A stretch of DNA of 64,000 nucleotides, taken from positions 55,289-119,288 of the forward strand of contig SVTF01000002.1 in NCBI GenBank assembly GCA_015063905.1, in the 5' to 3' direction. The translations under genes and the position numbers were made by a program. Each line of letters starts with the position of its first letter. The stretch's first letter is position 1. Positions 1-64,000 of the stretch are shown in pieces. The stretch is from Oscillospiraceae bacterium (lineage in GTDB: Bacteria; Bacillota; Clostridia; Oscillospirales; CAG-272). The notes beneath the pieces are model-generated. The model saw only the letters and a program-made list of their open reading frames with translations, was not told the DNA's origin and did no database searches.

Positions 1-987
1 GAACTCGTTATAATCACCGCGCCCGGTCCCGGAAGCGGAAAGATGGCAACGTGTATGTCCCAGTTGTATCACGAAAACTTGCGCGGAGTCAAGGCGGGAT
101 ATGCGAAATTCGAAACCTTTCCGATATGGAACATTGCGCTAAAGCACCCTGTTAACCTTGCGTACGAGGCGGCAACAGCCGACCTTAATGACGTAAACAT
201 GATAGACCCTTTCCATCTCGAAGCATACGGAACGACTGCGGTCAACTACAACCGAGACGTGGAGGCGTTTCCCGTTGTGGAAGCCATGTTCAAGAGGATA
301 TACGGAGAGTCCCCCTATAAGTCACCAACGGATATGGGCGTAAATATGGTTGGAAACTGCATAACCGACGACGAGGTAGTTCGTCGCGCATCGTGCCAGG
401 AGATAATCCGCCGTTACTACGCTGCGCTTTGTGAGCAAAAGGAAACCGCAGACGAAGGTATGTCTATGACTGTTGGAAAGATCGAAATGCTGATAAAGCA
501 GGTTGGAATTACCGTAAACGACCGCGCGGTTATAGGCGCGGCAAACGATAAGGCAGAGCTAACGGGTGGTCCCGCGGCGGCTATTCAGCTTCCGGATGGC
601 ACCATCATAACAGGAAAAACGTCGCCTCTGCTTGGCGCGGGCGCGGCTATGATACTCAACGCGCTTAAAGCGCTTGCGGGCATTGACGATAAGGTGGAGC
701 TTATATCTCCCTCCGTTATCAGACCTGTTCAGCATTTGAAGGTTGACCATCTTGGAAATCATAATCCGAGATTGCACGTTGACGAGATATTGATCGCTCT
801 CGCCATAAGCGCGGTAACGTCAAAGAGGGCAGCGGCGGCGCTGGAGCAGCTGGGCAACCTCAAGGGGTGCGACGCTCATTCGTCGGTCATTCTTTCCAGC
901 ACCGACGTGCGCACCTTTAAAAAGCTGGGCGTTCATATGACCTGTGAGCCAAGGTATCAGGTCAAAAAGCTTTATCACTCAAAATAA
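1..987 (+). CDS. DUF1846 family protein, 5' truncated by window edge
   Basis: Frame is open from base 1 (ELVIITAPGPGSGKMATCMSQLYHE...) and continues into the 43..987 ORF; the GPGSGK-ATC-SQLYHE motif fits DUF1846. Confidence 0.85.
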   Translation, partial: ELVIITAPGPGSGKMATCMSQLYHENLRGVKAGYAKFETFPIWNIALKHPVNLAYEAATADLNDVNMIDPFHLEAYGTTAVNYNRDVEAFPVVEAMFKRIYGESPYKSPTDMGVNMVGNCITDDEVVRRASCQEIIRRYYAALCEQKETADEGMSMTVGKIEMLIKQVGITVNDRAVIGAANDKAELTGGPAAAIQLPDGTIITGKTSPLLGAGAAMILNALKALAGIDDKVELISPSVIRPVQHLKVDHLGNHNPRLHVDEILIALAISAVTSKRAAAALEQLGNLKGCDAHSSVILSSTDVRTFKKLGVHMTCEPRYQVKKLYHSK

Positions 988-1105
988 TACTACATTAACA
1001 TTCATCAAGCTCGGCAAGGTAAAAGCAACCGCTTCCGAGCTTGATTTTTGTGTATAATTAACAAAAAACATATAAGCTGTTTTTTTGATTTGTACAGATG
1101 CGATA

Positions 1106-1134
1106 TTGACAGATTTTTGAAAATCGGTTATTAT
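1106..1134 (+). promoter_or_regulatory. Sigma-A type promoter for the ilvA leader
   Basis: TTGACA (1106-1111), 17-nt spacer, TATTAT (1129-1134). Confidence 0.75.
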
Positions 1135-1140
1135 TAATGT

Positions 1141-1450
1141 AAGCGATGAAGAGGAGCGACGGCACGGTCGTCCTAAAGAGAGCTGTCGGCAGGTGAAAGA
1201 CAGTGGACGTAAGTGCAGGTTAAATCACCTCGGAGCTCGCCGTCGAAACGCCAACGAAAAAACGTTGCGGCACAGTAGAACGGCGCGTATCCCTGCGTTA
1301 AAGGGCAACGCATAATACTGTGCGTTTTGAGTGGCCTTTCGGCAAAAAGAGTGGTACCGCGGAGTAAATTGCTTCGTCTCTTTGAAGGATAAGGAGACGT
1401 GCGTCATAGACAGATCGTCTCGAAAGAGGCGGTTTTTGTTTTTTACCGTC
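1141..1450 (+). ncRNA. T-box leader, Ile (AUC) specifier, upstream of ilvA
   Basis: T-box core AGAGTGGTACCGCGG at 1348-1362; putative specifier AUC at 1224-1226 followed by ACCUCGGAGC; terminator GATCGTCTC-GAAA-GAGGCGGTT plus T-run at ~1413-1442. Confidence 0.9.
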
Positions 1451-1482
1451 TTAAATACTTTTAGCTTGAAAGGAAGATCGTA

Positions 1483-2676
1483 ATGTTGACACTCGACAAG
1501 ATATATCACGCGGCATATGCCTTGCGTGATGTGGTAAGAAAAACCGCGCTTATTAAGTCTCCTAAAATCAATCCCGACTGTGAGCTTTATCTCAAAACGG
1601 AGAATCTGCAGATAACGGGATCGTTTAAGGTAAGGGGCGCGGGCTATAAAATATCTCAGCTGTCACCCGAGGAAAAGGAGCGCGGAGTTATTGCCTGTTC
1701 GGCGGGAAATCATGCTCAGGGAGTGGCTCTCGCGGCACAAAAATACGGCATAAAATCGGTTATTTGTCTGCCCGACGGAGCGCCTATATCCAAGGTTGAG
1801 GCAACCAAGAGCTATGGCGCGGAAGTGGTTATGGTAGAAGGAGTTTACGATGATGCCTACAACCGCGCGCTCCAGCTTCGCGATGAGTGCGGATACACCT
1901 TTGTTCACCCGTTTGACGACGATGACGTTATCGCGGGTCAGGGAACGATAGGTCTTGAGATACTTGATGAGCTTGAGGATATAGATGCTGTGGTAGTTCC
2001 CGTTGGCGGCGGAGGACTCATATCCGGTGTGGCATATGCGCTCAAGCATCTGAAGCCAAGTATAAAGGTTTATGGCGTTCAGGCGTCGGGTGCGCCCAGC
2101 ATGTACGATTCGGTCAAGGGCGGAAAGAAGGTAAGGCTGAACGGCGTGTCCACGATAGCTGACGGTATTGCGGTCAAGGAGCCGGGCGACAACACATATG
2201 CCTTGGTTTCTAAGTATGTTGACGATATTGTAACGGTCAGCGAGGGCGAAATATCCTCAGCTATACTTGCGCTGATAGAGCAGCACAAGCTTATAGCGGA
2301 GGGAGCGGGAGCCGTATCCGTGGCCGCGGTGATGTTCAACAAGATACCCGTCAAAAACAAAAAGGTAGTTGCTATAGTGTCGGGCGGTAATATTGATGTT
2401 ACCATATTGTCAAGGGTAATAAAGAGAGGTCTTTTGATGAGCGGAAGAAACCATACGCTCTGCGTTGAGCTTATGGATAAGCCGGGTCAGCTTCTCGGTG
2501 TTTCGGAGATAATTGCGCGGCTTGGCGCAAACGTAATATCCATACATCACGAGAGAGCCAGTGAGACAATGGATATTAACGGATGCTACTTGCGCATAGT
2601 GCTGGAAACGAGAAATCATGAGCATATAAAAGAGATAACTCAGGCATTGATTGATGCAGGATTTAAATTGGTGTAA
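1483..2676 (+). CDS. ilvA: Threonine ammonia-lyase with C-terminal ACT-like domain
   Basis: 397 aa; PLP motif GSFKVRGA, SAGNHAQGVA, GGGGLISG; Ile T-box upstream. Confidence 0.93.
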   Translation: MLTLDKIYHAAYALRDVVRKTALIKSPKINPDCELYLKTENLQITGSFKVRGAGYKISQLSPEEKERGVIACSAGNHAQGVALAAQKYGIKSVICLPDGAPISKVEATKSYGAEVVMVEGVYDDAYNRALQLRDECGYTFVHPFDDDDVIAGQGTIGLEILDELEDIDAVVVPVGGGGLISGVAYALKHLKPSIKVYGVQASGAPSMYDSVKGGKKVRLNGVSTIADGIAVKEPGDNTYALVSKYVDDIVTVSEGEISSAILALIEQHKLIAEGAGAVSVAAVMFNKIPVKNKKVVAIVSGGNIDVTILSRVIKRGLLMSGRNHTLCVELMDKPGQLLGVSEIIARLGANVISIHHERASETMDINGCYLRIVLETRNHEHIKEITQALIDAGFKLV

Positions 2677-2694
2677 ATAAAGGAGAGAACTGTT

Positions 2695-3066
2695 ATGGAA
2701 AAGATATATACTAAAAATGCTCCCGAGGCCATAGGACCCTATTCGCAGGCGGTAAAGGTTGGGAATCTGGTTTTTACTTCGGGACAGATAGCCATCGATC
2801 CCGCAAGCGGAGCCGTTGAGGCGACGGATATCGCGAGTCAGGCAGAGCAGGTCTGCAAGAATCTTTGCGCCGTGCTTTCGGCGGCGGGAACAAGCATCGA
2901 AAATGTTGTAAAGACGACGTGCTTCCTTGCCGACATGGCGGATTTTGCGGCGTTTAATGAAGTGTACGGAAAATATTTTACCACTAAACCGGCGCGCTCG
3001 TGTGTTGCTGCAAAGCAGTTGCCCAAAAACGTTTTGTGCGAGGTTGAGGTAATAGCGGAGATTTGA
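2695..3066 (+). CDS. ridA: RidA family 2-iminobutanoate/2-iminopropanoate deaminase
   Basis: 123 aa; AIGPYSQAVKVGN...FTSGQIAIDP...CEVEVIA. Confidence 0.93.
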   Translation: MEKIYTKNAPEAIGPYSQAVKVGNLVFTSGQIAIDPASGAVEATDIASQAEQVCKNLCAVLSAAGTSIENVVKTTCFLADMADFAAFNEVYGKYFTTKPARSCVAAKQLPKNVLCEVEVIAEI

Positions 3067-3242
3067 CGAGTATTATGTTGAAAGCATTGGGGGATTTTGC
3101 AAGCGGTAGCGGCAAAAATGGTAAATCAAGCCAGCATTTCTCCGATGCTTTCGTCAAAAATGCAATTTTCAACATGCGTATCCATCAAATTTAGTCAAAA
3201 TCAATAAAAAAATCAAATATCTCAAAAAAAAGAGAAAATTTA

Positions 3243-3271
3243 TTGACAACAAGGCTTTTTTGTGATATAAT
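3243..3271 (+). promoter_or_regulatory. Sigma-A type promoter for ilvB leader
   Basis: TTGACA (3243-3248), 17-nt spacer, TATAAT (3266-3271). Confidence 0.8.
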
Positions 3272-3277
3272 CAACGC

Positions 3278-3600
3278 ATATTTATTTTGAATGAAGTAAA
3301 TGCGACGAAGGGAATCAGTAATGCGTTTAAAGCTTGCAGAAAGCCGGCGTGGATTTTGTCCGTGATGCGAGCCGGTAGCCTTAGCGTGTGAAGCTCATCC
3401 CGGAGCATCTGCCCGAACACCGAATCGCTTTGGTTAGTAGGCACAGACGGCAGTCTCCGTTACCAAGGACGTTTTACTGATAGGTAAAAGCAGAGTGGTC
3501 GCGCAAGCGGCAATGAGAGTGGTACCGCAGAGAGTTTTTTAGCCCTTTGTCTCTTTTTAGGAGGCGAGGGTCTTTTTGCTCTTTTGAGGACTTGACGCAT
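3278..3600 (+). ncRNA. T-box leader, Leu (CUC) specifier, upstream of ilvBNC
   Basis: T-box core AGAGTGGTACCGCAG at 3516-3530; specifier region GAAG-CUC-AUCCCGGAGC with CUC at 3394-3396, aligned to the ilvA leader. Confidence 0.88.
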
Positions 3601-3660
3601 CTTCATGTAGTTTTTATCACCCCCGCGAAAAGCGAAAACACACAACAACGGAGGTAATTT

Positions 3661-5319
3661 ATGAAATTAAACGGTTCGGAAATACTTGTCAACGTATTGA
3701 TGGAGCAGGGAGTGGACACCGTTTTCGGATATCCCGGAGGCGCGGTGTTAAATATTTACGACGCGCTTTATAAATACAGTGATAAGATCACCCACTATAT
3801 GACGGCTCACGAGCAGGGGGCGGCGCACGCCGCTGACGGTTACGCGAGGGCAACGGGTAAGACGGGCGTGGTTATTGCCACCAGCGGCCCCGGCGCGACC
3901 AATCTCGTTACGGGAATAGCCACGGCATATATGGACAGCGTTCCTATGGTAGCTATAACAGGTAACGTGTCTACGCCCCTTATAGGCTGCGATAGCTTCC
4001 AGGAGGTATATATTGCGGGTATTACGTTGCCTATCACAAAGCATAATTTCGTCGTCCGCGACGTAAACGAGCTTGCGGATACGATTCGCCGCGCGTTTGA
4101 AATAGCGGGAAGCGGAAGACCGGGGCCTGTGCTTATCGATATACCCAAGGATGTAACGGCGGACATTGCGGAATATGAGCCTCGCGAGGCGGTCACGGTT
4201 GGCGTTACGGATGAGATTAAGGGTGATGTCGCCGAGGTCGCTGAGCTTATAAACAGAAGTGAGCGTCCTTTCATTTATTTCGGCGGAGGCGTTCGTATAT
4301 CGGAGGCAGGAGACCAGCTGCGCGAGCTTATCGAAAAGGCGGATATTCCCGCGGCGCATACGCTTATGGCGGCGGGTGTGCTTGGATACGGTGAGAGAAA
4401 CAATCTCGGTCTTATAGGAATGCACGGTAATTATTCTGCTAACTGCGCAACAAGCCGTTCGGACGTGCTTATTGCGATAGGAACGCGCTTTTCTGACAGA
4501 GTTGCGCTTAATACCGAAAAATTCGCTCAGCACGCGAGGATCGTGCATATCGACATAGATCCCAGCGAAATAAACAAGAACGTAACAGCGGATTACAGCA
4601 TTGTGGGAGATATAAAGAACGTGCTTTTAAAAATGCTCCCCATGATAAAGGACAAAAAGCACGAGTCTTGGCACGAAAGCATTGACGAGTGGAAGGCGAA
4701 GGATCATAAGCCCGCGGACAGCGATACAAGGATCAAGCCGCATTTCATCGTTGAAAAGACGTGCGAGCTTGCCGGAACGGACGCGATCTACGTTACCGAC
4801 GTAGGTCAGCATCAGATGTGGGCGGCGCAGTATCTGCATCACACTCATCCCAAGAACTTCCTCACAAGCGGCGGTCTTGGCACTATGGGTTACGGTTACG
4901 GCGCGGCAATAGGCGCCAGCATCGCAAGACCCGATGCTCGCGTTATTCACTTTACGGGTGACGGCTCCTTCCATATGAATCTCAATGAGCTTTGTACGGC
5001 GGTTTCATATAACGTTCCTGTAATTTCCATCATCTTCAACAACGCTGTGCTTGGAATGGTGCATCAATGGCAGGATACCTTTTACGGAAAGAGATTTTCT
5101 TCCAGCGAACCAAACAGAGTGACCAACTATAAGGCGGTTGCCGAGGGATTTGGGGGAAAAGGCTTCCGTTGCGAAACCCCCGCCCAGTTCGAGCAGGCGT
5201 TAAAGCAGGCACTTGTTCTGGATTGCCCTGTGTGGATTGAATGCGTGGTCGATAAGGACGAAAAGGTATTTCCCATGATACCGGGCGGCAAGACGGTTAA
5301 AGATACAATTTTCAACTAA
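3661..5319 (+). CDS. ilvB: Acetolactate synthase large subunit
   Basis: 552 aa ThDP enzyme; FGYPGGAVLNIYDAL, GDGSFHMNLNEL, followed by small subunit. Confidence 0.94.
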   Translation: MKLNGSEILVNVLMEQGVDTVFGYPGGAVLNIYDALYKYSDKITHYMTAHEQGAAHAADGYARATGKTGVVIATSGPGATNLVTGIATAYMDSVPMVAITGNVSTPLIGCDSFQEVYIAGITLPITKHNFVVRDVNELADTIRRAFEIAGSGRPGPVLIDIPKDVTADIAEYEPREAVTVGVTDEIKGDVAEVAELINRSERPFIYFGGGVRISEAGDQLRELIEKADIPAAHTLMAAGVLGYGERNNLGLIGMHGNYSANCATSRSDVLIAIGTRFSDRVALNTEKFAQHARIVHIDIDPSEINKNVTADYSIVGDIKNVLLKMLPMIKDKKHESWHESIDEWKAKDHKPADSDTRIKPHFIVEKTCELAGTDAIYVTDVGQHQMWAAQYLHHTHPKNFLTSGGLGTMGYGYGAAIGASIARPDARVIHFTGDGSFHMNLNELCTAVSYNVPVISIIFNNAVLGMVHQWQDTFYGKRFSSSEPNRVTNYKAVAEGFGGKGFRCETPAQFEQALKQALVLDCPVWIECVVDKDEKVFPMIPGGKTVKDTIFN

Positions 5320-5340
5320 ACGAGCGGATCGGAGAATGAA

Positions 5341-5835
5341 ATGAAAAAACAATGTATGGTGCTTTTTGTTGAAAACAACGCGGGTGTGCTTGCGAGAGTT
5401 GCGTCTCTGTTCGTTCAGAGAGGCTTTAATATCGACTCCTTGACAACGTCGCCTACCGAAAACGAAAAAATCTCGCGCTTGACGATAATGACACACGGTG
5501 ACGAGAGGACCTTTAGTCAGATAATGAAGCAAACGGGAAAGCTGGTTGAGACCAAGCTCATATTTTCGGTCGAGCCAACCTTTAGCCTTATCCACGAGGT
5601 CGCGCTTGTAAAGTTTTCTGCAGAAGAAAAGGATAACGAGCAGCTTATCGAGCTCATCGGCATATATGGCGCAAGAATCGTTGACAAGACGGGTGGATAC
5701 CTGGTTGCAGAGCTTTGCGACACTCCGCAGAGGATAGACGGCTTTTTGGAAGACGTATCAAGGTTCAAGATAATCGAATCGGGACGCTCGGGTGCTATCG
5801 CAATGGAACGCGGCGGCGTTGATTACGAATTATAA
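5341..5835 (+). CDS. ilvN: Acetolactate synthase small subunit
   Basis: 164 aa; ACT domain ENNAGVLARVASLFVQRGFNIDSL. Confidence 0.93.
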   Translation: MKKQCMVLFVENNAGVLARVASLFVQRGFNIDSLTTSPTENEKISRLTIMTHGDERTFSQIMKQTGKLVETKLIFSVEPTFSLIHEVALVKFSAEEKDNEQLIELIGIYGARIVDKTGGYLVAELCDTPQRIDGFLEDVSRFKIIESGRSGAIAMERGGVDYEL

Positions 5836-5904
5836 GCAGTTTTAATATTGCGGAGCAAAAGACATTCCGCTTTATCTAAATCAAAAACAAAAAAATCTTA
5901 ATAA

Positions 5905-6936
<1,032 letters not shown>

Positions 6937-7129
6937 GACCGTCGACTTTTTCCGGATACTGCGTTATTCCTCGCAAACAGCTCGAGGTAGGTAACTACGA
7001 CTTCGCTTTGCTTGCTCCGGTACGCCTTGTCTCCGAAAGAATCTCTCGGTCTTAGCAAATTGTCATACGGCGTTGGTTCTTGCGCCTTGTACGGCACAAA
7101 TTCTCGTCGGTCTTGACCGATTGTAAACA

Positions 7130-7163
7130 GAGTTGGGGAGCTTTTTTAAAAGTTCCCCAACTC
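7130..7163. terminator. Stem-loop between ilvC and coaX
   Basis: GAGTTGGGGAGCTTTT (7130-7145) pairs with AAAAGTTCCCCAACTC (7148-7163), one mismatch. Confidence 0.5.
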
Positions 7164-7192
7164 AAAAAACTTCGATGAAGGGAGGAACAAGC

Positions 7193-7993
7193 ATGCTTTT
7201 AGCCGTAAACGTTGGAAATAAAAACGTTTCCTTTGCGGTGTTTGAGTCGGGATGCGGTGACATCGCGGCTAAATTTACCGTTTCCGCAGATAAAAACAGG
7301 ACTGCGGATGAATACGTTATACTTGTAAAGCAATTACTCGATTATTCGGGAATTGACAAAGAAAAGCTTGACGGAGCCGTAATGGCGAGCGTTGTTCCTC
7401 AGCTAAACGACGCGATCAAAAGCGTGATACAAAAGCTAATAAATAAAAATCCTTTAGTCGTGGGCCCCGGTGTAAAGACGGGCTTTGCCATAAGGATAGA
7501 CGATCCCGCCGAGCTTGGCGCTGATATAGTTGCAAATGCCGTGGCGGTGGTTGCAATAATGAGATCTGAAACGGCGGACGCTCCCGCAATAATTCTCGAT
7601 ATGGGAAGTGTCACAACGCTTTTTGCGATAAACAAAAATAGGGAAGTGGTCGGCGGTGCCATAATTCCCGGCGTCGATATGTCGCTCGACGCTCTGCACA
7701 GAGAGACCGCACAGCTGCCCAATATCGAGCTATCAAGCGCGGCAAGGGCAATAGGTAAAAACACCAAAGCGTCGCTTACGTCGGGTGTTATTCTCGGTCA
7801 GGCGGCAATGATAGACGGTCTTATAGACAGATTCGAAAAAGAGCTTAAATGCACTGCGGGCGAGGCGATCGTATTCGCCACGGGAGATAAATGCGAGGCG
7901 GTGACGAATAACTGTACCCACGCGTTCAGATATTTCCCCGACCTTACGCTTTGCGGCTTGGCGCACATCTATAAAAACACCGTTGAAATTTAA
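7193..7993 (+). CDS. coaX: Type III pantothenate kinase
   Basis: MLLAVNVGNKNVSFAVFE, DMGSVTT, GGAIIPGVDMSLDAL; ATG at 7193 preceded by GGGAGG. Confidence 0.9.
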   Translation: MLLAVNVGNKNVSFAVFESGCGDIAAKFTVSADKNRTADEYVILVKQLLDYSGIDKEKLDGAVMASVVPQLNDAIKSVIQKLINKNPLVVGPGVKTGFAIRIDDPAELGADIVANAVAVVAIMRSETADAPAIILDMGSVTTLFAINKNREVVGGAIIPGVDMSLDALHRETAQLPNIELSSAARAIGKNTKASLTSGVILGQAAMIDGLIDRFEKELKCTAGEAIVFATGDKCEAVTNNCTHAFRYFPDLTLCGLAHIYKNTVEI

Positions 7994-8157
7994 CCTTGAT
8001 AATAACGCCACGCGGCGATTATTATAAATTTTATGCGCCGTACTCATTTTGAGACGACAGCAGAGGGTGTGAGTCCCTCAAGGAGAAAATTTATGTTCAA
8101 TTTCATTTTTTTGCGCGGCGGTACTTTTGATCGTACTCGCAGAGCAGGAGGACTGAT

Positions 8158-8796
8158 ATGAAACGTTCTGCTACTCAAAAAATCATTAAAATGGTGCAGC
8201 TTGCACTTCTTGTCGCGCTTGTATTTGTGCTTCAGATGCTGGGTTCGTTCATCAAGATAGGACCATTGCCGATGTCATTCGTGCTTGTTCCCATCGTTGT
8301 GGGAGCATTTCTTCTTGGATGGCGCGAGGGAGCGTTCCTCGGATTTGTATTCGGCGTAATAACTATGGTTATGGGAATTGCAGGCATTGACGGTTTTTCG
8401 TTTTTGCTTTGGCAAGCGAGTCCTTTTTGGTTCATAGTCGTTTGTCTTGTTAAGGCGACCATGGCGGGACTTGGATCCGGGCTTATATATAAAGCGCTGG
8501 GTAAGGTGCTTGGTGAAAAATACATTGTAGTTACCACGGTGATCGCTTCGATAAGCGCACCCATTATTAACACAGGAATATTCGTTGTCGGAATGCTGCT
8601 GTTTTTCTTTGACACGATGTCCGGACTTCCCGCGCTTTTCCCCGATGCCTTCGGACAGTTCGGTGGAGCTATTGAGGTAGTATTCCTCGGTCTTGCGGGA
8701 CTGAATTTTGTCGGCGAGTTTGTTGTAAATCTCGTCCTCTCCCCCGCGATCGTTCGCATAGTTGCGGTTGTAGGAAAAAAGCTTAAAAAATCATAA
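8158..8796 (+). CDS. ECF transporter S component (possibly pantothenate)
   Basis: 212 aa hydrophobic protein, multiple TM segments, typical S-component pattern; substrate inferred only from adjacency to coaX. Confidence 0.75.
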   Translation: MKRSATQKIIKMVQLALLVALVFVLQMLGSFIKIGPLPMSFVLVPIVVGAFLLGWREGAFLGFVFGVITMVMGIAGIDGFSFLLWQASPFWFIVVCLVKATMAGLGSGLIYKALGKVLGEKYIVVTTVIASISAPIINTGIFVVGMLLFFFDTMSGLPALFPDAFGQFGGAIEVVFLGLAGLNFVGEFVVNLVLSPAIVRIVAVVGKKLKKS

Positions 8797-8805
8797 CATA
8801 CATTA

Positions 8806-8885
8806 CCCCATACCCTCTTTTTGAAGGTTTTTTGGAAAGGGTGGGTCGTGGGGAGGAGAACTTTATATCTTTCTGCGTCCCACAC
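8806..8885 (+). repeat. Degenerate copy of the GC-rich intergenic stem-loop repeat (R1)
   Basis: CCCCATACCCTCTTTTTGAAGGTTTTTTGGAAAGGGTGGGTCGTGGGGAGGAGAACTTT resembles the copies at 12628 and 14527. Confidence 0.5.
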
Positions 8886-8945
8886 CTGCAATCGTTTATG
8901 CGGTAGTAGAGGTTTGAAAATGGAGTCAAAATCAAAAGTATATAT

Positions 8946-9036
8946 CCCCCTAGCCCCGATTCAAGGCTTTTGAAGGTGGCGGGGGTTTGGTGGAGGAGGA
9001 AACTGGTTGCCTTTGAAAAAAGTTTCCTCCTCCCCC
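8946..9036 (+). repeat. Intergenic stem-loop repeat copy R2, upstream of ilvD
   Basis: CCCCCTAGCCCCGATTCAAGGCTTTTGAAGG...; perfect 13-bp IR GGAGGAGGAAACT (8992-9004) / AGTTTCCTCCTCC (9021-9033). Confidence 0.85.
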
Positions 9037-9058
9037 AAAAACAAAAAAAGGAGAAATC

Positions 9059-10717
9059 ATGAGATCGGATAACGTAACGAAGGGCGCGCACAGAGCGCCG
9101 AACAGAAGCTTGCTTTATGCAATGGGATACACAAAGGAGGAGCTTGAGCGTCCTCTTATCGGCGTAGTTAGCGCGCACAGCGAGATCGTCCCCGGCCACG
9201 CTCATCTGGACAAGATCGCGGACGCGGTCAAGGCGGGAGTGAGAATGGCGGGCGGTACGCCTATACTTATCCCCGCTATCGGCGTATGTGACGGCATAGC
9301 GATGGGACACATTGGAATGAAATATTCGCTTGCCAGCCGTGAGCTTATCGCGGACAGTGTTGAAACTATGACTATGGCGCATCAGCTTGACGGTCTCGTG
9401 CTTATTCCCAACTGTGACAAGATCGTTCCGGGAATGGTAATGGCGGCGGTAAGAATGAACGTGCCCGCGGTCGTCTGCTCGGGAGGACCTATGCTTGCCG
9501 GCTGCTATGACGGCGAGGAAGTCAGCTTGTCCAAGCTTTTTGAGGCGGTTGGAGCATACAAGGCGGGGCTTATCGATGAAGAAAAGCTTACGGAATGTGA
9601 AACGGGCGCGTGCCCGGGCTGCGGCTCGTGCGCGGGAATGTATACGGCGAACTCTATGAACTGCCTTTGCGAGTCTATGGGAATCGCGCTTCCCGGTAAC
9701 GGAACGATACCCGCGGTCAGCAATAAGAGAATAATGCTCGCAAAGCACGCGGGCATGGCAATAATGAATCTTGTCGAGAAGAATATCTGCGCAAGAGATA
9801 TAATCAACGAAACGTCCATACGCAACGCGCTTGCCTGCGATATGGCACTCGGATGCTCGTCCAACAGTGTGCTTCACCTTTTGGCTATCGCAAACGAGGC
9901 GGGCGTTCCGCTTGACCTTAATTTGTTCAATGAAATGAGTGCCAAGGTACCTAACCTTTGCCACCTCGCGCCCGCGGGCTCGACTCACATGCAGGATCTC
10001 GATGCCGCAGGCGGCATCCCCGCGGTTCAGGCAGAGCTTTGCAAGAGAGGATTGCTTGATACGAGCGCTATCACCGCAACGGGTAAGACGCTCGGCGAAA
10101 ATATCGAGGGCGCAAGGATCAAAAGCACAAAGGCCATTCGTCCTATCGAAGATCCTTACAGTGAAACGGGCGGAATACAGATACTCTGGGGTAATATCGC
10201 ACAGAACGGTTGCGTTGTAAAGAGAAGCGCGGTAGCTCCCGAGATGCTTTGCCATAGCGGACCTGCGAGAGTGTTCAACTCCGAGGATGAGGCTATTGAG
10301 GCAATATATAGCGGAAAGATAGTTGACGGCGACGTAGTCGTCATAAGATACGAGGGACCCAAGGGCGGCCCCGGAATGAGAGAAATGCTCAATCCTACGT
10401 CGGCTCTTGCGGGAATGAAGCTTGATAAGACAGTGGCGCTTATAACGGACGGTCGTTTCTCGGGCGCATCGAGAGGCGCGTCCATTGGTCACGTTTCGCC
10501 CGAGGCGGCGGACGGCGGAAATATCGCGCTTATATGTGAGGGCGATATCATCAGTATTGATATTCCCAACGCGTCTATCAACGTTGAGGTGCCGGACGAG
10601 GAGCTTGCGGCTCGCCGCGAAAAGCTGGTTATGCCCGAGCCTAACGTAAAGTCGGGCTGGCTTGCCCGATATGCAAGACTTGTCAGCGGAGCAGACAAGG
10701 GCGCTGTTATGCAATGA
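9059..10717 (+). CDS. ilvD: Dihydroxy-acid dehydratase
   Basis: 552 aa; [47 protein letters not shown]. Confidence 0.95.
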
Positions 10718-10730
10718 TCGCAGAGAGATG

Positions 10731-10771
10731 CGGGGGAACTTTTTTAAAAAAAGCTTCCCCTTCACCCCCTC
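10731..10771 (+). repeat. Short imperfect stem-loop downstream of ilvD (possible repeat fragment)
   Basis: GGGGGAACTTTTTTAAAAAAAGCTTCCCC immediately after ilvD. Confidence 0.45.
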
Positions 10772-10843
10772 AAAAAACTGCATAGGATCTAATGGGAAGT
10801 TTTTTGTGGGATTAAGGAAATGCCGATGAAGAAAGGTTAATTT

Positions 10844-12499
10844 ATGAACGCAAACAAATATACAAGACAATTTTTTACCGCGCCTGTGGACGGCCCGAAA
10901 TGGATCAACAAGAGCTATATAAAAAATCCACCGGTGTGGTGTTCCGTGGACCTGCGCGACGGAAATCAATCCTTGATAATTCCTATGAGCCTTGAAGAAA
11001 AGCTGGAGTTTTTCAAGCTACTTGTGAAGATAGGCTTTAAGGAGATAGAGGTAGGATTCCCCGCTGCAAGCGAAACAGAGTATACATTTTTGAGAACGTT
11101 GATTGAGCAGGATATGATCCCCGATGACGTTACCGTTCAGGTGTTGACGCAGGCGAGAGAGCACATAATTAAAAAGACATTTGCAGCCCTTGACGGAGTT
11201 AAAAACGCGATAGTTCATCTCTATAACTCCACATCTGTGGCTCAAAGAGAGCAGGTGTTCAAAAAGAGCAAGGAAGAAATCATAGACATCGCGGTCAAGG
11301 GAGCAGAGCTTTTTGATAGGATCAGCAAGGAGATGGGCGTCAACTACAGATATGAGTACTCTCCCGAGTCCTTTACGGGGACAGAACCCGAGTTTGCCCT
11401 TGAGATTTGCAATGCCGTGCTTGATGTCTGGAAGCCCACACCTGAAAAGAAGGTAATAATAAATTTGCCTGTAACGGTAGAAGTATCAATGCCGCACGTT
11501 TACGCAAATCAGGTGCAGTATATGAATGATAACCTCAAATATCGCGAGAACGTTATCATATCGCTTCACCCCCACAATGACCGCGGATGCGCGGTTGCGG
11601 ATACCGAAATGGGACTTTTGGCAGGCGGTGACAGGGTAGAGGGCACGCTTTTCGGAAACGGAGAGAGAACGGGTAATACAGATATCGTAACCGTTGCTAT
11701 GAACATGTTTGCTCAGGGTGTTGACCCCAAGCTTGACTTCTCTGATATGCCCGCTATTTGTGAGCTTTACGAAAGAGTTACCAGAATGCAGGTCGGTGAC
11801 CGCTCGCCTTATTCGGGCAAGCTTGTGTTCGCTGCGTTCTCGGGCTCTCATCAGGACGCTATCGCAAAGGGAATGAAGTGGAGAGAGGAGCATACCTGCC
11901 GCTATTGGACAGTGCCGTATCTCCCTATCGATCCCAAGGACGTTGGCAGAGAGTATGAAACTGACGTCATCCGCATCAATTCTCAGTCGGGAAAGGGCGG
12001 AATCGGATATTTGCTGGAGCACAATTTCGGTTACGTTTTGCCAAAGGCAATGCGCGAGGCGGTTGGATATACCGTAAAGAGCTATTCCGACCATTCTCAC
12101 AAGGAGCTGATTCCTGACGAGGTTCTTGACATATTCCACAAGGAATACGTCAATATCAACGCGCCGCTGAGCCTCAACGATTATCATTTCGTTCGCTCGG
12201 GCGAATCCATAAAGGCTCTTATTACCGTTGAGTACAACGGAGAAGTGAGAGATATATCCGCGGAGGGCAACGGAAGGCTTGATGCGGTAAGTAATGCTAT
12301 CAAGAAGAATCTCGGCATCTCATATTCGGGCTTGAATTATACCGAGCATGCGCTTGAATCGGGATCATCCTCAAAGGCGGTTTCATACGTTGGAATTACG
12401 GGCGACGACGGCAAGATGAGCTGGGGCGCGGGTATTCACGACGATATTATTGCATCTTCTATCTACGCACTCTTTGCCGCAATTAATAAGAGGCTGTAA
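10844..12499 (+). CDS. leuA: 2-isopropylmalate synthase (long LeuA form with C-terminal regulatory domain)
   Basis: 551 aa; CSVDLRDGNQSL, SLHPHNDRGCAVADTE, GNGERTGNTD. Confidence 0.93.
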   Translation: MNANKYTRQFFTAPVDGPKWINKSYIKNPPVWCSVDLRDGNQSLIIPMSLEEKLEFFKLLVKIGFKEIEVGFPAASETEYTFLRTLIEQDMIPDDVTVQVLTQAREHIIKKTFAALDGVKNAIVHLYNSTSVAQREQVFKKSKEEIIDIAVKGAELFDRISKEMGVNYRYEYSPESFTGTEPEFALEICNAVLDVWKPTPEKKVIINLPVTVEVSMPHVYANQVQYMNDNLKYRENVIISLHPHNDRGCAVADTEMGLLAGGDRVEGTLFGNGERTGNTDIVTVAMNMFAQGVDPKLDFSDMPAICELYERVTRMQVGDRSPYSGKLVFAAFSGSHQDAIAKGMKWREEHTCRYWTVPYLPIDPKDVGREYETDVIRINSQSGKGGIGYLLEHNFGYVLPKAMREAVGYTVKSYSDHSHKELIPDEVLDIFHKEYVNINAPLSLNDYHFVRSGESIKALITVEYNGEVRDISAEGNGRLDAVSNAIKKNLGISYSGLNYTEHALESGSSSKAVSYVGITGDDGKMSWGAGIHDDIIASSIYALFAAINKRL

Positions 12500-12508
12500 G
12501 GGGGACGC

Positions 12509-12536
12509 GGTTACTTTCTTTGAAAAGAAAGTAACC
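12509..12536. repeat. Perfect 13-bp hairpin downstream of leuA
   Basis: GGTTACTTTCTTT-GA-AAAGAAAGTAACC. Confidence 0.6.
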
Positions 12537-12627
12537 AAAGAAACTTCCAAACATTTTCAGCTGACATTTTATAACGGGCGTTCGGTTAACAAATAACGCC
12601 TATGATAAGTAAAACAATCAATTTATT

Positions 12628-12720
12628 CCCCCCCTGACACCGATTCAAGGCTTTTGAAAGAGGAGGGGGTGTGGGGGAAGGGAATACTTTTTGCCTTTGG
12701 AAAAAGTTTTCCCCTCCCCC
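12628..12720 (+). repeat. Intergenic stem-loop repeat copy R4, upstream of leuC
   Basis: GATTCAAGGCTTTTGAAAG shared with R2; 20-nt IR 12673-12692 / 12701-12720 with 18 of 20 pairs. Confidence 0.9.
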
Positions 12721-12739
12721 ACAAAAAAGGAGAATTTAT

Positions 12740-13999
12740 ATGGCAATGACGATGACACAAAAGATCCTTGCGGCGCACGCGGGACTTGAATCTGTAAAGG
12801 CGGGACAGCTTATAATGGCTGATCTCGATCTTGTATTGGGCAACGATATAACGTCGCCCGTAGCGATAAACGAATTTAACAAAAACGGATTTAGCGGAGT
12901 GTTTGATAAGAACAAGATCGCGCTTGTAATGGACCATTTTGTACCCAACAAGGATATAAAGGCGGCGCAGCAGTGCAAGCAATGCAGAGTTTTCGCAAAA
13001 TCCTTTAATATAAAGAACTATTTTGACGTAGGGGACATGGGAATAGAGCATGCTTTGCTCCCTGAAAAGGGACTTGTTGCCCCGGGCGACTGTGTTATCG
13101 GAGCAGACTCGCACACCTGCACCTATGGCGCGCTTGGCGCGTTTTCCACCGGTGTTGGAAGCACTGATATGGCGGCGGGAATGGCAACGGGCAAGGCTTG
13201 GTTCAAGGTTCCCTCGGCTATCAAATTTGATCTGGTGGGCGAGCTCAAGCCACACGTTTCGGGCAAGGACGTAATACTTCATATCATTGGTATGATCGGC
13301 GTAGACGGCGCGCTCTATCGTTCGATGGAGTTCTCCGGAGCGGGATTGAAGTCACTGTCTATTGATGACCGTCTTTGTATGGCTAACATGGCTATCGAGG
13401 CAGGCGCCAAGAACGGCATTTTTGAGGTGGACGAAATAACCTTGGCGTACGTTGGAGAGAGAGTTGCAAGGGAATATAAGGTGTTCTCGGCTGACGTTGA
13501 CGCGGAGTATGACGAGCAATACACTATTAACCTCTCAAAAATAGAGTCAACGGTAGCTTGTCCCCATCTTCCCGAGAATACAAAGCTTGCGCGCGAGCTT
13601 GGCGATATCGTTCCCGATCAGGTTGTAATAGGCTCGTGTACAAACGGACGTATATCCGATATGGAGGCAGCCGCAAAGTATCTTTCGGGTAAGCACGTCG
13701 CAAAGGGAATACGATGCATAATCATACCTGCCACGCAGTCTATATACAAGGAATGTATCAAGCGCGGATATATAGAGACGTTTATTGACGCGGGATGTGT
13801 GGTTTCTACGCCCACGTGCGGTCCTTGTCTTGGCGGATATATGGGAATTTTAGCCGAGGATGAGATAGCCGTTGCAACGACCAACCGCAATTTCGTTGGC
13901 AGAATGGGACACGTAACGTCCAAGATATATCTTGCAAGCCCCGAGGTAGCTGCGGCGACCGCGGTTGCGGGACATATCGTTGACCCCACAGAGCTTTGA
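12740..13999 (+). CDS. leuC: 3-isopropylmalate dehydratase large subunit
   Basis: 419 aa from ATG 12740; [44 protein letters not shown]. Confidence 0.94.
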
Positions 14000-14013
14000 G
14001 AGGAGGCACGGAA

Positions 14014-14496
14014 ATGAACGCAAACGGATACGTACACAAATACGGAGATAACGTCGACACCGACGTAATAATCCCCGCAAGATACCTCAATACCGCAGAC
14101 CACAAGGAATTGGCGTCGCACTGTATGGAGGATATAGACAAGGAATTCGTCAATAAGGTAAACTGCGGAGATATAATGGTGGGCGGCGCAAACTTCGGTT
14201 GCGGCTCATCGCGTGAGCATGCTCCCATTGCCATCAAGAACTCTGGAATTTCCTGCGTTATCGCAAAGACCTTTGCCCGTATTTTCTTCAGAAACGCGAT
14301 AAATATCGGTCTTGCCATTCTCGAGTGTCCAGAGGCAAGTGAGAGGATAGATAACGGTGACCGCGTGGAGATCGATTTTGACACGGGCGTTATCACAAAT
14401 CTTACCAAGAACGAGACCTATCAGGCGCAGCCTTTCCCCGAGTTTATAAAGGATATAATAAATTCCGACGGCTTGCTTAATTCTCTTAAAAAATAA
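14014..14496 (+). CDS. leuD: 3-isopropylmalate dehydratase small subunit
   Basis: [35 protein letters not shown] 14014 after GAGGAGG. Confidence 0.94.
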
Positions 14497-14526
14497 ACCA
14501 CGATATTTAACACGAAAAAACAGTAG

Positions 14527-14614
14527 CCCCCATACCCTTGATTCGAGGTTTTTGAAAGGGGAGGGGTGTGGGGAGGGGAAAACTTTCTCCTCTGAAAAAA
14601 GTTTTCCCCTCCCC
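14527..14614 (+). repeat. Intergenic stem-loop repeat copy R5, upstream of leuB
   Basis: Perfect 17-bp IR GGGGAGGGGAAAACTTT (14570-14586) / AAAGTTTTCCCCTCCCC (14598-14614). Confidence 0.9.
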
Positions 14615-14629
14615 GCAAAAGGAGCAATT

Positions 14630-15700
14630 ATGAATAAAAATATAACACTTCTCAAGGGTGACGGCATAGGCCCCGAGATCGTAGATCAGGCAGTAAAGGT
14701 GCTGGATGCCGTCGCAAAAAAATACGGACATAAATTTAATTACACCGAGGTCGATATCGGCGGTTGCTCGATAGACAAGCACGGCGTGCCGATAACCGAC
14801 GAGGGCATGGCAAAATGCAAGGCGGCGGATGCTGTGTTACTTGGCGCGGTGGGCGGACCAAAGTGGGACAATGTTGATCCCTCCATCCGTCCCGAAAAGG
14901 CACTTTTGGCAGTAAGACGCGAGCTCGGTCTGTTTGCTAATCTCCGTCCCACAAAGCTCTTTCCTCAGCTTGCGGAGTCCTCTCCCTTAAAGCCGAGCAT
15001 CGTTGGCGGTGGCATCGATCTTATGATCGTGCGCGAGCTGACTGGCGGCATTTATTTTGGAAAGAGATATACCGAGGTGGTTGACGGAGAGAAGGTCGCA
15101 ACCGACTATATGACCTATTCCGAGCATGAGATCGAGCGCATCGGACGCGTGGCGTTTGAGTCGGCGCTCAAGCGCGGAGGCAAGCTTGCAAGCGTGGATA
15201 AGGCAAACGTGCTTGATTCTTCAAGGCTTTGGAGAGCGACTATGCATCGCTTGGCAGAGGATTACCCGCAGGTAGAATACAGCGACATTTTGGTTGATAA
15301 CACCGCCATGCAGCTCATCAAGAATCCCACGCAGTTTGACGTGATTGTAACAGAGAATATGTTTGGCGATATTTTGTCCGACGAGGCAAGCATGCTCACG
15401 GGCTCTATCGGAATGATGCCCTCGGCATCGCTTTCCGAGGGAACGCTTGGTATGTACGAGCCTATTCACGGCTCAGCCCCCGACATTGCGGGAATGAACG
15501 TGGCAAACCCCATTGGAACGGTAATGAGCGCTGCAATGATGCTCCGCTATTCCTTCGATATGGCAACAGAGGCGAACGCTATCGAGGCGGCGGTAAATAA
15601 GGCTCTCGACGACGGATATCGCACGCCTGACATTTACAAGGACGGCTTTACAAAGGTCGGTTGCTCCGAGATGGGCGACGTCCTTGCGGCTAATATTTGA
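14630..15700 (+). CDS. leuB: 3-isopropylmalate dehydrogenase
   Basis: [48 protein letters not shown] 14630 preceded by AAAGGAG. Confidence 0.95.
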
Positions 15701-15732
15701 ATCTAAATTCTTATAAAAGAAGGTGTAAAACA

Positions 15733-16800
15733 ATGCTTAATATCAGATACGAGCTTGTAAAAGAGAAAAAGGCAAAGCCCGATTGGGATAATCTCGGCTT
15801 TGGAAAGCACTTTACCGACCACATGTTTATTATGGACTACGACGCAGGTCAGGGATGGCACGACGCGCGCATAGTTCCTTATCAGAATCTTTCGCTCGAT
15901 CCCGCTTGTATGGTGTTCCACTATGCGCAGGAGATGTTTGAGGGACTCAAGGCGTATCGCACGCCTGATGGCTCGGTACAGCTTTTCCGCCCCGATCAGA
16001 ATATTGACAGAATGAACCGCACAAACGAGCGTTTGTGTATTCCTCAGCTTGACAAGAATGACGTGCTTGACGCACTCCGCGCGATAGTTAAGACCGAGGA
16101 GGATTGGGTGCCCAAAAAGGAGGGAACCTCGCTCTATATCCGTCCGTTCATTATCGCAACCGACGTTCAGCTCGGTGTTCATCCGTCCAAGAGCTATAAG
16201 TTTATGATAATCACCTGTCCCGTTGGCGCGTATTATGCCGAGGGAATAAAGCCTGTAAAGATTTTCGTCGAGCGCGAGTACGTTCGCGCGGTAAGAGGCG
16301 GAACGGGCTTTGCTAAGGTGGGCGGTAACTACGCTTGCTCGCTCATCGGTCAGGAAAAGGCGGAGAAGATGGGATATTCTCAGGTGCTCTGGCTTGACGG
16401 TATCGAACATAAATATATCGACGAGGTGGGCGCGATGAACGTGTTCTTCGTGCTTGACGGCAAGGTTATTACCCCCGCGCTTGAGGAGGGAAGCATACTC
16501 CCCGGTGTTACGAGAAAATCCAGTATTCAGCTACTTCGCGATATGGGATATACTGTTGAGGAGAGAAAGCTCTCGCTTGCAGAGGTCGAGGAGGCATATG
16601 CCAACGGTAAGCTTGACGAAGCGTTCGGTACGGGTACCGCCGCTGTCGTATCTCCCATGGGATTGCTCGATACGGGCGACCAGAAGATGCTCATAAATAA
16701 CAATGAAATAGGACCTGTCGCTCAAAAGCTCTACGATACCCTTACGGGTATTCAGTGGGGCAGAGTCGAAGACAAATTCGGCTGGACCGTTAAGGTTTGA
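15733..16800 (+). CDS. ilvE: Branched-chain amino acid aminotransferase
   Basis: 355 aa; FGKHFTDHMFIMDY, YAQEMFEGLKAYR, EVGAMNVFFV, FGTGTAAVVSP. Confidence 0.94.
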   Translation: MLNIRYELVKEKKAKPDWDNLGFGKHFTDHMFIMDYDAGQGWHDARIVPYQNLSLDPACMVFHYAQEMFEGLKAYRTPDGSVQLFRPDQNIDRMNRTNERLCIPQLDKNDVLDALRAIVKTEEDWVPKKEGTSLYIRPFIIATDVQLGVHPSKSYKFMIITCPVGAYYAEGIKPVKIFVEREYVRAVRGGTGFAKVGGNYACSLIGQEKAEKMGYSQVLWLDGIEHKYIDEVGAMNVFFVLDGKVITPALEEGSILPGVTRKSSIQLLRDMGYTVEERKLSLAEVEEAYANGKLDEAFGTGTAAVVSPMGLLDTGDQKMLINNNEIGPVAQKLYDTLTGIQWGRVEDKFGWTVKV

Positions 16801-16816
16801 TTGTGCGATGATTGCA

Positions 16817-16912
16817 GGGAGGGGAGAGAGAAACTTTGAAGCCAAAGTTTCCCTCTCCCCCTCCTTGCACCCACCCCTCACCCTTCAAAGCTTTCAGAGC
16901 AGGGAAAAGGGG
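16817..16912 (-). repeat. Intergenic stem-loop repeat copy R6, inverted, after ilvE
   Basis: GGGAGGGGAGAGAGAAACTTTGAAGCCAAAGTTTCCCTCTCCCCCTCC...CCCTTCAAAGC; reverse complement aligns with R4/R5. Confidence 0.8.
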
Positions 16913-17008
16913 AAGATGTAAATATTCGTAAGGGTTGGCACCCTCGACAGCCCAAAAAATTGTAGGATAAATTGGGATTTATCGGGGTGCGAGGGACGAG
17001 GATCATAG

Positions 17009-17141
17009 GGGGAGAGGGTACCTTTTCATAAAAGGGTACCCTCTCCCCGACTTTAGTCGTGATGTTTTGCTTGCAAAACTCACCGCACAGCTTGCTGTGC
17101 AGAACCCCCCACTCCCGCCAAAACTCTTTGGGACATAGGGT
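17009..17141 (-). repeat. Stem-loop repeat-like copy R7 containing tandem short palindromes
   Basis: GGGGAGAGGGTACCTTTT (17009-17026) / AAAGGGTACCCTCTCCCC (17031-17048), one mismatch; followed by three TT-centred palindromes and CCCCCCACTCCCGCCAAAACTCTTTG. Confidence 0.65.
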
Positions 17142-17412
17142 TAGTGATTTTAAATTTGAAGTAATGCTTAATAAGTGGAGCAAATCTTATTTTTTCGCAT
17201 CCCCGTTAAGCTAAACATTGATTTTGCTTTATCTATAACGGCTGGGTTCGACAATTTATCAATACGGAATGGCTCAGCATCACCCCAATCTAGTTAGAAC
17301 CCAAAGATTTAAGCGTTTTTGCGGAGCTTTTTATGAAAAAGCGACCGCGTCTTCCTCACACAGCACCATCTAACTCGCCGATAAATCAAAATTTGAACTA
17401 TATCTTGTAAAA

Positions 17413-17447
17413 AAAGACTTCGGAGACACAAACTGTCCGAAGTCTTT
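17413..17447 (-). terminator. Intrinsic terminator of the minus-strand XRE gene
   Basis: AAAGACTTCGGA / TCCGAAGTCTTT, perfect 12 bp, T-run on the minus strand; overlaps the stop codon. Confidence 0.85.
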
Positions 17448-17670
17448 ATTTGTTTATATCCGTTTTATCCGTTCTGCCAAGCAAGTAGTCGAGCGACACG
17501 TCGAAATAGTCGGCAAATTTAATAAGTGTTTCGTAATCCGCCTCGCGCTCCATGTTTTCGTAGCGGCTTATACTGTTTTGATTCATATTAAGATCAAGAG
17601 CAAGCTTTAATTGAGAAATATTCCGCATTTTCCGCAATTCTTTGAGCCGAAATTCCATATTTTCTCCCAT
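17446..17670 (-). CDS. XRE family HTH transcriptional regulator
   Basis: MEFRLKELRKMRNISQLKLALDLNMNQNSISRYENMEREADYETLIKFADYFDVSLDYLLGRTD. Confidence 0.88.
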   Translation of the reverse strand: MGENMEFRLKELRKMRNISQLKLALDLNMNQNSISRYENMEREADYETLIKFADYFDVSLDYLLGRTDKTDINK

Positions 17671-17695
17671 TTTTAAAATTGTTTTTTAAAACCTC

Positions 17696-17724
17696 TTGAC
17701 ATTATTATACCATTTTGGTATAAT
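17696..17724 (+). promoter_or_regulatory. Consensus promoter with internal dyad operator, between divergent XRE genes
   Basis: TTGACA (17696-17701), N17, TATAAT (17719-17724); dyad TTATACCA-TTT-TGGTATAA (17705-17723); TTTTGGTATA repeated at 17737-17746. Confidence 0.8.
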
Positions 17725-17785
17725 AAATATATCCCGTTTTGGTATACACGTTAAAACGTAAATTGATAATCTAACGGAAGAAATT

Positions 17786-18004
17786 ATGATGAGCAAAAGA
17801 ATTGGGGAAAACATTTTAACTCTTCGTCGACAAAACAATCTAACACAGAAGGATGTTGCGACAATATTGAAGATCAGCAACAGAGCAGTCAGTAAGTGGG
17901 AAAAAGGACAGAGCTATCCAAATATGGAACATCTTGATGAGCTATCAAGGGTTTTTGGAGTTTCAATAGATTGCTTAATGCACGGCGAAGGTGAAAAGCT
18001 ATGA
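17786..18004 (+). CDS. XRE family HTH transcriptional regulator
   Basis: GENILTLRRQNNLTQKDVATILKISNRAVSKWEKGQSYPNMEHLDELSRVFGVSIDCLM. Confidence 0.88.
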   Translation: MMSKRIGENILTLRRQNNLTQKDVATILKISNRAVSKWEKGQSYPNMEHLDELSRVFGVSIDCLMHGEGEKL

Positions 18005-18064
18005 TAAAGGGGAAGAAAGTACAAAAGCGAGGAGCAGCTCCTCGCTTTTAGTTATTTAGTTATT

Positions 18065-19384
18065 TCAGAATATCGGATAACCCGCCTTGGTGTGAGCCTC
18101 GATAAGCTCGTCAACGAGGGCGACTATCTCGTCGGTGGAGAGCTGCGCGCCCGTGTGAGGGTCCATCATTGCCGCCTGATAGAGTGTTTCGCGGCTACCG
18201 GTGTGCGCTGCCTCGATAGTCAACATCTGGGGATAGATGTTGGTAGAGTTCATTGCAGCGAGCTGTAAGGGAAGCTCGCCAACAAAGGTGGGAGTTACGC
18301 CGTTTGCGTCAACCAAGCAGGGAACCTCAACGCAAGCCTTTTGGGGCAGGTTGGTGATAAGTCCGTTGTTGATAACGTTACCGCCTATCTTATAGGGAAC
18401 GTTTGTGACCATTGCTTCCATTATGCGGGAAGCGTACTCATTGGAGCGTACATGCTGAACGTTACCGCCCGCCATAAGCTCTTCTTTTTGCGTTTTCCAC
18501 CTTGCTATCTGGTTGATGCAGCGACGAGGATATTCGTCAAGCGGAATGTTGAATTTTTCGATAAGATCCTCACGTCCGGGCTTAATGTAAAAGGGATTGT
18601 ATTCAGCGTTGTGCTCGGAGCTCTCGGTGCAGTAATATCCCAGCTTATCTATGTAGTCATATCTGACCATATCCTTGTGCTTTTCATCGGCGTTTTTAAG
18701 CTTAGCTAAGCGGCGGATCTCGGGATAGAGATCGTTGCCGTCCTTATCGGTGATTTCAAGCAACCAAGCCATATGGTTGATACCTGCGATCTTTTCCTTG
18801 CGACCCTCAACCTTGTCGCTCATTCCAAGTGCGTTAAGCAGGTCGCGGGAGCATACCTGAACACTATGGCAAAGACCAACGGTCTTGACACCTGTATATC
18901 TCTGCATATATCCGGAAATGATAGCCATGGGGTTAGTGTAATTCAAGAACCAAGCGTTAGGGCACACTTCTTCCATATCGCGTGCAAAATCTTTGAGCAC
19001 GTGAATTGTGCGCATACCCCTCATAATGCCGCCGATACCCAGCGTGTCGGCAATGGTCTGGCGAAGGCCGTACTTTTTGGGTACTTCAAAGTCAATAATA
19101 GTGCAGGGGTCATAGAGACCGACCTGAATGGCATTAACAACGAAATCCGCTCCGCGGAGGGCATCCTTGCGCTGCTCAACACCAAGGTATTTCTTAACCG
19201 TTGCGCGACCTTGGTTGATAGAATTGTTCATTGCGCAGATGAGGAGATAGGATTCCTCAAGACGCTCGCCGTCAATATCGTAAAGTGCTATCTCAACGTC
19301 GCTGAACACTTCACACATCATGGTATCACCGAGGACGTTTTTTGAGAAAATAGTGCTTCCTGCACCCATAAATGTAATTTTCAT
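18065..19384 (-). CDS. Glycoside hydrolase family 4 (alpha-galactosidase/alpha-glucosidase type)
   Basis: 439 aa; N-terminal NAD-binding FMGAGSTIFSKNVLGD, NYTNPMAI, GLCHSVQ, GINHMAW. Confidence 0.88.
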   Translation of the reverse strand: MKITFMGAGSTIFSKNVLGDTMMCEVFSDVEIALYDIDGERLEESYLLICAMNNSINQGRATVKKYLGVEQRKDALRGADFVVNAIQVGLYDPCTIIDFEVPKKYGLRQTIADTLGIGGIMRGMRTIHVLKDFARDMEEVCPNAWFLNYTNPMAIISGYMQRYTGVKTVGLCHSVQVCSRDLLNALGMSDKVEGRKEKIAGINHMAWLLEITDKDGNDLYPEIRRLAKLKNADEKHKDMVRYDYIDKLGYYCTESSEHNAEYNPFYIKPGREDLIEKFNIPLDEYPRRCINQIARWKTQKEELMAGGNVQHVRSNEYASRIMEAMVTNVPYKIGGNVINNGLITNLPQKACVEVPCLVDANGVTPTFVGELPLQLAAMNSTNIYPQMLTIEAAHTGSRETLYQAAMMDPHTGAQLSTDEIVALVDELIEAHTKAGYPIF

Positions 19385-19512
19385 ATAGATTCACCTTTCA
19401 TTAATAGTTAGAATTGCAATTACATTATAGCTCGTTTTTTTAAAAAAATCTATTGTATAAAGTAACAAATGTGTGGTATAATGTAACTAATTTCAACCGC
19501 GGAGGCAGTATT

Positions 19513-20271
19513 ATGGGAGACCAACTATTAACAAATCGACATTTTTCGGATCTTAATCCGCTTTTTTATGGCAGAGAGAAATGTGAACGCGGACATGCAT
19601 TTGGTCCGGCAATACGAAAATATACGCTGATACATTACGTTGAAAGCGGATGTGGAATATTCTGCAAGGGCGGAAAGGAATACACCGTGAATGCGGGAGA
19701 GATGTTCATAATTTTGCCTGACGAGGTCACTTTTTATAAGGCTGACGAAAATGACCCTTGGATGTACCGTTGGGTAGGCTTTGACGGCGCGATAAGCGAA
19801 ACATTTTCCTCGCTTTCTCCTGTTATGCCTGTATCTGACGAGGTCTTTCCAAGAGTATCGGAAGAAATAAAGGAAAAGGGTATTTTGGAATATACGCTTG
19901 CATCGCAATTATTTGTGCTTGTGGCAAACATCACGTCCATAGAATCCGGGCGTTCCGGCGGATATGTTAGACGCGTAAAGGACTATATCAAATCATCATA
20001 TATGCGGAGCATCCGTGTTGAGGAGATAGCGGAGAGCCTCAATCTTGACAGAAGATATCTTTCGAGAATTTTCAAAAATGAGACGGGTCGTACAATACAG
20101 GATTACATAATATCGGTAAGAATGAAGGAGGCAAAGCGACTGCTTGACGAAGGGTACGGCGTTTGCGAAACTGCAAACTTTTGCGGTTATTCGGATTATT
20201 CTAATTTTTTTAAGCTGTTCAGCAGAGAGTGTGGAGAAAGCCCATCAAAATACAGGAAAAAAGTAATATAG
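19513..20271 (+). CDS. AraC family transcriptional regulator
   Basis: Cupin N-terminus and C-terminal double HTH (IRVEEIAESLNLDRRYLSRIFKNETGRTIQDYI...ANFCGYSDYSNFFKLF); divergent from GH4. Confidence 0.9.
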   Translation: MGDQLLTNRHFSDLNPLFYGREKCERGHAFGPAIRKYTLIHYVESGCGIFCKGGKEYTVNAGEMFIILPDEVTFYKADENDPWMYRWVGFDGAISETFSSLSPVMPVSDEVFPRVSEEIKEKGILEYTLASQLFVLVANITSIESGRSGGYVRRVKDYIKSSYMRSIRVEEIAESLNLDRRYLSRIFKNETGRTIQDYIISVRMKEAKRLLDEGYGVCETANFCGYSDYSNFFKLFSRECGESPSKYRKKVI

Positions 20272-20275
20272 AAAA

Positions 20276-20298
20276 AAGCGCTTGTTATACAAGCGCTT
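20276..20298. terminator. Hairpin between convergent AraC genes
   Basis: AAGCGCTTG-TTATA-CAAGCGCTT. Confidence 0.7.
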
Positions 20299-20303
20299 CT
20301 AAT

Positions 20304-21155
20304 TTAGGTTACCAAACGGTATTCTGTTGGAGACAAGCCGTGATATGCCTTGAAGGTTTTGGCAAAAAACTGCGCGTCAGAATAGCCGCACATATTGGCA
20401 ATCTGCTTTATTGGAAGATCTGTGGAGCGCAGAAGGTCGGTAGCGCAAGACATGCGGAGATCAAGTATATGCCGCGTGGGTGTAATTCCCATCTGCTTTT
20501 TAAAAAGGAAATTGTATCTTGAAACGCTTAGGTGCTCAATGGCGGCGAGCTTGGGTATCTTTATTTCAGTGTTATAGTACTCTGTAATATATTTTATGGA
20601 ACTTGATAGCATGTTATATTCCGCGCCGCCCCTGGCGGTTGCTCGGGCAACTGTGATCAGCAACCTTTCAAGCAGTGCCGAAAGCTCTCGGTCTCTGAAT
20701 CTATCGTTTTTTGTATAGGCATCGAATATGCTTTGGAAACGCTGCGGAATATGGTTGTTTTTTGCGGCGCGGTGGATGCAGGGAAAGTAATCAAGACCGT
20801 ATTGCTCCGCGCGCAAAGCCGCTTCACTGCCCGTAAAATGTGCCCAAAGATATACCAAACGTTCGCCGCCCGAATAATAATAGCTATACGGTTGATTTGC
20901 GGGGAACAGGACAACACTGCCCGCGGGAGCGTTTATTACCTTTTCTCCATCAGGAATACAAAGATTTCCGTGCGTAACATACAAAAGATATGTGTCAAGA
21001 CGACCTTGGGCGTTGTTTGTTGTGAACGGAAGTGAAGCGTCTACACAGCCTGCGCAATTAATCATAAGCGGCAAGTCGAACGACTCCACACTGCAGTACG
21101 AATATGGCCCTTTGTTTTTGTCGTCGGTAAAAGAATTGTATCCAAAGCTCCCCAT
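20304..21155 (-). CDS. AraC family transcriptional regulator
   Basis: 283 aa; IPKLAAIEHLSVSRYNFLFKKQMGITPTRHIL...ANMCGYSDAQFFAKTFKAYHGLSPTEYR. Confidence 0.9.
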   Translation of the reverse strand: MGSFGYNSFTDDKNKGPYSYCSVESFDLPLMINCAGCVDASLPFTTNNAQGRLDTYLLYVTHGNLCIPDGEKVINAPAGSVVLFPANQPYSYYYSGGERLVYLWAHFTGSEAALRAEQYGLDYFPCIHRAAKNNHIPQRFQSIFDAYTKNDRFRDRELSALLERLLITVARATARGGAEYNMLSSSIKYITEYYNTEIKIPKLAAIEHLSVSRYNFLFKKQMGITPTRHILDLRMSCATDLLRSTDLPIKQIANMCGYSDAQFFAKTFKAYHGLSPTEYRLVT

Positions 21156-21285
21156 AAATCCTCCAGGACAGTAAAATAATACACGTCATAGCGAAAAAAA
21201 TCGCTTGAATTATATACGGTTTTATTATATCATAGAATCATAAAACAGTCAATAACTACAAATGACTTTTACAAGGAGAGAAATT

Positions 21286-22557
21286 ATGAGTGCAAAAAAG
21301 GTAATAGTGATCGGTTGCGGAAACAGAGGAAAGACCTACACTGATATTATGTCAAACGAGTTTGCAGGCGAGTTTGAGGTGGTTGCGGTTGCCGAGCCGA
21401 TAGAAGATAGGCGCGAATATATGAGAAAAAAGCATTGCATTCCCGCCGAGATGTGCTTTGAAAGCTGGGAGCCGCTTTTAGAGATGGAAAAGTTTGCGGA
21501 CGTGGCGCTTATCGCTACCATGGACCGAGACCATTATGCTCCTGCCATGGCGGCTATTGAAAAAGGATACGACCTTATGCTCGAAAAGCCTATGTCGCCT
21601 TCTCCCGAAGAGTGTAGGGCGATACAGCACGCCGCGGAGCAAAAGGGCGTGTTTGTGCTTGTATGCCACGTTTTGCGCTTTACCAAATTCTTTAAGGCGC
21701 TCAAAAACATGATAGACGACGGCGAAGTTGGAAGGGTCATGGCTATTCAGCACTTAGAGGGCGTTGGAGACGTACATCATAGCCATAGCTTTGTTCGCGG
21801 AAACTGGGGAAACAGTGACAGGAGCTCTTGTATGATATTGCAGAAATCGTGTCACGATATGGATATACTTGCATGGATGATAGGCAAGAAGTGCACGTCT
21901 GTTCAAAGCTACGGAACGCTTTCTTACTTCAGACGCGAAAACGCTCCCGAGGGTTCTCCGGAAAGGTGTATAGACGGATGTCCTGTCGCCGACACGTGCC
22001 CTTATAATGCCGTAAAGCTTTACGTTGAGGAGCCTAACAAATGGTTTGGACCCGCCGCTACCAAAAAAATACATCCTACGCAAGAGGATTACGAGCGCTC
22101 CGCAAGGGAGACGCAGTTTGGCAAGTGTGTTTTCAAATGCGATAATAACGTAGTAGACCATCAGGTAGTTAATCTGCGATTTGGCGACGACGTGCTGGTG
22201 GATTTCTGCATGAGTGCTTTTACAAGAGGCGGACGAGTTTTGCGCATAATGGGAACAAAGGGCGAGATAAATGCCGTTATGGACGGAAATAAGATCGAAA
22301 TATACGATTTCATAACGCGGGAGAGAAGAACGGTTGATGTTGACTCCAAATCGGGAAATGAAACGATAATGGGCGGACATGGTGGAGGAGATAGCGGCAT
22401 AGTTTTAGCGCTTCTTGATCTTCTTAACGGCAAAAAATCAAAATCCATCTGTGAGATAAAAGAATCCTGCGATAGCCATATGATAGCCTTTGCCGCGGAA
22501 AAGGCAAGGGTAGAGGGGACTATTATCGATATGCGGAGCTTTGATAGCGAATACTAA
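21286..22557 (+). CDS. Gfo/Idh/MocA family oxidoreductase with Cys-rich insert
   Basis: VIVIGCGNRGKTYTD, EKPMSPSPEE; insert RCIDGCPVADTCPYNAV...KCVFKCDNNVVDHQ. Confidence 0.88.
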   Translation: MSAKKVIVIGCGNRGKTYTDIMSNEFAGEFEVVAVAEPIEDRREYMRKKHCIPAEMCFESWEPLLEMEKFADVALIATMDRDHYAPAMAAIEKGYDLMLEKPMSPSPEECRAIQHAAEQKGVFVLVCHVLRFTKFFKALKNMIDDGEVGRVMAIQHLEGVGDVHHSHSFVRGNWGNSDRSSCMILQKSCHDMDILAWMIGKKCTSVQSYGTLSYFRRENAPEGSPERCIDGCPVADTCPYNAVKLYVEEPNKWFGPAATKKIHPTQEDYERSARETQFGKCVFKCDNNVVDHQVVNLRFGDDVLVDFCMSAFTRGGRVLRIMGTKGEINAVMDGNKIEIYDFITRERRTVDVDSKSGNETIMGGHGGGDSGIVLALLDLLNGKKSKSICEIKESCDSHMIAFAAEKARVEGTIIDMRSFDSEY

Positions 22558-22629
22558 ACGCAAAAAATGTAGACAATCGTCAAATAATTGCATAATCTGT
22601 AATAAGCGATCGCGATCGCAGTCGCAACA

Positions 22630-22658
22630 GAGCCCTTGGGCTTATAGCTCAAGGGCTC
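22630..22658. promoter_or_regulatory. Strong hairpin upstream of ZIP transporter gene
   Basis: GAGCCCTTGGGC-TTATA-GCTCAAGGGCTC, 12 bp with one G-U. Confidence 0.5.
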
Positions 22659-22679
22659 GAAATTTGAGGTGATCTGATT

Positions 22680-23426
22680 ATGCAGATAGTGATTTTAACG
22701 GCACTCGGTGTGGGCGGAGCAACTGTGCTTGGCGCGCTTGTCGGGTTCGTTTTTAAAGATATTTCGCAAAAATTCTCAAATATGGTGGTTTCATTCGCGG
22801 CGGGAATCATGCTTGCCGCCGCCGTGCTTGGACTTGTGGAGCCTGCTATCGAGTTCGGCGGCAGGTGGGGAGTGTTGATAGCGGTATTTGGCATCATGGT
22901 TGGAGGTGTGTGCATAAACTTATCGGATAAGCTTGTGCCGCATGTTCACAAGCTGGTTTGCGGAGAGGAGAATAAGGCGGGCAATAAAACGAGAGGGGTA
23001 TTGCTTTTCGTAATTGCGATAGCAATACATAATCTACCCGAGGGAATTGCCGCGGGAGTGGGATTTGGCTCGGGTGATGCCTCGGGCGCGCTGCTTATCG
23101 CGTGGGGAATTGCCTTGCATAATATTCCCGAGGGAATGGTAATTATTGCGCCGATGTTATCGGCGGGAATAAGCCCCAAAAAGACTTTTCTTTTGGCGTT
23201 GGCAACGGGATTCGCAGAGGTCGCGGGTACGCTTGTCGGGTATTTTGCCGTAAGTGTAGCAACGGCTATATTACCGTTTGCACTGTCCTTTGCGGGAGGC
23301 ACCATGCTATACGTAATATCCGAGGAGATGATCCCCGAAACACATTCCGGCAATGAGGCGTATCGGGTAACGTACGCGTTTCTTTGCGGGTTTTGCGTAA
23401 TGCTGATGCTTGATGCAATAATGTAA
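22680..23426 (+). CDS. ZIP family divalent metal transporter
   Basis: AIAIHNLPEGIAAGVGFG and GIALHNIPEGMVIIAPM motifs. Confidence 0.92.
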   Translation: MQIVILTALGVGGATVLGALVGFVFKDISQKFSNMVVSFAAGIMLAAAVLGLVEPAIEFGGRWGVLIAVFGIMVGGVCINLSDKLVPHVHKLVCGEENKAGNKTRGVLLFVIAIAIHNLPEGIAAGVGFGSGDASGALLIAWGIALHNIPEGMVIIAPMLSAGISPKKTFLLALATGFAEVAGTLVGYFAVSVATAILPFALSFAGGTMLYVISEEMIPETHSGNEAYRVTYAFLCGFCVMLMLDAIM

Positions 23427-23455
23427 GCGTTTGGTAAAACTGCCATATTTATTAC

Positions 23456-23500
23456 TTGGCGAAAAGTTGCATTTTGTTTGCAATTTCGCCAAGTTTTTTC
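23456..23500 (+). terminator. Intrinsic terminator after ZIP transporter
   Basis: CTTGGCGAAA...TTTCGCCAAG followed by TTTTTTC. Confidence 0.75.
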
Positions 23501-23529
23501 TTGACACGGACGTGATAAAATAGTATAAT
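23501..23529 (+). promoter_or_regulatory. Sigma-A type promoter for purC
   Basis: TTGACA (23501-23506), N17, TATAAT (23524-23529). Confidence 0.75.
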
Positions 23530-23576
23530 GGAAAAGTAATATTTTTGATTATGCGCAAAGCGCGGGAGGATTAAAT

Positions 23577-24275
23577 ATGGAACTGCTTTACAAAGGAAAA
23601 ACAAAGGACGTTTACGCCCTTGAAAACGGCAACGTGCTGCTTAAGTTTAAAGACGATTGCACAGGTAAGGACGGAGTGTTCGATCCCGGTGAAAACAGCG
23701 TTGGACTTACTATTGACGGTATAGGTAAGGCAAACCTTCAGTCGTCTGTCTACTATTTCGAACTTTGCAAAAAGGCGGGCATCAAGACGCACTACGTTTC
23801 CGCAGACGTTGAAAACGCCACTATGGAGGTACTCCCCGCAGAGTGCTTTGGCAAGGCGCAGGGCGGTAACGGACTTGAGGTCATTTGCAGACTTGTGGCA
23901 ACGGGAAGCTTTATCCGTCGCTACGGTGAATACATAAAGAACGGAACAAGACTTGAGGGCGGTTACGTTGAGTGTACCTTCAAGAACGACGAAAAGGGCG
24001 ATCCGCTTGTTACGGGCGAGGGACTTGTTGCGCTTGGCATCATGACCCCCGAAATGTTCGAGAGCCTCAAAGCGCAGACTCTGGCTATCACGAAGATCGT
24101 TGCCGACGACCTTAAAACGCTTGGTCTTGACCTTTGGGATATCAAGTTTGAGTTCGGTTATAACAACGGTGAGGTCATTCTCATTGACGAGATAGCTTCG
24201 GGTAACATGCGCGTTTACCGCGGTGACACCATCGTTGACCCCGTTGAGCTTACCAAGATAATTAATAACAGATGA
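23577..24275 (+). CDS. purC: Phosphoribosylaminoimidazolesuccinocarboxamide (SAICAR) synthase
   Basis: [42 protein letters not shown]. Confidence 0.9.
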
Positions 24276-24284
24276 TATTTGGAA

Positions 24285-24378
24285 TATGGGGGAAGGGGAA
24301 AACTTCTAAAAAGAAGTTTTCCCCTTCCCCCATACCCCCAACCTCTTTCAAGAACTTTTTAGGCGGAGGGGATGGTGG
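24285..24378 (-). repeat. Intergenic stem-loop repeat copy R8, inverted, after purC
   Basis: Perfect 23-bp IR TATGGGGGAAGGGGAAAACTTCT (24285-24307) / AGAAGTTTTCCCCTTCCCCCATA (24312-24334), then CCCCCAACCTCTTTCAAGAACTTTTTAGGCGGAGGGGATGG. Confidence 0.92.
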
Positions 24379-24494
24379 AAAAAATCATTTAATTGCGAAA
24401 AATCCTCTTGAAAAATGACAAAAAATAGTGTATAATATAGCGGTTGTAAAAAAATAAGTAAAATTTGATTGTTTTTTGATAAAAGGAGACTGTT

Positions 24495-26087
24495 TTGGCA
24501 GACTTGAAAAGAGAAATTGAAAGAAGACGAACGTTTGCGATAATTTCGCACCCTGACGCGGGTAAAACAACGCTGACGGAGAAGTTTTTGCTTTACGGAG
24601 GCGCGATACAGACCGCGGGCTCGGTCAAGGGCAAGCAGAGCGACAAACACGCCGTTTCCGACTGGATGGAGCTTGAAAAGCAGAGAGGAATCTCTGTTAC
24701 GTCGTCGGTTATGCAGTTCGAATACAACGGATATTGTGTAAATATACTTGATACCCCAGGCCACCAGGACTTCTCGGAGGACACCTACCGTACGCTCATG
24801 GCGGCGGATAGCGTGGTAATGGTCATTGACGCGGCAAAGGGTATAGAGCCGCAGACGCGTAAGCTTTTCCGCGTTGTAGCAAGCAGAAACATTCCGATAT
24901 TTACCTTTATTAATAAGCTCGACCGCGAGGCGCTGGATCCCTTTGATCTGCTTGACGAGCTTGAGAGCGAGTTTGGAATAGGCACGTATCCTATGAACTG
25001 GCCAATCTCCTGCGGACAGACGTTCAAGGGAGTTTATGACAGATGGAAAAAGCACATTCTCACCTTTGATAATTTCCACGGCGGACGCGAAAGACTCCGC
25101 GCCATCGAGTGCGACATAAACGACAGAGAAAGACTCGACGAGCTTATCACGCACGACCTTGCCGATACGCTTTGCGAGCAGGTCGAGCTGCTTGACGGCG
25201 CTTGCTTTGACTTCGATCTTAAAAAGGTGAGATGCGGAAAGCTTTCTCCCGTGTTTTTTGGCTCGGCGCTCAACAACTTCGGTATCGAGCCTTTTCTTGA
25301 GAGCTTTCTCGAGATGACCACGCCCCCGCTTGTGAGACAGACAATAAAGGGAGACGTCGATCCCTTCGACGAGCATTTTTCTGCGTTCGTATTCAAGATC
25401 CAGGCGAATATGAACAAGGCACACCGTGACCGTATCGCGTTTATGCGTATCTGCTCGGGCAAGTTCGAGAAGGGCAAAGAGTATTTGCACGTAAGACCCA
25501 ATAAAATGATAAAGCTGTCCCAGCCTCAGCAGATGATGGCGCAGGATAGAGAGATAATAAGCGAAGCGTATGCGGGTGACATCATCGGCGTGTTCGACCC
25601 CGGCATCTTTTCAATAGGCGACACGATATGCGAGCCGCCCATAAAGGTGGAATTTAAGGGTATTCCCACATTTGCGCCCGAGCATTTCGCCGTTATCGAG
25701 CAGATAGACTCCATGAAGCGCAAGCAGTTCCAGAAGGGAATGGAGCAGATCGCCGAGGAGGGCGCGATACAGATATTCTTCCTGCCCGACGCGGGTATGG
25801 AGCGAGTCATCGTGGGCGTTGTCGGTATGCTTCAGTTTGACGTGCTGAAATTCCGCTTGCAGAGCGAGTACGGCGTGGGATATTCAAGAATGGATATGCC
25901 GCACGATCAGATAAGATATATCGAAAAATGCCCCTGCGATCCCAAAAACCTCGTGCTTTCGGGCGATACGCGCAGAGTTGTTGACGTTCGCGGCAACAGC
26001 TTGCTCATCTTCCCCGGAACGTGGGCGATAAACTGGGCGCTTGAAAACAACCAAGGATTAGAGCTTTCGGAGTTCAACCGTTGGTGA
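24495..26087 (+). CDS. prfC: Peptide chain release factor 3 (TTG start)
   Basis: 530 aa; ISHPDAGKTTLTEKFLLYGGAIQTAGSVKGKQ, DTPGHQDFSEDTYR. Confidence 0.93.
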   Translation: MADLKREIERRRTFAIISHPDAGKTTLTEKFLLYGGAIQTAGSVKGKQSDKHAVSDWMELEKQRGISVTSSVMQFEYNGYCVNILDTPGHQDFSEDTYRTLMAADSVVMVIDAAKGIEPQTRKLFRVVASRNIPIFTFINKLDREALDPFDLLDELESEFGIGTYPMNWPISCGQTFKGVYDRWKKHILTFDNFHGGRERLRAIECDINDRERLDELITHDLADTLCEQVELLDGACFDFDLKKVRCGKLSPVFFGSALNNFGIEPFLESFLEMTTPPLVRQTIKGDVDPFDEHFSAFVFKIQANMNKAHRDRIAFMRICSGKFEKGKEYLHVRPNKMIKLSQPQQMMAQDREIISEAYAGDIIGVFDPGIFSIGDTICEPPIKVEFKGIPTFAPEHFAVIEQIDSMKRKQFQKGMEQIAEEGAIQIFFLPDAGMERVIVGVVGMLQFDVLKFRLQSEYGVGYSRMDMPHDQIRYIEKCPCDPKNLVLSGDTRRVVDVRGNSLLIFPGTWAINWALENNQGLELSEFNRW

Positions 26088-26105
26088 ATGGTATAAATAA
26101 CAAGA

Positions 26106-26134
26106 ATATCCCTCACGGAAGATGTGAGGGATAT
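26106..26134. terminator. Intrinsic terminator between prfC and convergent lipoprotein gene
   Basis: ATATCCCTCAC-ggaagat-GTGAGGGATAT followed by TTTAGCTTTTT. Confidence 0.75.
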
Positions 26135-26143
26135 TTTAGCTTT

Positions 26144-26968
26144 TTATTTGCCCGATCCTGTAAAAGTGACTGCCGCAGAGTACAAAGTGTAGTTCATAGA
26201 CCCAATCTGCAGCTTCTCCCAGTCGGCAGGTGAGCCGTCAAAGACGATGCTTTGGAGATTTGTGCAGTTGTAAAGCGCCATATCGGCGATGGATGTGATT
26301 TTGGCGGAAAGGGTAAGCGTTTGCGCCTGGTTGGCTGCGGGGTAGGAGATCAGCACGGTGCGATCGGCAGAGTAGAGAACCCCATCTATGTCGCGGTAGA
26401 CTCTGTTGCTGCTATCTACCATAATGTATACAAGATTGGAGCAACCGCCAAACGCCATATCTCCGATGCTTGTAACAGTGGACGGGATCTGTACTGTGCG
26501 GATACTTTCGTTTTCAAAAAAGGCTCTTGCTTCAATGCATGTGACAATATCCCCCGAAGGACTCTTTGCGGGGATGATCACCGATTGATCTGTGTACGTT
26601 CCGATGCCAACTACGCAACACGTGCCGTTGCCGTACGAATAATACTGTAAAGAGGGAACCGGTTCCGGAGTTACAGCGTCGGTCTCGGTCTCACTTTCGG
26701 TTGTGTCTTCGGGTTGGTCTTGTGTGATAGCATCGGTTTCTTCCGGGAGAGATTCATTCGTTTGCTCTTGGCTTTGAGTTTCCTGGGGTAAAGGAGAATT
26801 GTGAGTGCCCGCATCGGCTGTACCTGTTTCGGTAACTGTAGAGCTTTCGGTGTCGCTTTCCTTTTGAGTCCCATTGGTCTTGCGTTTGCTGCATGATGGG
26901 AGCAAAATGGCGCACAAAAGGCATAGGATAAGTATAGCCGCGATGCGCGATAAAGTTATTCTTTTCAT
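26144..26968 (-). CDS. Lipoprotein with Thr/Glu-rich linker and BspA-type leucine-rich repeat domain
   Basis: Lipobox LLPSC; linker TESSTVTETGTADAG...; repeats ARAFFENESIRTVQIPSTVTSIGDMAFGGCSNL. Confidence 0.8.
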   Translation of the reverse strand: MKRITLSRIAAILILCLLCAILLPSCSKRKTNGTQKESDTESSTVTETGTADAGTHNSPLPQETQSQEQTNESLPEETDAITQDQPEDTTESETETDAVTPEPVPSLQYYSYGNGTCCVVGIGTYTDQSVIIPAKSPSGDIVTCIEARAFFENESIRTVQIPSTVTSIGDMAFGGCSNLVYIMVDSSNRVYRDIDGVLYSADRTVLISYPAANQAQTLTLSAKITSIADMALYNCTNLQSIVFDGSPADWEKLQIGSMNYTLYSAAVTFTGSGK

Positions 26969-27260
26969 ATCAAACCTCGATTGGTGTATAAATTTTGTGG
27001 TGTTTGCAAACCCTAAAAAAATTATAACAACGGATATTCGCAAAGTCAAACAAAACTGTACGACCCAAACTGCCCGTATTCGTGCCAATATGATAGGAAA
27101 TCAGTGCGCATCTACCATATATGACAAGGAGCTACACAAAAAAGTTTTCGACAGCTTTTGCGGGATAATATATGGGCGAAAGCGCGCAAACTATTGACAA
27201 AACTGCATTTTTGTGCTAAAATGATATTGAATTATAATGACTGTGGCAAAGGAGGAGCCT

Positions 27261-27872
27261 ATGAAAAAGAGCATAATAACCGTCAGCCGCGAATTCGGAA
27301 GTGGCGGAAGAACGATAGGTCGTATCGTGGCGGATAAGCTGGGATATAAGTTTTACGATGACGAAATAATTGATAGAGTAGTCAAAGAAAGCGGGCTGTC
27401 GCGCGAGATAGTTGAAAGATATGATGAATATGCAACGCATAGAAACAGTCTTTTATATACTTTGGCGGTGAATTCCATGGGCGACGGAGTCCACGGGCTG
27501 TCATTTGCGAATCAGGTGCAGATAGCGCAGGCCACTGTTATTAAACAGGTTGCCGACGAGGGAAATTGCGTTATTATAGGACGCGGAGCCGACTACATCC
27601 TGCGCGACAGAAAGGACTGCTTTAACGTTTTTGTGCGCGCGGATATGGCATCCAAGGTTAAGAGAGTTGAGGAGCTTTACGGCAAGACACAGCAAAAGAC
27701 CGAGGACAGAATCAAGGATAAGGATACGAAAAGAAAGGTGTTTTACCGTTCGTTCGCTTTGCGTGAATGGGGAGATATTGCAAACTATAATCTGGTGTTG
27801 GATAGCGGTGTAATAGGGATAGATAAATGCGCCGAAATCATTTGTGATATTGTACAATCTACCGGTAACTGA
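27261..27872 (+). CDS. Cytidylate kinase-like family protein
   Basis: SIITVSREFGSGGRTIGRIVADKLGYKFYDDEIID, VIIGRGADYIL. Confidence 0.88.
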   Translation: MKKSIITVSREFGSGGRTIGRIVADKLGYKFYDDEIIDRVVKESGLSREIVERYDEYATHRNSLLYTLAVNSMGDGVHGLSFANQVQIAQATVIKQVADEGNCVIIGRGADYILRDRKDCFNVFVRADMASKVKRVEELYGKTQQKTEDRIKDKDTKRKVFYRSFALREWGDIANYNLVLDSGVIGIDKCAEIICDIVQSTGN

Positions 27873-27999
27873 ATATGTCAAGAATACAAAAGCCCGGCGA
27901 TGAAACGGCGGGTTTTTTGTCATAATGCCGACACTTTTGACACTTGAATAAAAATACTTGAAAAACGCAAAAAAGTGTATAAAAATATTGTAAAAAACA

Positions 28000-28052
28000 T
28001 TGACAATAGAGGGCTTTGGTGGTATAATTAAACTACTTTATTTTAGTAAAGT
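28000..28052 (+). promoter_or_regulatory. Promoter and candidate operator for the ABC transporter operon
   Basis: TTGACA (28000-28005), N17, TATAAT (28023-28028); dyad ACTTTA-N6-TAAAGT (28035-28052) near the start site. Confidence 0.7.
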
Positions 28053-28107
28053 GGAGACTGTTTGAATTAGGCTTTGTAACAAAACGATTGGAACGGAGAA
28101 CAAAACA

Positions 28108-29100
28108 ATGAAAAAAGTATTGGCAGTATTTATGGCATTGATCATGTCGGTGTCCTCAATGGCACTTGTTTCCTGCGATTTCTCGGGCGACAAATCCAAG
28201 GAAGATCAGAAATATACGGTTGGCGTGTGCCAGCTTGTTCAGCATCCCGCGCTCGACGCTGCAACTCAGGGTTTTATTGACACTCTTAAGGCTGAGATCG
28301 GTGAGGATAATCTAACCATTCTTAACGAGAATGCAAGCAACGATCCTGCTACTTGTACTACTATCGTTAATAATTTCGTAAGCAAAAAAGTAGATCTTAT
28401 TATGGCTAACGCTACGCCCGCGCTTCAGGCAGCTGCGCAGCAGGAGGATATTCCCGTTCTCGGCACGTCCATAACGGAGTATGGTGTTGCTCTCGGATTG
28501 GAAAACTTTGACGGACTTATCGGCGCTAATATATCGGGCACCAGCGACCTTGCTCCGCTTGATCAGCAGGCAAAGATGATCGTGGATCTTTTCCCTGATG
28601 CTGAAAACATCGCGCTTCTTTATTGCAGCGCAGAGCCCAACTCCGAGTATCAGGTCAAGGAGATAAGAAAGCAGTTGACGCAAAACGGTATTGCTGACGC
28701 TAACATTAGAGATTTTTCGTTTACCGATTCCAATGATGTAAGCACGGTGGCTGCTGCTGCCGCGGCTTATGCGGACGTTATATACATTCCTACGGACAAC
28801 ACGGCTGCGAGCTGCGCCGAGACTATCAATGGAGTTATCGGCGACGTTCCCGTTATAGCGGGCGAAGAGGGTATCTGCTCCGGTTGCGGAGTTGCAACTC
28901 TTTGTATAAGCTACTATGACCTTGGTGTTGCAACCGGTAAGATGGCAGCAAAGATACTCAAGGGCGAAGCTAAGATCGAGGAAATGGCAATCGATTATGC
29001 TGAAACCTTTACCAAGAAGTACAACGCGGCAAAGTGCGAGCAGCTCGGCATCAGCACCGAGGCGCTTGTAAAGGCTGGCTATATCGCAATAGGTGAATAA
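28108..29100 (+). CDS. ABC transporter substrate-binding lipoprotein (TrpX-like family)
   Basis: Signal peptide with VSC lipobox; YTVGVCQLVQHPALDAATQGF, VPVIAGEEGICSGCGVATLCISYYDLG. Confidence 0.88.
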   Translation: MKKVLAVFMALIMSVSSMALVSCDFSGDKSKEDQKYTVGVCQLVQHPALDAATQGFIDTLKAEIGEDNLTILNENASNDPATCTTIVNNFVSKKVDLIMANATPALQAAAQQEDIPVLGTSITEYGVALGLENFDGLIGANISGTSDLAPLDQQAKMIVDLFPDAENIALLYCSAEPNSEYQVKEIRKQLTQNGIADANIRDFSFTDSNDVSTVAAAAAAYADVIYIPTDNTAASCAETINGVIGDVPVIAGEEGICSGCGVATLCISYYDLGVATGKMAAKILKGEAKIEEMAIDYAETFTKKYNAAKCEQLGISTEALVKAGYIAIGE

Positions 29101-29126
29101 TACCTGAACAAACTATAAATAAAAGG

Positions 29127-29159
29127 CTTTGCCTGCGGAGAAGCTATCCGCAGGCAAAG
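29127..29159 (+). terminator. Strong intercistronic hairpin between substrate-binding protein and permease genes
   Basis: CTTTGCCTGCGGA / TCCGCAGGCAAAG, 13-bp stem, no immediate long T-run. Confidence 0.65.
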
Positions 29160-29218
29160 TGATTAAAAAGGCAAGTATATCGTGGCGCTTGCGATAATAT
29201 ACATGAAAGGATCATAAA

Positions 29219-30148
29219 ATGGAAATGCTGTTAAATTGGCTTGGTACTTTGCCGGGCGCTGTGGGACAGGGTCTCGTTTGGGGAATAATGGCGATAGGTC
29301 TGTATATCACTTTTAAGGTGTTAGACATTGCCGATCTTACCGTGGACGGATCTATATGTACGGGCGCTGCCGTGTGTACTATGCTTATCACCAAAGAGGT
29401 CAACGTATGGATCGCTATTCTTGGCGCAATAGCCGCAGGAATGGTAGCCGGACTTGTAACGGGACTTTTGCATACCACGCTTGGAATTCCGGCAATACTT
29501 GCGGGAATATTGACTCAGCTTATGCTTTGGTCTGTCAATCTTTTGATTATGGGAAGCAAGGCGAATGTGGCTCTCTCGAGATTTAAATACGGAGACAAGG
29601 TTCTTATATCCGCCAGCAACTCCAAAATATACCTGACGCTGGCTATCCTGGCTGCATTTGTGGCGGTAATTGTTGGATTGCTGTATTGGTTTTTTGGCAC
29701 CGAGCTCGGAATGTCGCTTCGTAGCACGGGCAACAATATTGAAATGTCGCGTGCGCAGGGAATCAACACAAACTTTACAAAGGTATTCGGTCTTGCGCTT
29801 TCTAACGGTATTGTTGCGCTTGCGGGCTCACTTTTGGCTCAGCAGCAGGGTGCGGCAGACATCAATATGGGACGCGGCGCGATAGTTATCGGACTCGCGG
29901 CAGTCATAGTGGGAGAGGCGCTATTCCAAAGAAAAACAACAAATTTTGCTCTTAGGCTGGTATTCGTAGTATGCGGAGCCATCATATATTGGTTCGTATT
30001 CCAGACTGTAATATTTATCGGTCTGCCCAGCGAGCTTTTGAAGATGCTTTCGGCAATAGTGGTTGCGCTTTTCCTTGGTATCCCTTATTTGAAAACCAAG
30101 ATCGTGTCCAAAAAACGCAAAGTCAAGGAGGTAAGTAAGGATGCTTGA
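29219..30148 (+). CDS. ABC transporter permease
   Basis: 309 aa with many TM segments; follows the substrate-binding protein gene. Confidence 0.87.
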   Translation: MEMLLNWLGTLPGAVGQGLVWGIMAIGLYITFKVLDIADLTVDGSICTGAAVCTMLITKEVNVWIAILGAIAAGMVAGLVTGLLHTTLGIPAILAGILTQLMLWSVNLLIMGSKANVALSRFKYGDKVLISASNSKIYLTLAILAAFVAVIVGLLYWFFGTELGMSLRSTGNNIEMSRAQGINTNFTKVFGLALSNGIVALAGSLLAQQQGAADINMGRGAIVIGLAAVIVGEALFQRKTTNFALRLVFVVCGAIIYWFVFQTVIFIGLPSELLKMLSAIVVALFLGIPYLKTKIVSKKRKVKEVSKDA

Positions 30149-30935
30149 GATCAAGAATATTTACAAGACCTTCAACGAGGGAACAATAAACGAAAAAAAG
30201 GTGTTTGAGGATCTTTCACTCACGCTCGAGGACGGAGATTTTGTAACCGTCATAGGAGGAAACGGCGCGGGTAAATCAACCATGCTGAATATAGTTGCGG
30301 GTGCTTATTCCGTTGACGAGGGACAGGTCATTATTGACGGAGTTGACGTTACCAAGCTTCCCGAATATAAAAGAGCTCAGTATATCGGACGTGTATTTCA
30401 GGATCCCAGAATGGGAACGGCGTCGGATATGTGGGTGGAAGAAAACATGTCAGTTGCGGACAGCCGCGGACATCGCAGAGGTGTCAGATGGGCGATAACG
30501 GGCAAGGATAGAGCTAGATATCGCGAGCAGCTTAAGCTTCTTGATCTTGGCCTTGAGGATAGGCTCAAAACCAAGATGGGATTGCTTTCGGGCGGACAGC
30601 GTCAGGCGGTAACATTGCTTATGGCTGCCATGAAAAAGCCCAAGCTTTTGTTGCTTGACGAGCATACGGCGGCGCTTGACCCCAAGACTGCCGCAAAGGT
30701 GCTGGAAATAACCGATAAGCTTATTGCGGAGAACAAGCTCACCGTTTTGATGGTAACTCACAATATGCGCGACGCAATAGCGCACGGAAATCGCATCATA
30801 ATGATGAACGCGGGCAAAATAGTGCTGGATATTAAGGGAGAAGACAAGAAAAAGCTCACTGTAGAGGCACTTTTGGCAAAGTTCACCGAGGCGAGCGGAG
30901 CGGAATTCGCAAGCGACAGAGCATTGCTCAGTTAA
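30141..30935 (+). CDS. ABC transporter ATP-binding protein
   Basis: Walker A GGNGAGKST, signature LLSGGQRQAV, Walker B LLLLDEHTAAL. Confidence 0.93.
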   Translation: MLEIKNIYKTFNEGTINEKKVFEDLSLTLEDGDFVTVIGGNGAGKSTMLNIVAGAYSVDEGQVIIDGVDVTKLPEYKRAQYIGRVFQDPRMGTASDMWVEENMSVADSRGHRRGVRWAITGKDRARYREQLKLLDLGLEDRLKTKMGLLSGGQRQAVTLLMAAMKKPKLLLLDEHTAALDPKTAAKVLEITDKLIAENKLTVLMVTHNMRDAIAHGNRIIMMNAGKIVLDIKGEDKKKLTVEALLAKFTEASGAEFASDRALLS

Positions 30936-30957
30936 ATACGATTACTAATATTAAAAG

Positions 30958-30985
30958 CGACTCGCGGTTTTTGTGCCGCGAGTCG
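30958..30985. terminator. Bidirectional terminator
   Basis: CGACTCGCGG-tttttgtg-CCGCGAGTCG followed by TATTTTTATT. Confidence 0.85.
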
Positions 30986-30993
30986 TATTTTTA

Positions 30994-32091
30994 TTAAGAC
31001 TGTGTTAAAGTAGTTTGCTTTTGCTCGGGATCTTTTCTGAAAAAAAGCATTGCGATAATGGGTCCTATAAATATTCCGATAAAGCCTAAGATGTCAAGAC
31101 CTATATAAACTGAGGCGAGAGTCAGCAAAGGATGCAGCCCAAGCGTTGAGCCGATTATTTTGGGCTCTATTATCTGCCGTACTATGATAGTGACGGCATA
31201 CAGTACGCAAAGCCCTATTCCAAGAGCAATATCAGAACTCAGGAATGCGAATATGGACCAGGGAATAAGCACAGTGCCCGTGCCGAGAACGGGAAGAACG
31301 TCCACAATGGCAATAATTATGGCAATAATAAATGCGTAGTTTACTCCAAGCACGGATAATCCAATAAATATCTCCAAGAATGTGATAAGCATGATTAGCA
31401 GGTATGCCTTGATATATCCGGAAAGAGTTTTTGTCAATTTGTTTTTGAGACGCGGCAGCTTTTGTTGCCACTTAGATGGCAGTATATTCATAATTCCTTT
31501 TGATATCGCGTCCGAATCCATGGCAAAATAGAAGGCTGATATAAGAAAGACGATAACGGATAAGATAAGCGAGGGGACGGAGGACACTGCGGTCATGACC
31601 GCGGCTGACACCGTTTCCGCGAGAGAAGATACAATGGACGAGATTGCGGATTCGGTCATGCGGTCGAGATCTATGCCTATCTTTTTAAACGCCTCGGAGT
31701 CAAGTATGCTTTGTAAAATTCCAAGCTTGGAGTCCTTGGCGTTAAGCTTAATAATAAGCTCTTCGATCGTTCTGCTGACTATCTGGGGGTCGTTTGAAAG
31801 CCGCTCGAGAAGGTTGCCAAGCTCAAACGTAAGTCTTGATATCGCGAGATATAAAAGAGAACAGACCGCGGCAATTAAAAATATAACGAATGCGGCGGCG
31901 GTGAGCTTTTGGGGGAGCTTGGTTTTTGCGGCGATTCTTTTCGCGGGAGAGGATACTACGGCTGCCACCAATGCCGCCAGAATAAATGGGATCATGGCGC
32001 CAAAGGCATATTTGAAAAACAGCCATAAAAGCAAGGCTATTCCCATAACGATGATGGTTATATTTGCGGCTCGGCGATAATCTGTATCCAT
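30994..32091 (-). CDS. AI-2E family transporter
   Basis: Polytopic membrane protein, IPFILAALVAAV...EPKIIGSTLGLHPLLTL; start chosen at MDTDYRR after GTGGAG. Confidence 0.87.
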   Translation of the reverse strand: MDTDYRRAANITIIVMGIALLLWLFFKYAFGAMIPFILAALVAAVVSSPAKRIAAKTKLPQKLTAAAFVIFLIAAVCSLLYLAISRLTFELGNLLERLSNDPQIVSRTIEELIIKLNAKDSKLGILQSILDSEAFKKIGIDLDRMTESAISSIVSSLAETVSAAVMTAVSSVPSLILSVIVFLISAFYFAMDSDAISKGIMNILPSKWQQKLPRLKNKLTKTLSGYIKAYLLIMLITFLEIFIGLSVLGVNYAFIIAIIIAIVDVLPVLGTGTVLIPWSIFAFLSSDIALGIGLCVLYAVTIIVRQIIEPKIIGSTLGLHPLLTLASVYIGLDILGFIGIFIGPIIAMLFFRKDPEQKQTTLTQS

Positions 32092-32248
32092 ATTCTTGTT
32101 CTCCACGTTTTTTGTTATGATTGACACCTTTTTGACTATGATATGCCTATGGTGGAAAATATATTCGCATTTGGAAATGCGTCTTGACAAGTTGACGAGT
32201 AAATGATACAATTAATCAGTACATATTTACCTTGAAAGGAATTTGGAA

Positions 32249-33016
32249 ATGAAGATTTTTTTAAGATGTGCCGCAGTTGTGTTGTCAATAATGATGTGCG
32301 CGGGACTTGTGGCTTGCTCAACGGGTAAGGCGTTTTATGATTATAGAAAATCAAAAACAAATTACGGCACCAATATTTTTACCAAGAATGTAGAAAAAGA
32401 AATAAACTCCATGAAGGCGGAGGACTTCGTTCCATCTTCTCAGCAGAGTGACTACGTTTTGATAAAGGTTAAAGATTACGGCAGCATAGTTGTGCTTTTG
32501 CGCCGTGACGTTGCACCCAAAACGGTAGAGAATTTCAAAAAGCTGACTGCGGAGAAGTTCTATGACGGAACGATATTTCACAGAGTTATTGAAAACTTTA
32601 TGATACAAGGCGGCAGAACCGTGGTGGCCACCGATAGTAACGGAGTACACACGTATAAATCTAAAGACGCGGCGGAGATAAATGGAGAGTTTGCCACCAA
32701 CGGATTTGAGAATAACCTTAATCATGTCAGAGGTGTTATTTCCATGGCGAGAAGGGGAACTGACAGCAATGCTACTCAAGAGCAAGTGACCGCGGCTAAC
32801 AATTCTGCGACGTCTGAGTTTTTTATTGTGCAAAAAACCACCGCGGATTCCACTGCTCTTGACGGTAACTACGCGGCGTTCGGTTACGTGCTTGCGGGAA
32901 TGGAAGTTGTCGATGCGATCGCAGCATGCGAGGTTCTTAACAAGGGAACGGATTTCCCAATGCCCGTGCGTGACGTTATTATTGAATCTGTCACCTTTGT
33001 TGAGCCTAAGGAATGA
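32249..33016 (+). CDS. Peptidyl-prolyl cis-trans isomerase, cyclophilin-type lipoprotein
   Basis: Lipobox LVACS; FYDGTIFHRVIENFMIQGG, SEFFIVQ. Confidence 0.88.
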   Translation: MKIFLRCAAVVLSIMMCAGLVACSTGKAFYDYRKSKTNYGTNIFTKNVEKEINSMKAEDFVPSSQQSDYVLIKVKDYGSIVVLLRRDVAPKTVENFKKLTAEKFYDGTIFHRVIENFMIQGGRTVVATDSNGVHTYKSKDAAEINGEFATNGFENNLNHVRGVISMARRGTDSNATQEQVTAANNSATSEFFIVQKTTADSTALDGNYAAFGYVLAGMEVVDAIAACEVLNKGTDFPMPVRDVIIESVTFVEPKE

Positions 33017-33936
33017 TTGGCGATAAGGACTATATGGTAGTTGGTAAAGAGGATGTGGCGCGTCTTTTCCCAAAGCTGCCAAAACGCTCCAATAAGGGAG
33101 GCATGGGCAGAGTCCTGTGTATATGCGGTTGCGCGGATGAAAGCGGAATCAGCATGTGCGGCGCGGCATATTTTACCGCTATGGCGGCATATAGATGCGG
33201 CGCGGGGATCGTGGAAATATTTACCGACTGCAAAAATTATGCCCCCTTGGCGTCACTCGTGCCGGAATCGGTGTTTTCACTGTATGATAGCGGAGAGAAT
33301 GGGCAAAGCGTGTGTGAGCGTCTGATAGGCGAGATCAAAAAAGCGGACGCGATAGTAATCGGATGTGGAATAGGGAAAAGCGAGATGTCGGCAAAGCTTG
33401 TAAGGACGACTCTGCAGAACGCGGAGAGCCCGATGCTGATTGATGCTGACGCGCTCAATATATTGTCCGATAACGAGCGGATGTGGCAAGACTTGAGCCA
33501 ACATCAAAGACGCCGTACGGTGATAACTCCGCATCCGGGTGAAATGTCACGTATTATAGGCAAGAGCGTGGAAGAAATACTGAAAGACACTGTTAAGACG
33601 GCAAATACGGTGTCCAAAAAGCTGGGTGTTGTTTGTCTGTTAAAGGATCATCACACGGTGATAAGCAACGGGGAAAAGGTATATGTAAATCATTCCGGCA
33701 ATGCGGGAATGGCAACCGCGGGCATGGGTGACGTGCTTGCGGGTGTTATCGGGGCTTTGCTGTGCCGCACACCCTCGCCGTTGTGCCAAGATGATATTCT
33801 GTACCGTGTGGCAATAGGTGCCTATCTTCACGGTGTCGCGGGAGATGCTGCCGCCAGAAAGACAGGGGAGTATTCGCTTATGTCAAGCGACGTTTTGACA
33901 TCGCTTCCAAAGGCAATTTCAATGCTGACGGAATAA
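33013..33936 (+). CDS. NAD(P)H-hydrate dehydratase
   Basis: NKGGMGRVLCICG, VITPHPGEMSRI, GNAGMATAGMGDVLAGVIGALL; overlaps upstream stop (ATGA). Confidence 0.87.
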   Translation: MIGDKDYMVVGKEDVARLFPKLPKRSNKGGMGRVLCICGCADESGISMCGAAYFTAMAAYRCGAGIVEIFTDCKNYAPLASLVPESVFSLYDSGENGQSVCERLIGEIKKADAIVIGCGIGKSEMSAKLVRTTLQNAESPMLIDADALNILSDNERMWQDLSQHQRRRTVITPHPGEMSRIIGKSVEEILKDTVKTANTVSKKLGVVCLLKDHHTVISNGEKVYVNHSGNAGMATAGMGDVLAGVIGALLCRTPSPLCQDDILYRVAIGAYLHGVAGDAAARKTGEYSLMSSDVLTSLPKAISMLTE

Positions 33937-34092
33937 ATGCAAAAATTTCTAAAAAAATTTAAAAAACCTATTGCAATTTGAAAAAAATTGTGATATTATA
34001 TATGGGTATGCGGCGGCAAGGGCCCAATGTACCCTCTCAGACGGAGGGCGAGCCGTGCATTAAATGTGAAATTTCAAATGGAGGAATCAGAA

Positions 34093-34359
34093 ATGCCGAA
34101 CATTAAGTCCGCAAAGAAGCGCGTTAAGGTCATCGAGAAGAAGACACTTCAGAATAAGATGTTCAAGTCCGCTATGAAGACTGAGATCAAGAAGTATAAC
34201 GCGGCAGTTGCATCCGGAGATGTTGCAGCAGCACAGGCAGCTTACAAAACTGCTACAAAGAAGATCGACGTTGCAGCAGCAAAGGGCATTATCCATAAGA
34301 ACGCCGCTGCTCACAAGAAGAGCCAGTTCACAAAGGCGCTCAACGGTATGCAGAAGTAA
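34093..34359 (+). CDS. rpsT: 30S ribosomal protein S20
   Basis: MPNIKSAKKRVKVIEKKTLQNKMFKSAMKTEIKKY...GIIHKNAAAHKKSQFTKAL. Confidence 0.95.
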   Translation: MPNIKSAKKRVKVIEKKTLQNKMFKSAMKTEIKKYNAAVASGDVAAAQAAYKTATKKIDVAAAKGIIHKNAAAHKKSQFTKALNGMQK

Positions 34360-34405
34360 TTTTCAAAGAACGGTATCCGACTAACCCACGGTGTACCTGA
34401 CAATA

Positions 34406-34448
34406 AATAACCGTATGCAAGATTGCTTGCGTACGGTTATTTATTTTT
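34406..34448 (+). terminator. Intrinsic terminator after rpsT
   Basis: AATAACCGTATGCAAG / CTTGCGTACGGTTATT (16 bp, one G-U) followed by TTATTTTTTTT. Confidence 0.88.
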
Positions 34449-34590
34449 TTTGCTTTCACTTGGAAAGATTTTCGTTGGCCCAAAATCCTTGACAAAAGGC
34501 GCAATAGGGGTTATAATATAAAATGCATTATTATGTATAAGGAGCGGCATGATCGCTGAGTCAGATAATATTGAAAGAGGTGCTTTTAGA

Positions 34591-36033
34591 ATGGGAAAAA
34601 GATACGACGTTGCGGTGATAGGAGCGGGAGTTGTTGGCGGAATGATCGCAAGAGAGCTTTCGAAATATCAGCTTAACATTTGCGTTTTGGACAGGGAAAA
34701 TGACGTTGCAATGGGCGCTACCAAGGCGAATTCCGCGATAGTCCATGCGGGATTTGACGCAAAGGAAGGAAGCCTTAAGGCAAATCTCAACGTAAGAGGC
34801 TCGCAAATGATGGAAAAGGTGTGCTCGGAGCTGGGTGTTAAGTATCAGAAAAACGGCTCTCTCGTTATTGGATTTTCGGACGAGGACAGAGTAAACGTTG
34901 AAGCTCTTGTCGAAAGAGGAAAAAAGAATGGCGTTGAAGGCGTTAGACTTGTTGAACAGCAAGAGCTTTTTGCGCTTGAGCCCAATATATCCAAAAATGC
35001 TATTTGCGCGCTTTATGCCCCTACTGGCGCTATAGTCTGCCCGTATGAGCTTTGCATTGCATCGATAGGAAACGCTATGGATAACGGAGCCGACCTTGCT
35101 TTAGGCTTTGAGGTGGCAGAGATAGAAAAGGCAAACGGAGTCTACGTCATCAAGGGCGCGAGCGGAGAAACTGTTGAGGCTATGTACGTTGTAAACGCCG
35201 CAGGCGTATTTTCCGATAAGATAGCAAAAATGGTTGGGGACGATAGCTTTGACGTGCATGCCCGCCGCGGCGAGTATATCTTGCTGGATAGAGAATGCGG
35301 CGGAATTGTCAAGCATACCATATTCCGTACCCCCTCCAAGATGGGTAAGGGAATACTCGTTTCTCCCACGGTGGACGGGAATCTGTTGCTGGGTCCTACG
35401 TCTGTAGACATAGACGACAGAGATGATAAATCTACCACGCCCGAGGGACTTGCAAGAGTTATCCGCGAATGCGGCGAAAACATTGAGGGTGGAGTTCCCG
35501 TTGGCGGCAAGTCCATCACGTCCTTCTGCGGACTTCGCGCAGTCGGAAGCACCGGCGATTTCATAATCAACTCCAGTGTAGAAAACTTTGTAAACGTTGC
35601 GGGCATTGAGTCTCCCGGACTTTCCAGCGCGCCCGCTATTGCAGAGTACGTTCGCGATATTCTGTCAGGCATCGGTCTTGAGCTTGTAGAGAAGAAGGAC
35701 TTTGATCCCATCCGCGAGCCTAAGCATCATTTCCGCGAGGCAAGCATTGAGGAAAAGAATGAGATCATCAAAAAGGACGCAAGCTACGGTCGAATCATCT
35801 GCCGTTGCGAAACGGTAAGTGAGGGCGAAATAATCGATGCAATAAGATCAAATCCTCCCGCGCGTGACATAGACGGCGTTAAACGACGCACGAGAAGCGG
35901 AATGGGACGTTGCCAGGGCGGCTTCTGCGGACCTTACGTTATGGAGCTTATTGCCAAGGAGCGCGGAATTCCCTTTGAGGACGTTACCAAATCGGGCGGA
36001 AAGTCCGTAATGGTATACGGCAAGACGAAATAA
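34591..36033 (+). CDS. FAD-dependent oxidoreductase, glycerol-3-phosphate dehydrogenase (GlpA/LhgO-like) with [2Fe-2S] BFD-like domain
   Basis: YDVAVIGAGVVGGMIARELSKY; C-terminal ICRCETVSEGEI...RSGMGRCQGGFCGP; ATG 34591 after AAAGAGGTG. Confidence 0.87.
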   Translation: MGKRYDVAVIGAGVVGGMIARELSKYQLNICVLDRENDVAMGATKANSAIVHAGFDAKEGSLKANLNVRGSQMMEKVCSELGVKYQKNGSLVIGFSDEDRVNVEALVERGKKNGVEGVRLVEQQELFALEPNISKNAICALYAPTGAIVCPYELCIASIGNAMDNGADLALGFEVAEIEKANGVYVIKGASGETVEAMYVVNAAGVFSDKIAKMVGDDSFDVHARRGEYILLDRECGGIVKHTIFRTPSKMGKGILVSPTVDGNLLLGPTSVDIDDRDDKSTTPEGLARVIRECGENIEGGVPVGGKSITSFCGLRAVGSTGDFIINSSVENFVNVAGIESPGLSSAPAIAEYVRDILSGIGLELVEKKDFDPIREPKHHFREASIEEKNEIIKKDASYGRIICRCETVSEGEIIDAIRSNPPARDIDGVKRRTRSGMGRCQGGFCGPYVMELIAKERGIPFEDVTKSGGKSVMVYGKTK

Positions 36034-36046
36034 GGAGGGCCTAACA

Positions 36047-37288
36047 ATGAAGACATTGGAACTTGTAATAATCGGAGGCGGACCTGCGGGCATGAGTGCC
36101 GCGGTTGCAGCTTATGAGAGCGGTATTCGCGATATACTTATTCTTGAAAGAGATACGGCGCTTGGCGGCATACTCCGTCAGTGTATACATAACGGATTCG
36201 GATTGCATCGCTTTGGCGAGGAACTGACGGGTCCTGAATATGCATGGAGATATGAGCAGATGGTAAAAGAGAGGGAGATCCCCTTCAAGCTCAATACCAT
36301 GGTGCTTGATATTACTTCCGACAAGGTTATAACCGCAACTAATGCCGAGGACGGAATCTTTATGATTCAGGCCAAAGCAATAATTCTTGCCATGGGATGC
36401 CGCGAAAGACCCAAGGGAGCGCTCAATATTGCGGGTGACCGCCCCGCGGGTATATACAGCGCGGGAATGGCACAGAAGCTTGTGAATATGAAGGGATATA
36501 TGCCCGGCAAGAACGTGGTTATTCTCGGATCCGGAGATATTGGTCTTATAATGGCGAGAAGAATGACGCTGGAGGGCGCAAAGGTACATGCAGTTTGCGA
36601 GCTTATGCCGTATTCGGGCGGTCTTGCGAGAAATATAGAGCAATGCCTGAACGATTTCGGCATCCCACTCAAGCTTTCTCACACAGTTGTTGAGATACAC
36701 GGACGAGAGAGAGTGGAGGGAGTTACCATCGCAAAGGTGGATGAACGCCGCAGACCCATTGAGGAAACGCGTGAGTATATTCCTTGCGACACTTTGCTTT
36801 TGTCTGTTGGACTCATTCCGGAGAACGAGCTGACAAAATCCGCAAACGTTTCGCTTGACAGAATTACCAACGGCGCTGTGGTCGATCAGGACAGACAGAC
36901 CGAGATCGAGGGAATCTATTCCTGCGGTAACGTATTGCACGTCCACGACCTTGTTGACTTCGTTTCAGAGGAAGCGGAGATCGCGGGACGCGGCGCGGCT
37001 GAATATATCAAGGGCGAGGCCGGGGAAAAGAGCGTTGATATCGCAGTCAAGGCAGACGGAAAGATCCGCTACACTGTTCCTCAGAGAATAACGGCAGAGA
37101 AGGACGTAAGCGTTTACTTCCGCGTTGCCGACGTGTATAGAGATAAGAAGGTCGTTGTAAGAAGCGGAGATAACGTAATATACTCCAAAAAGCATCAGAA
37201 GCTTGCTCCCGGTGAGATGGAGTGCGTAAAGATCACCGCCGATAAGCTTAGCGGTGTAAATGAGCTTATATTTGGCTTAGAGGATTGA
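36047..37288 (+). CDS. FAD-dependent pyridine nucleotide-disulfide oxidoreductase (GlpB-like role)
   Basis: LELVIIGGGPAGMSAAVAAYESG, LGGILRQCIHNGFG, CGNVLHVHDLVD. Confidence 0.87.
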   Translation: MKTLELVIIGGGPAGMSAAVAAYESGIRDILILERDTALGGILRQCIHNGFGLHRFGEELTGPEYAWRYEQMVKEREIPFKLNTMVLDITSDKVITATNAEDGIFMIQAKAIILAMGCRERPKGALNIAGDRPAGIYSAGMAQKLVNMKGYMPGKNVVILGSGDIGLIMARRMTLEGAKVHAVCELMPYSGGLARNIEQCLNDFGIPLKLSHTVVEIHGRERVEGVTIAKVDERRRPIEETREYIPCDTLLLSVGLIPENELTKSANVSLDRITNGAVVDQDRQTEIEGIYSCGNVLHVHDLVDFVSEEAEIAGRGAAEYIKGEAGEKSVDIAVKADGKIRYTVPQRITAEKDVSVYFRVADVYRDKKVVVRSGDNVIYSKKHQKLAPGEMECVKITADKLSGVNELIFGLED

Positions 37289-37337
37289 TAGCGTGTGCGC
37301 GCGATTCATCAAAACTATTGATTGAATGGAGATTAAT

Positions 37338-37688
37338 ATGGCAACAAGAGAATTAACCTGCATCGTTTGCCCCAGAGGCTGTCAGCTCAAGGTCGAGCTT
37401 GAGGGCAAAAAGGTGCTTTCCGTAACGGGAAATATATGCAAAAGGGGCGCGCTTTACGCAGAGAATGAATGTACTAACCCTATGCGCACCATAACGACAA
37501 CCGCCAAGACAAATAACGGTGGCGTAGTTGCGGTAAAAACGCAGACCACCATACCGAAGGAAAAAATGTTCGAGTGTATGGAAATGATCAACGCGGTGAC
37601 CGTCAAGCTTCCCGTAAAGGTGGGCGACGTAATTATCGAGGATGCCTTTGGCAGTGCTGTGGTTGTTACAGAGAATAAAGAGGCGTGA
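37338..37688 (+). CDS. DUF1667 domain protein
   Basis: LTCIVCPRGCQLKVELEGKKVLSVTGNICKRGALYAENECTNPMRTITTT. Confidence 0.9.
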   Translation: MATRELTCIVCPRGCQLKVELEGKKVLSVTGNICKRGALYAENECTNPMRTITTTAKTNNGGVVAVKTQTTIPKEKMFECMEMINAVTVKLPVKVGDVIIEDAFGSAVVVTENKEA

Positions 37689-37691
37689 CCG

Positions 37692-38483
37692 ATGAGCGAA
37701 ATTAAGCAGAAAAAACTGTTTTTGCTCGATATGGACGGAACGATATATCTCGACGACAATCTTTTTGACGGGACTCTTGATTTTCTTGACTACGTTAAGA
37801 GTGTCGGCGGCAGATATCTGTTTTTGACCAACAATTCCTCAAAGGGAATCGATAAATACGTTGAAAAGCTCAAAAGACTTGGGATTGAAGCCGAGGCGGA
37901 CGATTTTCTGACGTCCACGGATGCTACGATCGCGTATCTTAAGGGAAAGAATCATAAAAAAATATACGCCTTTGGCACCGAGTCGTTTCGCCGTCAGCTT
38001 GCGGACGCGGGCTTGCCCGTAACGGATAGGCTGGAGGACGGCATCGACTGTTTGTGTCTTTCCAACGATCAGGAGCTGACCTTTAAAAAGCTTGAGGACG
38101 CGTCAATTTTGTTACTCAAGCATGAGGTGGAGTATATAGCGACCAATCCCGATTGGGTGTGTCCCACGTGGTATGGCAGCGTACCCGATTGTGGCTCCTT
38201 TGCCGAGATGCTCTGGCGTGTTTCGGGCAAAAGGCCTAAATTTATCGGCAAGCCCGAGCCCGATATGGTTTATTCCGCGCTCGAGCGCACGGGATATAAC
38301 AAGGGCGAGGCACTTATGATAGGCGACAGACTTTATACCGATATTGCCTGCGGAGTCAACGCGGGTATATCCACAGCGTTTGTGCTCAGCGGAGAGGGAA
38401 CGATGGCAGATCTCGAGGCGAGCGACAAAAGACCTACCTTCGTTTTTGATAACATAAGAGAAATATTAAACACTATCAAATAA
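37692..38483 (+). CDS. HAD-IIA family hydrolase (NagD-like)
   Basis: FLLDMDGTIYLDDNLFDG, FLTNNSSKG, GDRLYTDIACGVNAG. Confidence 0.9.
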   Translation: MSEIKQKKLFLLDMDGTIYLDDNLFDGTLDFLDYVKSVGGRYLFLTNNSSKGIDKYVEKLKRLGIEAEADDFLTSTDATIAYLKGKNHKKIYAFGTESFRRQLADAGLPVTDRLEDGIDCLCLSNDQELTFKKLEDASILLLKHEVEYIATNPDWVCPTWYGSVPDCGSFAEMLWRVSGKRPKFIGKPEPDMVYSALERTGYNKGEALMIGDRLYTDIACGVNAGISTAFVLSGEGTMADLEASDKRPTFVFDNIREILNTIK

Positions 38484-38502
38484 TAATTTTAGGAGAAAAG
38501 AA

Positions 38503-40002
38503 ATGGCACAGTTTGTAAAACTTAACCCCGCGGAACTCAAGGCGCTTCGCAAGATAGACGAAAGATTGGTTTCCTACAACGTTGAGATGACTGAGGTAAC
38601 GGGTGGAACCTTCTGGAAGGCATATACCGAAGCACAGGTGGATGGAACCGAGGAATTTCCCGTGATCGCCGATTGGAGAGATATGGGCAATCTCCAGCAG
38701 TGGTACGAGCCTATCGACCTTTACAATCCCCGCCTTCGCAAGATGGCGCGCGAGCTTGGAACGGCTTGGGTGCGAGTATCGGGCACTTGGGCTAACAAGA
38801 CCTATTATGATCTTGAAAACAAGTGCAACGGCGTAGTTCCCGAGGGATATCAGAACCTGCTTCGCCGCGAGCAATGGATCGGAGTGCTTGATTTTGTAAA
38901 GGCTATCGGCGGCAAGCTACTTGTTTCCATGACAAACTGCCCCGGCGTTCACAAGTCAGACGAGCCTTATCCTCTGGAGCTTGCAGAGAAGCTTTTCGCC
39001 TTCTCCAAGGAGTACGGTGTGCCGATCGACGCGGCTGAATTTACCAACGAGCCCAATATGATGGTAATGTCGGGACTTCCCGTAGGCTACACTGCGGCAG
39101 ATCATGCGCGCGACCACGATATTTTCGGCGCGTGGCTCAAGAAAAACTACCCCGAGTGCCTGTTTGTAGGTCCTTGCACGGTAGGTGATATCGATATCAA
39201 TATGGGTGGACGCGACAACGTCGGCGGCGGTATCGCATCGGCGCTCCAGATGGTTACAACCGAGGAGCTGCTCGGCGATCAGCAGGTCAAGATGGATGTG
39301 TTCAGCTATCACTATTATAACGGCGTTTCCGAGCGCGGCGCGGCTATGGGTGGACATTGGCCCGAGTCCAAGTGTCTAACGGAGGAATATCTCGCTGTTG
39401 CGGCTGACTGCGCAAGACAGTATACCGACCGCCGTGACAGATACGTTCCCGGAGGACAGATGTGGGTAACCGAGTCGGGCGACGCGGGCTGCGGCGGCAA
39501 TACCTGGGCGCCTACCTACTTGGACGTTCCGAGAACGCTCAACGAGCTTGGTGAATTTGCAACCGTGACCGACGGTATTATATTCCATAACACCCTGGCT
39601 TCTTCGGCATACGGCTTCCTTGAGCACGGTACCTTTGAGCCTCGTCCCAACTATTTCGCAGTGCTTTTGTGGAACAGACTTATGGGCGACACTGTTTACG
39701 CTACGGGTGAAGAGATCCGCGAGGGCGCGCATGTTTACGCACATAGCCGTAAGGACGGTAAGGACGGATTCGTATATCTCGTTATCAACAACTCCCGCAC
39801 CGACGCTACCGAGGTAGAGCTTTCGGGTGACGCTGTGGCTTACGTTCTCGAGGGCGAGGGCAAGCTTCGTTCAAGAGTTATGACTCTTAACGGTAAGCCT
39901 CTGACGCTTGGCGAGAATGACGAGCTTCCCGAGCTTTGCGGTGAGAAGGTCAGTGGCAAGGTAACTCTTGCCCCCGGTGCTTGCGCATTCTTTGTAGTTT
40001 GA
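38503..40002 (+). CDS. Putative glycoside hydrolase, heparanase/GH79-like, cytoplasmic
   Basis: 499 aa, no signal peptide; acid/base-like FTNEPNMM, SYHYYNG, WVTESGDAGCGG. Confidence 0.65.
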   Translation: MAQFVKLNPAELKALRKIDERLVSYNVEMTEVTGGTFWKAYTEAQVDGTEEFPVIADWRDMGNLQQWYEPIDLYNPRLRKMARELGTAWVRVSGTWANKTYYDLENKCNGVVPEGYQNLLRREQWIGVLDFVKAIGGKLLVSMTNCPGVHKSDEPYPLELAEKLFAFSKEYGVPIDAAEFTNEPNMMVMSGLPVGYTAADHARDHDIFGAWLKKNYPECLFVGPCTVGDIDINMGGRDNVGGGIASALQMVTTEELLGDQQVKMDVFSYHYYNGVSERGAAMGGHWPESKCLTEEYLAVAADCARQYTDRRDRYVPGGQMWVTESGDAGCGGNTWAPTYLDVPRTLNELGEFATVTDGIIFHNTLASSAYGFLEHGTFEPRPNYFAVLLWNRLMGDTVYATGEEIREGAHVYAHSRKDGKDGFVYLVINNSRTDATEVELSGDAVAYVLEGEGKLRSRVMTLNGKPLTLGENDELPELCGEKVSGKVTLAPGACAFFVV

Positions 40003-40017
40003 TCTTAGGATGGAGAA

Positions 40018-40095
40018 TGCGGGGAAAACCTTTTGGGCACAAAAGGTTTTCCCCGCACCCCTTTTAGAAAGCCTTTGAAGCAGGGGCAAATGGAG
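40018..40095 (-). repeat. Intergenic stem-loop repeat copy R9, inverted, between GH79-like gene and next gene
   Basis: Perfect 18-bp IR TGCGGGGAAAACCTTTTG (40018-40035) / CAAAAGGTTTTCCCCGCA (40040-40057), then CCCCTTTTAGAAAGCCTTTGAAGC. Confidence 0.85.
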
Positions 40096-40117
40096 AATTT
40101 CAGATTTGGAGGAAATT

Positions 40118-42145
40118 ATGCATCCGCAAATATTGTATTGGAAATGGAACGACAGCCTTTTTGACGAAAAAGTTCTTGAAGAAAAGGCGATGGACATAAT
40201 AAAGAGAAGCACATTTCGCGATATTGCGATAGCGCCTCACAGTATGACAAAGCCCGAGGGCAGCTTTCTTGATCCCGTTATGCAGGGACTTGTCCGTAAG
40301 GTAAACGATATTTTTACCGCGCACGGCAGACGTGTAATAATGGACGTTGATATGCGCCATCCGCTTGAATACGGTGCGTTTTTCAAAAAAGCACCCGATA
40401 AATATACATATCAGGCAAGGCTTTATCAGCTTGACCTTGATGAGTGCGGCAGAGCCGAGCTTAAGGTAGCCGAGGCGGATAAGACCAAGCAGCAAGGCTA
40501 TACTCACCTTTTCGGGCTTTCCAAGGTAGCAACTCTTGATGCCGCCGTGGTCGGCTCGTGGTGCTTTGAGGCGGTGGAGGGAATGTATTTCAAGCCCGAA
40601 ACCGTGGTTGACATTATGCCGTATAGCACGCTTGAGCAGAGAGAGGACGAGCTTTATTGGGTGATCGACGCGGGGGCGGATAATGCGGGCAAGCGTGCTA
40701 TTGCATATATTAAGCACAGAATGCCCGGTCCCGACAGACTGTCTGACGAATATCTCACCTGCCAGATGGATCTTATTGAGGCTTTGCGCGATATCGACAT
40801 TTACGGTGTTACGACGGACGAGTGGGGATTGCCGCAGATAATGGAGGCGGGAAGAACACCTTCGCTTTATATGACCGATTCCGCAAAGCAGCTTTATTTT
40901 GAGCATTGCGGCCGCGATCTTTGTGCCGATCTTTTGTATTTCCATTACTCTCCCGTGGGTGATAAAAGCACGAGCGTGCTTGTTGTCAACAAGTATATCG
41001 AAACGCTTCGCGCGCGTGTGACTTTGGGCGACGCCATGGTTTACGACAAGACCAAGGAGGTGTTCGGCAAGGATGCCTTCGTGGGCTTCCATCCCACGTG
41101 GTATTGCGCGCCCAACGGCTTTGCCGTGGACACTTTGCATAACGGCATGGACTGGTGGCAGGTCAAGCGTGACTATTCGCAAACGGACGAGAGGGTGCCT
41201 ATGCATATCCGTCTCGCTATGGCAAGAGGCGCATCTGAACCTATTTGGTACAATATGTGGTATTCACAGCGTACGATGGACATCCGCACATATTATAAAG
41301 AGACTTGGGTAAACGCGCGCTTTGGCGGACGAACCGACTATCTCGGTTATGAATGCTATGAGCCCGGCGTGGTATATACCTTCAGGGATGCGGGCAGACT
41401 TGAAATGCTGTCGCTTATGGACGAGAGCGTGATAAAGCTCAACGATTTTCAAAAGACGTTGCCCGACTCGCGCGTGCTTATGATGTTCTCTATGGAGGCG
41501 TTCACGAATTGGCAGATATACGATCACGGCGTTGCGTCGGTGTCTCCCTTGATGAAGGGGCACAAGGATATATTGGCACTTGCCAACGGCGTGTTTGCCG
41601 AGAATATTTTGTTCGATCTCGTACCTTCAAGCGAGGTGGACAGAGGCAAGCTCAGGATTGATGACGGTAAGATCAAGTATTTTGATCACGATTACGACGC
41701 TGTCGTTGTAGCGTACCCCAAGGGAATAAGCCGTAAGGCGCTGGATTTTGTCAAGGAGTGCGCGGCGCTGACTGATAAGTTTATCGCGGTTGGTCCCGTT
41801 GAGTATCTTAACGACGGTGTGGCTTGTGAATATAATTTTGACGGCGTAGAGAAGGTATACCCCGAATACACCGATCCCAAGATTGTGGCGCGCGACCTTA
41901 TTGAAATGGGCGTCAAGCGCAATATGACGGAAAACAGCTGTACCTTTGAGGACGGAAGCGTGATATTCACGACGGACGGAGAACAAAATCTGTTCAATCC
42001 CTTGTCGGTAGAGTTCGAGCTTGAAGGACATAAAATTATGTTCAAGGGCAAGGATTTCCTGGCGTTCAGACTTAACGGCGGCGAGCCCGAATTCGTCTTT
42101 GGCGAATGCGACGTGCTGACGTTTGACGGAGAATCGCTTATATAA
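40118..42145 (+). CDS. Uncharacterised 675-aa protein, possible glycoside-hydrolase-like TIM barrel
   Basis: No family recognised; follows GH79-like gene on the same strand; ATG 40118 after GGAGG. Confidence 0.55.
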   Translation: MHPQILYWKWNDSLFDEKVLEEKAMDIIKRSTFRDIAIAPHSMTKPEGSFLDPVMQGLVRKVNDIFTAHGRRVIMDVDMRHPLEYGAFFKKAPDKYTYQARLYQLDLDECGRAELKVAEADKTKQQGYTHLFGLSKVATLDAAVVGSWCFEAVEGMYFKPETVVDIMPYSTLEQREDELYWVIDAGADNAGKRAIAYIKHRMPGPDRLSDEYLTCQMDLIEALRDIDIYGVTTDEWGLPQIMEAGRTPSLYMTDSAKQLYFEHCGRDLCADLLYFHYSPVGDKSTSVLVVNKYIETLRARVTLGDAMVYDKTKEVFGKDAFVGFHPTWYCAPNGFAVDTLHNGMDWWQVKRDYSQTDERVPMHIRLAMARGASEPIWYNMWYSQRTMDIRTYYKETWVNARFGGRTDYLGYECYEPGVVYTFRDAGRLEMLSLMDESVIKLNDFQKTLPDSRVLMMFSMEAFTNWQIYDHGVASVSPLMKGHKDILALANGVFAENILFDLVPSSEVDRGKLRIDDGKIKYFDHDYDAVVVAYPKGISRKALDFVKECAALTDKFIAVGPVEYLNDGVACEYNFDGVEKVYPEYTDPKIVARDLIEMGVKRNMTENSCTFEDGSVIFTTDGEQNLFNPLSVEFELEGHKIMFKGKDFLAFRLNGGEPEFVFGECDVLTFDGESLI

Positions 42146-42149
42146 AATA

Positions 42150-42176
42150 AAAACGGACTGCGATGCAGTCCGTTTT
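42150..42176. terminator. Bidirectional terminator
   Basis: AAAACGGACTGC-GAT-GCAGTCCGTTTT, perfect 12 bp. Confidence 0.85.
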
Positions 42177-42182
42177 TTGATC

Positions 42183-43292
42183 TTATTTGTTTGCGTTCAT
42201 TTTGAGATAAGCGTTGACGAAGCCGTCGATATTTCCGTCCATAACGGACTGAATGTTGCCGTCCTCGTAGCCTGTTCTTGTATCTTTTGCCAGCGTGTAG
42301 GGCATAAACACGTAAGAGCGTATCTGCGCGCCCCATTCGATGTTTGTCTTGTTGCCCTGAATCTCCTCAATGGTGTCAAGGCGCTCGCGCAGCTTAATTT
42401 CCATAAGCTTTGCCTTGAGCATTTTAAGCGCCGTTTCCTTGTTCTGAAGCTGCGAACGCTCGGTCTGACAGCCGACAACGATACCCGTGGGCTTATGCAC
42501 GATTCGTATAGCCGAGTCGGTCTTGTTGATGTGCTGACCGCCCGCGCCTGACGAACGGTGCGCCGTGATGTCGAGGTCCTCGTCGCGAAGAACGACAGCG
42601 TCAACGTTTTCAAACTCGGGCATTACCTCAATAGAGGAAAAGGACGTGTGGCGGCGGCCCGCAGAGTCGAAGGGCGAAACGCGAACCAAGCGGTGAACGC
42701 CGTTTTCGCTCTTGAGCATACCGTAGGCGTTGTTGCCCTCAACGGTTATAGTTGCCGATTTGAGTCCTGCCTCGTCACCGTCAAGCCAGTCGATGAGCTT
42801 GACCTTGAAGCCCGATTTTTCAGCGTATCGTGTTATCATTCTGTAAAGCATCTGCGCCCAGTCCTGAGCCTCTGTACCGCCCGCGCCGGGGTGGAAGGAA
42901 ACGATGGCATTGTTGTGGTCGTATTCCTCGCAAAGCAGAACGGAAATACGCTCGTGCTCGGCGATGCGCTCGATCTCGGCAAGCTCGCTGACGACCTCGT
43001 CAACCGAGTCCTCGTCGTTTTCCTCGATAGCCATCTCGGCAAGCGCGATAGCATCCTCCAAGCGGGAGCAGAGCTCCTCATATTCATCGATGGTGTCCTG
43101 AGACTGCTTTATGGTCTGTGTTATTTTGGTTGAGGTTTCGGGATTGTTCCAAAAATTAGGGTCAAGTGTCTGAGCCTCAAGCTCAGCCTTTTTTGCTTTG
43201 AGGTCTTCTATGCGGAGAGCCTGACCCAGCTCCTTTACGTCCGCGCGCATAGCCATCAGCTTGTGCTTTGCCTCTTCAAGTGCGATTATCAT
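42183..43292 (-). CDS. prfB: Peptide chain release factor 2, continuous frame
   Basis: 369 aa; GAGGTEAQDWAQML, HRSSGAGGQHINKTDSAIRI. Confidence 0.95.
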   Translation of the reverse strand: MIIALEEAKHKLMAMRADVKELGQALRIEDLKAKKAELEAQTLDPNFWNNPETSTKITQTIKQSQDTIDEYEELCSRLEDAIALAEMAIEENDEDSVDEVVSELAEIERIAEHERISVLLCEEYDHNNAIVSFHPGAGGTEAQDWAQMLYRMITRYAEKSGFKVKLIDWLDGDEAGLKSATITVEGNNAYGMLKSENGVHRLVRVSPFDSAGRRHTSFSSIEVMPEFENVDAVVLRDEDLDITAHRSSGAGGQHINKTDSAIRIVHKPTGIVVGCQTERSQLQNKETALKMLKAKLMEIKLRERLDTIEEIQGNKTNIEWGAQIRSYVFMPYTLAKDTRTGYEDGNIQSVMDGNIDGFVNAYLKMNANK

Positions 43293-43566
43293 ATATCATC
43301 CTCCGAAATAAAAATTCTTATAAATTGTGTCTTTTGGGGGATATTGCTCTAAATCTTCATTCTCATATTATTATTTCCTCGTTTGAAATTACATATCAAC
43401 CTACATTATATCACATCATGGAAAATTTTTCAATATGTTTTTAACAAATTTCACCTCTCTGTAGCACACTAAAAAAAGCTCAAATTTATTGACTTTTATA
43501 TATAAAAGGGTTATAATTATAATGATAAACTATGTGTTTGTCAAATTTTAAAAGGAGGCAACAAAA

Positions 43567-43767
43567 ATGACTGTAACCAGAGAAAGCATTATTGGCGATA
43601 TCCTCGATTATGATAGAGGAACTGCGGAGTTTTTCTTTGAAATAGGTATGCATTGTCTTGGCTGTCCCGCATCGAGAGGCGAGTCTATTGAGGAGGCTTG
43701 CGCTGTTCACGGAACAGATGCCGATGCGCTTGTTGAAAAGATCAACAAGTATCTTCAAGGCAAATAA
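43567..43767 (+). CDS. DUF1858 domain protein (HCP-associated redox disulfide type)
   Basis: 66 aa; IGDILDYDRGTAEFFFEIGMHCLGCPASRGESIEEAC. Confidence 0.88.
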   Translation: MTVTRESIIGDILDYDRGTAEFFFEIGMHCLGCPASRGESIEEACAVHGTDADALVEKINKYLQGK

Positions 43768-43838
43768 TTTGCCCATGGGGGAGGGCAATTTTGTCACTCC
43801 CCCAATTATCCCAAAAATAACAAAAAGGTTAACTATAT

Positions 43839-44519
43839 ATGAATCTGGATAAAAGACTTTCAGCGGCAGCTGCTTTTGTGCCATATGGCGCGCGGCTTGC
43901 CGACATAGGAAGCGACCATGCCTATCTTCCGATAGCCTTGTGTTTGGAAAACAAAATCCAATGTGCCTTGGCGTCCGACATAAACTCAGGCCCCGTGGCG
44001 TCCGCACGGTCCAATATTATGTTGAACGGCCTTTCGGGCAGGATAAGTGCCATAATGGCGGACGGACTTGACGGAGCGCGAGAATTTGGACCCGATTGCA
44101 TAACGGTACTTGGCATGGGCGGCGAGCTGATCGTTTCCATATTGTCAAAAGCCGAGTGGATAAAGGACGAGCGAATAACGCTTATACTTCAGCCGATGAC
44201 ACACGCCGAGATACTTGCCCATTATCTTGCCCAAAACGGCTTTTGCGTGATTGATGAGGACATCGTTTGCGAAAACGGACGCACGGACAGAGCGTATCGC
44301 ATAATCAAAGCGAGGTATAATGGCGAGATCAGAGAAATAGACGAGCTTGAGGCTTATGTTGGCACAATAAATCTCAACCGCACCAACGAGGACACGCAGG
44401 TCTACATTCGCAGAACGTTATATTTCTTGAAAAACAAGATAGAAGGCAAAAGACAGGCAGGCGCTGTTGCCACGTATGAGGAAGCATTGGCTCGCGAGCT
44501 TAAGAAATACATAAAGTAA
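43839..44519 (+). CDS. trmK: tRNA (adenine(22)-N(1))-methyltransferase TrmK
   Basis: DIGSDHAYLPIALCL, GMGGELIVSIL, LQPMTHAEILAHYLAQNGF. Confidence 0.88.
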   Translation: MNLDKRLSAAAAFVPYGARLADIGSDHAYLPIALCLENKIQCALASDINSGPVASARSNIMLNGLSGRISAIMADGLDGAREFGPDCITVLGMGGELIVSILSKAEWIKDERITLILQPMTHAEILAHYLAQNGFCVIDEDIVCENGRTDRAYRIIKARYNGEIREIDELEAYVGTINLNRTNEDTQVYIRRTLYFLKNKIEGKRQAGAVATYEEALARELKKYIK

Positions 44520-44531
44520 AGGATTTTTATT

Positions 44532-45311
44532 ATGAAAGCAATAGAATTATATAATGCGCTATGTGAGCAAATACCCGCAAGCCTTTCTTGCGAATGGGAT
44601 CACGACGGACTTGAATCTTGTCCCACCCCCGAAAAAGAGGTAAAAAGGGTGCTTGTTGCGCTTGACGTTACCGATGAGGTCATAGATAAAGCGGTGGATG
44701 AGAAATTTGATGTTATTGCATCGCATCACCCCATATTTTTCGGTCAGCTTGAAAATGTAAATGCTACATGTATAAAAGGGGCACGAGCGGTAAGGCTTGC
44801 CAAGAACGATATATCTGTTATGTCATTCCACACTCGCCTTGACGCGCTGGAGGGCGGAGTTAACGACACGTTGGCGCGCAAAATGGGTCTTGAAAATATA
44901 GAGATAGTCGAGGCTGACAGCGACGGTATAATGAGGATAGGCGAGCTTTCTAAGGAGTGCCCCGCGGAGCAGTTTGCCGCGCGCGTAAAAGCGGCGCTTT
45001 CCACAGGCGAAAGTGAGGCGACGGTGATACTCTCGCCCTCGGGCAAATGCGTTCGCCGTGTCGCTCTTATCGGTGGCGGCGGCGGTAAATTCATTGGGAT
45101 CGCCAAGGAGGCGGGCGCTGATACTTACGTCACAGGTGATATGGGCTACCACGATTATCTTTCGGCGGCGGAACGAGAAATGAACCTGATAACCGCGGGC
45201 CATTTTCACACCGAATTCCCCGTGTGTGCAGTTCTTGGCGACAAGATAAAGGCAATATGTCCCGATGCCGATGTTGAGATCTTTTGCTCGGACAGAATGA
45301 AAACTTTTTGA
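44532..45311 (+). CDS. Nif3-like dinuclear metal center hexameric protein
   Basis: LVALDVTDEVIDKAVDEKFDVIASHHPIFF, FHTRLDALEGGVND, GHFHTEFP. Confidence 0.9.
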   Translation: MKAIELYNALCEQIPASLSCEWDHDGLESCPTPEKEVKRVLVALDVTDEVIDKAVDEKFDVIASHHPIFFGQLENVNATCIKGARAVRLAKNDISVMSFHTRLDALEGGVNDTLARKMGLENIEIVEADSDGIMRIGELSKECPAEQFAARVKAALSTGESEATVILSPSGKCVRRVALIGGGGGKFIGIAKEAGADTYVTGDMGYHDYLSAAEREMNLITAGHFHTEFPVCAVLGDKIKAICPDADVEIFCSDRMKTF

Positions 45312-45329
45312 TTGAAAGGCAGATATGAT

Positions 45330-46016
45330 ATGACTTACGTTGTTGCAAATTTACACGGAAATTATGCGAAATTCAAGGAGCTTGTAAAGCTCATATCCTT
45401 TAAGGATAGCGATATTATGTACGTTCTCGGTGACATAGTGGATTATGGCGAGGAGGGAATGGAGCTTGTGGGCGATCTTTCTGTTCGCTATAACGTGTAT
45501 CCCATAGTAGGAGAGCATGATTATCGCGCTGTTAGAATGTTGTCAGGCTTTGAGAAGATGATAAAATCGGGAGAGACCCCCGATAAGAAATTCATCGCGG
45601 AGATGACCGAATGGGCGGCAGACGGCGGACAAGTGACGCTTGATTCCTATCGCACGCTGGATGCCGAGATGAGAGAGGGAATACTCGATTATCTTTCGGA
45701 TATGACGCTCTATGAGGAAGTAACTGCGGGCGGTAAGGATTATCTTCTGGTCCATGCGGGAATCAAGGGATATAAAAAGGGTATTGATCTTGAGTCGCTT
45801 GAGCCCGAGGCGTTCTTTACCGAGGCGCTTGATCTTACGAAGAAGTATTTTGACGATAAGACGGTGATCGTCGGTCATAATCCCACCACCGAGGATAACG
45901 GCGGAGATGGCAAGATATTCTACGGCAACGGCTCCATCGCTATCGACTGCGGTGAGGCAAGAGGCGGCACGATAGGCTGTCTGTGTCTTGACAATATGAA
46001 GGAATTTTACGTTTGA
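45330..46016 (+). CDS. Metallophosphoesterase (serine/threonine phosphatase-like)
   Basis: ANLHGNYAKFKELV, YVLGDIVDYGEEG, IVGEHDYR, VGHNPT. Confidence 0.82.
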   Translation: MTYVVANLHGNYAKFKELVKLISFKDSDIMYVLGDIVDYGEEGMELVGDLSVRYNVYPIVGEHDYRAVRMLSGFEKMIKSGETPDKKFIAEMTEWAADGGQVTLDSYRTLDAEMREGILDYLSDMTLYEEVTAGGKDYLLVHAGIKGYKKGIDLESLEPEAFFTEALDLTKKYFDDKTVIVGHNPTTEDNGGDGKIFYGNGSIAIDCGEARGGTIGCLCLDNMKEFYV

Positions 46017-46018
46017 AA

Positions 46019-47428
46019 ATGATCTTAAAGAAAAACGACATAATCGAGCTTGAAATAACCGACGTAAACAATCTTGGCGCGGGTGTTGGCAGAACGGACG
46101 ACGGAATTGTCGTATTCGTTAACGGTGCGGTCACGGGTGACGTGGTCGAGGCAAAGATAATCAAGGTGACCTCATCGTTTTTGGTGGGAAGGCTTGAAAA
46201 TATCGTCACGCGTTCGAGCCACAGAGCAAATGGAGATGGCTTGCGGAGCGAGGTTTGTAAGGCGCCCAATTCGTGCGGCGGTTGCATCTATCGAAATATT
46301 AAATATGAGCACGAGCTTTGCCTTAAGCGCGACTACGTCAAGAATGCCTTTCGCAAGGCGGGATTGCCCGAAGTAGTCGTGAGCGACACCGCGCACACAA
46401 ACAGGGTGACGGGCTATCGAAACAAGGCTCAGTATCCCGTGCGAGAGGTCGCGGGCAGAGTGCGCGCAGGCTTTTTCGCCACCAAGACTCACGACCTGAT
46501 CCCTTGCGAGAGCTGCCTTTTGCAGCCCGCAATCTTTGGCGAGATCGTTTCGTTTATAACAGATTTTGCCGAGAAAAACAGAATAAAAGCATACGACGAG
46601 ATAACAGGCAAGGGCATTTTGCGCCATATTTATCTTCGCGTGGCGGAAAAGACGGGACAGATAATGGTCTGCCTCGTTATAAACGCGGACAAGCTGGACA
46701 TCGCCGCGGTTTTTGCAAAGCAAGTGATGGAGCACTTTCCCGCGGTCACGTCGGTTATGCTCAACGTAAATAAAAAGAATACAAACGTCATTTTGGGCGA
46801 CAGATTTATATGCATAGGCGGCAAGGACCATATCGTTGACGAGCTTTGCGGTTTGAAATTCAAAATTTCGGCAGAATCATTCTATCAGGTCAACCGCGAC
46901 GGCGCGGAGCTACTTTATGGGCTTGCAAAATACCGCGCGGCACTCTGCGGAAAAGAAACAGTCGCGGACCTTTATTGCGGCGCGGGCACGATAGGACTTT
47001 CTATGGCAGACCGCGCGGCGCGCATCGTGGGAGTCGAGATAGTGGACGAGGCGGTGGAGTGTGCTAAGGAGAACGCAAGACTCAACTGCGTTGAGAACGC
47101 GCACTTTTTCTGCGGCGACGTGTCGGACACGCGAGGACTTCTGGCATCCGCTAAAGACGAGTTGGGCGATTTCTGCCCCGACGTAGTATTAATCGACCCG
47201 CCGCGAAAGGGAACGACGCGCGAGCTTGTCGATTACCTTGACTCGCTCGGCGTGCCGAAAATAGTGTACGTTTCCTGCAATCCCGACACACTCGCGCGCG
47301 ATTGCGCGTGGTTTGCCGCCGCGGGATATGAAATCGGTGAGGTCTCGCCTGTTGATATGTTCCCGGGAACGGGACACGTCGAGTCCGTCGTGTCGTTAAC
47401 ACGCGGAGGCGCGGATTATAACATATAG
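46019..47428 (+). CDS. 23S rRNA (uracil-C5)-methyltransferase RlmD/RumA family
   Basis: TRAM-like N-terminus, CGGCIYRNIKYEHELCLK, DLYCGAGTIGLSMA, DPPRKG, YVSCNPDTLARD. Confidence 0.9.
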   Translation: MILKKNDIIELEITDVNNLGAGVGRTDDGIVVFVNGAVTGDVVEAKIIKVTSSFLVGRLENIVTRSSHRANGDGLRSEVCKAPNSCGGCIYRNIKYEHELCLKRDYVKNAFRKAGLPEVVVSDTAHTNRVTGYRNKAQYPVREVAGRVRAGFFATKTHDLIPCESCLLQPAIFGEIVSFITDFAEKNRIKAYDEITGKGILRHIYLRVAEKTGQIMVCLVINADKLDIAAVFAKQVMEHFPAVTSVMLNVNKKNTNVILGDRFICIGGKDHIVDELCGLKFKISAESFYQVNRDGAELLYGLAKYRAALCGKETVADLYCGAGTIGLSMADRAARIVGVEIVDEAVECAKENARLNCVENAHFFCGDVSDTRGLLASAKDELGDFCPDVVLIDPPRKGTTRELVDYLDSLGVPKIVYVSCNPDTLARDCAWFAAAGYEIGEVSPVDMFPGTGHVESVVSLTRGGADYNI

Positions 47429-47442
47429 AGGATACCATAATA

Positions 47443-48222
47443 ATGAAAACATTCATTGACGTATTTTATGGCATAGAATATGATAAGCTGTTCCCGATGA
47501 GCAAGAAGGCGGGCTTTGACGGCTTTTTTTCGGGTGAGATCTACGCGAACGACGCAGTCGCGCTTGAAGATGTCGCCGCGCTGGCGCAAAAGCACGGCTT
47601 GGAGTGGGAGACGTCGCACGCCACGGGTCCCCATTGCGAAACCATTTGGTCGGAGGGTGATGAGGGCGAGAGATATTGCGACGTGTTGCGCGCCAATATT
47701 GATAATTGCCGCAGGTTCGGTATTCCGTTGCTTGTGGTGCACGTTTCTCCCGATTTTTCAAAGCAACCGAAATTCGACCTGGGTATCAAGCGTTTGGAGT
47801 CCGTAGTGGAATATGCCAAAATTGCAGGTGTGAAGATCGCCTTTGAAAACATCAATTCGCCCGAATATCTGTTTGATACGTTGGCTCATTTTAATGATGC
47901 TCACGTCGGTTTTTGCTATGACGTCGGACACGAAACCTGCCATACCCCAGGCGTCAGATATTTGCCAAGGATCGGCGACAGGCTGTGTTGTACCCACTTG
48001 CACGACAACGACGGTAAGGGCGATTGCCATTGGCTGCCGTTTGACGGAGTGATAGATTTTGAGAGAACGGCTCGTGAATTGAAGACTTGCGACTATCGCG
48101 GAAATCTGACGCTCGAGCTTGCATATCATAGCCACTACGGCAAGAAGTACACGCGCGAGGAATTCTTGGCAGAGGCATATTCCCGAACTAAAAGACTGCA
48201 GAAAATGATAAACGGTAAATGA
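47443..48222 (+). CDS. Sugar phosphate isomerase/epimerase (xylose isomerase-like TIM barrel)
   Basis: 259 aa; IAFENINSP, GFCYDVGHE, HLHDNDGKGDCHWLPFDGVIDF. Confidence 0.85.
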   Translation: MKTFIDVFYGIEYDKLFPMSKKAGFDGFFSGEIYANDAVALEDVAALAQKHGLEWETSHATGPHCETIWSEGDEGERYCDVLRANIDNCRRFGIPLLVVHVSPDFSKQPKFDLGIKRLESVVEYAKIAGVKIAFENINSPEYLFDTLAHFNDAHVGFCYDVGHETCHTPGVRYLPRIGDRLCCTHLHDNDGKGDCHWLPFDGVIDFERTARELKTCDYRGNLTLELAYHSHYGKKYTREEFLAEAYSRTKRLQKMINGK

Positions 48223-49112
48223 CTATGAAGAAAAAAATAAACCCAAAAGAAATATTCGTTGATCTTCTCACCGCCGTCATAGCGGGTGTTATCGTTGGCA
48301 CGGCGTACCATTTTTTCCAGAACAGCAACGGCTTTGCCCCCGGTGGAGTGGGCGGACTTGCAACAATAACGCATCATCTTTTTTCCAACTACACAAGCTG
48401 GTCTTTGCTGATGATAGCCTTCAATCTTCCCATCTTCGTGCTTGTCAGCGCGATGGTGGACAAGAAGCTCGGACTTATGCTCAGCATCTATATGGTGGTG
48501 CAGTCCTTTATCCCAAAGCTTTACGAGGCGATAGGCTTTTTGCCCTACTGTCAGGCTAATAATCAAGGTGATTTTAATATCGTATTTGCCTGTGTTGCCA
48601 CGGGAGTTATATCGGGCTTTGGATTTTCGCTTATGCTGCGCAGATTCGGCGCAAGCGGAGGAACGTACGGAATATCCGCGCTGATAAAAAAGGCAAGACC
48701 CGAGATCAATATTGCATACGTTTCATTTATTATGGATTCGTGCGTGGTATTTATAGCGTTTTTCGTATACGGAATGAGGATAACCCCCGTTATATGCACC
48801 CTGCTGAATTTGTTTATTGCCAATATCATTGTTGACAATGGACTCAGCGGTCTTAAAAACGGATACAAATTCGAGATCGTGACCTCGCACCCCGAGGAGC
48901 TTGCAGAGGAGCTTATGACAAAGCTCAAGCACGGTGTAACCGAGATACAGGTTCACGGAATGTATTCGAATGACGACAAATATATGCTTGTGTGTATAAT
49001 CAACAAGCGACAGATAGGTCAGATGATGAAGATAATAAAAAAATACCCCGATACCTTCGCAAGCTTCGGAAAGGTCAATGAGGTGTTGGGAAACTTTAAG
49101 CGAAAAGTGTAA
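48219..49112 (+). CDS. YitT family membrane protein with C-terminal DUF2179
   Basis: AVIAGVIVGTAYHFFQNSNGFAPGGVGGLATI; MYSNDDKYMLVCIINKRQIGQMMKIIKKYPDTFASFGKVNEVLG. Confidence 0.88.
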   Translation: MTMKKKINPKEIFVDLLTAVIAGVIVGTAYHFFQNSNGFAPGGVGGLATITHHLFSNYTSWSLLMIAFNLPIFVLVSAMVDKKLGLMLSIYMVVQSFIPKLYEAIGFLPYCQANNQGDFNIVFACVATGVISGFGFSLMLRRFGASGGTYGISALIKKARPEINIAYVSFIMDSCVVFIAFFVYGMRITPVICTLLNLFIANIIVDNGLSGLKNGYKFEIVTSHPEELAEELMTKLKHGVTEIQVHGMYSNDDKYMLVCIINKRQIGQMMKIIKKYPDTFASFGKVNEVLGNFKRKV

Positions 49113-49209
49113 AAACAGAAAGCACGCAGCTTATTAATTGTGATTGGATCCGCTTAAAGCGGATTAAATAGAGATTGAAATTTTAATACATAGAAACGGA
49201 GAAACTAAA

Positions 49210-51108
49210 ATGGAAAAAGTAAGAATTCAGGATGACCTTTACCTTCATGTAAATCAAGAGACCATCGATAATCTCGTTATTCCCGATGATATGCCTATGA
49301 CGGGCGGTTTTGCTACACTTGATACCGACGTTGAAAAGCTTATGATGGCGGAGTTTGACGATATGTGCAAGACGAAGAACTACAAGAACGATTATCTTCG
49401 CCGTGCATGCGCGCTTTATAAGGTGGCTAAAAATGCGCAAAGAAAGGAAAAGGATGGGATAGCTCCCGCGCTTAAGCATCTGTCTTTAATAAAGAGTATT
49501 GACTCTATACAAGTATTCAACAGACAGCTTAAAAAGCTCGTTCTGAACATGATGCCGCTGCCTTTCTCTATGTCTGTTGGCCCTGACATGAAGAATACGG
49601 AGCGTCATTGCGTTTCTATTCAAGGTCCCAGCGTTATACTTCCCGATGCTTCCTACTATAAACCCGAAATGGCGCAGCAGAAGGAGGCTCTTATAGGCAT
49701 GTGGTCCAATATGGCAAAAATGGTGCTTGCAAAGACCGATCTCTCGGCAGAGGAGCAGGAAAAGTATCTTCAGGACACTCTTGCGTTTGACGAGATCCTT
49801 GGAGGACTTGTAAAGAGCAGAGAAGAGTGGTCTGAATACGTAAAGGCATACAATCCTGTAAAAACGTCTCGCGTTTGCTCTATGATGAAGCCTGTAGCCT
49901 TCAAAAGACTCTTAAAGAATGTGTTTGGCGTTGTTCCGGAGGTCGTGATCGTAGAGGAGCCCAGATATTTTAAGAATTTCAAAGAGGTATTCAACGAGAA
50001 TACGTTTGAGCTTTATCTCCACTGGGCATACGTTGTTGAGCTTCTCGGCTGCTGCTCTTATCTTTCGGAGGAGCTGCGTGAAATAGGCGGCATGTTTATG
50101 CGCGCGATATCCGGAATTCCCGCAATGACTCCCATTAATAAGTTTGCATATCAGCTTGCGTCGGGCATGTATTCCGAGCCCGTGGGTCTTTATTACGGTG
50201 AGAAATATTTTGGCGAAGAAGCTAAAAAAGATATTACCGACATCGTTTATCAGATAGTCGATATGTATAAGGAGCGCATCAAAAACAACGACTTCTTGGA
50301 GGAGGCTACCAAGGAAAAGGCTATACTCAAGCTCTCTAAGATAGGTGTTAAGATGGGTTATCCCGACAAGGTAGACGAAATATACGACAAGCTTGTATTC
50401 GGCGAGCGCAAGTCGCTCTTTGATATCGTATTATCACTCAGAAAGATCAGATATGAGCATTCTCTCTCGCTTATTGACAAGCCCGTCAACAGAGAGGAGT
50501 GGGCAATGCCCGGTCACATGGTGAACGCCTGCTACAATCCCTTCGTGAACGACATAACGTTCCCCGCGGCAATACTTCAGCCCCCCTTCTATTCGTTGAA
50601 GCAGACCAGAAGCGAAAACCTTGGCGGTATAGGCGCGGTAATAGGTCACGAGATCTCTCATGCCTTCGATAGCAACGGCGCAAAGTGTGACGAAAACGGT
50701 AACATAAACAACTGGTGGACAAAGGAAGATAGCAAGAGATTCCAAAAGAAGATAAACGCTATGATAAAGGAGTTTGACGGCATTGAGCTCCCTTGGGGCA
50801 AGGTGAATGGCAAGTTCATAGTAAGTGAGAATATGGCTGACAACGGCGGTATGGCGGTAACGCTGGCAATTATGGCGAACACCGAAAACGCATGCTACGA
50901 GGAATACTTCATGAACTGGGCGCGAGTTTGGTGTATGAAAGCAAAGCCTGAGTATTTGGCGCTGCTCTTGAATCTCGACGTTCACGGTCCCGCAACTCTC
51001 AGAGCCAACATGCAGCCCAGAAACTTTACAGAGTGGTACGATACCTTTGGAGTAAAGAAGACGGACAAGATGTATCTTGCACCCTCAAAGAGAGTGGTTA
51101 TTTGGTAA
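49210..51108 (+). CDS. M13 family metallopeptidase, no signal peptide
   Basis: 632 aa; GHEISHAFD, ENMADNGG, HGPATLRAN. Confidence 0.92.
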   Translation: MEKVRIQDDLYLHVNQETIDNLVIPDDMPMTGGFATLDTDVEKLMMAEFDDMCKTKNYKNDYLRRACALYKVAKNAQRKEKDGIAPALKHLSLIKSIDSIQVFNRQLKKLVLNMMPLPFSMSVGPDMKNTERHCVSIQGPSVILPDASYYKPEMAQQKEALIGMWSNMAKMVLAKTDLSAEEQEKYLQDTLAFDEILGGLVKSREEWSEYVKAYNPVKTSRVCSMMKPVAFKRLLKNVFGVVPEVVIVEEPRYFKNFKEVFNENTFELYLHWAYVVELLGCCSYLSEELREIGGMFMRAISGIPAMTPINKFAYQLASGMYSEPVGLYYGEKYFGEEAKKDITDIVYQIVDMYKERIKNNDFLEEATKEKAILKLSKIGVKMGYPDKVDEIYDKLVFGERKSLFDIVLSLRKIRYEHSLSLIDKPVNREEWAMPGHMVNACYNPFVNDITFPAAILQPPFYSLKQTRSENLGGIGAVIGHEISHAFDSNGAKCDENGNINNWWTKEDSKRFQKKINAMIKEFDGIELPWGKVNGKFIVSENMADNGGMAVTLAIMANTENACYEEYFMNWARVWCMKAKPEYLALLLNLDVHGPATLRANMQPRNFTEWYDTFGVKKTDKMYLAPSKRVVIW

Positions 51109-51148
51109 TTTGAATTATAAGATACAAGCCTTTTGAGAGGAGCTTTAA

Positions 51149-51817
51149 ATGAAAAAAGAACTATTTGAAGATCTTGAATATCTAATGTCCTTTCCCGTTG
51201 ACTATAGGGAGGGGAGCAAATACCCCGTGGTGCTGTTTTTGCACGGTGCGGGTACGCGCGGAAACGATATTTCGGTGCTTGAGCGCAATGCATTTATGGC
51301 GGTGGGAGGCAGATATCCCGAGTTTTCATTTATCACCGTTGCGCCGCATTGTAAGACGGGTACGTGGTTTGATCGTTTTGAAACGCTCAAAAGGTTTGTT
51401 TTAATGTTGACATGTTCCGAATATGCCGATCCCGAGAGGATATATCTCGTGGGCAACAGTATGGGAGGTTACGGTGCCTGGCAGCTCGGAATGAGTATGC
51501 CGGAGTACTTTGCCGCGATGATTCCTATTTGCGGCGGCGGAATGTATTGGAATGTGGCAACGCTTATAAACGTTCCCATCTGGGCGTTTCATGGGGAGCG
51601 TGATAGCGTCGTTGCCTGCGAGGAATCAAAAAAAATGGTGGATGCAATAAAACGGATGGGAGGCAATGCACGGCTTACCGTGTACCCAAATACCGACCAT
51701 GATTCCTGGACGGCAACGTATAATAACAGAGAGGTGTTTGAATGGCTGCTCTCACAGCGCAATCAAAACGCCAAGGCGTTGATGGATAGCTATTCGAGTA
51801 ATCAGGATTTTGGCTGA
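51149..51817 (+). CDS. Alpha/beta hydrolase (phospholipase/carboxylesterase or PHB depolymerase-like)
   Basis: VVLFLHGAGTRGND, GNSMGGYGAWQLG, WAFHGERDSVV. Confidence 0.85.
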   Translation: MKKELFEDLEYLMSFPVDYREGSKYPVVLFLHGAGTRGNDISVLERNAFMAVGGRYPEFSFITVAPHCKTGTWFDRFETLKRFVLMLTCSEYADPERIYLVGNSMGGYGAWQLGMSMPEYFAAMIPICGGGMYWNVATLINVPIWAFHGERDSVVACEESKKMVDAIKRMGGNARLTVYPNTDHDSWTATYNNREVFEWLLSQRNQNAKALMDSYSSNQDFG

Positions 51818-51857
51818 CGCATGGAAATGTGCCGCTTGCGCGAGAACGGGGAACAAA

Positions 51858-52049
51858 ATGAAACACGAGATAATTGATGCAAAACTTGAAAAAATGACGG
51901 TGTGTAGCATAATCGAGGACGTTTTGTTTTTGTGCTTCATTATAATGGGCGCGGTGTGCGCGCATTTTTATGAGTCAGTCAAAGAGATAATTTGTCTTCG
52001 GCCACGCGTGGTGCGATTGGTGCCACGTGTCAACAGTGCGTCGATATAG
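51858..52049 (+). CDS. Possible small membrane protein
   Basis: MKHEIIDAKLEKMTVCSIIEDVLFLCFIIMGAVCAHFYESVKE...; one predicted TM stretch, weak GGGG RBS. Confidence 0.35.
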   Translation: MKHEIIDAKLEKMTVCSIIEDVLFLCFIIMGAVCAHFYESVKEIICLRPRVVRLVPRVNSASI

Positions 52050-52065
52050 TTGTGAATGGTGAAAT

Positions 52066-52854
52066 ATGAAAAGAACACAAATTAAAAAGATCCCCGAGCC
52101 TCTGCCGCGCGAGATCGAGCAATTTATTGGCTCGGCGCGCATATTTGACAGCTCCTGCTCGCCCGAAGCGAGAGTGTATTTTATTGACCGCGACGGCGGC
52201 TATTACTTAAAGCTTGCAAATAAGGGTGAGCTTTGGGCTGAGGCGAGGATGGCAAAATATTTTCACTCCAAGGGACTTGGCGCAGAGGTGCTTGACTATC
52301 AAAGCCTTGGCGGGCGCGATCTGCTTTTGACGGCGCGTGTTGCGGGCGAGGACTGTACGCATGCGCAGTATCTTGCCGACCCCAAGCGGCTTTGTGACCT
52401 GATAGCGACAAAATTGCGCGAGCTGCACGAAACGGACGCGTCCGATTGCCCTGTGAAAAACAGAATGGACGGGTATATTGCGCTTGCCGAGAAAAATTAT
52501 CTTAGCGATAGTTACGACAAGTCGCATTTTCCCGATAGCTTTGGTTATCGTTCGGGAGAGGAGGCGTACGCCGCTTTTTGCGCGGGTAAGAGTACGCTTA
52601 AAAACGAGGTCTTGTTGCACGGAGACTACTGTCTTCCCAACATAATGCTTTACGATTGGCGTTTTTCGGGCTTTATCGATGTAGGGCAGGGCGGAATAGG
52701 AGATAGACACGTCGATCTTTTCTGGGGCGCGTGGACGCTCATGTTCAATCTCGGAACGGACGCATACAGAGAAAGATTTTTCGACGCTTACGGGCGCGAT
52801 AAGATCGACCTTGAAAAATTGAAAACGGTCGCCGCCGCAGAGGTGTTCGGCTAA
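52066..52854 (+). CDS. Aminoglycoside O-phosphotransferase (APH(3')-like) family
   Basis: LLHGDYCLPNIMLYDWRFSGFIDVGQGGIGDRHVDLFWG matches the APH(3') catalytic HGD...N...GFID motif order. Confidence 0.82.
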   Translation: MKRTQIKKIPEPLPREIEQFIGSARIFDSSCSPEARVYFIDRDGGYYLKLANKGELWAEARMAKYFHSKGLGAEVLDYQSLGGRDLLLTARVAGEDCTHAQYLADPKRLCDLIATKLRELHETDASDCPVKNRMDGYIALAEKNYLSDSYDKSHFPDSFGYRSGEEAYAAFCAGKSTLKNEVLLHGDYCLPNIMLYDWRFSGFIDVGQGGIGDRHVDLFWGAWTLMFNLGTDAYRERFFDAYGRDKIDLEKLKTVAAAEVFG

Positions 52855-52895
52855 GCTTAAATGACTAAAACCTAATTTGGAATCGGAGGTAAAAT

Positions 52896-54527
52896 ATGAA
52901 AGCCTGTGTTATTCAACCTTATTATTCATTCAACAAAGAAGATATAGAGTCCTGCTTTGAGGGTTTCCTTGGGCTGATTGACGAGTGCGACGACAGCCTT
53001 GACCTCATCGTACTGCCCGAATACAGTGACGTTTTGGCGGCGGTGCACGGAAAGAAGGAATTTTACGGCGCTGTCGACAAATATAACGGTGTTATTATGC
53101 AAAAGGCGAGCGAGCTTGCGGTGCGATGTCACGCCATCGTGTGTGTCAACGCGTCGTTTTATACCGAGCTCGGCGTTCGCAATACCACGTTCGTGCTTGA
53201 CCGCGAGGGAAATATAGCAGGCAAGTATTTCAAGGCGCATCCCGCGCCCAGCGAGGTAAAGACCGATTCTCAGGGCGGAAACGAGCTTGACGTTGAGTAC
53301 AGCTACCTGCCCGAAGCTCCTTACGTCCTTGAGATCGAGGGCATGAGACTTGGCTTTATGACGTGCTACGATTTTTATTTCTACGAAAATTTCGCCAGAC
53401 TTGCAAGAGAGAACGTGGACGTTATCATCGGCTGCTCGCATCAGAGAACTGACACGCACGAGGCGCTTTCCATAATAAACAGATTTTTGTGCTACAATAC
53501 CAACGCATATCTCGTTCGCGTGGCGGTGTCATTGGGCGAGGACTCGGACATCTGCGGATGCAGCTCAATAATCGCGCCCGACGGTAAGGTGCTGGTGGAT
53601 ATGAAAAGCCGCGTAGGGCTTGGGGTATGCGACATTGATGTTAAGGATAAATACTATAAGCCCGCGGGCTTTGGCGGCGTTTTGAAGTCGCATTACGAGT
53701 ACATAGAGGAGGGAAGAAGACCGTGGCTTTACCGCAACGGCGGCGCATCGGTCGTGCCCTTTGAAGACGTAATGAAATATCCTCGACTTTGCGCGCACAG
53801 AGGCTTTTCGGCGGTCTGCCCCGAGAATAGCATGGTGGCTCTCGGCTCGGCGGTGGCGCTTGGCGCAGAGGAGATAGAATTTGATATCTGGTCGACCTCG
53901 GACGGCGTGCTTGTTTCCTGCCACGACGATACGCTTGACAGAGTCAGCGACGGTGAGGGTAAGATATACGAAAAAACATATGCGGAGCTTATGCAGCTTG
54001 ATTTCGGCGTAAAGCACGGCGAAAAGTTCAAAGGACTGCGCATTGCGACATTTGAGGAGATACTAAAAAAGTTCTCAGGGCGCGTTGTTATGAATATTCA
54101 CGTGAAGATCTGGGACTATAAATTTGACGACGATAAGCTTTGTGAGATCGTTGCATTGATCAGAAAATACGATTGCGCAAGGCACGTGTATTTTATGACC
54201 ACGAACGATGAAATGACGGCAAAGGCGAGAAAATACGCTCCCGAGATCGCTTGCTGCGTAGGATTCGACGGAAATCCTGATCCTTTGTCTATGCCGCGAC
54301 GCGCGATCGCGCTTGGAGCGCAGAAAATACAGCTTTTTAAGCCCTATTTCAATGCCGAAACGGTAAAGCTGGCACATGAAAACGGAATTTTGTGCAACGT
54401 TTTCTGGTCGGACGAGCCCGATGAGGCAAGGGAATTCTTTAAGATGGGTATCGACACGGTGCTGACCAACGATTATCTGCGCATCTATACGGCGCTCAAG
54501 GATGAATTTCCCATTAAAAAGGTGTAA
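52896..54527 (+). CDS. Nitrilase/CN-hydrolase domain fused to glycerophosphodiester phosphodiesterase domain
   Basis: N-terminal LPEY...FKAHP...MTCYDFYF; C-terminal CAHRGFSAVCPENSMVA...EFDIWSTSDGVLVSCHDDTLDR. Confidence 0.82.
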   Translation: MKACVIQPYYSFNKEDIESCFEGFLGLIDECDDSLDLIVLPEYSDVLAAVHGKKEFYGAVDKYNGVIMQKASELAVRCHAIVCVNASFYTELGVRNTTFVLDREGNIAGKYFKAHPAPSEVKTDSQGGNELDVEYSYLPEAPYVLEIEGMRLGFMTCYDFYFYENFARLARENVDVIIGCSHQRTDTHEALSIINRFLCYNTNAYLVRVAVSLGEDSDICGCSSIIAPDGKVLVDMKSRVGLGVCDIDVKDKYYKPAGFGGVLKSHYEYIEEGRRPWLYRNGGASVVPFEDVMKYPRLCAHRGFSAVCPENSMVALGSAVALGAEEIEFDIWSTSDGVLVSCHDDTLDRVSDGEGKIYEKTYAELMQLDFGVKHGEKFKGLRIATFEEILKKFSGRVVMNIHVKIWDYKFDDDKLCEIVALIRKYDCARHVYFMTTNDEMTAKARKYAPEIACCVGFDGNPDPLSMPRRAIALGAQKIQLFKPYFNAETVKLAHENGILCNVFWSDEPDEAREFFKMGIDTVLTNDYLRIYTALKDEFPIKKV

Positions 54528-54529
54528 AA

Positions 54530-55474
54530 ATGAAAAACAAGACTATCAAAACCTTTCTTTTTGATTTTGACGGCACGCTTGTGGACTCGATGCCTACCTT
54601 CGTTGCCGTAATGCTCCGAATTCTTGACGAGCACGGAATAAAATACGGAGACGACATCGTAAAAATAATAACGCCGCTTGGCTATCACGGAACGGCAGAG
54701 TATTATCGCACGCTGGGGATAGAAACGCCCACGGAGCAGCTCATTGAAACAATGAATCGCTACGCCGTTGACGAATACACGTTCAATATCGGTGCAAAGG
54801 ACACCGTCATCGACACCTTGCGCGAAATGAAGGCACAGGGATACAGTCTCAACGTATTAACGGCGAGTCCGCATTTGGCACTCGATCCTTGCCTTAAAAG
54901 ACTCGGCGTGTGGGAGCTTTTCGACAACGTGTGGTCGTGCGACGACTTTCACACCACGAAGGCGAACCCCGAGATATACAAAATGGCGTCAGAACGCATG
55001 GGATGTGACATCTCGGACGTGGTTTTCGTGGACGACAATATAAATGCCGTCAAGACTGCAAAGACAGCGGGTATGGTGTCATATGGAATATTCGACGAAT
55101 CGAGCGCAGATTACGTCGAGGAATTCAAGAATACCGCCGACGGATACGTATATAAATTTTCGGAGCTTTTGGAGTGTGGCATTGATCCAAAAAAGAAAAA
55201 ATGGCGAAAGAAGCTTGGAGAGATCTTTGGCGAGCTCGCAATAGAACTGGTTTTGGCGGTACTTTTGCCCGCGATAGGATTATTTATTCTCAATCTTTTG
55301 GGCATAGAGGCATCGTTTGCGGAATCCGATCTTGATTTTTTGGGATTTATAGGCTTTTTGGTGTTCGCGGCGGTTTGCGCGGTGACATTCGCGATAATAC
55401 ACATGATAATGAAAAATCGCAAAGGAAAATCCAAGGACTGCTTTGACAATGATGACAACGGAAAGGAAGACTGA
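54530..55474 (+). CDS. HAD family phosphatase with C-terminal transmembrane region
   Basis: LFDFDGTLVDSMPTF, VFVDDNINAVKTAK; C-terminal hydrophobic ELVLAVLLPAIGLFILNLL and FLGFIGFLVFAAVCAVTFAIIHMI. Confidence 0.8.
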   Translation: MKNKTIKTFLFDFDGTLVDSMPTFVAVMLRILDEHGIKYGDDIVKIITPLGYHGTAEYYRTLGIETPTEQLIETMNRYAVDEYTFNIGAKDTVIDTLREMKAQGYSLNVLTASPHLALDPCLKRLGVWELFDNVWSCDDFHTTKANPEIYKMASERMGCDISDVVFVDDNINAVKTAKTAGMVSYGIFDESSADYVEEFKNTADGYVYKFSELLECGIDPKKKKWRKKLGEIFGELAIELVLAVLLPAIGLFILNLLGIEASFAESDLDFLGFIGFLVFAAVCAVTFAIIHMIMKNRKGKSKDCFDNDDNGKED

Positions 55475-55477
55475 AAA

Positions 55478-56245
55478 ATGATCGAACTGACCTTTTTAGG
55501 CACCTGTGCATGCGATTTTTCAAAGAAACTGCAAAACGAATTCAAGGACTGCTTCGATAAGGATGCGCGCCGAGCGTCATCTATGATGATTGCAGACTCT
55601 TGCCTTGTCGATTGCGGTGTACACGTTATGGATTCGATTCGCATTGCAAAGAAGGATGTGGGCAAGATAACCGATATTTTCGTAACGCATCTGCATTGGG
55701 ATCATTACAACCGCGACCACGTGGCAAAAATTGCCGAGGACCACAAGGTGCGTCTTTGGGTAAGAGAGGATGCGGATATAGAGCCTATTGATAATGTTGA
55801 AATTAAAAAAATGAAGCTTTTCCAAAAATACGAGGTGAGAGAAGGCTTTTTTGTCACGGGCATGGTGGCAAATCACGACGTTGTAACGTCACCTCAGCAT
55901 TTTATTTTTGAAATAGACGGAAAAAAGATATTTTACGGCTGTGACGGCGGCTGGTTTATAAACACAACGTATAATTTTTTGCGCGACCAAAAGCTCGATT
56001 TAGCGGTGCTGGACTGCACGATGGGCGATTACGACGGTGATTTCAGGATCGGCGAGCATAACGGAATTCCTATGATAAGACTTTTGTTGCCCTCGCTCAA
56101 GACCATAAACGCCATCGGCGACGCAACCGAAATTTATCTGTCGCACCTTGCGCCCTCGCTCCATAAGCCGCACGACGAGACCGTGCGCATAGCTGGCGAG
56201 TTCGGCGCAAAAGTGGCGTACGATGGGCTTACGGTAATCATCTAA
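55478..56245 (+). CDS. MBL fold metallohydrolase
   Basis: FLGTCACDFSKK, VTHLHWDHYNRDH, ANHDVVTSPQHFIFEIDGKKIFYGCDGG. Confidence 0.85.
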   Translation: MIELTFLGTCACDFSKKLQNEFKDCFDKDARRASSMMIADSCLVDCGVHVMDSIRIAKKDVGKITDIFVTHLHWDHYNRDHVAKIAEDHKVRLWVREDADIEPIDNVEIKKMKLFQKYEVREGFFVTGMVANHDVVTSPQHFIFEIDGKKIFYGCDGGWFINTTYNFLRDQKLDLAVLDCTMGDYDGDFRIGEHNGIPMIRLLLPSLKTINAIGDATEIYLSHLAPSLHKPHDETVRIAGEFGAKVAYDGLTVII

Positions 56246-56478
56246 AGCATAACATGTTTAAGGCAAATACGGTTGACATGGTTAGATGACCTTTTATAAG
56301 CCATGAATCGATTGTTTGTTTTGTGTAAACTTTGATTTCCATTGATCATGTGGAAAAAATCTAATAAAATTATTTTCCAAATGCTCTAAAGCCCTTGACA
56401 CGCAACCGAAATTGCTTTATAATATATGTATCAAACAATGCCGATGTAAAGTTTGGTTGTCGGCGGAACGGAGACACT

Positions 56479-57438
56479 ATGTATCGTATAGGTATTGACC
56501 TTGGCGGAACCAACATCGCGGCTGCGGTAGTCAGCCCCGATTTTAAGATCTTAAAGAAAAAGCACGTGCCCACGGGTGCGCAGAGAGATTCCTCTTTGAT
56601 TATGGATGATATGGCGCAGCTTTGCCGTGACGTGTGTAAGGAAGCGGGAATTACGCTTGCGGATATAGAGGCTATCGGTATCGCATCTCCCGGGGTTGCA
56701 AACCATGACGATGGCGTTGTAGAGTATTCGTGCAATCTTCCCTTTAGAAAGTTCCCTATATGCAAAGAGCTTGAAAACAGACTTGGTATAGAAAATATCC
56801 ACGTTGAGAACGACGCTAACGCGGCGGCTTGGGGAGAGGCGGTAGCAGGTGCTGCAAAGGGTACCAATAGCTCCGTTATGATCACGCTCGGAACAGGCGT
56901 TGGCGGCGGTGTTATCATCGACGGCAAGGTGTTCTCGGGCTTCAACTATGCGGGAACAGAGCTTGGTCACGTGGTCATCGAGGTCAACGGAAGACCTTGC
57001 GGCTGCGGCAGACGCGGATGCTGGGAGGCGTATAGCTCCGCTACGGGACTTGTTAATATGACAAAGGAAAAGCTTGCCGAGTGTGAGGCAAACGGAAGAA
57101 AGACTCTTATGACTGATATCGTTGCAAAATACGGAAAGGTCAACGGCCGCGTTGCGTTTGAAGCAAACAGAGCAGGGGACGAGGCGGCAAAGGAAGTCAT
57201 TGATATGTATCTGCTTTATCTCCAAAGCGGACTTGCAAGTATGATAAACATATTCCAGCCCGAAGTTCTGTCTATAGGCGGCGGTATATCGGGCGAGGGT
57301 GATGCGCTTATCGAAATGGTCATAGATGCTATTCGTCGCGAGCAATACGGCACGGGATTTGTTGAGCTGACAAAGGTTTGCATTGCCGAGCTTGGAAACG
57401 ACGCGGGTATAATCGGCGCGGCTTTCCTTGGCATTTAA
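56479..57438 (+). CDS. ROK family glucokinase
   Basis: YRIGIDLGGTNIAAAVV, VENDANAAAWGEA, GTGVGGGVIIDG, CGCGRRGCWEAYSS. Confidence 0.92.
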   Translation: MYRIGIDLGGTNIAAAVVSPDFKILKKKHVPTGAQRDSSLIMDDMAQLCRDVCKEAGITLADIEAIGIASPGVANHDDGVVEYSCNLPFRKFPICKELENRLGIENIHVENDANAAAWGEAVAGAAKGTNSSVMITLGTGVGGGVIIDGKVFSGFNYAGTELGHVVIEVNGRPCGCGRRGCWEAYSSATGLVNMTKEKLAECEANGRKTLMTDIVAKYGKVNGRVAFEANRAGDEAAKEVIDMYLLYLQSGLASMINIFQPEVLSIGGGISGEGDALIEMVIDAIRREQYGTGFVELTKVCIAELGNDAGIIGAAFLGI

Positions 57439-57462
57439 TAAATAAACTAAGAGGGTAATTGT

Positions 57463-57804
57463 ATGGTAAAAGCGGTAAAAAAGGACACGGGCAACGTAAT
57501 ATATATGCGACTTATGAAGCATAACTGTCCCGTATGCCAAAAGCGGCTAAAGGTCGTGAAGATGACAAAGGTCGTTAAGGCTAAATCTCGCGAGGCGAAG
57601 CAATTCAATTTTAACGTGTGCAATATCTCTCTTGGGGACAAGGTGAAATTTGTTTGGTATGAGTTCAAATGCCGCGATTGCGATCTGCGTTTTTCGGAAG
57701 CCGAGATAAAGGCTGCGGAAAAGACACAGAAAAAAGAGGCAAAGCGCGCGGCTCGGGTACAAAAAAAGGCAGAGAAGGCACAAGCTGCAAAGCAGATGGA
57801 ATAA
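57463..57804 (+). CDS. Zinc-ribbon protein with Lys/Ala-rich C-terminal tail
   Basis: CPVCQKRL...CRDCDLRFSEAEIK then EAKRAARVQKKAEKAQAAKQ. Confidence 0.7.
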   Translation: MVKAVKKDTGNVIYMRLMKHNCPVCQKRLKVVKMTKVVKAKSREAKQFNFNVCNISLGDKVKFVWYEFKCRDCDLRFSEAEIKAAEKTQKKEAKRAARVQKKAEKAQAAKQME

Positions 57805-57805
57805 T

Positions 57806-57838
57806 AAAAAAGGGTTCAACGAAGGTTGAACCCTTTTT
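57806..57838. terminator. Bidirectional terminator
   Basis: AAAAAGGGTTCAAC-GAAG-GTTGAACCCTTTTT. Confidence 0.85.
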
Positions 57839-57844
57839 GTGTTA

Positions 57845-58219
57845 TTATTTGTCACTTATCTGCGCCACATAGTCCTTTATGGCGTTGAAGGATTGCTCGC
57901 TTATGCAATGTTCTATCTTGCAGGCGTCGGCAACTGCGGTTTCCTCGTCAACGCCCAGGCTGACAAGCAGCGCGGTTAAAAGATTATGCCTTTCATACAT
58001 AGTGTTGGCAATTTGCGCGCCCTGATCGGTGAGGGTGATGTGCCCTAGACCGTCTATCTCTATAAGCCCCTTATCCTTCAGTATTTTCATAGCGCGGCTG
58101 ACAGAGGGCTTTGAGTATCCCATATATTCGCCAATATCTATTGCGCGGACGTTTTTTCCGCCGCTTGACAGAATGCGTATCGTTTCAAGATACATTTCGC
58201 CCGATTCCTGAATACTCAC
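57845..58219 (-). CDS. DtxR/MntR family metal-dependent regulator
   Basis: VSIQESGEMYLETIRIL...VRAIDIGEYMGYSKPSVSRAMKILKDKGLI; GTG start after AAGGAGGTG. Confidence 0.88.
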   Translation of the reverse strand: MSIQESGEMYLETIRILSSGGKNVRAIDIGEYMGYSKPSVSRAMKILKDKGLIEIDGLGHITLTDQGAQIANTMYERHNLLTALLVSLGVDEETAVADACKIEHCISEQSFNAIKDYVAQISDK

Positions 58220-58330
58220 AAAAACACCTCCTTTTTTGATATGTATCATTATACCACATTTTTTTAAAAAAAGCAATATCACATTAAAATTTCGGTGCTT
58301 TGACGGAAAGAGGGGAGAATTTGACGGTTT

Positions 58331-58555
58331 TTATGCCTTGTGGGCTTCAACGTAGGCACAAACCTCGCCAACAGTCTCAAATTTCACAAATTCAGTAAAG
58401 GTAAACCCAAATTTATCCTCTATCTCCATAGACATCATCATAATTGATATGGAATCAAAGCCGAGGTCTTCTATAAGACGTGTGGACTCGGTAACGGCAG
58501 TCATATCCACGTCGGGAATTACCTTCTTTAATATATCCTTGAGTTGATTTAACAT
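58331..58555 (-). CDS. Acyl carrier protein
   Basis: 74 aa; IEDLGFDSISIMMMSMEIEDKFGFTF with DSxx phosphopantetheine site. Confidence 0.9.
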   Translation of the reverse strand: MLNQLKDILKKVIPDVDMTAVTESTRLIEDLGFDSISIMMMSMEIEDKFGFTFTEFVKFETVGEVCAYVEAHKA

Positions 58556-58557
58556 AG

Positions 58558-59691
58558 TTATTCTCCTTTTTCTATATTTTTAACGTAAGAACGGCGGCGT
58601 TTATGTTGCCTTTTATCAAAATGCTTCCATTGTGAGATCACCTGAACGTTGGTTTCAAGGTTTAGGTTGGTCTCGCATTTATTAGCCATTTTGGTTTCAA
58701 GCAGATGCAAAATGCCCGTTATCATAACGGCATTGATGCCCACGTTTTGATATTCCGGGCGCACGGCTATGAGCGCTAAGTCCATTATTTCGGGCTTGTT
58801 TACCGCGCGGAGTATTCTGATGAGAGTAGGCAGGGTCATTTTGCCCCCGCTTTTTTTGACCGCCTCGGCGATGGAAGGAAAGCAAAGGCCGAAAGCCACA
58901 ACCCTCTCGTTTTCATCGCAAATGAAAATAAGAAATTCCTTTTTAACTATGAGCATAAACTGGCTTACGAGCTCATCCTGCGCTTCCTTGGATATCGGAA
59001 CAGTGCCGTAAAGCTTGGAATAACACTCGTCAAGACATTCGAAGAATCCATCCTTGTATTGGTCGATGTATTGCTTTTTGGAAATTCCGTCTGTTTTGGC
59101 AATGTGCAGCTTATTCATGCTGAGGATTCTATCGGACACGCGAAACAGCATGTCGTTGCGAACGGGTGGCTCGCGTAGCTCAAATTCCAACCAATCTATC
59201 TCTTTTTGGAAGCCCGAGTCCTCCACGAGAGCGGGATAGTAGTCGAAGTTATATTGCTCCTCAAACGTGGAATCCTCGCCAAAGCCCTCGATCAGCAACC
59301 CCTCTCGGTCAAGATCATTATATCCCAAGGGACCGTGCAGAGATGTCATTTCGTGATTCCTCGCCCAATCTTCAACAGCGCCAAACAGCGCTTGTGATAC
59401 TTCCGTATCATCTATTGAATCGAAACGGGTAAAGCGCGCGTGACGCTCACCGTGCAGCTCGTTATATTGCTTTTGGATTATACCTTGAATTCGACCAACC
59501 ACCTTGCCGTCCTTTTCTGCTAAAAAGAATACGGACTCTGATATTTTGCGGTCGCCGCCCGTAGTCAAAAGCTTTTTTTCGTCGGAATACAGTGGGGGAG
59601 TGAATTGAGGACAGTTGCGGTAAAGCTCCAACGGAAGCTCGATAAATTTTTTGATATCTTTTTTTGAGCTTACTTGTCTTACAGTTATCAT
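58558..59691 (-). CDS. GNAT-like putative acyltransferase, 377 aa
   Basis: YRNCPQFTPPLYSDEKKLL, VVGRIQGIIQKQYNE, HGPLGYNDLDREGLLIEGF, ALIAVRPEYQNVGINAVMITGIL. Confidence 0.65.
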   Translation of the reverse strand: MITVRQVSSKKDIKKFIELPLELYRNCPQFTPPLYSDEKKLLTTGGDRKISESVFFLAEKDGKVVGRIQGIIQKQYNELHGERHARFTRFDSIDDTEVSQALFGAVEDWARNHEMTSLHGPLGYNDLDREGLLIEGFGEDSTFEEQYNFDYYPALVEDSGFQKEIDWLEFELREPPVRNDMLFRVSDRILSMNKLHIAKTDGISKKQYIDQYKDGFFECLDECYSKLYGTVPISKEAQDELVSQFMLIVKKEFLIFICDENERVVAFGLCFPSIAEAVKKSGGKMTLPTLIRILRAVNKPEIMDLALIAVRPEYQNVGINAVMITGILHLLETKMANKCETNLNLETNVQVISQWKHFDKRQHKRRRSYVKNIEKGE

Positions 59692-59715
59692 AAGTGCGTC
59701 CTTGTCAAAAGATTA

Positions 59716-60612
59716 TTATTCAAGCGGCTCGTCGTCGCGGCGCAGGAAAACGAGATTGTAGCCTGCAAGCCAAGGTCCGTTGTGGCATCCGCTGACGGGC
59801 GACATGATTACTGCATCGTGGTTGGTCTCAACTCCGTTTTTCTGCTCTATAACCTTCAGGGATTCAAGCAGGGAAGGACCCGTGTAAACGTGCCAGAGCA
59901 TGTAGTCTTTTGGATCGCGGTCGCCAATTTTTTCTTTTATAAGCTCGCAGGTGCGAGCCAAAGCCTTTTTAGGTGTTCTGACGCTCTCAAGGGCAACTAT
60001 CTCGCCCTCTTTATTGAAGTGAACAACGGGGCAAATGTTGAGCATCTGACCCATAAATGCCTTACCGCCCTTAAGTCTACCGTTGTAAATAAGGTAATCA
60101 AGCTTGCCGTCAACGCCGATAAACTCCTGATGAGCCATTATCCAATATAGCTCCTTCATTATGGTATCGGTGTCCACGCCCTCGGCGACGAGCTGTGCCG
60201 CGCGGACTGCCAGAAATCCCTCGATAAAGCATACTGTCTTTGAATCAAGAACGGTTATTTTGATCTTATCCTCGTAATCTTGGGCAACAAGACATATTTC
60301 GTTATACGTTCCGCCAAGACCGGAGCTTATGGCTATGACGATTATTTCGTCGTATCCATCCTCGATAGCCTTGTCAAAATGACTGCGGATCTCCGCAATC
60401 GTGGGCATTCCCGTTTTGGGAAGGTTATTTTTGGGATCTTCCATGGTTTCGAGTCTGTCATAGAATGCCACGGGATCAAGATCAAGTCCCTCGAGATATT
60501 CCTTGCCCTCATAATATACGTGTACTCTGATTATGTCAATGTCGAGATCTCTGTATCTTTCGGGAGCGTATTCGATGCATCCCGTTGAAGTGCACATTAC
60601 TTTTCTTTTCAT
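59716..60612 (-). CDS. DegV family (FakB-like) fatty acid-binding protein
   Basis: KTGMPTIAEIRSHFDKAIEDGYDEIIVIAISSGLGGTYN, VLDSKTV, NGRLKGGKAFMGQMLNICPVV. Confidence 0.9.
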   Translation of the reverse strand: MKRKVMCTSTGCIEYAPERYRDLDIDIIRVHVYYEGKEYLEGLDLDPVAFYDRLETMEDPKNNLPKTGMPTIAEIRSHFDKAIEDGYDEIIVIAISSGLGGTYNEICLVAQDYEDKIKITVLDSKTVCFIEGFLAVRAAQLVAEGVDTDTIMKELYWIMAHQEFIGVDGKLDYLIYNGRLKGGKAFMGQMLNICPVVHFNKEGEIVALESVRTPKKALARTCELIKEKIGDRDPKDYMLWHVYTGPSLLESLKVIEQKNGVETNHDAVIMSPVSGCHNGPWLAGYNLVFLRRDDEPLE

Positions 60613-60699
60613 ATTGTTCTTCCTTTACAAATTATTTGATAAATTGAGCCTCACATGCGTAAAGCATCAGCGCTCGAAAAACGCAGGTGTTTTGCGTTA

Positions 60700-61677
60700 T
60701 CAGTGCTTTCCGTTGAAAACATCTATGTTTGCCGCAAGGTTCAGCATCATTTCGATAACGCTTGATATTGACTTTTCGTTAGCTGCGCCGTGCGCCTTTA
60801 TTACGGGCTTTCTGATACCCAGGATAATGCCTCCGCCAAGCGACGCAAGATCGTATTTGGATGCAAGGTATCCCACAAGCTGCATGTATTCCTCCTTGCC
60901 CGTTTGCTTTGCGTATTTGACAATGTCGGTTATTATACGCTTGGCAATGCCCTCGGTTACCTTGAGCACCTGATTGCCGGCAAAGCCATCGCACACAAGT
61001 ACGTCACATGCGCCCGAAAGAGCGTTTGTTCCTTCCACGTTACCAACAAAGTTGATATCGGTTTCTTGGGCAAGCATTGCGTGTGCCTCCTTGACCGCCT
61101 TGTTTCCCTTGGTGGGCTCGGCACCGTTGGAGAGCAGAGCAACTCTGGGGGTATCAATTTTATAAAGATCCTTCATAAAGCTTGTGCCAAGATGGGCAAA
61201 GTGAACCAACGTAGATGCTCCGCAGTCGATGGTCGCACCTGTGTCTACAAGACAGGTAAATCCGCCGTTTTCGGCGGGAAGGACCGCCGCCAGCGCAGGT
61301 CTTACTCTGTCGGGTGTGGAAAGATATCTCATGCTTCCCGCAATGAGCGCGCCCGTGCTACCCGCGTTTATTACACCAACGATATCATCTCTTTGTGCCG
61401 CGGCTGCCAACGCTCTGACCAAGGATGAATCGGTTTTTTGGAAAAGCGCGGTAGAGGGACTGTCAAAGTTTGTGATGATCTCTGTTGTGCCAACTATTTC
61501 TACGCGATCTGTGGGCAACCCGTTTGCCTGACACTCGCGCTTGATTATGTTTTCGTCGCCGAATAGGCATACGGATAGCTCCGCGTGCGCGTTTAGCGCC
61601 GCGCCAACGCCTCGTATCATCATTTCTGGGCCCTTGTCGCTGCCCATAACGTCAACGGCTATTTTATACTGTGCCAT
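60700..61677 (-). CDS. plsX: Phosphate acyltransferase PlsX
   Basis: KIAVDVMGSDKGPEMMIRGV, GSTGALIAGSMRYL, CDVLVCDGFAGNQVLKVTEG. Confidence 0.93.
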   Translation of the reverse strand: MAQYKIAVDVMGSDKGPEMMIRGVGAALNAHAELSVCLFGDENIIKRECQANGLPTDRVEIVGTTEIITNFDSPSTALFQKTDSSLVRALAAAAQRDDIVGVINAGSTGALIAGSMRYLSTPDRVRPALAAVLPAENGGFTCLVDTGATIDCGASTLVHFAHLGTSFMKDLYKIDTPRVALLSNGAEPTKGNKAVKEAHAMLAQETDINFVGNVEGTNALSGACDVLVCDGFAGNQVLKVTEGIAKRIITDIVKYAKQTGKEEYMQLVGYLASKYDLASLGGGIILGIRKPVIKAHGAANEKSISSVIEMMLNLAANIDVFNGKH

Positions 61678-61692
61678 ATCATTCCTCCGTGT

Positions 61693-63351
61693 TTATTCTA
61701 TCGCCACGTAATAATCGTAAATTTCCTGACCGCCGATATACGTTGTGACCTCGCAATCGGGATAAAGCACCTCCAACTTTTCGGTGAGCTCAACTCTTTG
61801 AGCGTCGGATACGTGAGCGCCCACGAACACTGTTATTATTTCGCGCTCGTCCATGTCATCCAAAGCTTGAAGCATAGCGACGAGGGCATCCTCGGCGCAG
61901 CTTGCGGTGGCGGTTATTGCCCCGTCCGTAATGGCGATATAATCGTCTTTGTTGATCGATACGCCTCCGATAACGGCATCGCGCACGGCGCGGGTTATCT
62001 CGCTTGACACGACGCTTTCCGCGGCTCGTATCGCGCCCGCTACTAAAGAGTCAATGTCCGTAATACCGGGAGTTATTACCGAAAGGGCACTGTAGCCCTG
62101 CATAATACTTTTGGTTGGAACTATGTGAACGAAGCCGTTTTGCCAAATCTCCGATGCCTGCTGCGCCGCCAAGAAAACGTTTTTATTGTTAGGCAGAACG
62201 ATAATATGCTCGGAGTTGCATTTTTCAAACGCATCAATAAATTCTTCTGTGGAAGGGTTAGCGGTCTGTCCTCCGCATATTATTTCGTCGGCACCCATGT
62301 CTGAAAGCAACGCGCATAATCCCTCGCCCGAGGCAACGGTTACTACGGAATAAGGCTTTTTTGGTGTAGCCGGCTTTTTCTTTGGAGTATCTGACGATCC
62401 CGTATGGTCAAGCGACATGTTTTCAACCTTGACCGTGAGGAATTCACCGTATTTTTGGCATATTGCCATTACGCCGCCAGGAAAGAAGGTGTGTACGTGT
62501 ATCTTGACTACGTCTCCGTCCTTTACCGCAACAATGCTTTCGCCTCCAAGACTTTCAAGTTCGTTTATGATAATATCCTTGTCAAACGTGTCAGGATCTA
62601 CCTTGGCGTTCATAAGTCGCAGCAGGATCTCGGTGCAATATCCAAATTCCAGAATACTGTCCCTGGTAAATCTATTGATGTCTACGTTGTGTGCCTGCTT
62701 CTCGCCGTTGAATTTGTATGAGTCGATCTTGATTTTGCCCGTAAGAGAGGAATACATGCCAACGGCAATGCAAAGATATCCCGCGCCGCCCGAGTCGACC
62801 ACGTCGGCCTCCGCAAGGACGGGCAATAACTCCTTGGTTCGAGCCAGGGAGCGCTCCGCCTCCTCAATATGGAGTCTGAAAAAGTCATCAACGGAGGAAT
62901 TCTCGTCAATCTTGAGCCCTGCGTATTCTGTGCTTTCGCGGAATACGGTAAGTATAGTTCCCTCGGTAGGATTAGTTACCGCGTGATATGACTTTTCAAT
63001 TCCGCTTCTGTATGCGTTCAAAAGATCAACAGCAGTAACCGAATCGAGACCCTCCAACGCGTCAGTGATTCCCGAAAATATCTGGGAGAGAATAACACCG
63101 GAGTTGCCGCGAGCTCCAAGGAGCATTCCATGAGCGAATTTTTTCATAACATCGCCCACGCTTTCAATTTCAGATTCCGCTATTTCGCAAATGCCGCCCT
63201 CAATGGTTTTTGTCATATTTGTACCCGTATCTCCGTCGGGGACGGGAAAAACGTTAAGATCGTTTATTTCCGCAAGATTAGATCGTATATTTTCCGCGCC
63301 GCCAATGAGCATGGATTTCAGCTTTTTGCCGTCTAATATAGTCGTACTCAT
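61693..63351 (-). CDS. DAK2 domain fatty acid kinase subunit A-like protein
   Basis: NVFPVPDGDTGTNMTKTIEGG, GARGNSGVILSQIFSGI, DSGGAGYL; ATG at 63351 after GGAG. Confidence 0.9.
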   Translation of the reverse strand: MSTTILDGKKLKSMLIGGAENIRSNLAEINDLNVFPVPDGDTGTNMTKTIEGGICEIAESEIESVGDVMKKFAHGMLLGARGNSGVILSQIFSGITDALEGLDSVTAVDLLNAYRSGIEKSYHAVTNPTEGTILTVFRESTEYAGLKIDENSSVDDFFRLHIEEAERSLARTKELLPVLAEADVVDSGGAGYLCIAVGMYSSLTGKIKIDSYKFNGEKQAHNVDINRFTRDSILEFGYCTEILLRLMNAKVDPDTFDKDIIINELESLGGESIVAVKDGDVVKIHVHTFFPGGVMAICQKYGEFLTVKVENMSLDHTGSSDTPKKKPATPKKPYSVVTVASGEGLCALLSDMGADEIICGGQTANPSTEEFIDAFEKCNSEHIIVLPNNKNVFLAAQQASEIWQNGFVHIVPTKSIMQGYSALSVITPGITDIDSLVAGAIRAAESVVSSEITRAVRDAVIGGVSINKDDYIAITDGAITATASCAEDALVAMLQALDDMDEREIITVFVGAHVSDAQRVELTEKLEVLYPDCEVTTYIGGQEIYDYYVAIE

Positions 63352-63605
63352 AACATCTCCATAAATGTAAGTTCTTCGTAATATGAGCATATGTTTCCGC
63401 TCGCAAATTAAGACTTATCTTGTCCGCATCGGCAACATTTTCGCATATTACTTCGGTATTATACAATACAAATTATAACTCAATGTCAACGGCTTGGAAA
63501 TAATTGTAAAAATACATCAAATAGCGTCGGCGATCAGAACAAAAGAATCCGTTCATATATAGTGGTTAGAATCGGAAAAGGGATGGAGAGGGATTCTGAA
63601 CCTTT

Positions 63606-63624
63606 AACTCGGCATAGCCGAGTT
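63606..63624. repeat. Short perfect hairpin
   Basis: AACTCGGC-ATA-GCCGAGTT. Confidence 0.7.
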
Positions 63625-63652
63625 GTGGGAGTTCTCTTGACTCTCTACCATA

Positions 63653-63693
63653 GCAAATCAAAAAGACACCCGATGGGTGTCTTTTTGATTTGC
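63653..63693. terminator. Perfect 19-bp hairpin downstream of the partial minus-strand CDS
   Basis: GCAAATCAAAAAGACACCC (63653-63671) - GAT - GGGTGTCTTTTTGATTTGC (63675-63693). Confidence 0.75.
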
Positions 63694-63740
63694 GAAGAAC
63701 GAGTAAAAAGGTCAAAACCGAGGTAAAAGCCAACAAAAGG

Positions 63741-64000
63741 TCAACTTTTTTCCATTATTCTTGTACAATCACTGCATCTCCCAAAAGAATCTAAAGATAA
63801 TGGCTTTAAAACACGTTTAAGTTCTCTTCGAATGGCGCGATGTTCTAAATCGGAAATTTTTTGTGCGTTATCACAAACGAATCCTATATCATCAATACTA
63901 GGGTTATACCCCTGTGCTCCACAAACGACACACGTATTGATAAATCTTTTTGCAGATGGATTCCATTTCTCGATGTATAACGACTTTCCCTTTTTCGTGA
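63741..64000 (-). CDS. Partial CDS (C-terminus only), small CxxC protein of unknown function
   Basis: Read by hand from the right edge: SRKKGKSLYIEKWNPSAKRFINTCVVCGAQGYNPSIDDIGFVCDNAQKISDLEHRAIRRELKRVLKPLSLDSFGRCSDCTRIMEKS*; absent from the ORF track because its start lies outside the window. Confidence 0.6.
   Translation of the reverse strand, partial: TKKGKSLYIEKWNPSAKRFINTCVVCGAQGYNPSIDDIGFVCDNAQKISDLEHRAIRRELKRVLKPLSLDSFGRCSDCTRIMEKS

Follow-up and report, generated by a model that had tools for sequence, protein, structure and literature searches.

A nitrilase-fold domain joined to a His-type GDPD domain: a candidate bifunctional hydrolase of gut Clostridia

Amidases and carbamoylases of the nitrilase superfamily (PF00795; 3p8k, 6lcg, Nit2 and PH0642) share a common fold and a Glu-Lys-Glu-Cys set of residues. 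Nit-type enzymes carry a CYD.R stretch after the catalytic Cys, the Arg of which contacts the substrate carboxylate. A nitrilase-fold domain is joined to a phosphate-handling enzyme domain in NitFhit (nitrilase-FHIT) and in glutamine-dependent NAD+ synthetase; in NAD synthetase, glutaminase-type nitrilase domains supply ammonia. The UgpQ/ttGDPD-type cytosolic GDPDs (PF03009; 2pz0, 3qvq, 4oec and 7e0v) have a TIM-barrel fold, an HR-PEN-ExD-HD motif and a Lys after the third metal-ligand position. Published GDPD structures show three metal ligands, a further Glu joining the acidic pair of the ExD motif; ttGDPD loses its activity when any one of these three is replaced by Ala (PMC4926365).

The window, a 64,000-nucleotide stretch of an Oscillospiraceae bacterium contig, carries both kinds of domain in one open reading frame of 543 codons for amino acids, free of internal stops and lying within a run of same-strand genes, with CGGAGGTAAAAT preceding its ATG. 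The first-pass annotation had described a CN-hydrolase domain joined to a GDPD domain in one ORF, and this description held: the ORF is intact, and both domains lie above curated Pfam cut-offs (CN_hydrolase PF00795, residues 15-250, E=5e-18, 65.7 bits against a gathering threshold of 23.2; GDPD PF03009, residues 301-526, E=1.6e-33, 117.2 bits against 23.6) and are both present in 52/52 aligned homologues. Neither a signal peptide nor a transmembrane segment is apparent on reading the sequence of the window protein. The features discussed below are as follows.

52896..54527, plus strand: nitrilase-GDPD fusion ORF, 543 aa, with 152 distinct full-length homologous fusions
52884..52890, plus strand: ribosome-binding-site-like GGAGGT, a few nt 5' of the ATG (sequence read)
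52896..53645, plus strand: CN_hydrolase (nitrilase superfamily) domain, residues 1-250, with Glu42, Lys113, Glu120 and Cys157 (Pfam, invariance, fold match)
53646..53783, plus strand: hinge, residues 251-296, conserved, with RRPWLYR and YPR motifs (pairwise identity)
53796..54473, plus strand: GDPD domain, residues 301-526, with His301/Arg302, Glu310/Asn311, Glu328/Asp330 and His343 (Pfam, fold match)
54099..54101, plus strand: His402 codon (NIHVK), third metal-ligand position, Glu in ordinary GDPDs (alignment)
L104:6001-7638, L176:3935-5419 and L177:3560-4750: GDPD-degenerate fusion copies, catalytic residues lost by substitution or deletion

An AlphaFold2 model built from 52 sequences had a pLDDT of 92 and a pTM of 0.77, with confidence dipping to 63-73 at residues 271-290, in the hinge. 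When the halves were compared with known structures by Foldseek, the N-terminal half matched nitrilase and amidase structures, and the C-terminal half matched GDPDs of TIM-barrel fold (best 2pz0, TMt 0.89); no PDB chain spanning both halves was among the matches listed. On balance, we lean towards reading the protein as a soluble cytosolic bifunctional scavenging hydrolase, an amidase together with a His-type phosphodiesterase, that arose by a single early gene fusion in gut Clostridia.

Catalytic residues of the two halves

Glu42, Lys113, Glu120 and Cys157 of the nitrilase half are invariant in the 152 distinct full-length copies (152/152). Three of these residues, E42 (LPEY), K113 (FKAHP) and C157 (TCYDF), had been named in the first-pass annotation, as had H301-R302, E310-N311, E328, D330 and H343-D344 of the GDPD half; all are present and conserved, and what had been overlooked was the second nitrilase Glu, E120. 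Tyr161 is invariant as well, and the catalytic Cys is followed by the stretch CYDFYFYE; since Tyr161 occupies the position of the usual Nit-type Arg, the usual omega-amido acid substrate appears less likely for the fused nitrilase. Its C-terminal RRP..Y tail presumably resembles that of the nitrilase superfamily amidases and carbamoylases. By NCBIfam equivalog cut-offs, the domain falls into no characterised nitrilase branch (deaminated-glutathione amidase, formamidase or carbamoylase, for example), the best nitrilase model reaching 36.5 bits where 355 are required.

In the GDPD half, His301, Arg302, Glu310, Asn311, Glu328, Asp330 and His343 are intact in 149/152 fusions, and three copies (L104, L176 and L177) combine a degenerate GDPD with intact nitrilase residues; the decay in L104 came about by substitution, the reading frame being unshifted. 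This half had been taken for a canonical GDPD, a view that fails at the third metal-ligand position: the third Glu of GDPDs maps to an N-[IV]-E-[IL]-K strand, and there the NIHVK of the window protein, aligned with NIEIK of 2pz0, places His402. Solved relatives whose alignments reach that site have Glu. The His is found in 151/152 fusions, which thus depart from the acidic third ligand of the GDPD family, and among 44 other GDPDs (relatives and members of the phylum) Glu was found in 41 and His in 3 (L015, L121 and L126). The change from Glu to His at this position is new and marks a clade with both fused and stand-alone members; the metal would be bound through His402.

These counts bear on an alternative that we regard as unlikely, in which only the amidase would matter in vivo and the GDPD would be mainly structural or ligand-binding, its chemistry weakened or altered by His402. 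Such a view is favoured by the nitrilase residues never being lost, by the loss of the GDPD in the three copies above, and by the near-universal His in place of Glu; against it, His301, His343 and Glu328/Asp330 are retained in 149/152 fusions, far beyond the needs of a scaffold, and His-type GDPDs also occur as stand-alone proteins, so the His is not a sign of decay following fusion. Because the catalytic residues of both domains are strongly conserved, dual hydrolase activity is the natural reading, and we infer that both domains are catalytically active.

Phylogeny and hinge of the fusion

In FastTree trees, the supports of which are approximate, the His-type GDPDs formed a single clade (support 0.998). 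L121 and L126, which branch at its base, come from another part of the phylum, and because they are stand-alone genes the third-position His is probably older than the fusion. The genes adjoining L121 and L126 (L156 and L157) are undecaprenyl-pyrophosphate-synthase-like and SIS-domain-like, with no adjoining nitrilase, and the surrounding gene set is much alike in the two genomes. Above these basal members are three fusion groups with a few stand-alone GDPDs interspersed (L015, L174, L227, L173 and L172), among them L172, which has Glu at the third ligand position. The trees could be read most simply as one early fusion, after which the nitrilase part was lost several times and Glu returned once; branch support inside the clade is modest, and repeated fusion is a possible alternative history.

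The nitrilase domains split into the same three main groups as the GDPDs, and distances between nitrilase domains correlate with those between GDPD domains (r=0.76). Mean pairwise identity in the hinge (residues 250-297) is 0.60, as high as that of the domains. Since the domain distances correlate and the hinge is conserved to the same degree as the domains it connects, selection seems to act on the two-domain arrangement itself. We consider it improbable that two unrelated housekeeping hydrolases were joined without metabolic meaning and retained for their separate usefulness or for a stabilising effect of joining on the protein. Variable gene context and independent losses on both sides speak for such a joining; against it, the hinge is strongly conserved and nitrilases of this subfamily hardly ever occur unfused, L016 being the sole stand-alone relative among about 150 copies. 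The stand-alone nitrilase of L016/L159 adjoins an SGNH-type hydrolase, as read from sequence, and not a GDPD. Retention of the fusion suggests that both activities of the proposed scavenging hydrolase serve one pathway; that both domains act on the same molecule is a weaker proposition, because either domain can be lost.

Gene neighbourhood, substrate and distribution

No neighbour of the fusion is conserved: the genes differ at nearly every locus, and no Pfam family was found in more than 4/124 adjacent genes. Inference of a pathway from the neighbours was rejected, as no conserved gene identifies one. Loosely recurrent neighbours, by raw counts, form a mixed set of hydrolases (C26 peptidase, SASA esterase, GH2, rhamnosidase, S15 peptidase, NIF3 and a ceramidase-like protein); at many loci the neighbours are hydrolases (peptidases, glycosidases, esterases and phosphatases), which is a loose hint of scavenging.

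Within the window, the gene for an APH(3')-like phosphotransferase (52066-52854, plus strand) ends 41 nt upstream of the fusion ORF. Its product reaches 152 bits with the APH(3') model, short of the cut-off of 205, and so is probably a general small-molecule kinase; homologues lie near the fusion at 7 loci, the window included (cluster c10). Downstream, a HAD-type phosphatase gene starts at 54530, 2 nt past the fusion stop codon, and is followed by the gene for a metallo-beta-lactamase-fold protein (55478-56245, plus strand) with a weak PhnP-like match (2.4e-8) and homologues near the fusion at 6 loci, the window included. A neutral-ceramidase-like protein (L037:12018-13346 and six other loci; cluster c9), matched at 8.9e-8 and just under the Pfam cut-off, is encoded near the fusion at 7 loci and is the sole hint of an N-acyl substrate context.

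The substrate first proposed was an amide-bearing phosphodiester such as an N-acyl-phosphoethanolamine-type metabolite; in this scheme the domains would act sequentially, the GDPD freeing N-acylethanolamine and the nitrilase cutting its amide. The domain pair is chemically consistent with this scheme, and we counted in its favour that mammalian GDPDs act on related lysolipids (PMC4926365). It is nevertheless a long shot: no lipid-linked neighbour is conserved, the ceramidase-like gene being distant and restricted to those few loci, the domains are separately losable, and the protein has no apparent membrane segment. To our knowledge, moreover, the known NAE hydrolases (FAAH and NAAA) are not nitrilases, which we counted against it. 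What survives of the original proposal is the dual amide and phosphodiester hydrolase, natural from the conserved sites, but not the N-acyl-phosphoethanolamine class, as residues, neighbours and phylogeny give no pointer to lipids or NAEs. Obligate sequential cleavage of one substrate is not supported either, given the three fusions with dead GDPDs (L104, L176 and L177) and the related GDPDs that lack a nitrilase (L015, L174, L227, L173 and L172); because of both, the two steps appear not to be obligatorily coupled.

A scan of genome contigs yielded 501 related stretches. The MAGs holding the best 79 loci, almost all of which are full-length fusions, bear names such as Clostridia, Oscillospiraceae and Clostridiales and come for the most part from the guts of roe deer, sheep, goat, cattle, buffalo and horse; among 98 relatives, whole-protein matches recurred at 50-71% identity. 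In the window's order, 46/394 genomes matched at E<=1e-60, one (G524) through a GDPD-only gene, and in the class sample 21/245 genomes matched, most of them belonging to other families of that class; they include a divergent group, and in one (G981) the match is again GDPD-only. The fusion recurs both in the order of the window and in other orders of its class, whereas no other full-length fusion was found among 300 genomes sampled across the phylum, nor the fused nitrilase subfamily outside the window genome at E<=1e-25 (399 phylum genomes). Phage, plasmid and viral-contig collections held no full-length match, and a mobile or viral origin was rejected. In one genome, two fusion genes lie in tandem (L022:6525-9805).

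That an assembly or frameshift artefact had joined two genes, a caution attached to the first-pass annotation, is refuted by the 152 distinct uninterrupted fusions in independent assemblies, next to which the single copies broken elsewhere by a frameshift or stop (L014, L060, L175 and L237) are few, as expected of ordinary genes.

Proposed function and relation to known systems

In the bifunctional scavenging hydrolase that we favour, the N-terminal nitrilase-fold domain would hydrolyse an amide-type C-N bond via the thiol of Cys157, with Glu42, Lys113 and Glu120, and the C-terminal TIM-barrel GDPD would cleave a phosphodiester by means of His301 and His343, with Glu328, Asp330 and, atypically, His402 holding a metal. 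The loss of activity in ttGDPD with Ala at a metal-ligand position weighs against this reading. The substrate of the GDPD would most likely be a small glycerophosphodiester, yielding glycerol-3-phosphate. Both activities probably belong to one scavenging pathway, acting on a phosphodiester-linked compound that contains an amide, or on members of such a class, without their coupling being obligatory.

A bolder version, to which we give little credence, is that the His-type GDPD relies on another metal (Zn, Fe or Mn) or catalyses another reaction than ordinary GDPDs, for instance one that stops at or uses the cyclic phosphate intermediate, while the nitrilase works on the same metabolite or supplies a reactant, even ammonia; the outcome would be a novel degradation or conversion of amide-bearing phosphodiesters in the herbivore gut. 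We know of no ammonia-using step for a GDPD.

With both sites intact in more than 150 uncultured gut Clostridia, the fusion is good evidence of linked amide and phosphodiester hydrolysis, a route of which we found no description. The metal and substrate of the His-type GDPD subfamily, stand-alone and fused, are directly testable, and hundreds of genes whose names at present go no further than GDPD or CN hydrolase would gain a function. The pairing of nitrilase and GDPD is likewise undescribed in the open literature searched, although automated databases may list the architecture. CN_hydrolase-GDPD is a new domain architecture made from two families already known; new, too, are its restriction to one class in these samples, its long conservation and the clade of His-type GDPDs.

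Compared with the UgpQ/ttGDPD-type enzymes, whose barrel, motif and Lys it shares, the window protein has His402 instead of Glu and places its GDPD behind a nitrilase domain. It has the fold and the Glu-Lys-Glu-Cys residues of the nitrilase superfamily amidases and carbamoylases, but carries CYDFYFYE in place of CYD.R, scores far under every NCBIfam equivalog cut-off and is fused to a GDPD. Like NitFhit and glutamine-dependent NAD+ synthetase, it couples a nitrilase fold to a phosphate-handling enzyme domain; here, however, the partner is a GDPD phosphodiesterase rather than a HIT or NAD synthetase domain.
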